Below, in pieces: positions 1-64,000 of a DNA stretch of 64,000 nucleotides. Source of the stretch: Bathymodiolus brooksi. Taxonomy: Eukaryota; Mollusca; Bivalvia; Mytilida; Modiolidae. The notes under the pieces were generated by a model. That model was not told where the DNA came from and searched no databases. It worked only from the letters and a program-made list of their open reading frames with translations. Both the position numbers and the translations under genes were made by a program. Every line of letters begins with the position of its first letter. The first letter of the stretch is position 1. The DNA lies in the NCBI GenBank assembly GCA_963680875.1, contig OY804582.1, forward strand, positions 55,136,646 to 55,200,645, read 5' to 3'.

Positions 1-315
1 ATTTAATGTATTTTTAAAAAGAAGAAGAAAAAAAAAGAGAAGACATTGAGAAGATGAAATTGTACTTTATATTGGCATTTATATATAAAACTTTTATGGT
101 CTGGCCTGGTGCAAACAATCAATTGGACTATACAAAAGTATTATTTGGATGGGTCAAACATTCATATTGTTTTAATTATCCTGTAATGAGTATACTATAA
201 AGTATACTATAGTATAGTAAATATAAACAAGAAAAGTATATTTAGATAGACTATATCAGTTAATATTTAGTGGTGTCTCTATGGAAAGGGAATTTACATA
301 AGAATAAAAACTATG
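1..315. other. Sequence downstream of the LINE ORF
   Basis: AT-rich. Part is probably the LINE 3' untranslated tail. An A/G-rich run occupies about 20-60 and a short AT palindrome lies near 195-220. No gene seen. Confidence 0.4.
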
Positions 316-2110
316 TCAACAATCCTCAAACAGTTTTTCAAAAGTACTCCAATGTAATTGAAATTCTGCAATTCTTTGATTTCGGACAGCAATAATTTTT
401 TCAGTTTTATATAAATTTATCAAACAGGCTTTAAGCGAAAGAAAGGATAATTTTTTCTTCAGACATCTGTTTGTATATATATATAGTATTTTATGTTTAG
501 TAAAATGGCATTGTATACATCATCTTTATATACTTTATCAACATCCCCAAAAATTAGAGTCTTCTTTAAAAATGTTTGGTTTATGTCTTTGTCACCGAAC
601 CAAGAATTTACTTGCCCTAGAAGATTTTGTACATTTTCACAACCCCAAAAAATGTGTTCAATGGTTTCATTTTCCTTTTGGCAAAAATTACAATTTGCAT
701 CATCAATAATTTAAATTTTTTTCAGAAAATAATTAGTAGCCAGAATATTGTGGTTTATTCTAAATTGAAACCAATGTAATTTTGTACATGCTGTAGCTTT
801 AAATGGGAGTATATAAATTTGTTTCCACTCATTTGAATTAATATCGAAAACTGTATTCCATTTTCTTTGAGCTGTAGGAACACTACTGTTTTTATTTAGA
901 ATTGTGTACATATCTTTTGAACCTTTAGAACTTCGAAAAATATTTTGTAGAGATGATGGGACAAAAGGAGTCTGTAAATTAGATGATTTGTCTCCATATG
1001 GATATAATTTTAGCATTTGTCGTAAAGAACTAATAACCCCATTATATTGCAGAAAATTTACACAAAGTCCAAATTTGTTTGAAAACTGATCTAAAGTCAG
1101 AAAAGAACCATCATCATTGACAAAATCGTTAACAAACTTTACACCCCTATTGAACCACTCTGGATAAAAGATAGTTCTTTTGTCAATTTTTACCTGTTTA
1201 TTCAACCAAACTGTATTGGCAAGAAAGTTTGTCCAATCTTTGTTTTCGTCTTTTTCAATAACAGATTTCCAAGCATATAATACATCCTTCCCAAATTGAT
1301 TTTTTACACTTTCTATTACTTGTTCTATATATCCACTACCGCCACATGATAGTTTATTTATATCAATTGATGACATAAAAATATTCTGCCATTTACAATT
1401 GTTGAAAAAGAGTCTCCTGATCCATGTGGACTTCAAAGCCAAAATAAAAGAATGTATATTAATCATCTTAAGTCCCCCCTCTTGATACTTCTTTTGCATG
1501 ATATCCTTTTTCACTCTATTAACAGATGATTTCCAAATAAATGTATATAACATAGCTTCAATATCTTTAATAATTTCTATACTAGGGTTTGGAAGTGCAA
1601 TAAAAAGATGGTTAAGTACTGGCAAAATTAGTGATTTAACCACAGTAATCTTACCTATAGGAGTTAAATTTCTTTTGTTCCACTGTTTAAAGAGTCCTTT
1701 CATTTTTTTAAAATATTTTTCATAATTGATCTTTGTAATTTTAGAAATATCAACATCGAAATTTATTCCCAGAACAGTAAACGTAGTTTTTCCCCAGGAG
1801 AGATTCCAGTTTTCACATAGTCTATCACTGCTGTATTTTTTGCTCCCTATCCAAATAACTTGTGTTTTTGAAAATTTATTTTAAGGCCTGATATCTTTTT
1901 GAACCATTCCAATTCCAAAAGTGTTTCATTTAATGATTCTTCTGATCCATCCAAAATTACTGATGTATCATCAGCGAACTGAGAAATTTCATGTTCTCAG
2001 TGCAAAACTTTAATTCCTTTTATTTTAGGGTTTTCTCTTATTTTTATAGCCATTATTTTATACAGTAGATTTGCAAATCTCAAAAATATCCAATCATCAT
2101 TGCAATAAAG
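316..2110 (-). mobile_element. Degraded, 5'-truncated LINE, reverse-transcriptase ORF2 C-terminal part
   Basis: On the minus strand a frame contains a FADDTSVIL motif (RT catalytic box, near 1950-1980). It continues through the thumb region (LTPIGKITVVKSLILP, IEAMLYTFIWKS) to a Cys-rich tail (NFCQKENETIEHIFWGC) of the zinc-binding type found at the end of LINE ORF2 proteins. The ORF stop is near 316-318. An in-frame stop near 1998 and a frameshift near 1870 break the reading frame, and similarity fades near 2100, so it is a dead truncated copy. The layout is L1/Tx1-like; the clade is not certain. Confidence 0.82.
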
Positions 2111-2312
2111 AGAATATAGTTATATAACAGTAAAAAAACAACTCACTGTACATATTTGAAATCCCAACTGTAAGAGTCACAAATGTTACAAACAAGAACT
2201 ACAATAGATTTAAAGTTCAAATTATGTCAACTTTTTGTTGTTTCTGAATTTGTGATTGTTGTACAGAGAGCTTAATTTCGAAAATCAAAGTTTTTACTAT
2301 TATTTTTTGCAG

Positions 2313-2430
2313 GAGCCTAAATTTATGCTGGCACCTTACAATCCTCTTGATAGATCAACAACCGCAGAGGAGCCAAGGGAGAAAACCAGAAAGTATCCAT
2401 ACAGTAAGGAACAAGTGGTAACGACCAATG
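2313..2430 (+). CDS. TTC6: TTC6-like exon 1 of window (residues 1-40)
   Basis: The acceptor is tttttgcag and the donor gtaaga. The exon enters in phase 0 and leaves one base. It encodes [20 protein letters not shown] and then a Lys/Arg-rich stretch. It starts at a splice acceptor, so earlier exons should exist upstream; the internal Met is not assumed to be the start. Confidence 0.75.
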
Positions 2431-5400
2431 GTAAGATTTGTTGACCCAGCACTGTAGTTGTACACGTAGTTGAATTAAAAATAAACAATAGACTATTATT
2501 AAAATGTAGGGGTGAGTCACAGAGGAACACAGATATCTTCCATTTCTCGAATTCAAATCCTGTCCTTTCTATGTTCATGACTTATTATCAGATTTTTAAC
2601 ATGAGAAACACAATGGGTGCCACTGGTGGAGCAGGAATAGCTTACCTATCCAGCCCACCTAGGTTTTTGTTGTGCAATGTTTTGTGGACCATTATTTTGT
2701 CAACTTGGCGACCGTTGTTTGTCGTCTGTCATCCATTAACTTCTCACATTTGAATAGTCTCCTCTGAACCCGCCTGGCCAAATGAACCGAAACTTAATAG
2801 GAAGCATCTATGGAATGTCCTCTATAAAGATTGCTCATTGTCGTCCCAATCCATTAACAAAATGGTTGCCATTTGCAATTCATGTTTCTGGTTGGTCAAC
2901 TTCTAAAAATCTTTTCCTTTGAAACCACTTGGCCAAATGAAATGAAACTTGGTAGGAAGCATCAATGGAAGGTCCTCTGTTAAGATTGCTCATTTTGTTC
3001 ATATCTGTTAACAAGCATGACAGCCAATTCATGTTTCTGGTTGGTCAATTAAAAAACATCTTATCCTCTGAAATCGCTTGGCCAAATGAACTGAAACTTA
3101 GTAGGAAGCATCTATGGAAGGTTCTCTATAAAACTGCTCATTGTCGTCATTGTCGTCCCAATCCATTAACAAACATGGTTGCCATTGGCAATTCATGTTT
3201 CTGGTTGGTCGATTTCTAAAAATCTTCTCCTCTGAACCCGTTTGACCAAATGAAATAAAACTTGGTAGGAAGCAACTAATCTGAGTATGTTATAACACAG
3301 TTGGACAGTATATTTCATTGATTAAAATAGGTAAATAAGTGTTATGGTGTTTAAAGCCACTTTCAACAATATTTCATTTATATTGTGAATGTGGGGGCCG
3401 TCGTTGAGATCGTATGGTAGTTGGAATTACAACTACTTATGCAATCTGTGCCTATCACCATTAATGTTGTGAGTCCGGATCCCACTCATGGTGAGTTGTT
3501 TTCGATGCAACAATATGTGATAAAGTTTGTCAGTGGCTTGTGGCAGGTCGTTTGTTTTCTCCGGATACACCGTAATCCATAACCCATATTGTTAATATGA
3601 AATTTAAAGATGTATGCAAAAAATTAAAGTAGATAAAGATAAGAATATGAATTTTTTTATTTAAATCTAATTTTCCAAATTCTATGTTAATAAAATATAT
3701 ATCTGTTAACACATTTTGTCATATTCCAGAAATGAAAAAGGCAAGGGTGACATCCATGGGTGTACTTCCAAACAGAGAAAGGTATGTAATAAATATTTGT
3801 TATGGCTGAAAAAGCTAAATATGGTATTAGAAACCAATCAATTTTAAGAAATAAATCATGGAAACCAGAATGTGTTGGGAGTTTTAACATGGGATGGCGG
3901 ATAAAATTTACCAATATCCGCCAACCCATGTTAAAACTCAAAACACATTCTGGCTTCCATGATTTATTTCGATTCTGACATGTCTAAGAGTACAAATACG
4001 GTAGTATAATTTGATTGGAAGACGGTAATTTATATTTACGTTTGCGGAAAATGTCGCACACAATTTATGCTGCCAATGGAAAAGTCAGTCACATTCACCG
4101 GTGCATGTGCGAATGAGATTGTACCATTGATAAATCGCTCATTTGTCTACAAAGCGAAAGAAGGATGCCATGTTAGAATTTGGTTTTTATCAGTATTACC
4201 TTTATTTAGCATATTTTATGGACAGTAGTTCAAGAAATCTTTACTTCAAAAAGGTTACTTTACCGGGGAAAACAGTTCTTGGTTTACTGGTGTTTATCAT
4301 TACTTTCACCAATTATTCTGCTATACCCCTGGCCTTGAGTACATAATCTGGAAGGGGCCGTCGTGGTCATGATCATATGGTTTTTGGATTTATAACTAAC
4401 TGTATAATCAGTGCCAGTTTGTCAGTGACTTTCTACTGTCGGTGGTTTTCTTCAGGTATTCCGGTTTCCTCCACCAATAAAACTGACTGTCACGATATAA
4501 CTGAAATATTGTTTAAAGTGGCATTAAACACCATAAACCAACCAACCATAATCTGGAAACATAATCTTAGACTAATATTTTTGGGAGATAAGTAAACCGA
4601 AAAAAGTAGCTTTAAATGGATAATATTCAGGTCAAATTTCCTTTCAAAAGACATTTCGTCTGGTATCTCTGGTGAGCAACCACAGGCTCTCCAGAGCTTA
4701 TTTGTTTGATTACTGGTAGTTAAAAATTGAATTTCAATAATTGTGTAATATTGTGTATTTCCAGTGCTGAAGTAACATCATTAAAAGTAGTTATGGAAGG
4801 TAAACCTGTGGCACCTGGTAAAACAGATATAGCTATAGACGAAATGGCCATGGTAAGTTCACTTAAGTGCCATCCAATAGTTACAGAGGAACTTATTGGA
4901 TTGGTCATTTTCATACATCATAGATGTATACAGTCTTTTTTTGGTATTATATTACTACTTCTAATAAGTTTTGAAAGAAGAGAACTTGCTCTTCAATTTT
5001 GAGACAAAATATGAATTTTTCCAGCTCTGACCTCTTATTTGAACCCATTCGGAGATGTAACTACACAATGCACAATTACGACCGATGAAAAAATACATTG
5101 ATTTATTATTGAATTGATAAAAATTGTACATTCAAGTATTAAATACATGCACTAACATCATCAGAATGTTTAAATTCATCCATGTCTGATTATTGAGTCA
5201 ACTTTGTACACACGTTTCTCAAAATTTGATGGTCTTTGGATGTGTTGATGAGATTTATTTAGGCATTGACGACATCAACAAATAACTGTTGCATGTGATG
5301 TTTGTTTTGCAGTTAAGTTTACTTTACACCCATCTTTGTCTAAGAAAATTGTTACTAGGTGTTTTATTAATTATAATGTTTTATTATCTACAAAATTGAA

Positions 5401-8400
5401 AGTATTTGGCAGCTTGTATCACTTTAAGGTAGTATTCCAGTGGATTTCCTATATCAGTTATGGTTTTCAAGTTTAATTTGATTGCAGTATGTTTGGTGCA
5501 GGAGGAAGCCCTTGTTGACTTGCTGTCATTGTACCATGCATTGCCCTTTATTTTCAGTCCATATATTCACTCAATTTATACAACACATGGAATATTATTT
5601 TAATTTTAAATTATTGTTTATCAGCAGGTGACATCTGTCATGATGGTAAAATATCCAAGTTATATAATGCACTTTTTTCTATTTCCTGTGGAGTCCTTCC
5701 AGACACTTCATACATAACATTGTTAATATACACTATTCTGTATATTAATCTTTTATTAATTCACAATCAAATTAATGTCACTTTAAATTCTAAGTATCCA
5801 TTTATTTTTTAACTATTTAATAATTAACTTTTCCGTAATAAAAAAGTCTATTAAATCACAATAAGAAATGTTTTCATTTTATCATGTTTTTGGTACTCAT
5901 GCAACTGCCATATTTTTTGGACTATTAATCTATGTGGACTATTTGTATGGGTTAAGTCTATCTTTCAAGTTGAAAAGTTTCAGTCTATTACCGTATCTTA
6001 TTTACTAACTGTAAAATCTGTCAATTTGTAATAAACTATGGTAATGAATTATGGGTAATTTTCCAGTTCCTGTTACCAATATTGCATTTTATTTTTAAAC
6101 TATTAATCAGAGTTTTATTTTATTTTTTTTATGTTTTCATCCACTGACATTATTTTAGTGAGTATAATGGTCCAATTTCTAACTTGGTAATTTTAAACTC
6201 CAGTACTTACCAGGACAACCTTGATTAATGGATGGTCTACTTTTTCAGAAAAAAAAAAGACGAATATCTTAAATACTGTGGCTCCAACAAATAACTGTGT
6301 CAACACATTATTTTTTTTCCAGCAACTAACTGTGTCAAGCAAAATACTGTGTCCACACTTGCTTTTAATATACACTTGTTTAACTCTCCCTTGTCGATAT
6401 ACTATGTTTTTATTACTATCACAGGGTCGATGCCTCTGCTGATGGACTATTAGTCCATCAACCTATAATTTGCTAAGTAGTCAATGTTTCGGCACTGACA
6501 TGATTTATTAGATATACATTTTTGTATTTATTATTGAAATTTACAGTTCCTAAATACATGTCGTATAAATATTATCAAAACTAAGGTTCTCTTCCCTCGG
6601 GCATAGGTGACCTTAGCCGATTTTAGCTATCCTGTTTAGGCACTTTGGTTTTTTAGCTCTCAAAAACTTTTAAATGAGTTTGGTTCCAATCTATTGGCTT
6701 TGAGCATACCAGTTGAAGGTTATTCCAGAAGTGTGTCATGCACACTAAATTTGATATCTAAGTTTTTATTTTAACTTTTACTATGTTAAAGATATGGATT
6801 AAAGTTAGGGTTAGAGTGCTTTAACCAGTTTCAACAATATTTCAGTTATATTGTGGCGGTCAGTTTTATTGGTGGAGGAAACCGGAGTTCCCAGAGAAAT
6901 ACACTGACCTAGTACCCAAGTCACTGACAAACTTTATCACATATTGTTGTATCAAGTACATCTTACCATGAGTGGGATTCGAACTCACAACTTTAGTGGT
7001 GATAGACACTGATTGCACAGGTAGTTGTAAATCCAACTACCATACGATCACAACCATGAATGGCCTGTTAAAGACATGAAGGGAACAAAATGGACCAATG
7101 CCAATTTATGAAAGTTTTATGTTAATGTGTTAGAGTTTTAACATTTGTTGAAATTAATCAAATAGTTTTTTCTCAAAATCTAGACTTAATTGAATACAAA
7201 CTGTATGTAAAACCATGTGAACGATACAGACTCATGTAAGCCTCAAGTTTTAAAAAGTTATTAGAAATTTAAATGTGGGAACATAATACTGTATTTTTTT
7301 TTTGAATAGAATAAAGAAAAATGGAAAGTTATGAAAACAAATGTATTAGGGCCTTTTCAGAATTAAGAGAATTGGGGTTAAGGGCTGTAAACATATATTG
7401 GAATACCGTATGGCGGGTTATTTTCGCGGGTGTAAAATTTGGTGATTTTGAGTCCAAAAGGTATACGAAAAATGTTGGCGTTTTTAAATTTGGTGGATGC
7501 CAAGTGATGCAAAAAAAAATGTAGGCGGACGCTAAGTGATGCATTGAACCTTAAATTTCTGCCACAAATACAAATCTTTATTAAAAAATATTTATTATTA
7601 AAATGGTGACGAAATTTGTACACAAAGGATGACATTTCTCAGTTTTACCTCCGTATATAATTTGAGGCAGAAGGAAATCTCCTGGAAAAAAAAATCTGGA
7701 GTAAATATTTGTTTGTAAAAATTACTACAAAATTTATTTATAAATTACTGGATTAAATAACGATATAACCAATATGACACTTTAATCTGTTAATCAATAA
7801 ATATAATTGGTGGGCGTCTAGCAGTCTCGACTGGTTGATTTTATGAACCTGTTGGTATGTCTTTGATGTTAATTAATCATTGACATGTTGTTTTGTCAGT
7901 AACATTTGATTACTATTGGAAAACCGTGTGTCAAATTAACAAATCTTCTATCAATGAAAAACTAACTATAGTCTATACGTGTGGGTTTAATTCAGATTTT
8001 ACTTGTAAACCATGAAAGTGCAAAAATGCCATCGGCATTAATCAATATTGTCACATTGTATACAGTTATGTATATACAGAATTATACAAAAAATCTGAAT
8101 ATAGCTGAAAGTACTTCACTTCAAAATGTTAATTTAGCGGAATTTATTTTGGCGTTTTTGGAAGGACCGCTAAAATACGCAAAAAATAGCACCCCGCGAA
8201 AATAACCAGCCATACGCTACCTCAAAACAAATATGTCTCCCAAATAATGCCCACAACATACCTTTTGTTATAAGAGTTATATAGTCTTGGATAAATTATT
8301 GATTTGTCTTTAAAGTGGAAATATTTAAACACCAATCAATCAATCAATTATAGTGGAAATATCCTAAATTTAATTTTATGTAAAAATCTACCAATACACA

Positions 8401-11400
8401 GTAATATAAATATATATATATATCTATCTATCCATTTTAAATTTGATATTTATAGGCTAACAAAATGCATCCAACAACACCAGCATCACCTATACCAGAA
8501 CATGCAGCAATGGAAGAAAAAGATGTACCAACGACAGGCAGGAAGTCGAAGGCAGACAAACCAATAGATCATGATTTAAAACTAGATCTTGATTTAGAAG
8601 AAACTAAAAAGAAGCCTGCTATATTGTCCTCAGAGGGAACCACTCAGAAAATGGCATTTATGGAAAGGCATAAACCAATCCCTCCTCCATCTTCACTAAA
8701 AAAATTGTTTAAGAGAAAGTATAAGGCTTCATGTAAGATATAGTGATTTCCTCAATGTTCCATATTGGAGATGGGTTTTCTTCTATTTAAATGGGTAGTA
8801 AAATTACAATGATTAGAGACAATGTTTCCGGGTAGTTTTTAAAATCCTGAATACATTACTGGATAATGTTTATTAAGATACAAATCACTTAAATACATAT
8901 ATGCCATAGTTTAAGTTACTTGAAATATAAAAAGATCCAAGGGGTTGTTGTGGTAGTGATTGTATGGTAGTTGGATTTATAACTACCTGTGCAATCAGTG
9001 CCTATCACCACTAAAGTTGTGAGTTTGAACCCCCTTCATGCAGAGGTGTACTCGATACAACATTATGTGATAAAGTTTGCCAGTGACTTGCGGCAGGTTG
9101 GTGGTTTTCTCCGGGTACTCTAGTTTCCTCCACCAGTAAAATTGACCACCACAATATAACTGAAATATTTTTGAAAGTGGTGTTAAACACCATAAACCAA
9201 ACCTAAAAAGATGCTTCAACATTAAAACCACCTGCATTTCAATACAGTATATACAGGCTTATACAGCAGACACAAAAGTGCTGCCCCCATAAAGGTGCCA
9301 CTGGGTTGGATTGCCCCCATCGCCCCCTCTGCTAGTGAAGAGGTTGATGGTGTCATCTAGTTTGATTATTGCTTATTGAAATAAAATAAGTAAAACAAGA
9401 CAAATTTCCAATATACAGTGGGTCCAGCAAATTACTGTTTCCAGCATCTTGTTGTGTCCAACACATTATTGTGTCCATCAAATTACTGTGTCAAGCAAAA
9501 TATAGTGTCATACTGGCTTGTTCCAATTTCTCATGTCGACATGCTGTGGTCATATCATGATAAACTCTGATGTATAGCCCTTTATATTCTCTATATTCAT
9601 TTTCAGTAAAGATTGCATTAGATGCAGGAGATCGACCTGTTAAAGACACTCGTCTACCAGATGATTCTGTTTACAGTCAGTATGATGACGCCATAGACAA
9701 AATGGATGCAGATAAAGTTGCTACTTCTAGAAGTACTGACGATGATTCTCGTAGCACGACATCTAGTGTGTCTTCGGTAAGAATTTTTTTTTTTTGGTTA
9801 TCATCTTAAATGTATATTTAAGGTGATTGGTGCCTAGGTTGAGGTGATTTTCTACAGATATTTTTCATTCACCAAATCTGGATATTATTACAAAGCTGAA
9901 AGTTCCATGACAATCCATCCATCCATCCTTCCAAGATGACATTATCATTTATTGTGCTGAAAAGTTCGGGATGAGCAAAAGGAATGGCTTTTTTGTCGTG
10001 GTTGGCGAGACTGTTGACAGTCACTCTTTAACTGTCTTTTCAGTTCATCTTCAATGTATATTTAAGGTAAATGGTTTGTTTGTAGAGGTGATGATTGTCT
10101 ACAGATCCTCTAAAAAAATGTTTTTGTTGAGTGGAAGTACATAAAAGAAACAAGAGGACCAAAGGTGTCAGAAGGATGTTGCCTTTTATTGTATGTGGAA
10201 CATCTATTTTTCTCCCAATCTTGATGGATTTTGTTCTTTTTATTCCTTAGAAAAATATCTTTATATATTATGCTAACTAATTTTTTATGACTCTTAAGGA
10301 TATAAAGAGGTCAAAATGAGACCAACAACCAAAATTTAGAATTTTTATTTCAAGTCTGATTTTTATAGTTATTTTTGTAATAAAAATGTCCTGCCTGCAT
10401 CTTTTCAACTCGATTTGACCTAGCTCTTGTAGTTTCTGATATAAAGGGATAAAAGATGGGCCAAAAGGGACAAACACCCAAATGATAACTTTTTATTTTT
10501 TTTAAATTTTTATTAAAGTGTACTGTTTTTTTTCTCCATTGAATTCCATTTTTATCTTTCCTAATTTAACTTATTGTATATGTATTTTATTTGATATTAG
10601 GTGAAATCAACCAAAGAACTTTTACAAGAGGCCAGAAGAATATCACGTGATTCTGACCCCCTGTACAAACAAAGGGACAAGAAAAGAACATCTATTTCCT
10701 ATAGGGATAGAAAAGAACATAAAAAGGATAGGAAAGGTTAGAAAATCAAGTAGACAGATACCATCAGAAATAGGAAATAAATCACATATTAATAGGTTGG
10801 TTTATGGTGTTTAATGCCACTTTCACCAATATATCAGTTATATCGTGGTGGTCAATTTTATTGGTGGATGAAAACCGGAGTACCCGGAGAAAACCACCGA
10901 CCTGTCGTAAGTCACTGACAAACTCTATCACATAATGTTGTATTGCCTGAGTGGGATCCACAATATTAGTGGTGATAGGTACTGATTGCATAGGTAGTTG
11001 TATATCCAACTACCATACGATCATGGTCACAACAGTCCCACATATTAATAATGATCTCTTTGAGTTCACAAAAATATTACTGATAACCATAGAAATTCCA
11101 TATTTTCTGAATTAGTTTCTTGCAGCTCATGTAGGCCAATAGAATCTATAATTCTTATATTCTGCTGTTTCCCTTTTCCACAAATAAGCAGGACGTTTCT
11201 GCATTTATTTATTTTTTCCCGCAAATTTTTCATTTTTTTTTTTCAAAATTAACATAAAATTGTGCACTACAACCTGTAAAAACTAATGTTGATAGCATAA
11301 AAGCACAAACTCTAGCTCTATAATTCGGTCATGATTGCAAATTTATGGCCCATGCTGCTGATAAAATTCAATTTCGAGCTCATCTCAGAAGTATACTGTT

Positions 11401-14400
11401 CATAGTGTTCAATGGAATACTGTAACTTTTCTGTTTCACTATGCCGTAAAAGAGAATAGGTATCGAGAGAGCAGAGTTTGAAATATGTAGTTGACTGGAT
11501 GTCTGCTAAGAAACTGCCCTCCACTTAATTCTGTGAATTTGTTTTTAGAAATGTCCTATGCCCCTAATATTCTTGTTAAGAAATCCATGTAATTGAGAAA
11601 AAAAAAACAGATAACACAAAAAGTTTCGGTATTAATGATAAAGTCATTTTTGAATTGTTTTAGGTAAAGATGACATGGAGGAATCTACAACTGGTCCAAG
11701 AACTGAACGATCTGTTGATGAAATTATTGCTTCTCTGAAGGCAGCTAGAGAAAAACCGTGAGTAAACTATCAAAATAAGTTTATGTGGAAATAATCGCTA
11801 TGCGTCCATCAATATTTTTTGTATAATATTTAATATTAATATTTTGTTTAGGATTGGAATGTTTAAACATATCTGGGATTTTTAAATTATATTAAGTGAA
11901 CTGTACTACACATGAATAACTGTGTGTTAGTATTATGGTTTTTAATGCCACCTTCAACAATATTTCAGTTATATCGTGGCGGTAAGTTTTATTAATGGAG
12001 GAAACTGAAGTACATAGAGAAAACCACCGATCTGCAGCAAGTCACTGACAAACTTTATCACATAATGAATAACTAATATAACGTGACCATGCACTATAAG
12101 ATACTGTTTATATCTTTAAAGACAACTAACATGTAGTAACACATGTATTTTTAGTGAGATGACTGAAGCTGACAAGAAAATTCAGGAGATCATGGAGAGA
12201 GTCATGTCTAGGACTAGTGCTGTTATCAGTAAGATATTTATTACTAAAACATTGTCAGCCAATAGATATAATACACATCTTTCTGTATGTCATTGAAAAA
12301 CTATAAATGAATATTTTTATTATTATGAGTGATTATGAAAAAGTGTAAATAGTGATAGTCAACAATTCCACCGATATCAACAAAATGAACAACCACCTTT
12401 CACCTCAAATTATTGAACTAAAACAATACCAGGACATTTTCCAGATGCTGGCTTGGGACATGCACAAAAATGTTTAAGAGTTAAAATGTTTAATAGGATC
12501 CCAACCCTCTGCTTCTTAATTATAGGATCACCTATGGATATACATTTTTTTTTTACTGATATGAAAAAAGGAGCAATGCAAAAACCTGCACAGATTCCCT
12601 TCCACTCGAAAGGAAGTCTGCTTTGATATAATTTTTATTCTATGTTTAAGCTAAAAATGTGAAAGTAAGATTATAGATTTTGCATGGATTAGATTTTAAC
12701 AACATTTTAAACAATACAGTCAAGCCTTGTCATCTGGAAGTCTGATAAGTTGTCTTGTGATAGCTCGAAGAAAAATTTGCTCCTGTCATTGAAACTTTCC
12801 TCTTAATTTATTCTGGATAATTCAAATAGTCTTTCATTGTGTTTCAAAGTAAAATTATATGTATCACAACAAGGCTCGGCCAATTTAAACTATATTGTGG
12901 CAATTAATTTTGAAGTACACAGAGAAAATCTTCAACCTGAAGCTTAGTACATGACAATCTTGATCACATACAAGTAGTATAAAGTATACCTCTATACTCT
13001 CAAGAGTTGAACTGACTAAGCTGAATTTATTGGTAATATAATAAATAAATGAATAACACACATCAGATATTTATTTTAAACAAGAAATACAGGGCTGGGT
13101 GCATTAGATTTGCTAGTTATTTTAGTGTTGATATTGAATAAAGGGTTAGGGTTATGGTGTTTAAATTCACTTTCAACAATATTTCAGTTATATCGTGGCT
13201 GTCAGTTTTATTGGTGGAGGAAACCAGTGTACACTGAGTAACTACAGAACTGCCTCAAGTCACTGACAATCTTTATCACATAATGTTGTTTTGAGTACAC
13301 CTTGCAATGAGTGGGATTCGAACTCACAACATTTGTGGTGATAGTCACTGATTGCACAGGTAGTTGTAATTACCACTACCATATGTTCACGACCACGATG
13401 GCTTCTCAGTAATAATGGAATAATATTAAAGTGTCAAGCAATAAAGAAAATATATAACATAGTTTTATTAAGTAATATTTCTCACTGAATATTAGTACAG
13501 GTTTTAGGTTTAATTTTCAGAATCATTCTTTCGTAAGTAGTTTGCATATTGGAGCTTTTTTATAATGGAGAGTATATAGGTTGTACTGAAATGCAGAATA
13601 ATTCATTTTGCAGGAAAAGCAGAAAAAAAAAAAAAAAAAAAAAAAATGCCTTCATTTTTGTACTGAGGTGAATTTAAGAAAAATGATTTGCACTCTTCAT
13701 ATTTTAAGATATTGCATCAAACTACATGGGATGTTATGTTGCAGATTGGTAAATGGTTACACCTCAAATTTCATTAATTTTATTGCAGTGAAATTGTAGT
13801 AAAGTTGCAATAGTTTTAGTTCCCCTTAATGCAAATGATTTTAAATTTTATAAATTAGAATAAGAATTTTTAAATTATTGTTAAATCAAACTTTGAAATT
13901 ATATTTTCCTTTAAGATTTTTTTTTTTAAAACTTAATATGTATTAGAAGTGCACTTGACTTCTGAATCTTGTATAATGTTAACTTATATGCTATAAAATA
14001 TGAATTTCATGAAATATATACAAATTAGTATTTTTAACAGTAACAATAATTACTTCCCCCTATTTGAGAAAAACCAGTCATTATTTGTAATTCTTTGTTA
14101 CCAGTATTTACTTATAATATTTCTGTTCAAGTTGTTGTTGACTTTGTTATGATCTATTAGTCAACTCTATCACTATATTTTAACATTATTTGTAATATTA
14201 TTTTTAAGCTGAAGATGATAGTTTTACACAGACAGATTCTGTAAGAGGTAATATTTAAAACTAAATTATTAGTTTTTTTGCCAAAACGTTTTTTCATGAA
14301 CATATAGATAGAAAAGCAGAAAAAATATTTCATAGCAAGTTTATTTTGTACATGACAAGAAACTAAAAAATGTATTATGTAATTTTTTTGTTATAATATT

Positions 14401-17400
14401 AAAAACAAAATGTTGGTTTCAAATTTTGATTTTATAGTTAAACCTGGTTGTTTCAAATTGGAATGAGTTATTTTCCTTGAAACTATCAGTTAGGGTTAGG
14501 GTTATGGTGTTTAATGCCACTTTCAACAGTATTTCAGTTATATCGTGGCAGTCAGTTTTATTAGTGGAGGAAACTGGAGTACCAGGAGAAAACCACTGGC
14601 TAACATAATGTTGTATCGAGTACACCATGCCATGTGCAGGATTTGAACTCACAATGTTTGTGGTGATAGGCACTGATTGCATAAGTAGTTGTAAATCCAA
14701 TACCATATGATCACGACCACGACCATGACGGCCCAAATACTCTCAGTAATCTCAGTAATATGATCAAAGTTGTCAGTGACTTGCAGAAGATCGGTGGCCA
14801 TTTTTTTCAAGATACCCTGGTTTCTTGCACCAATTAAACCGACTGCCATGAATATACCCTAACTTTTATAATTTTAATTAATATTATATGGTCGTTTAAC
14901 TGTATTTTTTTTCTTTTTTCTTTCTTTCAATGTTTCTGATTTGGTCCATTAACAAGGACACAATTAATAGGTTTTGACTATATATATATTTTTTTTAAAT
15001 ATTTTCTTTCGATCTTTGTGATATGCTGATTGTTATTTTCACTGACAGATGAATCGGGAGCATCTGCTAAAGATGCCGGGAGTACAGGTCCGACTCCCCA
15101 ACCTCTAGATACGACTGTTGTATCATCAACTCTGACTGGAGATGATACAACAGGACATAAAACACCAACAACAGAACCACTTGGTAACAACAACATATCC
15201 CAGAATTCAATAACAGTTGCTAATAGTTACAGTCTTCTGCTTTTTCTTAACATTATTAACCCAATTTTCTTTCAGTTAAATTACATGAATGTTTGCAGAG
15301 AAAAATGCTATACTAATAAAAGTGTAGATATTAAATTTAGTGTGAACGATGCATTTCTGGAATAACGTTCATCAGGTACTCTCAAAGACAAAATATTTGA
15401 AAGCCAATTTTTTTTTAAAGTTTAATTATTTTTCATGTAAAAATTTGCTAAATTGAAATATCTATGGCAAGCTAAAACATTCATGGTAAATTTCAACTCT
15501 TGTAATTTCTTTTTACCTACTTTTCATTTCTGTTTATATATTGATATTAATATACATGCATGTAGGAACATCATATTTAATGAGGCATTATTTATTGAGA
15601 TTTCAAGTTAGTTGTATTTGAAACACAGTAAGTTGACATAATTGTTTATCAACTTCGGTTTGTCCCCATATATTTAAAAAAACTTATACAGAGATAATTT
15701 TTTGACCAATATTAATGACATTTTTGCTCACAAATGCAAAATATTCTGAAGTTTTTCACCATATTCCTCATATATTTTGTTTATTCCTAGTTTTCAACTT
15801 TTTACGATTTAAACACAGTTTTCAATTCTTGAAGTTCAAAAATGACTATAATACTACAGTAGCCTTGTAATGTTCACATTAAGAGTTGTGTTTAAATCAT
15901 GAAGTTTTTAAAATCTTAAATCACAAAATCATATGATGTTTCTAAACAAAAATATTTTTTTTTTATATTTGTGAGGGAACATTTCTGCAATATTGGTTAA
16001 GAAATAATCTCTGCATAATTTTTTGAAAAATTGTGGTTTTACATGAAATATATAGGGGGAAAATCAGAGGTGAGAATATACAATTAATGACTTGTATTAA
16101 GATTGACACGATGATTTATCTACCCTGATGAAGTGATAATTACCAAGGCCAATGGACTGATAAATATCATGTCAACCGATATCAAAAGTCAATAATTGTT
16201 TTATTAAATGACATTAATGTTAAAGGAGTTGTGATTGGTTGATAAAAATACACCTTCCAATCAAAACATTTGATTTAAAGCGAGCATCATAAGGATTCCC
16301 CAATCTATATTTGGGTACATGACAGTTATGATACTCTAATTGTCTACCTCTCATGTAAGATTGCATGGTGATCATAATGATTGATCAAAAAGGGTGATTT
16401 ATGGGTTGATCAATCAAGAAAGCAGATTTTATTTAGTCATTTAATGAACAATTATGTTCACTTACTGTGTGTTATATTGAGACTTTGTTTTATTGTCGTG
16501 CCTAATTTTATCATTGGAAGAAGATTCGAAAAAAAAATTGACAACACAAGTGTTACAATGCCATCTCCCTCCCCATTTGCAGTTGATCCACTTGTTCTCA
16601 TTATATTTGTCTAATCTTGTAACAGAATTTAGATTTATTTAAAGCGATTGTAGTTGATCTGCTTATTTACATTAACAGTTGAATTTAACTTATTTATTTT
16701 GCACTAACTAAAATAACCTATTTTCCACCAGAATAAACTAGATCAATGAGGATTGGTTAGTAAAAGCGTAGATAGCTAATTTAGTGCACACACAACACGT
16801 TTCTGGAATAACCTTCATCAGGTATGCCCTGAATCGAAAGATTGGAAAGCCAAATAATTTAAATTTTGGGAGCAATAAAACCAAAGAACCTACACAGGAT
16901 AGCCAAAATCAGCTAAGGTCACCTATGCCTGAGGGAGGAGAACCTTAGTTTTATTAATAATTATATTATTTAGGAACTGTAAAATTCTGTAATAAATATA
17001 TCTAATTAAGCAGTTTTGTGAACAGTTCAATGAAATAAGGTTATTATAAAGTTGAGAGATAGAGTGGAAAACAAGTAAATGTGCTGTAATAAGGTTTTTC
17101 TAAATTCAGTATTTCATGGACAAATTGGATATACATGTACAGTCAAACTTATTTAGAGGTTACCTTTGGGTGGGACAAAGAAAAAGGGGTTTTCAAGTCA
17201 GATGACCTCTAAAGGAGGTTTCAATTCATAAAAAAAATTCTATAACAGAACAAGAAAAAGATGACCTTTTAATACAGGTGACTGTGTAATAGAGGTGACC
17301 ACATAGGCAGGTTTGATTGTATATGGTTTTAAATGTTCTATTAATTAATACGATTTTGATCACAATATTAGGTAGAATATATTACTTTTCAGCATAAGCC

Positions 17401-20400
17401 TTCAACATGAAAAAGAGGAGGTGGAGGAACATTTACTAATAATTTGTTTTGCTTTATATATTATTTCTATATTAAAAGTGATATGACCATCCAAGCATAC
17501 CTGTATGGGTGTGAAGGATAAGGTCATTCTTATAATGAGCCTGAGGCTCAGGAAGGGTAGTATTATATGGTATATTATTTTGCCATGATCAAACATGAAA
17601 GATGAGGATCACTCTTATGATGAATCTGAGGCTCAAGAAGGGGTATTATTATAAGGCATATTATTTTGCCACAAGCAAACATTACATGCACACCTTGCCA
17701 TCTCAAAATAAAATAATTGTCAGTTGAAATGTAATCCAGGTGACCCTAAGGTGACTGACTTGGGGTCATGACTTGACCTCATTGTTGTTCAGAGCAAAAT
17801 AATATGCTATGTAATATGTAATTCCCTGGAAAAGACGGGACATGATATCCTGATTCTGAGCTAATCAGTCTTTCCTCTAACTTTTTAATGATGATGTGTG
17901 CTTAGCGGAAATAGCAGCAATTGCCAATTTTATAGTATTTGGATTGATCTGATTGGCATCAAACCCACGATTTACCCTACTCGATGCAAGCATGTTTACC
18001 ATTACACTACTGAATTCGAAGTGGTTTGGAAAAGGGAATGTTCTCATTTATTTTCAAAGCACATCAACATATTAAGAAGATTAACATTAATTTTTCTGTG
18101 ATATAGACAAAATTATAATTTAGATTTTACCTTTTTCATGTGATGAAAATATAAATTAATTTGTACATTTATCATGTGATGCATATGAATAGATTTGTGG
18201 TTTTATCATGTGATGCATATAAATAGATTTGTAGTTTTATCATGTGATGCATATAAATAGATTTGTAGTTTTATCATGTGATGCATATAAATAGATTTGT
18301 AGTTTTATCATGTGATGCATATAAATAGATTTGTAGTTTTATCATGTGATGCATATAAATAGATTTGTAGTTTTATCATGTGATGCATATAAATAGATTT
18401 GTGGTTTTATCATGTGATGCATATAAATAGATTTGTGGTTTTATCATGTGATGCATATAAATAGATTTGTAGTTTTATCATGTGATGCATATAAATAGAT
18501 TTGTAGTTTTATCATGTGATGCAATAGATTTGTAGTTTTATCATGTGATGTATCATGTGATGTATTAATATTGCTTTTTTAAGATGCTGATAAAGAACCT
18601 CTCACAGAAGATGAAGAATCAAAATCAAAAGGTAACATTTTCTTAATAAAATGAAAAACAAAACCAAATCATCAGAACAGTTCTAGGGTTTAGGGTTATG
18701 GTGTCTAACGCCAATTTCAACAATATTTCAGTTATATCGTGACGATCAGTTTTATTGTTGGAGGAAACCGGAGAAACCCACAGACCTGCTGCAAGTCACT
18801 GACAAACTTTATCACATAATGTTGTATCGAGTACACGTCACCATGAATGGGATTCGAACATACAACTTGAGTGATGATAGGCACTGATTGCATTGGTAGT
18901 TAAAACTACCATATGATCACGATCACGGTGGCTCCTGATTTTTTGGGGGTTTTTTTTGTGATACACTAACATCTAACAACATCCTGTATGTGGTCCATAT
19001 CAGGTAATAATTCATTCATCTTTGACCATCCAATCATATGCAAGACAGTTAAATATATTGAACAGCTCTCAGCATGTGCTTGGGTTTTAATACCTCAATG
19101 TTTGGTAGGCTGGTTGCTTAAATGATCTGTAGAAAATATGACCCCTGATATTCCCCTATATGTGCTGTTGATAGATGTTAGAATATAACTAACTAAAGAT
19201 TCAACATATATTTAATTTTAAGTACATTTTGAAATTATTTTGAAATAATGGAACAGGAAATATTGTGCCTAAATTAAAATGCTTTTGAAAACCATAATTA
19301 TGTCAAATGTTTTTGGCAATTTTCTTTACATAGTAGATGAAACAATTACAGACGATAAATCAGAAGAAAAGGGGAAAGATGATACAATACAGGTATGTCC
19401 TGACCATTTGTAGGATTGCTTGCTGTAAGAATATTGTGTTGTAGTTGGAGTTCATTGTTTTGCTAATTCATAATACGCTATGCAATGTGACAATTTTCAT
19501 TTAAGTGTTATTTTCCCTCTCCCTAGGTTAAATGTGAATTAGAGAGATTTTCTCAGTTTATATGTAGCTGAGAATATTTGCTTAGAATTGATTGAAAATG
19601 TCAAAGACACTCTACTTTAATATAGACTAAATTTGTTTTAATGCATACTATTAATTATAGTGATTTTTTTCAATACTCGCTATGAATTTTGCTAGTTTGA
19701 TTCCCACCTGTTATGGTTTGGTTCATGGTGTTTAATGCCACTTTCAACAATATTTCAGTTATATTGTGGTTGTCAATTTTATTGATGGAGGAAATCGGAG
19801 AAAACCACCGACCTGTCGCAAGTCACTGATAAACTATATCACATAATGTTGTATCGAGTAAACATTCGCCTGAGCGGGATTTGAACTCACAATGTTAGTG
19901 GTGATGGGCACTGATTGCATAGGTAGTCATAAATCCAACTACCATACAATCATGACCACGATGCCCCCCCTCCCCCTTTCCCCCCACCTGTTATGAGGTG
20001 TATTGGTTAAAACTTATGTTATAAGTTATAATGTTTGTCAGTTACTTGCGACAGGGAGTTGGTCCTTTTTTCTTCAGGAACTCCAGTTTCATCAGCCAAT
20101 AAAACTGACCACCAAGGTATAGCTGTAATATTGTTGAAAGTGGCATCGGTAAATGCACATATCCCATAACACAAATGCAAATTTCTTTTTGTAATCATGT
20201 TAAGCTTTGAAGTAGATGATTCACTGTAGCTACGGTATATACACTTTCCTGTTTAAAATATTGAAAATGATAATAAGACTTTTGCTTTGATAGGAGCAGG
20301 TGTCAGAGATACCACCAGCACCTGTAGCAGAGCTAACGAAGATTACTACGGAGTATGAAGAAAGTAGTGACGATGAAGAATCAGAAGTTATAGATATTGC

Positions 20401-23400
20401 TAAAGTAGGTCGTTGCTGTCTAATTGGGTTATATGGGAAAAATGAATTTATGTTTATTTATTGTTTTTATTATGATTAACTGGTTTTTCAAATTAATATG
20501 TGGAAGTTACTTGCTTGGCTTATTTTTGTTTTGGCTCAGATGGTCCAAATCCATTGAGACAATTACAGTCTCTGGAATAGTAGCCACAACTGTTTGACTG
20601 ATTGTGATGAATTGGTGAATGATCGGTGACATATCCAAAATTGACGAATGCAAACGTATTTGACTGATTGCATCTGTCACTGACGAATGCTATTCATCAT
20701 TACCTTGATAACCGTCAAATCAATTAATGATATACAGCTGAGCATATGACAGATTCATATATATCTAAAATTTTAACACAAAGCATAACAAATTATGCAA
20801 CAGTTTACTTTTTGAACATAAAGAGAGAAAAAAACCTCATAATTATAAGTGTAACATTTTGGTTAAAATATTAAGTGTTTTAACTGATTTGATTCTGACA
20901 AAATGTCGACTTTTTAAAACGCTTATCTAAAATACCAACTTAATACATGTTCAACAAACAAAAATTACTGTTGGTCTTTGAGAATTTATAATTAATTAAG
21001 TAGGTACAGGTATAGATCACAAATGTAAAATAAGAATTTGAAAGAAATAGTTTTCAAATAGATTTATTGTTTGCAAATGTTACTTCTACATAATTCTTTT
21101 TATGAAGTTGACATTTTACACTTGGTAGTCTATGAATATGACCTGTGCAATTTTTTTTTGACATCAAAATTAATCAAAGAATAATTGACTTTTCATTGAG
21201 ATATTTAAACTTCCCATTGAATGAACTCCACATAGACTTTACTCGTAAGGATTAATTATATTATATTTAGAAAAATGAAATAGCTAGCTTTGTCTAATCT
21301 TAGGAGAAAAAATTTCTTTTTCTTGACTTCCAAATGCCACTAACAATTAAATTCAGTCAAACTTCATTATCATTAATGCTGATTAGCCATTTCCTTTGAT
21401 TTCTCTTAGTAAAAAAACATTAGAGAAATCTGAAGGGGCAATCAAGAATGGACACTACAGAGAAACTGACAACATTGGGTACACAACACACAAGACAAAG
21501 ACAAACAATCCAGAGAAACTGACAACATTGGGTACACAACACACAAGACAAAGACAAACAAAACACAAAAACACAACACAGAAAACTAAAAAGATGAACA
21601 ACACTGACCCCACCAAACATCGGGAGTGACCCCAGGTGCTAGGGAAGGGTAAGTAGTTCCTGCTTCTTATAGGACACCCAAAGTGGTACTCATAGATATA
21701 GAATTTGGTTCGTTTGTAGTACTTTTCTGGATATCTGGATAACGTGAAAATTTGTATAATTTGAAGTTAAATCATCAGTCCCTTCGACCTTGACACACTG
21801 AGGTTCAAATGTATGTATTACAAAATTCATGCATCATGTGATTTTATTCTACACCTCCCATGTTCTCTATTGATGTTTCAGGCATGGGAAGATTTAGCTC
21901 TGCCTGCTCATGCTACATATGAAGATCTAGTCAGTGTTTCAGGAAAACCATTGGAAATTCAAAAACGGTCAACAGGAAAAGCTGAAATTAATGAAATCAC
22001 CGTTCAAAGTGAGGCTGTGTCCTTTTTGTCGACATGGAAACCAAAATTAGAGAAAGAACCATCAATGGAAACTATTTTGGAAGTTTCGACACCACCTAAA
22101 CACATCCATCACTTTTGTACCGTGACAAATGAGTATCAATTACCTGAGCAATTCAAACATCTTGGAAGAAAATATCATACACCAGAACAATTTCTAGCCC
22201 CTAAACAGCCATTTAGGGTAAGTATTGATTGTTATAATAGTAATTCATGATTGAAGGCATATATCACCTAGCTGTTGCAAGTCACTGACAAACTTTATGG
22301 CATAATGTTATATCAGGTATGCCTCATCATGAGTGGGATTTGAACCCCCAACTTTACTGGTGATAGGCACTAATATCACGATCACGGCCCGTCTATCTCC
22401 AATAAAACTGATTATAATGCTATAACTAAAATATTACTGAAAAGTGACATAGCTAGTACTGATTACTTAGGTAGATTAAAATCCTACTATCATATGATCA
22501 CGACCAAGACAGCCACTTCTCCTGCAATAAAACTGACTGCAATGTTATAACTAAAATATTACAGAAAAGTGACATAAGTGGTGATAGCTAGTACTGATTA
22601 CTTAGGTAGATTAAAATCCAGTTATCATATTAAGATCACAGGTACAAAAATTCTTCTTAAATTATATAAATGTTTAATAATAAGAGACATCTTTGTTTAA
22701 CTCATAGCAATATTCCCTGTTGGTGCATAGCATAAAATATTTCCATTCTTTCATTTCATTGGATTAGAAAAATTTTAATTTTGCAAGTAGACATACCTGA
22801 AATTTTGATGCATAGAAATTTGTTTTCAGTTTATAACATCTTTGCATACATTAATATTAATTAAAAAAAAACAATCGCTGTGTTTGTATTTTATATTTAA
22901 AAAAAAGTCAAGTTTGTTATTTATGAATAGGAATGAACGGGAATAACAATTTATTATAAAAATTAAGCTTTTTTTTAATAAAAATTTTCAGTTTGCCAGT
23001 AGGGGGCCTAGTTTTAATGAAGCATTAGATGAAGAAACGGCATCACAGATGTCACATGGTACAGAAACAAAAGAATCAGAATATAGTCGCTTAGCAACAG
23101 CTGCTCAGAGGATCCTAAAAGAGGCAGAATTAGATAAAGAAAAATCAAGGGAGGATACTCTTGAAATCTGGAGACAAAGAGCTGAAGAAGTGGTATGAGA
23201 ACAAATCATTATAAAAAAAATTTTAATATGCAGGGTTCTAATTTTTTCACAGATTTAATTGTAGCAAATTGGTATTACAGTGTACAGTGAATCTAGTCCA
23301 AAACAATCCCTGACTTGGTTCCTTTATGCATACGAGGAAGACTTCATTTTAGAGCTTCTCAAGAAAACCGAAAAGAAGCTAGCCCGATCCTTTAATTTTA

Positions 23401-26400
23401 TGTTCCTTTATATAAATGATGTCCTTTCACTAAATAATAAGTTTGGTGATTTTTTTGATCGTAGATATCCCATTGAGCTTGAAATAAAGGATACCACAGA
23501 TACAGCTAGATCTGCTTCATACCTTTACCTACACCTCGAAATTGACAGTGAGGGCTGGTTAACAACAAAACTTTACAACAAATTGGATTATTTCAATTTT
23601 CCCATTGTGAACTTTCCATTTATATGTAGCAACATTCCAGCAGCACCTGTATATGGAGCATATATCTCTCAGTTGATCCGATATTCCAGAGCTTGTGGTT
23701 CCTATCATGATTTCCTTGATAGAGGGTTGCTGCTAACAAGGAAGCTACTGCACCAAGGGTTCCTAGTGGTTAAGTTGAAGTCATCACTTCAACAGTTTAA
23801 TGGTAGCCAGTTCTTAATTTTATGTACATAGGGGTATAAATACCAGTTGAGTTGTTAATGTTATGTACATAGTATAACTACTATGTACATAACATTAACA
23901 ACTCAACTGGTATTTATACCCCTATGTACATAAAATCTTGTAAAATTAATAACTCGACTGGTATCTGTTAAGATACCAGTCGAGTTATTAATTTTACAAG
24001 ATTCATTGATCAATTGGTAAATATATAGAAATTGACCTTAAAGCTAAAAAGTGTGGAATAACAATATCTTAGCTGGAAATAGTGTGACCTTTATACCCTA
24101 ATATTGATGACATAAATCTATATAATGATGATGAAAATTATTTTCATTTTTTAAAATTTATTAATAAAAGTTTATTTGATTTTAGATTGGTATTAAGAGA
24201 GTAATGGTAAAAATCTTGCTGTATAATTATTTTTATTCTTTACTTTGGTAAAAGGTATTTTTATTTTTGGAAAATCTTAAGAGAGTAATGGTAAAAATCT
24301 AGTTTATTTTTATAATTTACTTTGGTTAAAGGTATTTTTATTTTTAGAAAGATGTTTTCTATTACTTTGATATAACAGTTGTTTCTATGAGTTTTGTTTC
24401 TACAATTAATTCCTGTCTTACACTTGTTAGTTTTCTAATTAGTAAATCTGGTATTTCTTCATAATTTGATCATCAATTTCTTATCTTAAATCTAATGATA
24501 ATCAATCAATATTGAATCATGAAATTTACAACTAAGCACCACCCCCATCCCCCCAAGTCAGCCATATCATTTGGACATAAAGTACAGTATGACTATTAAC
24601 CCTGTCTTTCTTTCCTGTCTTTCTGTTAATAAACAGATGTGTTGGAAAATGTTTTATCTTGGCACTTTCACATCACAATTTGACACTTAAGGTCCCTCTC
24701 ACCTGAGTCTGGTTTGTGTGTAAAACCATGTGCATATAAGTATCACAAAATGTCAGTTGCTAGTTTGTGAGCTGTCAGTAACTAGAATTTATATATTCCA
24801 CAAGAATCTAAATGTTCATTGGTATATATACATTTATTTTTTAACATAGATAAAATATTATTTTTTAATTTTTTATTTTTAACAGTTCAGTCAGCCATCA
24901 ATATCAGTAGAAGGTACCAAATTATCATTGAAGTCTGATGAATCCAGATTATACTGGACCCCAGCACCACCAAAACTAGAAGTAGCTCCTGCTAAGGTCA
25001 AGGACATTCTGTTTCCAGATTATGAATCAAAGAGTGTATCCATGGAAACAAGAGAATTGTCAGCAACACAACAAGAAGAAATGGAAGAGAGTTCTGAGTC
25101 TGAAGAAGAAGACATGGAAGTAGATACAGAACAAGAAAGATATGAAGAAATCTTCAGGTATGTAATTCTTCATGATATGAAGTGTGGTCCTTTTATGTTT
25201 TAGGGGCCATTGTGGTTGTGGTCGTATGGTAGTTGTATTTATAACTACATAAACAATCAGTGACTATCACTACTAATGTTGTGAGTTCAGGCTCAGGCGA
25301 GGTGTACTCGATACACCATTATGTGATAAAGTTTCTCAGTGACTTGCAACAGGTCGGTGGTTTTCTCTGGGTACTCCAGTTTCCTCCACCAATAAAACTG
25401 ATGATATAACTGAAATATTATTGAAAGTGGCACTAAACACAAAAACCCTAACCCTTGTATGTTTAAGCTTGAGTAAATTATTTTGTCATCTGTAGTAATT
25501 GACAACAAGAATTTGATTAAATACAACATAAGTTCTGTTGAGCAATGTACAGATTAAGTTTTTACGTCGATGGAATAATGTAAATTTTCTGCAGGATAAA
25601 CAATATTTTAATGTACTGTCTTAAAATCTCAAGTTTATGTGTATTCAGCACAAAACTGGGGAAAGAATCTGAAACTTGCCCGATCCCAGTTTTTAAGTCT
25701 CATACACATAAACTTAATATTTTAGGACACTTCAATATTATTGTATGTATATGTCAAAAAGATATTTTTAGTAGGAGGATGAATCAATTGGGGGAAAATT
25801 GAAATCTATCGAAAATATGACATTTGCCTTGTTACTAGCCACCATGATGTTGGCCTGGTATAAAATAATGATGTTTATTGTATAATAGTTAATTTGTAAT
25901 TTATACATTTTTCCTTTCATTTTCACTATAAAGGGATATTGTCAGTATTAACGAATTGACTCTTATTCTGAAATTATTGATCAGTTTGTTGTCACAGAAA
26001 TGAAGATACCAATGAAGATATAACTCCAGTTTTAAAGATCTTGACATACATTGTCACTAGTATCACAGCTCATCTGAATGGATTCACTGCTGTAATAGAC
26101 TTCCGTTTACTTTCGCAAACTGGGTCCCTGGATTTCTCTGGATGCCTCCACTAATATAGCTGGCCGCCTCGATATAACCTAAATATTGTTGAAAGTAGTA
26201 TGAAACAGCCTTATTCCCCATTCTTACTATGTTTATAGGCTGGTTTATAAGAAGAGCGGCTCCTGTGAAGATTTAACTGAGTATGACATAGCAGCAAAGC
26301 AGAGAAAGCAGGATATTAAAGCTAGGAAGATTAATCCATATGAACCCAGGAAACTTTTGAAAGGGGAACTTCCTCCCCATAAACCAGAACCCTCATGTAA

Positions 26401-29400
26401 GATCATGGATTTTATTTTACTTTTACTCAGAGTAGTGTATATCTACTGTCTGATTTCATATTGCATAGCAATTGTAAGAAAATACAATTCACATATGATT
26501 TTTTTTAACATGAAAAACATTATGAGAATAAAGCTGGGATATTTTTATTAAGTTGTAAAGTTAACATGTAAATGTTTTTTGACTGGTTATTTTCATTTCT
26601 ACATTTTCAGCCACAGATCAATAATTTGTACAATTTCAACTACATGCTGAAAAGTTTATTATACATTCTAACATGAAGTCCTTCATTGACTGTATATAAA
26701 TAATGCTGTGATAAAATTCCCCATATATTTTAATTCGCAAATGCCTATTTTCGAACAAATTAATAACATCTAAGTGATTTCATGTATTCATACAGTACCG
26801 TGGTGCATACAAACATAAACAAACTCTTTTGATTTCTTTACAGTTTAATTTTCTTCCGGAAAAAATACTATAGACAACCATCTGTAGACTTTGACTTTTG
26901 TCATTCGTCATCTTCCGTTACATAGTTTACAAGAAACGCTAATGACATTGACACAAGATGGTTACTGATTTATTTTACGATTTTGTTTACCATTTACTTG
27001 TTTAAGTTGTTAAAATCAAAACACCATCAAATTCTAGCTGTACAATTTCAACTACAGACTAATAATTTGATCTTACATTTTCAGCTTCAGATTCAGCTAG
27101 TCGTCAATCTAGTCCATCTCCAGAAGTCAAGCATAAAAGAGAAATGTCAGACAGTGAAATATTCCCTGTATTTGTACCTCTGAGGTAAATATTCCCTGTA
27201 TTTGTACCTCTGAGGTAACTATTCCCTGTATTTGTACCTCTGAGGTAAATATTCCCTGTATTTGTATCTCTGAGGTAAATATTATTTGATCTTTCATTCT
27301 GATAATTAAGTAATCTCCCCCCCTTTTTTTTTTTTACCAAATAGCTTAGATTTTATAGGGTGGACATTGTGCACCCCCTTTTTTTTGTGAAAATTAAGGA
27401 AAAATATTGACAAATCTTGGTCTCCCCTCTATTTAGAGCCATAAAATGTAGACCCACCCTTTTCAAGAGACTTGAATCTACCTCTGCTTGATATGACATA
27501 TGACAATGTTTCTATTGGAATGAACATACATTTCTGTGTTTAGAAGTTTGAGGTTTGCCAGAGGAGTGGTTCTTATTGTTGTGATGGTTTTATTTTAGAA
27601 AGTACATAAATCTTACAGGGGAAAAAAAGGAATCATTTATAATTTACAGTCATGTGTAGATAGTCTCGTATTTTTCTTCTCCTAATATTGTCTTGAAATT
27701 TAAAGGTTGTCTATAGTTACTGTTTTACTTTTTATTTAAGGAATATTTGAAATTGTTGAATAGGTTATACGATATAAGCTGGCTTGGGTTAGTGTATGCT
27801 TAATAAACCGCAAAGCGGTTTATGAAAAGCGTAAACTTACCCAAACCAGGTTATTTATACAAGTATAACCTGTTCAACAATTTCAAATATTTCTTATAAT
27901 TTAATTTTTATAACAAAATTTAATGATTCCTCGTTTTAGTTACGATTATTTCATGTGACTATTTGAATTTGTCGTTTGCGGATGAACATGTTGGTGACGT
28001 CACAATACCAACCCAGGTTATCAAGTATAACCAATTAATTTTAATTAACAGATGTTCAAACTTTTTCACCTTTGATAATGTATATTATATAGTTGACTTT
28101 GTTCTACAGCAGCCATTAAACAAAATATAATTTAAACATTTTTAAAATGATAATAGATGTTTCCTGAAGTTACACAATAGATGAAACAGGTGCTTGCTGA
28201 CAAATAATTTTATTAAGATATTGAACACCAGTGTTTCATTTTAACATGCATTTATATTAGTTAATGTTTGTATGTTCTTTTTTTTAGGAGATCTCGTTCA
28301 GATCCAAACATGTATACTACAGATGATGACACCCTTTTGGTGCCCCAATCCTACAACATAGCAGTTGATGAGGTAAGTAGTTCTACTGGTACTGGTTTGA
28401 AAACTCTCTGTTCAGTCAAACCAGCCCATGCAGTCACCTGTATTAAAAGGTCACCTTTTTCTTGTCCTGTCATAGAAAATTTCATATGAATTGAACCTCT
28501 TTCAAGAGGTCACCTGTCATAAAAGGCCAATTTTCTTTTTCCCTAAGGTGACTGTAATAACATAAATCTTACAGCGAAAAAAAAAGAAGATTTTTTTATT
28601 ATAACTTATCTGGAATTAGTTCCTAAATAAATTAGGTAGTCATAATATAAAGCTTGAAATTGTTCAAAGACCAATAAATCAATCCAACACCTTACCTTTC
28701 ATTATGTTTTTGTATGTGAATTGATAAATAATGTCATTTTGATGAATTGTGCCATTATTAGCATAATTTGTGTCCATAGAAGAATTAGAGATACTTTTCT
28801 TTTTACATATGAAATTTGAAGTAGTAAGTATTTTATATGAAAAGTTTGATGATACCAAAAGGTTAATCAGAGGTCGTTAATCAGGACAGGCAACAAAAGG
28901 TTAATCAGAGATCAGAGGTAGTTAATCAGGACAGGCAACAAAAGGTTAATCAGAAGCCGTTAATCAGGACAGGCAACACAATCGTCAAAAGAAAAAAGAC
29001 AAACAATGATCTACAAAACACTACACAGAAAACTAAAGATCGTGCAACACGAACCCCACTAAAAACCAGGAGTGAAATCGGGTGCACCGAAAGGGTAGGC
29101 AGTTCCTGCTCCACGTGTGGCACCCGACATGTTACTCTTGTTACAAATGCAACGATAAGTCATGAATGAAGAAAGGACCAGATTCATAATTTAAGGATTT
29201 AGCACAAAATATTTTGTAAATAATAATTCAAATACTCTTTATAGATCAGTAGACAGAAGCAAAATATTAGAAAGATGAAAACCAAATGGAAAGATGAAGA
29301 AAGGAAAGCTAAGAAGGAGGAAGAAATGAGAGAAAGATTAATGAGGATGGTAAGTGATATAGGAAAGCTAAGAAGAAGAAAGAAATGAGAGAAAGATTAA

Positions 29401-32400
29401 TGAGGAATGTAAGTGATATAAGAAAGCAAAGAAGAAGGAAGAAATGAGAGAAAGATTAATGAGGATGGTAAGTGATAGAGGAAAGCAAAGAAGAAGGAAG
29501 AAATGAGAGAAAGATTAATGAGGATGGTAAGTGATAGAGGAAAGCAAAGAAGAAGGAAGAAATGAGAGAAAGATTAATGAGGATGGTAAGTGATAGAGGA
29601 AAGCAAAGAAGAAGGAAGAAATGAGAGAAAGATTAATGAGGATGGTAAGTGATAGAGGAAAGCAAAAAAGGACAAAGAAATGAGAGAAAGATTAATGAGG
29701 ATGGTAAGTGATATAGGAAAGCAAAAAAAGAGGAAGAAATGAGAGAAAGATTAATGAGGATGGTAAGTGCTATTTGGAATGTTCTTAATAAAGGTTACAC
29801 GATTATTAAAGAATACTATACAAATACAGCCTTTCTATGAAGTTGATACATGTTTATATCGACCTAAGAGATGTATATCGACCAAGGACGTAGTCCGAGG
29901 TCGATATACAACTTGTATCGACTGAATAGAAAGGCTGTGTTTTTTATATTATTAATTGATGATTTTACTGTCATTTGATTTGTTCAATGCCGATCACATA
30001 TTTTTTATATTATTAATTGCCATGCAAAACATGAAACAGAAAATCTACAAATGGATATTTAAATATTAAAATTTTCAAATTTTATGAAAACTGAAATTGT
30101 TGAATTTTTTTTTTTAAATATTGAAATCTTATGAAAATTTTGAATTTTTTGGGAAATTTTCAAATTTTATGAAAACTGAATTTTTTGGAAATTTTGAATT
30201 TTTTTGAAATTTGGAAATTTTGAACTTTAATTTATTTTTTTGAAATTTTAGAATTTTTTTTGGAAATTTTGGAAATTTTGAAATTTTATGAAAACTGAAT
30301 TTTTTTTAATTTTTTGGAAATTTTGAAAGTTTGAACTTTAAATTTATTTTTTGGAAATTTTAGAATTTTGAAATTATTTGAAAATTTTGAAATTTTATGA
30401 AATTTTTGAATACTGATAAATTGCCGTGCAATCCACAAAAGTCAACCTGCCAAAATACAGAACACCACGTGATGGGCATTGAACAAATCAAATGACCATA
30501 AAATTATCAATTAATAATATTTGTTCTTATATTTTAACATTTTATTCAGTTTTCAAGAAGCACAAAACATTAAAGTCTTGGTAAAGCCAAGGATAAAATT
30601 TTAAGGAAAATAATTTACCCATGTTAAAATCTACAATGAACTTATGGCTTCCATGTGTTTATTAAATTATTGTCATTTTGTCAGTTGGTTAAATATAAAG
30701 TAGTTTGCTAAATAAACGTACAATTACCTTTTTATTTGCAGCAAGAGGTACCTGAAGGAGAAAGATATGACCCTGAAAAAGTAATGGCTATACCTTCGTT
30801 TATGAAAAAGAAGAGTATGTACCTGTTTACTGTGGAATAGGAAAATATATATATATAATAGATGATTTTTTTTCATGTTATTTTTATTTGACATTGCAAC
30901 TATAAACATACATATAAATACATGAATTATTGAAAAAAAAATGTTTGCCATTAAAGATGTTCATGGGTGACACTGAGGGTTTAATCTTGCTGTTGAAATG
31001 GCCATTTAAGTCACCAAAATTTTAAGAATCATCTTTTTTTGCTGAAATGATGATTTGCCAGTGAGACAAAGACACCTTCAATTTTTTGTCAAAAGGGAGT
31101 AATTCTTATAAATGATATTTTTGCCCAAAAAGATCAGTCTTGTTTACTCCCGGTATGATATGATGACATGAATAGTTATTGTTATTGACTTCAAACATTA
31201 CTATTTTGTTTTCAAACATTTTACATCCATTTGATTTTTTTTCGTGCCTGTTAGTCATTATCTGAAATAAAAAATAAGATCCATATGAACAGAAAGTTTG
31301 TTCAGTGATGGCCACCAATTCCACCAATATCAACAAAACCTCTTACCTCTCACCGAACACAAAAAGACATGACATGTGATGTTGGAAATCCAGGATTTGG
31401 CTTGGGATAGGCACAAAAATGTGGCAGTGTTAAACTGGCTAATGGGATCCCAACCCTCCTAGAAATTACCTAGAAATATAGAGACTAACTTTTTTTTATC
31501 AGAATAGACAGGTGTTTAGATAATACAGGTTAAATTTCATGTTCAGTTTAAGCATATTTTCTCTTTATTCTAGGTTTGATTTAGACACTTTAAGTTTATG
31601 TGTATTTCTAAGTAATGTGACTATGATATTTTCAGCCAATGAACCGACTCCAGCAGAATTAGCTTTGGCAGCTGGTAGGGCTTATGTTATTCTTCCAAAA
31701 AAGTAAGTCATACACATGTACATCATAGTGTATATTGTAAAAAATAACATATTACTCATTAGTCAATGTCACTTAATTTCATAAAGTATATGTCAGAGAA
31801 TATTTTATTTTCTAGAGTATTCGATCAGCTGATATACTCGTACGATATTAGATTAAGTAGTGTTGACATCAGCATATCTTGTGATAAATATATGCTATCG
31901 TTGATTTGTTTTGCGAGAATGGATTTCTTTGAGTAATCTCGCATTGAAGGGTGTAGCCTGAGATGGGAGATGCAATGAGAAGTCCATTTTGAGCAAAGCA
32001 TATAAATGACAGCATGTTTATCGATGATTTGGTAAAGTGACGTCATTATAACGTCACATTAGAAAACAGTGATATTATGTAAATATCACGTTAGTTGCTC
32101 AATAATAGATCATTAGATGTTAATATCATGTGTAAAGATCAAAGAGAAATGTACAAATCATCGGTAAGATAATGTTAACAAAGAAAACAATACATGTACA
32201 TCTATTTCATAAATGTTTGACCATACACAGGCTGTAATTTTATTATGAATTTAAGATTTTTTTGTCCAGAAAATTTAGCTTAGAGTCTTCTTTTAGTGAA
32301 AATGTCTGTATTGACCTTCAAAACTACCGTTATTCTATATAAATTAATTTGTTTTTACATTGTGTTCATTTAATTTATAACTTCTTTTTTTTCTAAAGGA

Positions 32401-35400
32401 AAAAGAAGAAGAAGATAGGACCCATTAGTATGGCTAGATTAGATGAGATTGAGAGATTTCTCAGGTCAACTCCTAATAAACTGACCAGATGTAAATCTAT
32501 GGCTAAAATGTACATGCCAGTCGACAAAAACCTCAGAGTACCACCGTGAGTAATATATTTATAATTGAATTTAGAAAGCTTCAATGGTCATCTCTAAATA
32601 CTACATGGACTACACTCTGTGTCACCCTAAAAAAATGTCAGCTAAAATGATCAGTAATTGAAAACTACTTATTCCATTGCATCCCCCGTTTTTTGGTGGG
32701 TTTTTTTCTGTGTTTCTCATTTTTTTAGTTTTTTGTGTTGTCCAATTATATGAGCTTATCTTTCCAAGTTCTGTGTTGTGATGTCCATTACTATTTTTGT
32801 ATAAAAACGATGTTTTGTTAGTCTTTACCTCCATTTGCTTGTAGAAGGGCTCGTGTCTTATTTATGTTATTTGGTTTTTTTTGCATATAGTTGTGTCCAA
32901 CACATATTGTGTTGTGTTTTTTTTGTTTTTTTTTTCCTTTGTCTTATGTAACCTATGTTGCCAGTTTCTCTGGATTGTCCATTTTTAATTGCCCCTTCGG
33001 TTTTCTCTGGATTGTCCATTTGTAATTGCCCCTGTGGTTTTCTCTAATGTTTATTATATTACTATGATATTTTCAATATTTTGAGTCCAATAGTTTGATG
33101 ACCTTTTTATTCTGGTCTCCAACGAAGACCATTTATTTCTTTGGATGTTCATGACTAATTGATATTAAATCTGTTAGAAGTATCAGTTATGATTTTTTTT
33201 GTACAAAGAATAATGATATTTAAGCAGCAGATTCTACCTTCCTAGCTAGTAAGTAGTGAGTTAACTAAGAGCATTCATTGACCCTGTTGTTTTACTGTAT
33301 ATGTTTATGTGGAGTTCATTTTTGTGATAGTATGTGGTATATTTGAGTGAAAAAAAACATCAATTAATAATACATTTGTATTGAAAATTTCATATGTTCA
33401 ATGATGAAATATATATAGAATTTATAAATATTATTTGACAACTTCTAAAATTAACTTGAAGGCTCAATAAAGAAAAAGATGATGAAAGTAATATTCTTCA
33501 TATTCTAAGCTTTTGCATTATATCTCAGATATAGGATTGTGGTCGTGAACGTATGGTAGTTGAATTTATAACTACCTATGCAATCAGTGCCTATCACCAC
33601 TGAAAAATGTGAGTTTGAATCCTGTTCAGGTGAGGTGTTCTCAATAGAATATAATGTGATAAAGTTTGTCAGTGACTTGCGACAGATCGGTGGCTTTCCC
33701 TGGGTACTCCGGTTTCCTCCAACAATAAAACCGACTGCCACGATATAACTAAAATCTTGTTGAAAGTGGCATTAAGCACCATAATCCTAACCCTATATGA
33801 TTTGATTTATTTTCAGTAAAGTAAGATATGGTCCAAGAAACAGTTTCGAAGATATTGTGGATTTTGAAACATATGCTAAGAGAAGGAAAATGCCGTAAGT
33901 ATTGTAGTGATATATTTAATTTTATTTAAAGTTTTCTTTGAATCCAAAGGGATTAACATCAAAATACAGATCAAATCAAGATGACAATCTTGCCATTATC
34001 ATACATGACATGTTGCAAATAAACTTGGGCAACATTATTCAAGAATGCAGGATGACTTGCATTTCACTTTTGACCAGAGTTCGAATCCCACTCATTGTGA
34101 GGTGTACTTGATACAGCATTATGTAATAGAGTTAGTCAGTGACTTGCGGTAGTTCTGTGGTTTTCTCCGGGTACTCCGGTTTCCAGCACCAACTGACCAT
34201 CACGATATAACTGAAATATTGTTGAAAGTGGCATTAAACACAATAACCCTTGCCCTAATCCACTATTGACCAAAGAGAATGCGGAGTCAAACTTCAGAAA
34301 GTGACTTCTTCCCCCGAATCACCCAGTAGTGTGAGCCCTGCTCATTGTTGTCCAGGTAAGACAGAATTTGTTTTTGTAGTCCTGAGAACATTGCATTAAT
34401 TTTCTTATTTTTTTACACAGAAAAGATGCAGACCAGAGAGAATGGGTGAGGGATATATGGAACACTTGGTTTGATGAACTATACCCACCAACTCCTGAGA
34501 TGTCATCTGACGAAGAGGAGGAGGAACAAACACCCTCGTCACCAAGAAAGGAGGAAAAACAGGAAAAGAAAAGGTTTTATATTAGACAAAACAATTCCCG
34601 TCTTTTTTTTGTCTATTAAAATCACTGGTGCATAGAACGCACCCCCTTTCCTCCCCAAAAAATCTGGGGAAAATTCTAGTTCCTATCAATAGAACGCAGG
34701 GGGATTCAGTAAAACATTCACGGCAGAAATCCTTGTTCAAACGGAAAAATACTGCTTACCACAGATCAAATATTTGTTAATCCATGTATTTTTGATAAAT
34801 TTTAGACAGGGAAATGTTAAATTAGTTTTGTTAAAAGAGTTTAAGCCGATTATTCTACATGTTGCAAGCGAAAATTAGCTGTTATGTGAATGCAGGAAGT
34901 TTATCGGTAATGTTTAATTTGAAAACAAGTTCAAAACGGCAATGAAAATGATACAGATGGAACAGTTGATTTTTTTGTCGTTCTTTACGTGAATTATGGT
35001 TGTTTTAAATGATAAATATGTAGATATGTTTAATCTTTAATCAGTATTAATTCATCAAATAATGAACCGTTCATGTGATCAAAGATAGGCAAGCTTGGGT
35101 CAAGCTTAAAATAGGAAGTAATTACGATCGATTCAAATAAAGAGAAAACAATACAAAAGTAATAACATTAATTAAGACCTGATCAAAGAGATTATAATTT
35201 CTTTTGAAGTGTACTCATATTGTACCAATGCTACAATATATTATATAATATTGACAGGTGTCCCAGTATGTTCAATTATCTTTTCACACCTTGTTATACA
35301 ATATACGGTCCTTGACCTTGTCAACTGCTGTAAAAATCGATAATTCAAACAAAGGTTCAATATCCAAACACATGTAATTTCACCGCAGGAAAAAATAGAT

Positions 35401-38400
35401 TGAAAAAAAGGAAAATATCACACGTCTGATAGCAAACATTTGACAGTTATTCCTGCATTCGTATGGACAATTAGTTCCATACAACAACACCAATGCACAA
35501 GTATGATTATTGACAAACATCGAGAATATTTACATACCTTTCAAAAAGGCAATGAACAAGCAATAAATATAATTTGTATACAATTTTATTTTAAATAACA
35601 CATATATAATGAACACAATTAATGTTATTTGAACATTAATTCATCAATCATTGGGAATATTGCCGTCCGTGAACTCGAAGCTATGCTACCGGCAACTCTG
35701 CGTGACCTGAAAAAAAGTATCTGATACTTGCTCTTATGCATAAAATGCACCCCACCTGCAAATTATCATTTTAAAGCATAAGACTGCGTTCTATACGTAC
35801 CAAAAAACGGTACAGTCTTTCTTTGAAAAGGGCCGTAGTGGCTGTGATAGTATGGTAGTTGGATTTACAACTACTTATGCACTCAGTGCCTATCACCACT
35901 GACGTTGTGAGTTCGTATCTCGATCAGGGCACGGTGTACAACATTATGTGATAAAATTTGTCAGTGACTTGAGACAGGTCGGTGGTTTTCTCCGGATCTT
36001 CCGGTTTCCTCCACCAATAAAACTGACAGCCACGATATAACTGGAATATTGTTGAAAGTGGCGTTAAAACACCATCAAACAAACAAAGCTTTTTTGAAAC
36101 AAGACACATTCTTGATGGTTTGTTTCATATTTCATTTGTCAAATTTAAATTTTTGAAAATTTTTCATTCTCTGCCCCACTATATATGGAAACCTCTATTT
36201 ATGGAAAACAATTCTTTTCCTCTCTATGCGTCTATGCAAGATCTTTATTTGCAGAGTTACTAACTTTAGACTTATTGGATGGTCCTTTAGACAGTTAATA
36301 TTGGTTTTTTTTTGTTGATCAGAAACACACAAAAGAAACAAGAGGCTCAAAGGTATCAAAAAGGATGTTGTCTGTTTAAATCCTCTTTTCTGAAACCACT
36401 CAGCCAATTAGAACTAGACTTGGTAGGAATGTTTTTTGGATGTTCCTCTAAAAAGTTTATGTTCTTTTGATTGGTGGAAAGTACACAAATGAAACAAGAG
36501 ATCCAAAGGTGTCAAAAAGGGTGTTGTCAATATACTGTTCAAACCTGTATACCTTTTACTATAGAGAATTATATGAATCATCAGCTCTTACAAATTAGAG
36601 ATATGACACATGGTTGTTTGATGCCATTATCATGAAGGGGCCGTCATGGTCATGGTCATGGTCATATGCAATCATTGCCTATCACCACTAACGTTGTGAG
36701 TTTGAAGCCCTCTCAGTCGAGGTGAACTCAATACAAAATTATGTGATAAAAAAGTTGGTCAGTGACTTGAGGCAGGTCAGTGGTTTTCTTCCGGGTACTC
36801 TTCCGGTTCCACGATATAACTGATATATTGTTGAAAGTGGAGTTAAGCACCCTAACCCTAAACCCATGATCATGTAAAGATAATGTAGATCAACTATATC
36901 TGCTATTTGAAAGAAGAAAACAGAGACATTTTTTTTTGTTAGACTTGCAGAATATTCATCCATAACAGCAACTGTAAACTCATTGATGCATTGTTTGTAT
37001 AGATTTGTAAATTTGTGTATTAAATTTATTGTAGGAAAGATTCAATTACAAGTTTTCTGTCAGAGACCATCAGTATTATAGAACCACTACAGGAGAATGA
37101 AGAAAATCTGGAACTGATGCAGGTTTAGTGATATTCAGTATTATATGGGGGGGGGGGGGGGGTTTAGATAGGAGAACTAGATTGATTTGATGTGATTTTT
37201 GGTGTTTTAACGTCACTTTCAGCAATATTTCAGCTATATCATGGCGACCAGTTTTAGTGGTGGAGGAAACCGGAGTACCCGGAGAGAACCACCGACCATG
37301 GGCAAACAACTGATAAACTTTATCACTTACGGCTGCAAGTCGAGTGCACCCTTTTTTGAAATTTGCAAAGCCTGGTGCGAACCCACGCCATATTGGTGAT
37401 AGGCTTGTATGAGTTGTTAGGTAATCAAACTATCTAACTCATTGAGCCACCCGGGGATAGAGAAATAGGAAGTAAACAGTGGAAGAATAAAATGAGAACA
37501 GTGTTTACTTTTCTTATCCTTACATTACAATAAAAATATGTATAACACAGTGTGCAGGTCATGTTTCTGGAATAACCTTCATCAGATGCACTCATAATCA
37601 AAAGATTACAAAGCCAAATAATTTAAAAGTCTTTGGGAGCAAGTAAACAAAAGGACCTAAACAGGATACCGTCTTTTTGTGTCTATTAAACGCACTGGTG
37701 CATAGAACGCACCCCATGTCCTCCCCAAAAAATCTGGGGAAAATTCTAGATCCTATCAATAGAACGCAGGGAGATTCAGTAAAACATTCACAGCTGAAAT
37801 CCTCGTTCGAACGGAAAAATACTGCTTACCACAGATCAAATATTTGTTAATCCATGTATTTTTGAAAATTTTTAGACAGGGAAATGTTAAATTAGTTTTG
37901 ATAAAAGAGTTTAAGCCGATTATTCTAGATTTGCAAGTGAAAATTAGCTGTTTTGTGAATGCAGGAAGTTTATCGCTAATGTTTAATTTGAAAACAAGTT
38001 CAAAACGGCAATGAAAATGATACGGATGCAGCAGTTGCTTTTTTTTTGTCGTTCTTCACACGAATTATGGTTGTTTTAAATAATAAATATGTAGATATGT
38101 TTAATCTTTAATCAGTAAATTCATCAAATAATGAACCATTCATGTGATCAAAGATAGGCAAGCTTGGGTCAAGCTTGTAATAGGAAGTAATTACGATCGA
38201 TTCAAATAAAGAGAAAACAATACAAAAGTAATAACAGTAATCAAGACCTGATCAAAGAGATTATAATTTCTTTTGAAGTGTACTCATATTGTAAAAATGC
38301 TACAATATAGTATATAATATTGACAGGTGTAGGTGTCCCAGTATGTTCAATTATCTTTTCACACCTTGTTATACAATATACGGTCCTTGACCTTGTCAAC

Positions 38401-41400
38401 TGCTGTAAAAATCGATAAATCAAACAAAGGTTCAATACCCAAACACATGTAATTTCACCGCAGGAAAAAAAAAAGATTGCAAAAAGGTAAAATATCACAC
38501 GTCTGATAGCAAACATTTCTGAACAACAACACCAATGCACAAGTATGATTATTGACAAACATTGAGAATAAATACATATTTACAAACCTTTCAAAAAGGC
38601 AATGAACAAGCAATAAATACAATTTGCATACAATTTTATAAGATTGCGTTCTATGCGTACCAAAAAACGGTAACCAAAATCAGTTAAAGTTACTACAAGT
38701 TTTGTTTTTATTTTTTATCTGGGTGGTCGTGATCATGTGCTAGTTGGATTTACAACTACCTGTGCAATCAGTGCCTATCGCCACTAAATCTGTGAGTTCG
38801 AACCCTTTTCATGGCCAGGTGTACTCGATACAACATTATGTGGTAAAGTTTGTCAGTGACTTGCGACAGGTCGGTAGTTTTCTCCGGGTTCTCTTGTTTC
38901 CTCCGCCAATAAAACTGACCGCCACGATATTGCTGAAATATTGTTGTAAGTGGCACTAAAAACCATAAACCAAACCTATAATTTTTATCTTTTAAAGAAA
39001 AAATACAATCACATTTGTTATGGAATCTTCTCTTCTGTCAAATTTGTTGATGTTAGCAAAATTTATTTTTAAGTCAGTAAAGTTAAATTTGATGCATTTC
39101 AGTGCCTATCACCACTAATGTTGTGAGTTAGGTTCCTGCTCAGGCGAGATGTACTCTATACAACATTCTGTGATAAAGTTTATCAGTGACTTACGACAGG
39201 TCGGTTATTTTCTCCGGGTACTCCGGTTTCCTCTGCCAATGAAACTGACCGCCACGATATAGCTGAAGTATTGTTGAAAGTGGCATTAAACACCTTAACC
39301 CTAACCCCCTATTTTTAAGTCGGGAAAGTTAAATTTGCAGCATTTGATATATTGTTTAACAGAAAGGTAGAATTATATCCTAAGAAATGAAAAAGGAAAA
39401 GTACCTCAATGTTTCAAACTTGTTTTCCAGAATATTACTGATTTCTATTGAATTTTTCTTGTTGTAAATAATTTTGTTATCTCCCAAATAACCCTAAGTA
39501 TGTTCATATATATTACTGTGCTGCAATTAACAATATGGTGCTAATTGCAGCACAGTAAAAAAATATCATTGGTACAATGCAATATTGTTATTCTAACAGA
39601 TATTACATGAAGAAGTGGAGAAATTAAATGAAATGATTGAAGCTACACGTAAACCTAAAGCTTTTGATCTGTGTAGACGAGGAGCGCTATTAAGAAAACT
39701 TGGAATGGTGAAAAAGGCAGAAGAAGATCTAAACAGGTATATCAGTGTTCTAGATAAGTTTACAAGTAATTCTGTTTTTTACTTCCTTGTTTAGAAATCA
39801 GTTAGGTTGATTGATTGATTGATCGATTGATTATTGTTTAACATCCAGCGAGCAGTATATCAGCTATAATCAGGACAAGAACAAGTTCATTAACACATTT
39901 GTATATGTAAAAACCATATAGAAATGAAGGTTGGGATGGGACAACCGGATCAACAACTTTTGACTGACACCGAACAAGTATGGAGAGTTGTGTAGGGACG
40001 AAAAAATTAGTTTTATGTATCTGTTGCAATATGCACCTACTCTTTGTCGAAATCAACAAAAGAGGTATTTAACATGCAATGGAACATGGCATTCTCCAAA
40101 CGTATTACCCACTGTAGTCAACGGTCAGTCTTTCCATATTATAACCTGACAACCCTCGATCAAGAGGGTTCCCCTTATCCACCACCCGGGGAGTTGCTGA
40201 GCAGGTTTATAGATTTAAGGCGTGGGAACTTTCACCAGTACCCAGAAAATCAGTTAGGTATCTTGTATTTTTCTTTGAGTACATTGTATTTAAAACTCAA
40301 TACATGTATTTGTATATTATAATTTTAATTTGGTATTTCATTAATTTATTTTTAGTTCTGTGCTTGAGAGGATAAAAAAAAATCTTTTTATTTTAATGAT
40401 AAGAGATGAAATGTTTATTTTATTTCAGAGTTATACAAATGGAACCAGATTTAACAGATGCTTATTGGCACAGACATTTACTGTATTTATTACAAGATAA
40501 GAAAAAAGAAGCTCTCGGTGATCTCAACTTTATCATCAAGAAAAATAAGAAACATGCTGGAGCATGGAGATCAAGGTACAGTCATATTTAATTTTTTGTT
40601 GTGTACTTGTGCTCTAAAATTTATTTAAGGTGGTACCTAACACTACAGGGAGATAACTCTTTAAAATCAGTTGAATGTTTTGATCATATGACGTTTGTAT
40701 GCAGATTTCAAGCATCTCTGTGATCAAAACAACAGAGAGAAAAGCTGCTATGTGGCTAGTGAATTAATAGCTCTGAGTCTGTTGGTTGGAATTTGTTAAA
40801 ATTTTGATATTTATTAGAGTGGATATATTCAAACACACTGCCAAAAAAATAAGAAAATTAAACGAGCAGATCAAATTTAACCTGAATTGTATGGTACCAC
40901 CTTAAAGGAGCCTTGGTGGGCCGAGTGATCAAATGGGTTGTTAAGGTCATGATCGTATGGTAATTGGATTTACAACTACCTGTGCAATCGGTGCCTATCA
41001 CCACTAATGAAATGTTGTATCGAATCCAGCTCATGTGAGGTGTACTCGATACAACATTATGTGACAAAGTTTGTCAGTGACTTGCGGCAGGTCAGTGGTT
41101 TTCTCTGGGTCCTCCGGTTCCTCCACCAATAAAACTGACTGCCACGATATAACTGAAATATTGTTGAAAATGGCGATAAATATCATAAACCTAAACCTAT
41201 AAAACCTGTCACTGATGTGGGTTCATAGACTGATACCCACATTAAGTGTTATTGTTTCCAGGCATATAACCATGGCTGGTGGTTTCACCTCTTAGTTAGT
41301 TATAACTGGTTTTCCAATCTTGATCATGCCTGATAAAGGTTATTCCAGAAACATGTTGTACGCCCCAAATTTAATACCTACATTAATAAATCTGGAATGA

Positions 41401-44400
41401 AATTGTAGATATCGAATTTAGTGTGCATGATGTGTGTAATAAGTCTGGGTTAAAAATGTAGATATCAAATTTAGTGTGCACGATGTGTGTAATGAGTCTG
41501 GGTTAAAAATGTAGATATCAAATTTAGTGTGCACGATGTGTGTAATAAGTCTGGGTTAAAAATGTAGATATCAAATTTAGTGTGCACGATGTGTGTAATA
41601 AGTCTGGGTTAAAAATGTAGATATCAAATTTAGTGTGCACGATGTGTGTAATAAGTCTGGGTTAAAAATGTAGATATCAAATTTAGTGTGCACGATGTGT
41701 GTAATAAGTCTGGGTTAAAAATGTAGATATCAAATTTAGTGTGCACGATGTGTGTAATAAGGCTGGGTTAAAAATGTAGATATCAAATTTAGTGTGCACG
41801 ATGTGTGTAATAAGTCTGGGTTAAAAATGTAGATATCAAATTTAATTCATTGTCTTTGGGAGCAAGTAAACCAAAAAGCCGAAACAAGATAAGCCAAAAT
41901 CGTTAGTTTGATGATTAATCTGGTATATCTCAAAATTTGCAAACTTTTTATGATTTTAGAGCAGAGATATACAGACTACAAAACAATGTTGAAGAAGCTA
42001 TAATGAACTACAGACAAGCCATTATCTTAAACCCTAGAGACCATGAAGCTTATTTCAGGAGAGCAGAAATGTATGAAAAGGTAATCTATAAATAGACAAT
42101 TATAGTCGTCAAAATGAAAATTTGAATTTACTGGTCGGAATCAAATTCTTGAATTTATTTTTATATAGTTCTAAATAAAAACTGAAAAATGTACTGATCC
42201 GAACAAAGTTTTACTGGCCGTGGGCAGGAGGACTGGTGCTCATCGTGAGGACTGCAATTACAATGTATTTATTTACAGCATAGATCAAATTTTAAATATT
42301 TTGCATTATTAATGATTAAAATCTTTTGAGATCCCACCTGTCTTGAAAGACCACAATTTTGCACATGTCAGATGTGGCTTCAGAGTATTAACAATCTATA
42401 TTTTCAGACATATTTTTTATTTCTATATTTTAGAAAGGAGACAGTCATTTACTTGCTTTAGAAGATTATTCCAAGTGCATAAAGATAAACCCTTTGAGGA
42501 CAGATGCCATATTAAAACATGGATTATACTATTTCAAGAATGAGTATGCCATTGCTTAATGTTTTACTTTTAATGTATTATATGATTAACAACACTTCTT
42601 TTTATGTATTTCTTGGGTTTATATTATGCAGATGAAATACATTTAACATTAAATTTCTGTCACAATATGTTTAGTACAATTAAAGATTGTCAGATAATAG
42701 TTACAAATTTTCCATTAATTTATAGAGATTTGATTGGTTACATTTTCTAGCAAGGCTTCTTATGGTTATTTCCATTTGTTGTTTTCAACTCCAATTTGAG
42801 TTCATTATTTTTGTCGGATTTGTTCCCCTAATCAGTGACATTTTCTTTTTTTTGTAGCCATGTCCTTTAATACTTAATGATTTTTACAAAGAAATTGGAA
42901 ACAGACAACTGTACGTGTTTAATTATTATAATCTGGGTTAACTTATCTTTACCCTTTAATGGGCCTCAAGTCACGTACCAATCGATAACGTCAGACGACA
43001 ATTTATTTGTGTACACATGCCTGTCAGTTTCTTAATGACTTCATATTAAATAATACATGTGGAAGCATGATAATATATTGATCAAGAAGATCAAAGTGGT
43101 GGGTAAGACAAGATTAATTAAGTATAATTAATAACACTGGGACCGGAAAACATTGTTGAAGGTTAGAAATGGCAGGTTTCCGAATACACAAGGTTTTTAA
43201 TCGTGGGACCAGAAAGTTTTGCTGTGTGTTAAAGGATGTCGGAATACTCGAGTGTCGTATTGCACAAGTTCCACAGTACTGATTAATTTGATAAAAATAT
43301 TTTTGTAGGAGTTGGCACAATGCTATATCAGATTTTACAGACCTATTAAGGGTAGACCCTTTGAATGTAACCGCTAGGATTTACAGAGGCCAAGCTAATG
43401 CTAAGATGCAACAATGGACTCCTGCAGTGGAGGACCTGTCTGCGGCTATACATTTGGATCCCATGAGTTGGGAGGCTTTCTACCATAGGGCTTGTATTTT
43501 GAGAAAGTAAGATTTTATATATAAATAATTAAGTACAAATGTACATTCTCATATGAAGGTCAAAGCGATCAACATAACATCAAATAACATAGAGTTTTGA
43601 ATTCATCCTCAATACAAGATATTAATCTGTAATGAACTGCCTACCCAACCAGAGAACCTGATTTTCACCCACATTTTTTATTGTGGGGTTATTTTTATGT
43701 GTAGTGTTTTCTTGAACTTTGTTTGTCTTTTGCTCATTTTATTATCTGTCCTTTGATTTATGACTTTTGATTACCCCTGTGGTATATTCAAACTTGACTT
43801 TAGGTTATTTAGAAAATGACATGTCTGAATTAGAGATAATAATAATTCAAATATAAAAAGGCTCTTTTTAAGTAAAAATGTAAATATTATGGATGTTTAA
43901 CTCCATTTTCAAGAATATTTTAGTTTGATGAAAATTAAATATTCTATCGCACACAATACATCAACAACTGTATACAACCTTAAACATGGGGAAATGTTTT
44001 AGCTATTGTTGCTCTTAAGAGAAATTATCATCTTTTAAGTTATAGTTCTCATCTACAGAGGGCCTTGTAATGTGACCCCTATTATATCTCATAAGTAATT
44101 ATGTTCATTTAACTTGCAGAGCTCACCCCAAAGAGGGCCTTGTGTGACCCCTATTGGATTTCACAAAAAATTATTATCATTTATTTATCTTACAGAGCTC
44201 ACCCGAAGAGGGCCTTACATGACTACAGCGTGTCCTTGTTAATTAATGATTCAGATGACAACTGTATGTCATATCTACACAGAGGAATACTGTACAATGC
44301 TATGCATAGGTGAGTTTTGTATCAGTATCATAGCTCGAGCACGATTTTATTAAGTTTGAATTCTAAGAATTAAAACGAAAACCTACATTATCAAAGTATG

Positions 44401-47400
44401 TAATGTATATTAAAAAAATTAATTTGATGTGAGTGTTAATGTGAGTTTTGTAAGAAATGATATCAGTATCATAGTTTGGACATAATTTTATTGTGGTTTG
44501 AATTCTGGATTTGGTGTATGGTGTTTAACGCCACTTTCTACAATATTTCAGTTATATCGTGGTGGTTAGTTTTGATTGTGGGGGGAACCCAGAGAAAACC
44601 ACCGACCTGTCGCAAGTCACTGACAAACTTTATCACATAATGTTGTATCGTGGTTTGAATTCTGATAGTTAAATCAAAACCTACGTTATCACAGTACGTA
44701 ATGTATATTTGAACAAATTATTTTGACTAGGTGAGTTTTGTAAGAAACTGATATCTGTGTTGTAGTTCGAGCATGATTTTATTGGATTTAAATTCTGAGA
44801 AGTAAATAAAAACCTACGTTATCAAAGTATGTAATGTATATTAAAAAAAAAACCATTTGACTATATCATAATAATACTTATAAAAGCAATAAAGAATTTC
44901 TGGTGCTTACTTTCAACAATTTTTCACTTAGATTGTGGCTGTTAATTTAATCTATGGAGAAAACCACCTATCTGTTGCAAGTCACTGATAAACTTTATCA
45001 CACAAAGTTGTATCGAGTGCACCTCGCCATTAGCGGGAGTCAGACTCGCAACATTAGTGGAGATAGGCACTGATGGCACCATCTGAAACTTTAAAGGAAT
45101 AATATATGGATTTTATTGCTAAATTAAGATTCCTCATTTGAAGAAATTTAGTATATCAAATGGTTGAAATCCAGATTTAATGAGATATTCATTTATAAAA
45201 CAAACAAAAAAATATTGAACCATTCAAACAAAAACAATGTCAGAATTTATCCACAAATTTATATCAACAGGTAAAATCTGTTGAACAATATTTGTGTCAA
45301 GGATGCTGTATTTGACTAAAAACTAAGTCAAGAAATTTAAACAACTGTGTGTATTTAAATTTTCAGGTATGAAGATGCCATTCCAGACTTTGAGAGTGTA
45401 TTGAAATTAAGAAAAGATGTTGCTGGTGCCCATGTTAACCTAGGACTGATCTTTATGAACCATTATGAAAATTATCACAGGTACATTGACGACCTTTAAC
45501 CTACTTTATGAAAATTATCACAGGTACATTGATGACCTTTAACCTACTTTATGAAAATTGTCACAGGTACATTGACGACCTTTAACCTACTTTTTGTGAT
45601 TTTTACATATTAAAGATTGTCTCATAGGACAGTATTGTCTTACTAAATGCAAAATTCTGTATAGACAGAAGTCAAAACAATCATTTTCTGTATGTATAAA
45701 CAATAGATATTTTGTATAACAGATATAAAACACTTAATAAACAATAGATATTTTGTATAACAGATATAAAACACTTAATAAACAATAGATATTTTGTATA
45801 ACAGATATAAAACACTTAATAAACAATAGATATTTTGTATAACAGATATATATTTTCAGTATATTGATTTAAATATCAGTTTGACATTGTTTATTTGTAA
45901 ATTATTTTTGACGATTGATTTCATTATAATCATATATTTATTTCTCCTACATCTATGGTGTAATCGTTAGAGTGCTTGCCTCAAGAGCAGTAGATCGTCG
46001 GTTCGAGCCCCGATCAGGTTAAACCAAAGACTATTAAATTGGCTTTTGTTGCTCATCCGCTAAGCATGCAGCATTAAGGAGAAAGAGCAAAAACTGGTTG
46101 GCTCGGAATCAGGATGTGTCAGAGTGGGGCGACATGTCAACCCACAGACTGTTACATGTTGGTCTAGTACAAAGGGGAACTCATCATCATCTCATTGAAA
46201 ATTAACTTCTTCTCGCCATGATATAGCTGAAAAATTGCTGTGTTGGCATTAAACAACAATCACTTACTCACTCACTTCTTCATTCATTATTAGTAACACA
46301 TTATTTAGCAAAAAGTTTTGTTTAATTAAGAAAATTATTATGTTTTTTTCTTTAACATTAATCACAAACATTTAATTTTACTTTTAGAGCAATTAAGAAA
46401 TTTTCTGCAGCAATTAAAGTGGATCCTACATATGTAAGAGCTTATGTGTGCAGAGGGGAAGCCTATCACAAAATACATGAAGTAAGTTTTAATACTTATT
46501 ATCATGGTACACATAAAGATCAATATATGTGTGTTAAGAGTATCGCTTATTAGCTCAATCGCATCAGTGGTGTAATGGTTAGCGTGCTCACCTCGGGTGC
46601 GATAGATTATGGATTCAAGCCCTGATCGGGTCAAGCCAAGGACTATAAAATTAATATTTGTTGCTTCTCCGCTAAGCACACAGCATTAAGGAGAAAGAGC
46701 AAAGACTTCTTGGCTCGGAATCAAGATAATGTGTCCGAGTGGGTCGACATGTCTATCCGAGGACTGTTGTTTCAGCGAGCTAGCACTTTAAGCGTGTTGG
46801 TCTAGTACAAAGTGGACCACACCGTCATCTCATTGGAAATTAACTTGTTCTTGCCATGATATAGCTGAAAATTTGCTGAGTTGGCATTAAACAACAATCA
46901 CTCACTTATTCAATATGCGGTTTTTAGTTTATTCATTTTCATTAATTGACTATAATGTGTAAGTAAAAAAAATGATGACAATCAATTTCACTTTATTTAT
47001 GAGTATTTTGACATGTAAGAATTTGTGTTTGTAATTGAAGAAGAAGGAGGCTACACATAGGGAGCTTCCGGTAGTATGTTGACTGATTTCCTCTATATCT
47101 AACAGTTTCAGAGATAAAGTCAAGCGGAAGGGGCCAACAAAAGCGAATCCAAAAATTTCATCCAATTTTAATGCATTTTTTTTTGTAGTGAATTTTTAAC
47201 TTGAGTACTGTAAGACCAGTACCCAAGTTTGAAGAAATTTAGGTTTAAAAAATCCAATCTGGATGCTAAAACACAAATAGTACAGGTATAAAAATATCAC
47301 ATGAACTCAACGAGAATTCAATTTGTAAGAAAAGAATCTTTTAAATTGGTTTCTTTTCACCATAACACAATATCGTTTTTGTTTAGGAAAATAATTTTAT

Positions 47401-50400
47401 TGTCTACTCATAATGTTATATGTACTATTTCAGTTGAAACAAGCTCTGAGTGATTTTACCAAAGCCATCCACCTTAGACCTGATGTCCACCATTACTACA
47501 TGTATAGGGTGAGATAGGATTTTTTATTTTTGTTTTAAAGTAATATTACACCAGTTTTGGGTGAAGAAATGTTTTCCCTGAAAATTCAATTTGGAATACG
47601 GTGGTATCTTTACTAAGCTATTTATGCATGTTTCAAGTCGAAATATGTTCCCAATAATTAGAAATCTGCAAATCCGTGTGCATGTTTATCGTCCTCACCA
47701 TTGTTGTGGAGACTGAATAACTTTCGGTTGTTTTGTTCCGATGATTTCCGATCATGTCCTCATGACGAAAAGATAAACAATTATGGATGCTGAGGTAAGC
47801 GTGCACACATTCCTGAAAATGATTATTGAGGAATCCTTTTGTTTCATGTCATGTGAACCATTTTTTTTTGGTGCAATTATTCTTATGTGGTACACACAGA
47901 ATATATTTTTACTTGCATCCGTCATTTTTTTCATCAACTGAACGATAATCTCCCTGAAAGAGTTCAAATCTTGGGTTAAAATTAAGTGACATATTAAGTG
48001 AAAATAATTAATAAAAAAATTCCACGATATTTGCCTTTCATATTACTTTAATGAATCTTTTTTTTGTTTTTTTTTTATTATTTTTATGTCAAAATAAACA
48101 GTTGAAGTATATTATTATTTCATCAGAAACAATCGCAATTACTTGATGCTTCTTTTATTTGAAAAAAGTTGTTTTTATCGTTATAAAGCAAAAGGTACAA
48201 TATTTATTGTCACCCGCTGCTCCATGATGGAGGGACATAGTAATGGTCTCCGTCTGTCCGTCCAAGACAATTTGTGAACGCAATTCCTCTGAAACTTTAT
48301 GACAGAATGTGTTCATATTTGGTAGGATTGTTAGTCATGACAGATCGATGAGCCTGCTATGCCACAATTTTAATTCCACAAAATTTGTAGGAGCTATGGG
48401 ACTTTGACTATTTTATACATAGGTGTAGCATAGTAAGATTTTGTGAAGACAACTCCTCCAAAACTGTATGACAGAATGCATTCATATCGGGTAGAATTAT
48501 TAGATATAGAAAATACAGAACTTGAGCATTTCAACTTGTAGATTTTTACTGGTGTATATAAAAAAGACCAAGTATGAATTGTCAGCAATCTGAGTATAGT
48601 TGATCTCCCCTTTAAAAAGTAAATTTCTGGTATGTAATATTTTGTGTCATTGCATAATAATTATCATTTGATTTTTAACAGGGTCAACTTGTGTTGGAAA
48701 TGGGCAATTTGGAACTAGCTGCATTCTGTGTCAGGTAAAACAGAGAATATATTATACCTATAATATGTGATTTATTAATTAATGATTTGTTATTAGATAA
48801 AAAAAAAACATAGATGAAACGTATATTTAAAAACTAACATATTAAGTATTGTTAATGTAAACAAATATTCAGAATCTAATTTGCATATACAGTGATTCAG
48901 CTAGGCACCAGTCTCAGAACATTTGTCCACCTATTTCTCAAATTGTTCTGAAGAACCCTATGAAAATTAGTTTAATTATCAAAGAATGTCCTGAAGAAAT
49001 TTTGATAAAACTGGCAATTGTCCTGTAGATTTCATAGTCTACCTGTAACACTGCATATACCTATTTATTTATCATATAATTTGTTTTAGTTGGCCTTTTT
49101 GTGTAATATGGATGTGATATGTATTCTAGTTCTTTTGGAAATTTGTCTATACAGATGTACATGGTACTAATTAATATTTCGCTCGTCAGCATTTATATAT
49201 TAAAAAATAATTTACAACAAAAATTATTCCTGAAAAAGGTGTTGGAAAATCACATAAGAAACCAAGTACATCAATTTTATGTAATCGTCAAATCATCTTT
49301 TTGTCTCTCTTGAGATGAAAGTCACTGTTTCGTCGCTGAAGGCGAGACATAGGTATTGTTTTCTGTCGGCGACTGCATTACTGTGCTGCAAATTAGCACC
49401 ATAGACCTTCATGAATACCTATTGCCTGATCAGTTTATGAAATTGATGACCAAGTTGGAACATTCCTATAGTTCATTTGGTCACAGTTTGGCAATTGCTC
49501 AGCCAATCTTATGATTTTAAATCCTACCAGGACATCAAATTGTAAGTTTAAGGTGTAAAAACCACTAATTCACCAATCAGAGCTTAGAACATATACAAAA
49601 GTAGTCCCTTTTCAAGAATAAAATTCCTTTCACTTTGTAGTATTGTGAAAACTACTGAATGGAATGGAATGATTAAAACTGATAATTGAAGTTAAACATA
49701 TAGGGATTATTTTGAGCCCAAATTTGATGGACTTAGTTGTATTTTAATACCTCTATGGAGGTAGAAGTGTAGAAGGGCATATAATATTGAAAATATGGTT
49801 GATATTAAGAATTAAAAAAATTCATCATGACCCAGTTTGTCGACTTCAAACATAGAATTATTGGATTTTTTTCAATCCTACAAATTTTTCCTCATAAATT
49901 TTGGTAGTTTCAGTTAGAATACATGTTAAATGTACTTAGAAAACAATATGAGGCTATAGAAAACAGTTTTAATTGAAAATTATGTAGTAAAAACCTGGTA
50001 ATTTATGTGTTCTCAGGAAAATTATATTGACCGCTTAGCATTTTCTGTTAATTTTTCAAATTGTCAATTTGGATTTCCTATTTTAGAGTATTATTTGGTT
50101 GTAAAAGTACATTTGCACATCTGGCTTACTTTAACAGTGAAACAAATTATGTGGAAGCATATATTTATTGAGTTTTGGGAGAAATTACTGTCATGCCCCA
50201 TAAGGAATTCCAAGACTTGAATATCAATAAATCATATTTTTGCAAATCTGATACAAATAGAAGGAATTTCAACTGGAGATCTAGATACAAAAACTTATTT
50301 AATGTCTTAAACTACATAATTTATGGGGTTAAAGCATAAATTAACAAAGTTTAGAATGTTGTGAACTGATTTTATGAGACAAAAAAAGGGGGGGGGCTTA

Positions 50401-53400
50401 AATGCAAACATTTCATAGTATTTAGATATTAAGCATACAACTGAGGCATATATATGTGTTGAAATTGCTTATTATGTTAGAAATTAGCTTAATAACTATA
50501 ATATATAAGAGAATTAGTAAGTTGTGGTATATTACACAAACTGAACTCAACAGCTGTAAATGAAGGTATTTTCATTAAAAATCTTCAAGGGGGTAGGTAC
50601 CTTTGCATTTGTACACTTCTTCTTGTAAATATGAGACAGCCACATATCCAATGAGGTTTTCGTAGCTTAATATTGCATAAGGAATAGAAACTAGGCCAAC
50701 AAATTGTTAAAGAAGCAAGTTTTTTTGCTCTTTAGGTGTAAAACCAAAAGTAGTCCCTTTTCAAGAAAAAAGTTCCTTTCACTTTGTAGTATTGTGAAAA
50801 CTACTGAATGGAATGGAATGATTAAAACTGATAATTGAAGTTAAATATATAGGGATTATTTTGAGCCCACATTTGATGGACTTGGTTGTATTTTAATACC
50901 TCTATGGAGAATTTGATGCATGACCTATAAATACTGAATTTCTGGGGGATGACTGAGCTATTTTTAGAGTAAGTGTTTTCTGTAGCCTGGCATTTCACTG
51001 CAAGATTTTAAACATGCCCTGATATTTTGACAGAACGTAGAGGAATCATGTACATTTCAGAAAATATATGGTCTTGGAAAGGTTAAACTTAAGTAAAATT
51101 TAGTAGAAAACCTTAAAGAAATTAATTAGTGGTTTCACACCTTAAGCAATAAATAATGAAATTTATACTCACCTCAATTTTCTTCAGTTGATTTGTTGAT
51201 TAGTGACAAATTAAGTACTTATTCACTGTATAAGAGGGTCATTTTACTTACAAAAATTCTAGATTAAAAAAAGTTTTCGTGATTAGGCCAGTTTCTCCAT
51301 TACCATACAACCTAAGTTCACCAATTCGGTCCACACATTGTTGATGGAGGGAACATGTGTATAGTATTTATGCATACCGGTACGTCACCTTGACTTAATT
51401 TCAGTATTATGGAACTTTAATTTAGTTTATTTTCTGAAAAAATTTCACACACACGCACATTTACTGCAGGTGTCAGAAGAGACATATAAATATGTGTGTA
51501 CACTTGTTTTATTATGTATATATAAGTGTGTTTTGTGTATTTGTCTCCTCACACTTGTATTTGTGTTGCTAGGATGTTTGTGTACGGACAAGACCGACGT
51601 AAAGAATTGAGAACAATTAATTTCCTCGCTGGGTAATTTCAAATGCACATTTTTGATCAATGCTGAACCACTACAATACAGTTTTTGATTTTTTTGTGCA
51701 CATTTTAATATTTAATTAACAAATATCCATGTTAATATTTCATTTCCTGTCCCTTTCCTTCTTTTTCTATTCTTGTTATTTACTGAACAACAATTCTACA
51801 AAATTTTATGAAGAATATTTGTTTGGACTTATGAAAATTTTTATATTAGCCAGAAAGAGAAAATGTTAGACATTGGATATATCTATAATTAGAAAAATTT
51901 GTATTTAAAATATATACTGTATATACTGGTGGAAGTAAAGTACAAGAAAAAGAGCATGTGAATTTCAGATGTTTAATTTCATTGTTTGCTTTAGATTATG
52001 TTCTTTTGGTGAGGTTATGTTGATGATTTTCTGTTTGTTCATCCACCAAATGAAGAAGAACCAGTAACTGTTTTGAATAATTTTAAGAAATAATTAATAA
52101 TTCAGTAGAGATATAATTAGCAGAAAAGAATAAAGAAAAAAAACATAGGTTCAAATTCTACTTCAGTCTTTCAATATAAGTCACTGAGAACAAATACACT
52201 CTCTACATGGAAGCTTTTATTACAAAAGTAATTATTGTCTAAAGTCAGATCATGCTGCCCACGCTAAAACTACCATATTTTTATTTTTTTTTGCTGAAAA
52301 GTTTCGTCAGTTGACCTTTACATTTAATTGTCATCGTTTTTAAACTGATTGCTCCATTTTTGACAGCCACAAAGGGAATTTACCATTGTATACTCGGCTA
52401 TATTGTGTCTTAGGGAAAATCAAATTTTAACTCATAATCGGAAACATTTTCAGGGACCGGATTTACAAATACATGTGTAGTGTATACCAAATGGATAATT
52501 TTTTCCCGAATGTTAACCCCATTGTATTGTTTCATATGTGTTGAAATACCAGATTAAACACCACTTTTGATTGTTCATTAATCACCTTTTGTAACTATGT
52601 AATGGCATACAAATGTAATGGCATACAAATGTCTCTACAGATTTTACAGAATTAGATATGTTACTGTTTGACAAATCTAGCTTATATTTATATTATAGTT
52701 TATATATAGCATAATATTCTTCTTTATTACAATTCTGTTATATTTGTTTTATCTGTTTTATTGAATACAGCATACTTTTGACGTACTTCATCAATATTTT
52801 GTTAAAGTTCATACAGTGAAGCAGACCAATTGTAGGCTTCCTCTGACGTTGTCTGTCTATATTGTATGTGCCATTTTCCATGACATACCCTCCCAGCAAT
52901 ATTTTAGAGATATTCAAGCGAAAATTTTCATATTTCAGTTATATTAGTATAATTGTGCACACAAAAATAAATGTTAGAAACCGGTGTGCCATCAACTAAC
53001 TCTGAATTTGCCTAGGTAAAACCACTAGCACATTTGTTATCCATAGATAGATTTTTTTTTAATTAATTATTTTATGTGGCCGCAAAAATTTTACGGTCAT
53101 GTGTTGTGACATATATCGCAAACATGTTTAGAGAGAAATGAATATAACAGAGATATCCTTATACAGTTTGATAGTTTGATAAACATGTAGCAAACATTGT
53201 GATATATAAAAATAAATGTTTGATACTTCTTCCTCAGACTTAAGATATATAGAAGATTTATATTTATATATATGTTTGTGTGAAATTAAAATAGATGTGC
53301 TCTCCCTTATATAGTTATCAGAATACTTTATTTATTATTTTAGATAGCCTGTTTGATTTTCGTTTATTTTAAAACATAATTGTTTTACATGCTCATATTA

Positions 53401-56400
53401 TACAGTAGTGGATTGCAATATTATTCATACAACAAAAATTACAAACATCAGCAGATTGTATCTATATATATATATATGGTGTGATCTTTTCATGATTTAC
53501 CTTATTTTTTTAGAAGGAGTACTTCTACTTTAGCAGACCCTAGCCTTAACCCTTTTGTTGTCATATCCGCATGGTAACAAAATGAAAGGTTATGGCTCAT
53601 GCGTGTTGATTATTACAATATCTGACTTCCAAGGTCCGCCAAAGTAGATTCTACTCTTTTTTTTTTAATGAAAATTCATTTGAATTGTTATAATTTTGAA
53701 AATAGAAAAATAATAACTAAGCTAAGAATTAGTGACTACAACTTACTGATTGAAAAGAGAAGTCATATGTCCACTATATTTGATACTGCTACTATAATCG
53801 TGAACAAAGGTCTTCTTTTTTTTTTTAGATGTTTATGAGTTTTTTTTATCATATGATCCACTAACACTTAAGAATATCTAAGGATTTTGTAGGCTTGTCA
53901 TTGATTGGTCAGTTGAAATTTGACCTCTGACCTATCTGAATGTTGTTAGATGTCAGTGGATTTGCTAGATATAAACAAAATTATAACATGTCACAAACAT
54001 ATTAATTACATGTAACATGTTTCTTACATTCTTACAAAAAATATTTTTTAGACATGCCGCAGATTTGAGTACAGATTCATCATTAGGACAAATGCCTACA
54101 CAACAAGCTGTGGTACAGTCCTTCCTGAAGAACTATGATAAGGTTAGTGTTCTCATTTTCCGAATTGGTGTATAATGAAACACATGCCCAAAGAAATCTT
54201 ACTGCATCTATTTATAGATTCCTGATACATTCCTGATACATAACTTTAGGTTATGATTATTTTGAGGGGAAAATGTTTATTCTGAATACTTATGAGTTTG
54301 AAAGCAAAGTTACCACTTTTTAGCCAATTTGTGTTATTTTTGCTTAAGGTCATGAGGCAGCCTGGTTGGCCGATAGGTTAAAGGTTGTTGACTTCTAAAC
54401 ACAGACATGTATTTTCTCCCTGATACCCTCTTCAAGTGCTAAGGTGTCCAAATACCTACTCTGATGGTTGCTGAATTTCTTCTACCTCTGCAGGAATTCC
54501 TCTCCAAATAAGTGTGTTAGTTATGGTATAGGTGGGAAAATTGTTAAAATTGGTGATAAACACCTTTAACCCACCACCCACCTCCCCTTCTCGCCAAAGG
54601 AGTGAGGGAATGAGTAAGTGTTGTTTAGTGCCATATGAGGAGTTTATCAGCTATATCACAGCAAGGATAAGTTACATTCGATGTGATGATGATGATAATG
54701 TCCGCTTTGTACTAGACCAACATGCTTAGTTGAATTATTATATTGCTAGTTCACTGAAACAACAGTCCGTGGGTAGACATGTAGCTCCACTTGAACACTA
54801 TCCTGATTCTGAGCTGACCAGTCTTTGCTCTTACTCCTTAATGCTGCGTGCTTAGCGGAGTAGGAATATTCTCTGGTTGGATCTAAATAAAATAGCAAAG
54901 CATAATATGATTGAAAATTTGTCCCATTGATAAAACAAAGTGGGGGAAGGGGGGAGGTGTTATGGTGTGTAGCACCACTTTCAACAGTATTGCAGTTGTA
55001 TTGTGGCGGTCAGTTTTATTGTATAGAGTAAACCAGAGAAAACCACCAACCTGCCCCAAGTCACTGACAAACTTTATCACATAATGTTGTATTGAGTACA
55101 CCTCGCCATGAGCGGCCGGATTCGACCTCACAACTTTTGTGGTTATAGGCACTGATTGCATAGGTAGTTGTAAATGCAACTACCATATGATCACGACCAG
55201 TTGTATCTATTTTATAGGCTATTGATGCCTTAGAAGCTGCCACTAAAGTTCTATCTATTTTATAGGCTATAGATGCCTTAGAAGCTGCCACTAAAGTTCT
55301 ATCTATTTTATAGGCTATTGATGCCTTAGAAGCTGCCACTAAAGTTCTATCTATTTTATAGGCTATTGATGCCTTAGAAGCTGCCACTAAAGTTCTATCT
55401 ATTTTATAGGCTATTGATGCCTTAGAAGCTGCCACTAAAGTTCTATCTATTTTATAGGCTATAGTTGCCTTAGAAGCTGCCACTAAAGTTCTACCTATTT
55501 TATAGGCTATTGATGCCTTAGAAGCTGCCACTAAAGTTCTATCTATTTTATAGGCTATTGATGCCTTAGAAGCTGCCACTAAAGTTCTATCTATTTTATA
55601 GGCTATAGATGCCTTAGAAGCTGCCACTAAAGTTCTATCTATTTTATTGGCTATTGATGCCTTAGAAGCTGCCACTAAAGTTCTATCTATTTTATAGGCT
55701 ATTGATGCCTTAGAAGCTGCCACTAAAGTTCTATCTATTTTATAGGCTATTGATGCCTTAGAAGCTGCCACTAAAGTTCTATCTATTTTATAGATTATAG
55801 ATGCCTTAGAAACTGCCACTAAAGTTCTATCTATTTTATAGGCTATTGATGCCTTAGAAGCTGCCACTAAAGTTCTATCTATTTTATAGGCTATTGATGC
55901 CTTAGAAGCTGCCACTAAAGTTCTATCTATTTTATAGGCTATTGATGTCTTAGAAGCTGCCACTAAAGTTCTATCTATTTTATAGGCTATTGATGCCTTA
56001 GAAGCTGCCACTAAAGTTCTATCTATTTTATAGGCTATTGATGCCTTAGAAGCTGCCACTAAAGTTCTATCTATTTTATAGGCTATTGATGCCTTAGAAG
56101 CTGCCACTAAAGTTCTATCTATTTTAGAGGCTATTGATGCCTTAGAAGCTGCCACTAAAGTTCTATCTATTTTAGAGTCTATAGATGCCTTAGAAGCTGC
56201 CACTAAAGTTCTATCTATTTTATAGGCTATAGATGCCTTAGAAGCTGCCACTAAAGTTCTATCTATTTTATAGGCTATTGATGCCTTAGAAGCTGCCACT
56301 AAAGTTCTATCTATTTTATTGGCTATTGATGCCTTAGAAGCTGCCACTAAAGTTCTATCTATTTTATAGGCTATTGATGCCTTAGAAGCTGCCACTAAAG

Positions 56401-59400
56401 TTCTATCTATTTTATAGGCTATTGATGCCTTAGAAGCTGCCACTAAAGTTCTATCTATTTTATAGGCTATAGATGCCTTAGAAGCTGCCACTAAAGTTCT
56501 ATCTATTTTATTGGCTATAGATGCCTTAGAAGCTGCCACTAAAGTTCTATCTATTTTATAGGCTATTGATGCCTTAGAAGCTGCAACTAAAGTTCTATCT
56601 ATTTTATAGGCTATTGATGCCTTAGAAGCTGCCACTAAAGTTCTATCTATTTTATAGGCTATTGATGCCTTAGAAGCTGCCACTAAAGTTCTATCTATTT
56701 TATAGGCTATTGATGCCTTAGAAGCTGCCACTAAAGTTCTATCTATTTTATTGGCTATTGATGCCTTAGAAGCTGCCACTAAAGTTCTATCTATTTTATT
56801 GGCTATAGATGCCTTAGAAGCTGCCACTAAAGTTCTATCTATTTTATAGGCTATAGATGCCTTAGAAGCTGCCACTAAAGTTCTATCTATTTTATAGGCT
56901 ATAGATGCCTTAGAAGCTGCCACTAAAGTTCTATCTATTTTATAAGCTATTGATGCCTTAGAAGCTGCCACTAAAGTTCTATCTATTTTATAGGCTATTG
57001 ATGCCTTAGAAGCTGCCACTAAATTTCTATCTATTTTAGAGGCTATTGATGCCTTAGAAGCTGCCACTAAAGTTCTATCTATTTTAGAGGCTATAGATGC
57101 CTTAGAAGCTGCCACTAAAGTTCTATCTATTTTATAGTCTATAGATGCCTTAGAAGCTGCCACTAAAGTTCTATCTATTTTATAGGCTATTGATGCCTTA
57201 GAAGCTGCCACTAAAGTTCTATCTATTTTATAGGCTATTGATGTCTTAGAAGCTGCCACTAAAGTTCTATCTATTTTATAGGCTATTGATGCCTTAGAAG
57301 CTGCCACTAAAGTTCTATCTATTTTAGAGGCTATTGATGCCTTAGAAGCTGCCACTAAAGTTCTATCTATTTTATAGGCTATTGATGCCTTAGAAGCTGC
57401 CACTAAAGTTCTATCTATTTTATAGGCTATTGATGCCTTAGAAGCTGCCACTAAAGTTCTATCTATTTTATAGGCTATATATGCCTTAGAAGCTGCCACT
57501 AAAGTTCTATCTATTTTATAGGCTATTGATGCCTTAGAAGCTGCCACTAAAGTTCTATCTATTTTATAGGCTATTGATGCCTTAGAAGCTGCCACTAAAG
57601 TTCTATCTATTTTATAGGCTATTGATGCCTTAGAAGCTGCCACTAAAGTTCTATCTATTTTATAGGCTATTGATGCCTTAGAAGCTGCCACTAAAGTTCT
57701 ATCTATTTTATAGGCTATTGATGCCTTAGAAGCTGCCACTAAAGTTCTATCTATTTTATAGGCTATTGATGCCTTAGAAGCTGCCACTAAAGTTCTATCT
57801 ATTTAATAGGCTATTGATGCCTTAGAAGCTGCCACTAAAGTTCTATCTATTTTATAGGCTATATATGCCTTAGAAGCTGCCACTAAAGTTCTATCTATTT
57901 TATAGGCTATTGATGCCTTAGAAGCTGCCACTAAAGTTCTATCTATTTTATAGGCTATTGATGCCTTAGAAGCTGCCACTAAAGTTCTATCTATTTTATA
58001 GGCTATAGATGCCTTAGAAGCTGCCACTAAAGTTCTATCTATTTTATAGGCTATTGATGCCTTAGAAGCTGCCACTAAAGTTCTATCTATTTTATAGGCT
58101 ATTGGTGCCTTAGAAGCTGCCACTAAAGTTCTATCTATTTTATAGGCTATTGATGCCTTAGAAGCTGCCACTAAAGTTCTATCTATTTTATAGGCTATTG
58201 ATGCCTTAGAAGCTGCCACTAAAGTTCTATCTATTTTATAGATTATAGATGCCTTAGAAACTGCCACTAAAGTTCTATCTATTTTATAGGCTATTGATGC
58301 CTTAGAAGCTGCCACTAAAGTTCTATCTATTTTATAGGCTATTGATGCCTTAGAAGCTGCCACTAAAGTTCTATCTATTTTATAGGCTATTGATGTCTTA
58401 GAAGCTGCCACTAAAGTTCTATCTATTTTATAGGCTATAGATGCCTTAGAAGCTGCCACTAAAGTTCTATCTATTTTATAGGCTATTGATGCCTTAGAAG
58501 TTGCCACTAAAGTTCTATCTATTTTATAGGCTATTGATGCCTTAGAAGCTGCCACTAAAGTTCTATCTATTTTAGAGGCTATAGATGCCTTAGAAGCTGC
58601 CACTAAAGTTCTATCTATTTTATAGGCTATAGATGCCTTAGAAGCTGCCACTAAAGTTCTATCTATTTTATATGCTATTGATGCCTTAGAAGCTGCCACT
58701 AAAGTTCTATCTATTTTATAGGCTATTGATGCCTTAGAAGCTGCCACTAAAGTTCTATCTATTTTATAGGCTATTGATGCCTTAGAAGCTGCCACTAAAG
58801 TTCTATCTATTTTATAGGCTATTGATGCCTTAGAAGCTGCCACTAAAGTTCTATCTATTTTATAGGCTATTGATGCCTTAGAAGCTGCCACTAAAGTTCT
58901 ATCTATTTTATAGGCTATTGATGCCTTAGAATCTGCCACTAAAGTTCTATCTATTTTATAGGCTATTGATGCCTTAGAAGCTGCCACTAAAGTTCTATCT
59001 ATTTTATAGGCTATTGATGCCTTAGAAGCTGCCACTAAAGTTCTATCTATTTTATAGGCTATTGATGCCTTAGAAGCTGCCACTAAAGTTCTATCTATTT
59101 TATAGGCTATTGATGCCTTAGAAGCTGCCACTAAAGTTCTATCTATTTTAGAGGCTATAGATGCCTTAGAAGCTGCCACTAAAGTTCTATCTATTTTATA
59201 GGCTATTGATGCCTTAGAAGCTGCCACTAAAGTTCTATCTATTTTAAAGGCTATTGATGCCTTAGAAGCTGCCACTAAAGTTCTATCTATTTTATAGGCT
59301 ATATATGCCTTAGAAGCTGCCACTAAAGTTCTATCTATTTTATAGGCTATTGATGCCTTAGAAGCTGCCACTAAAGTTCTATCTATTTTATAGGCTATTG

Positions 59401-62400
59401 ATGCCTTAGAAGCTGCCACTAAAGTTCTATCTATTTTATAGGCTATTGATGCCTTAGAAGCTGCCACTAAAGTTCTATCTATTTTATAGGCTATTGATGC
59501 CTTAGAAGCTGCCACTAGAGTCCAGCCTGTACCTTCTATGTTTATGCTACTGGGTAAAACACAGATGAAAGCTAAGGAGTTTACTAATGCCATTGGAAGT
59601 TTCAACAAAGCACTAGAACTTTTTGTAAGTATATAATCAATGTGTGGAAAGGAACCTAGTAAGTTAATATAACTTGTGTCCTATCCAGTTGTTGAAATGT
59701 TTAGCAATACAATATGTTTAATCTAATGTGTAACTGCTGTATTTTGTGTAAAAATATGTGATAATATTAGTTTACACTGTAACAATTTAAGATGAGGGAT
59801 TGTTATTAAGATTTTAAACAATATATGTTGGGTATTTTTTATTTAGATATTTCTGTTGAGTTTTTTTTTTTGTGGGGGGATTCACAATGACACCACTGCA
59901 AAAGGCAGTGATGGCAGTAAGGTACAATTGAAGCATAACACACATTAAGAAGAGTTTGAAGATACCAAAGGGGCAATCAAATCCGTAAATCAAGCTTGTG
60001 TTAATGGAAGAGTCCATTTTATCATCAGGGAATTTTGTAAGATGTGGACTCTAAGACGGATATTATGACCCAAATTTTATTGTTCACTGACTTCATTTCT
60101 TTTTGACATATTTTGTATATGTACACTTAAGCTTCAGGATAACGTTTAGAGTTTAGGTTCTTTTTGTAGTAGTATCTATTGATTCATTGGGACATTTTAT
60201 GAAACGGAAGAAACATGTTTGTAGAATTCATGTTGAAAATTTTTGCAGTGACCTATATTTCATAGTTCATTGGCTCCAATCAACTTTGTGTTAATTTTTA
60301 TACATTACGGGTAATACTTCATCAGGAAATCTTCAAGCTAAGATTCTTCTTTGTATAAGTCTTAATGATATGATCATTAAACATTGTGAAAAGGAAGATA
60401 TGTGCTGCCACTATGTATGTGTATTGTGTGTGTATTTCACCATGTATGTGTGTTTTTTGTATATTTCACCATATATGTGTGTTTTGTGTATATTTTACCA
60501 TGTATGTCAGGGTTCCCACACATCCGGAAAAACCCGGCAAGTTTATTTCAAGTGTTCCCGACCGGGAAACGCTCTTGAAAATCGAGAAAATGGCAAAAAC
60601 CGGGAGAAACCCTTGAAATTTATCTACTGTAGGTCATTAGATAATATTGAATTACTCCCCTTTGATCATTGTTCTTTCGTATTTTTACAACTTCAGACCA
60701 GCAAGTTCTGCGGCGTATCATTCGTTTGATAGATATGGGAACGAATGACTTTGGGACGAGTATTGTAAGGGCGAAACTGATCATGAATTCTGTTCCATAT
60801 GCACGTTTGTAAGATAAGGACGCTGCTTCAGACCCCTTTCTAAAGTCAAGAAAACTGCCAAGTTTTTGGTGAAATCACCCTCGAAAATAAAATAAAAATC
60901 CTGGAAAAACCTTGGAATTTTATGTTGAGAGCTGTGTGGGAACCCTAGTATGTATCTATTGTGTATATTTCACCCTGTATCATTTATATAATACATTCTA
61001 GGGCAAGCTGTTTAGAACGGTAAGGAATGAAATGTATCATATATTTGCATATTATACATCTTTTCTATCAGGTTTATCCATTGTTGCATGAAATGACACG
61101 CTTCATTTTCAGATTATATTTGAATTAGTATATTATTACGCAAATGCACATGATTGGGTATAAAGACAGTACGTAGAAGTTTAGTTATCTCCCTGTATTT
61201 AATGTAGAATTCAGGTTATGGGTTTAAGGCATAATTTATTTGAAAAATATGGTACAGAGTTTAGAAATTGCACCTACTTATGGTAAAAGGCATAGGGACA
61301 ATATCTGTTGCCATAATTTACATTTCAGCACAGTTTTAAATTGTGGTGACAGTGACATCTGGCATTATGAAATTAATATTTTAAAACATATATTATGAAA
61401 AGAAAGTTTAAACAGTGATGGTCATCAATTCCACCAATATCAACAAAACGAACAATTACTTCTCATACATGATTATCAACATACAAAGATTTGTCTAATT
61501 ATATGGAAATAGAAATTTGGTTCCAGAGTTACGCAAAATATATGAAGTTTTCTCACTTGCTCTGGTCCCAAGCTAGTATCCCTTTTAGAATGTAGCATTA
61601 TGGACAAGAAGAGAAGACCCTCTCCTGCTCTCCCCCCCCCCCCCCCCCTATGAAAAACCCTGTCGTCAGCTGTTACGATTTGTCAATATTGTCAATAATA
61701 AAAAGCTACATGTAAAACAATGTACCAGCCATTGCTTTCATCTAACTTAAACCTCTATTTTTTATGTCATATATTTGTAAAGTTGCATTTTGATTGGATA
61801 AACTCTTGCTTCGTTTGCACAATAACAAACTCAAACTTTTCTCTTATTTATTCAATTTCTGTCTTCAATGAAAAAAAATTGCTAGAGATGATATGTATAA
61901 AATTTTGATTCTGCATGTGGAGTTATTATTGAAATAGTCTACCTACAATATACAGTTGTGGCACAAAGACTGGTGGACTCTGAATCAGGATAATGTGTCC
62001 GAGTGGGGCGACATGTCTATCCTTGGACTGTTGTTTCAGTGAGCCAGAACTATAAAAAATCCAACCTAGCGTGTTCGTCTAGTACAAAGTGGACCTCATC
62101 ATCATCTCATTGAAAATTAATTTTTTCTCGCCATGATATAGCTGAAAAATTTTTATAACATAGATGCCATTGTACTGAGCTTTTTGTCAAATTTTTCACA
62201 TGTACTCGCTTTCTAATCAAGTCTCATTAATTAATCCCCACTATGATGTACTATCCTGCAATATATTTTACTCATCAAGAAGAGAACCCTTAATAAGGAT
62301 TTTATTTTAATGGTTGATACATGTATTTAGTTAGATAGTTTTTACCGATACAAGTATTTAGTTAGATAGTTTTTACCCTTTTTATTACAATGTACCTACA

Positions 62401-63768: not shown

Positions 63769-64000
63769 GTAAGAAATATTTTTCTTATAGTCAAACATCT
63801 TTCTTACTGTTGCCAGTTGTTTAGAACGTTGGTAACTCATTGCCAGTTATTGTTGTAAAGTACAGTCACTTGTTTAGAACGTTGGTAACTCATTGCCAGT
63901 TATTGTTGAAAAACAATCAATGAGTTATCTGTCCCATCGTCACCGACATCCTATATATTAGTTTCGACGAATATACAGTAAACCATGAATTATAAGAACC

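Follow-up and report, generated by a model that had tools for sequence, protein, structure and literature searches.

Within the window, i.e., the whole stretch of 64,000 nucleotides that was analysed, lies a gene that, judged by homology, is TTC6, and in this gene a 48-bp unit carrying a 3' splice site is repeated in tandem, with 89 decoy acceptors ahead of the true one. We consider it likely that this is a minisatellite of the mirage type in an intact gene, that its decoys are mostly silent, and that exon definition selects copy 90. The array and the exons around it are as follows.

54052..54142, plus strand: exon before the array; ends in phase 0 with ..FLKNYDK, followed by gttagt
55199..59521, plus strand: 48-bp tandem array with 90 exon starts (89 decoy acceptors and the true one), by TRF and register count
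59490..59624, plus strand: exon after the array, 135 nt; starts in phase 0; donor gtaagt at 59625
61002..61019, plus strand: 18-nt microexon GKLFRT, the next exon after 59490-59624; tag before, gtaagg after

TRF reported the array at 55199-59521 with a period of 48, 90.1 copies, 97% matches and 0% indels. In our own count, exon starts fall at 55218 + 48k, with k running from 0 to 89, and the last of them is 59490. Both results bear out an earlier note on this DNA, which had described 90 copies in a row without length change; its division of the unit into 31 nt of exon and 17 nt of intron is close to ours, in which the exon contributes approximately 28-32 nt and the end of the intron 16-20 nt. 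The consensus is matched exactly by 48 of the 89 full units, 19 unit types are present, and the mean pairwise difference between units is 1.18 per 48 bp (2.46%). An AG is kept in 82/89 decoys and a TAG in 74/89, whilst copies 10, 24, 28, 33, 34, 37, and 73 (7/89) have no preceding AG; the reading AGAG occurs at seven decoys. Like the lancelet mirages, the array is a head-to-tail tandem repeat of a short unit, this unit runs across an exon-intron boundary (acceptor 59490 of a homologue-supported exon), and the splice dinucleotides are kept in many copies, with AG in 82/89 decoys here and GT in all listed copies of the donor arrays described below.

The absence of indels is true, yet not strong evidence for a frame constraint: if indels are assumed to arise at 0.08-0.16 of the rate of substitutions, the chance of seeing none alongside 20 distinct substitution types is 4-20%, and it is lower if 40 events are counted. 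Of these types, five affect the TAG, which makes up 3 of the 48 sites (binomial P = 0.007, for a comparison chosen post hoc). Selection against decoys was not adopted as an explanation, since the seven sites that have lost the AG are not concentrated around the true site, and the loss of a single decoy out of 89 could hardly be under selection. A higher-order structure of the array was also discarded: the best offset, 12 units, gives 5 matches, which is merely the 95% level of shuffled arrays (5.0). By eye, a short direct repeat, AGT, is present at both array edges and would be compatible with slippage or microhomology when the array arose. The minus strand is open through the array (55061-57802, 913 codons; 57803-59680, 625 codons; one M each), and these frames probably just reflect the unit length of 48 bp.

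The exon model on the plus strand has consistent phases and encodes a TPR protein, with no stop in the 596 aa and 512 aa of its joined exons. The TPR part (512 aa) is 91% identical over 100% of its length to P0002, TTC6 of Mytilus edulis, and 72% identical over 99% to P0003, a TTC6-like protein of Mya arenaria, the next named mollusc after M. edulis. Homology to annotated TTC6 proteins thus extends along the TPR region, and these identities make the host a probable mytilid. Its identity to an unnamed protein, P0001, is 98%. The contig that encodes P0001 (1226 aa) is 4048 bases long; the protein matches TPR families in a Pfam scan and could be aligned to 20 exons of the window, from 29275 to 63768. 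Because this contig is far too short for an intron-rich gene, the 20 exons align and the microexon GKLFRT is present, P0001 must be a spliced product of a close relative. The same microexon is not found in the annotated M. edulis protein. P0001 need not come from the species of the host, since an N-terminal search gave 95% identity over 29% of the query; its source label, 'lgn', presumably stands for assembly from public read archives. The array may be absent from the genome that encodes P0001.

In this model, 59490 opens exon 36 of the 38 listed, where the earlier note had exon 38; the model may lack exons, and the five placed before 10601 are without homologue support. The coding sequence of exon 59490-59624 is intact and 100% identical to P0001, and the junction between exon 54052-54142 and 59490 is gap-free in 115 of the 119 matched homologues (120 proteins compared). 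The intron before this exon measures 5347 nt and the one after it 1377 nt.

All 89 upstream copies, the AG-less ones included, lead to a premature stop, which is reached after 14 codons in one copy, 15 in 74, 31 in 11, and 47 in three. When the AG two bases upstream is taken at the seven AGAG decoys, a stop follows within five codons in all seven. The earlier claim that every upstream acceptor runs into a TAG after 15 codons therefore stands as regards premature termination, whereas the distance applies to 74/89 only. Likewise, the statement that correct splicing needs the last of the 90 sites is right for in-frame inclusion of the exon, given the stops from 89/89 decoys and the seamless junction in homologues, but it overlooked exon skipping, and it made no mention of the four smaller splice-site arrays of this gene described below. 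Two outcomes keep the frame: splicing to copy 90, or omission of the whole 135-nt exon. A mytilid protein ending in decoy sequence was not seen among the five matches with E <= 1e-120 (7999 candidates scored), a search that weighs little.

How could the last of so many similar sites be selected? Over positions -20 to +3, 68/89 decoys are identical to the true acceptor, and 28/89 are identical from -50 to +28. Since these 28 match the true site over the whole interval, local sequence cannot choose the acceptor, and the choice must, as far as sequence comparison tells, come from position or from the exon body. Copy 90 differs in that it continues into the exon body beyond +28 and lies near the donor at 59625. 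Each unit has a pyrimidine tract of its own, and by eye a branch-point-like CACTAAA lies ~20 nt before the AG, inside the exon part of the preceding copy. The donor at 59625 has a non-consensus TTT on its exon side, which weighs against selection of copy 90 through this donor.

A published survey of splice-site choice reported that sites nearest across the exon are preferred when flanking introns exceed about 250 nt, and that the upstream one of two identical strong donors was used exclusively in five minigenes (PMC9225289). Its abstract states the across-exon rule for both types of site; for acceptors, it reported an overall upstream preference that was reduced, not reversed, for long introns (PMC9225289). 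We propose that tandem duplication of a short segment spanning the intron-exon boundary was followed by amplification, presumably via unequal exchange, until 90 copies were present. Exon 59490-59624 would be recognised across the exon, with U1 at donor 59625 pairing with the nearest upstream acceptor, that of copy 90, and the other 89 copies would be removed with the intron. Copy 90 would then be the acceptor mainly used in the host, the decoys would probably be mostly silent, and the array itself would presumably be without function. Exon definition does not preclude leakage, some of which is to be expected because splicing to copies 88 and 89 would yield exons as short as 231 and 183 nt. Under the same rule, the first copy would be selected in each of three arrays of donors and the last copy in a second array of acceptors, all in TTC6:

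27157..27283, plus strand: 30-bp array, four copies of the donor of exon 27085-27184; first copy coding; junction gap-free in 5/6 matched homologues
29302..29769, plus strand: 59-bp array, eight copies of the donor of exon 29245-29349; first copy coding; gap-free in 1/2 matched homologues (P0001)
44023..44216, plus strand: array of about 75 bp, three copies of the acceptor of exon 44196-44309; last copy coding; gap-free in 120/120 homologues
45463..45593, plus strand: 43-bp array, three copies of the donor of exon 45367-45480; first copy coding; gap-free in 119/120 homologues

The second homologue at the junction of exon 29245-29349 is that of M. edulis, which is one residue short there. Use of any non-coding copy in these four smaller arrays leads to stops, and in all five arrays the coding copy adjoins the exon body. 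The exons concerned are 100-135 nt long, and the introns on either side of them span 688-5347 nt. The outcome in all five arrays is the one expected from cross-exon proximity under exon definition as described in the survey (PMC9225289), an agreement that is partly forced because only such arrays leave the protein intact. A frame rule common to the arrays is ruled out by their units of 48, 30, about 75, 59, and 43 bp.

Whether repeats occur at splice boundaries in excess depends on the null model. The 35 TRF rows of the window were merged by hand into 20 loci and compared with the 38 exons, i.e., 76 boundaries, of the model; five of the 20 loci span a boundary. When one unit per locus was placed at random, the mean was 0.91 and P(>=5) was 0.001, and with two units these values were 1.82 and 0.029. 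Placement of whole loci gave a mean of 4.1 and P(>=5) = 0.38, or 3.2 and 0.20 when the large array counted as one unit. As a point control, 1400 points were drawn at random outside the large array and searched for a nearby direct repeat over 24 bases. Matches of at least 19, 20, and 21 of 24 were found at 5.6, 4.9, and 3.9% of the points vs. 5/76 boundaries (6.6%), and matches of 22, 23, and 24 at 2.9, 1.9, and 1.4% vs. 4, 4, and 3 of the 76. As some of the nulls (P from 0.001 to 0.38) speak for an excess and others do not, an excess is not claimed. The window was, moreover, chosen because of the array, and the five exons before 10601 entered the count without homologue support.

Several other repeats are present in the window. 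A 34-bp array of about 13 copies (18121-18565) stops 18 bases short of the predicted exon 18584-18631 and may shape the end of the adjoining intron. A 53-bp array of 8.7 copies (41384-41844) is wholly intronic and ends 115 bases before exon 41960-42080. Two similar stretches, at 45950-46270 and 46550-46910, look by eye like dispersed copies of a tRNA-derived SINE, and a stop-free stretch of 389 codons on the minus strand (711-1880) looks LINE-like by eye, without a significant Pfam family. Scans of the window for tRNAs (ARAGORN) and against Rfam found nothing.

Other readings of the 48-bp array have to be weighed against silent decoys. A large share of the transcripts might be spliced to decoys, run into the in-frame TAG and be lost to nonsense-mediated decay, so that TTC6 output is lowered. 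This is unlikely in our view, but it deserves serious consideration: 82/89 decoys keep their AG, each of the 89 leads to a premature stop, and the overall upstream preference for acceptors in the survey (PMC9225289) points the same way. Against it, RT-PCR suggested that regular splicing is undisturbed by lancelet mirages (PMC3087553; PMC3902484), and the protein search described above, weak as it is, revealed no decoy-ended relative. We consider improbable an extension of such leakage in which copy number would act as a heritable, mutable rheostat, more units giving more decoy splicing and decay, with the TTC6 dose varying between individuals and perhaps between cells of one animal. The length-variable regulator suggested in the earlier note finds no support in this sequence. 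Selection of the first acceptor, at 55218, would turn the haplotype into something close to a null allele. Such a choice is what the classical across-intron proximity rule described in PMC9225289 would predict, and the first copy is intact; nevertheless, it is highly improbable, as the introns are of the long type for which the across-exon rule was reported to hold and the joined exons show no coding decay, although a recent expansion would leave none.

The exon could instead be largely skipped, which would cost 45 residues of the TPR region whilst the frame survives, 135 being a multiple of three and both introns being in phase 0. Weak competing sites, in the form of weakened donors, led to skipping in the larger minigenes of the survey (PMC9225289). 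Since the exon is present in P0001, conserved in homologues and intact in its coding sequence, without a single difference from P0001, predominant skipping is improbable. Finally, the copy number, or the array itself, might be an artefact of assembly. Arrays of this kind pose difficulties for assembly, one amphioxus mirage was reportedly misassembled in the draft genome (PMC3087553), and a block of six units is shared by units 11-16 and 62-67, 51 units apart. However, the 19 unit types follow one another in aperiodic order, the window contains no N, and TTC6 has four more arrays of the same type; an artefact is therefore very improbable. Silent decoys and selection of copy 90 by exon definition remain the reading that we favor.

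The 90 locally near-identical acceptors, spread over 4.3 kb, separate two rules, as across-intron proximity predicts copy 1 and across-exon proximity copy 90, and the earlier description of the array as a natural test of acceptor choice is fair. For acceptors, the upstream bias in the published survey was only reduced under exon definition (PMC9225289), a point on which splicing of this array would bear directly. The five arrays in one gene further suggest that animals other than lancelets tolerate splice-site duplication by minisatellites, and that such duplication is perhaps common in them.

Among known repeats, a VNTR of the human ABCA7 gene is said to affect splicing (PMC5954066). Such a repeat likewise perhaps bears on splicing, but it is intronic by the title of that paper, whereas the TTC6 unit includes an acceptor and coding sequence. 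An intronic minisatellite has been described in an abalone TSSK1-like gene, and a splice-site minisatellite in a bivalve was not found in an open-access library of papers. Tandem arrays and duplicated AG/GT sites have been reported as sources of introns (Rogers, 1989; Zhuo, 2007; Gao and Lynch, 2009; as cited in PMC3087553). There, too, tandemly duplicated segments carry splice signals, but the TTC6 intron is only lengthened and no new intron position is seen.

The closest counterparts are the mirages of lancelets, which are known in Adh3 and in the globin genes BflGb6 and BflGb9 (PMC3087553). They are located at 5' or 3' boundaries, keep many splice signals and vary in length (PMC3087553; PMC3902484). 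As in the TTC6 arrays, the repeat unit lies across an exon boundary, most signals are kept and the authentic exon adjoins the array. On this structural likeness, the TTC6 arrays are of a known kind. They differ in copy number, with 90 units of 48 bp here vs. three and six copies of 150-160 bp in BflGb6, and in that five arrays are present in one gene of a mytilid-like mollusc. What is new here is the scale, both in copy number and in arrays per gene, and the host group.
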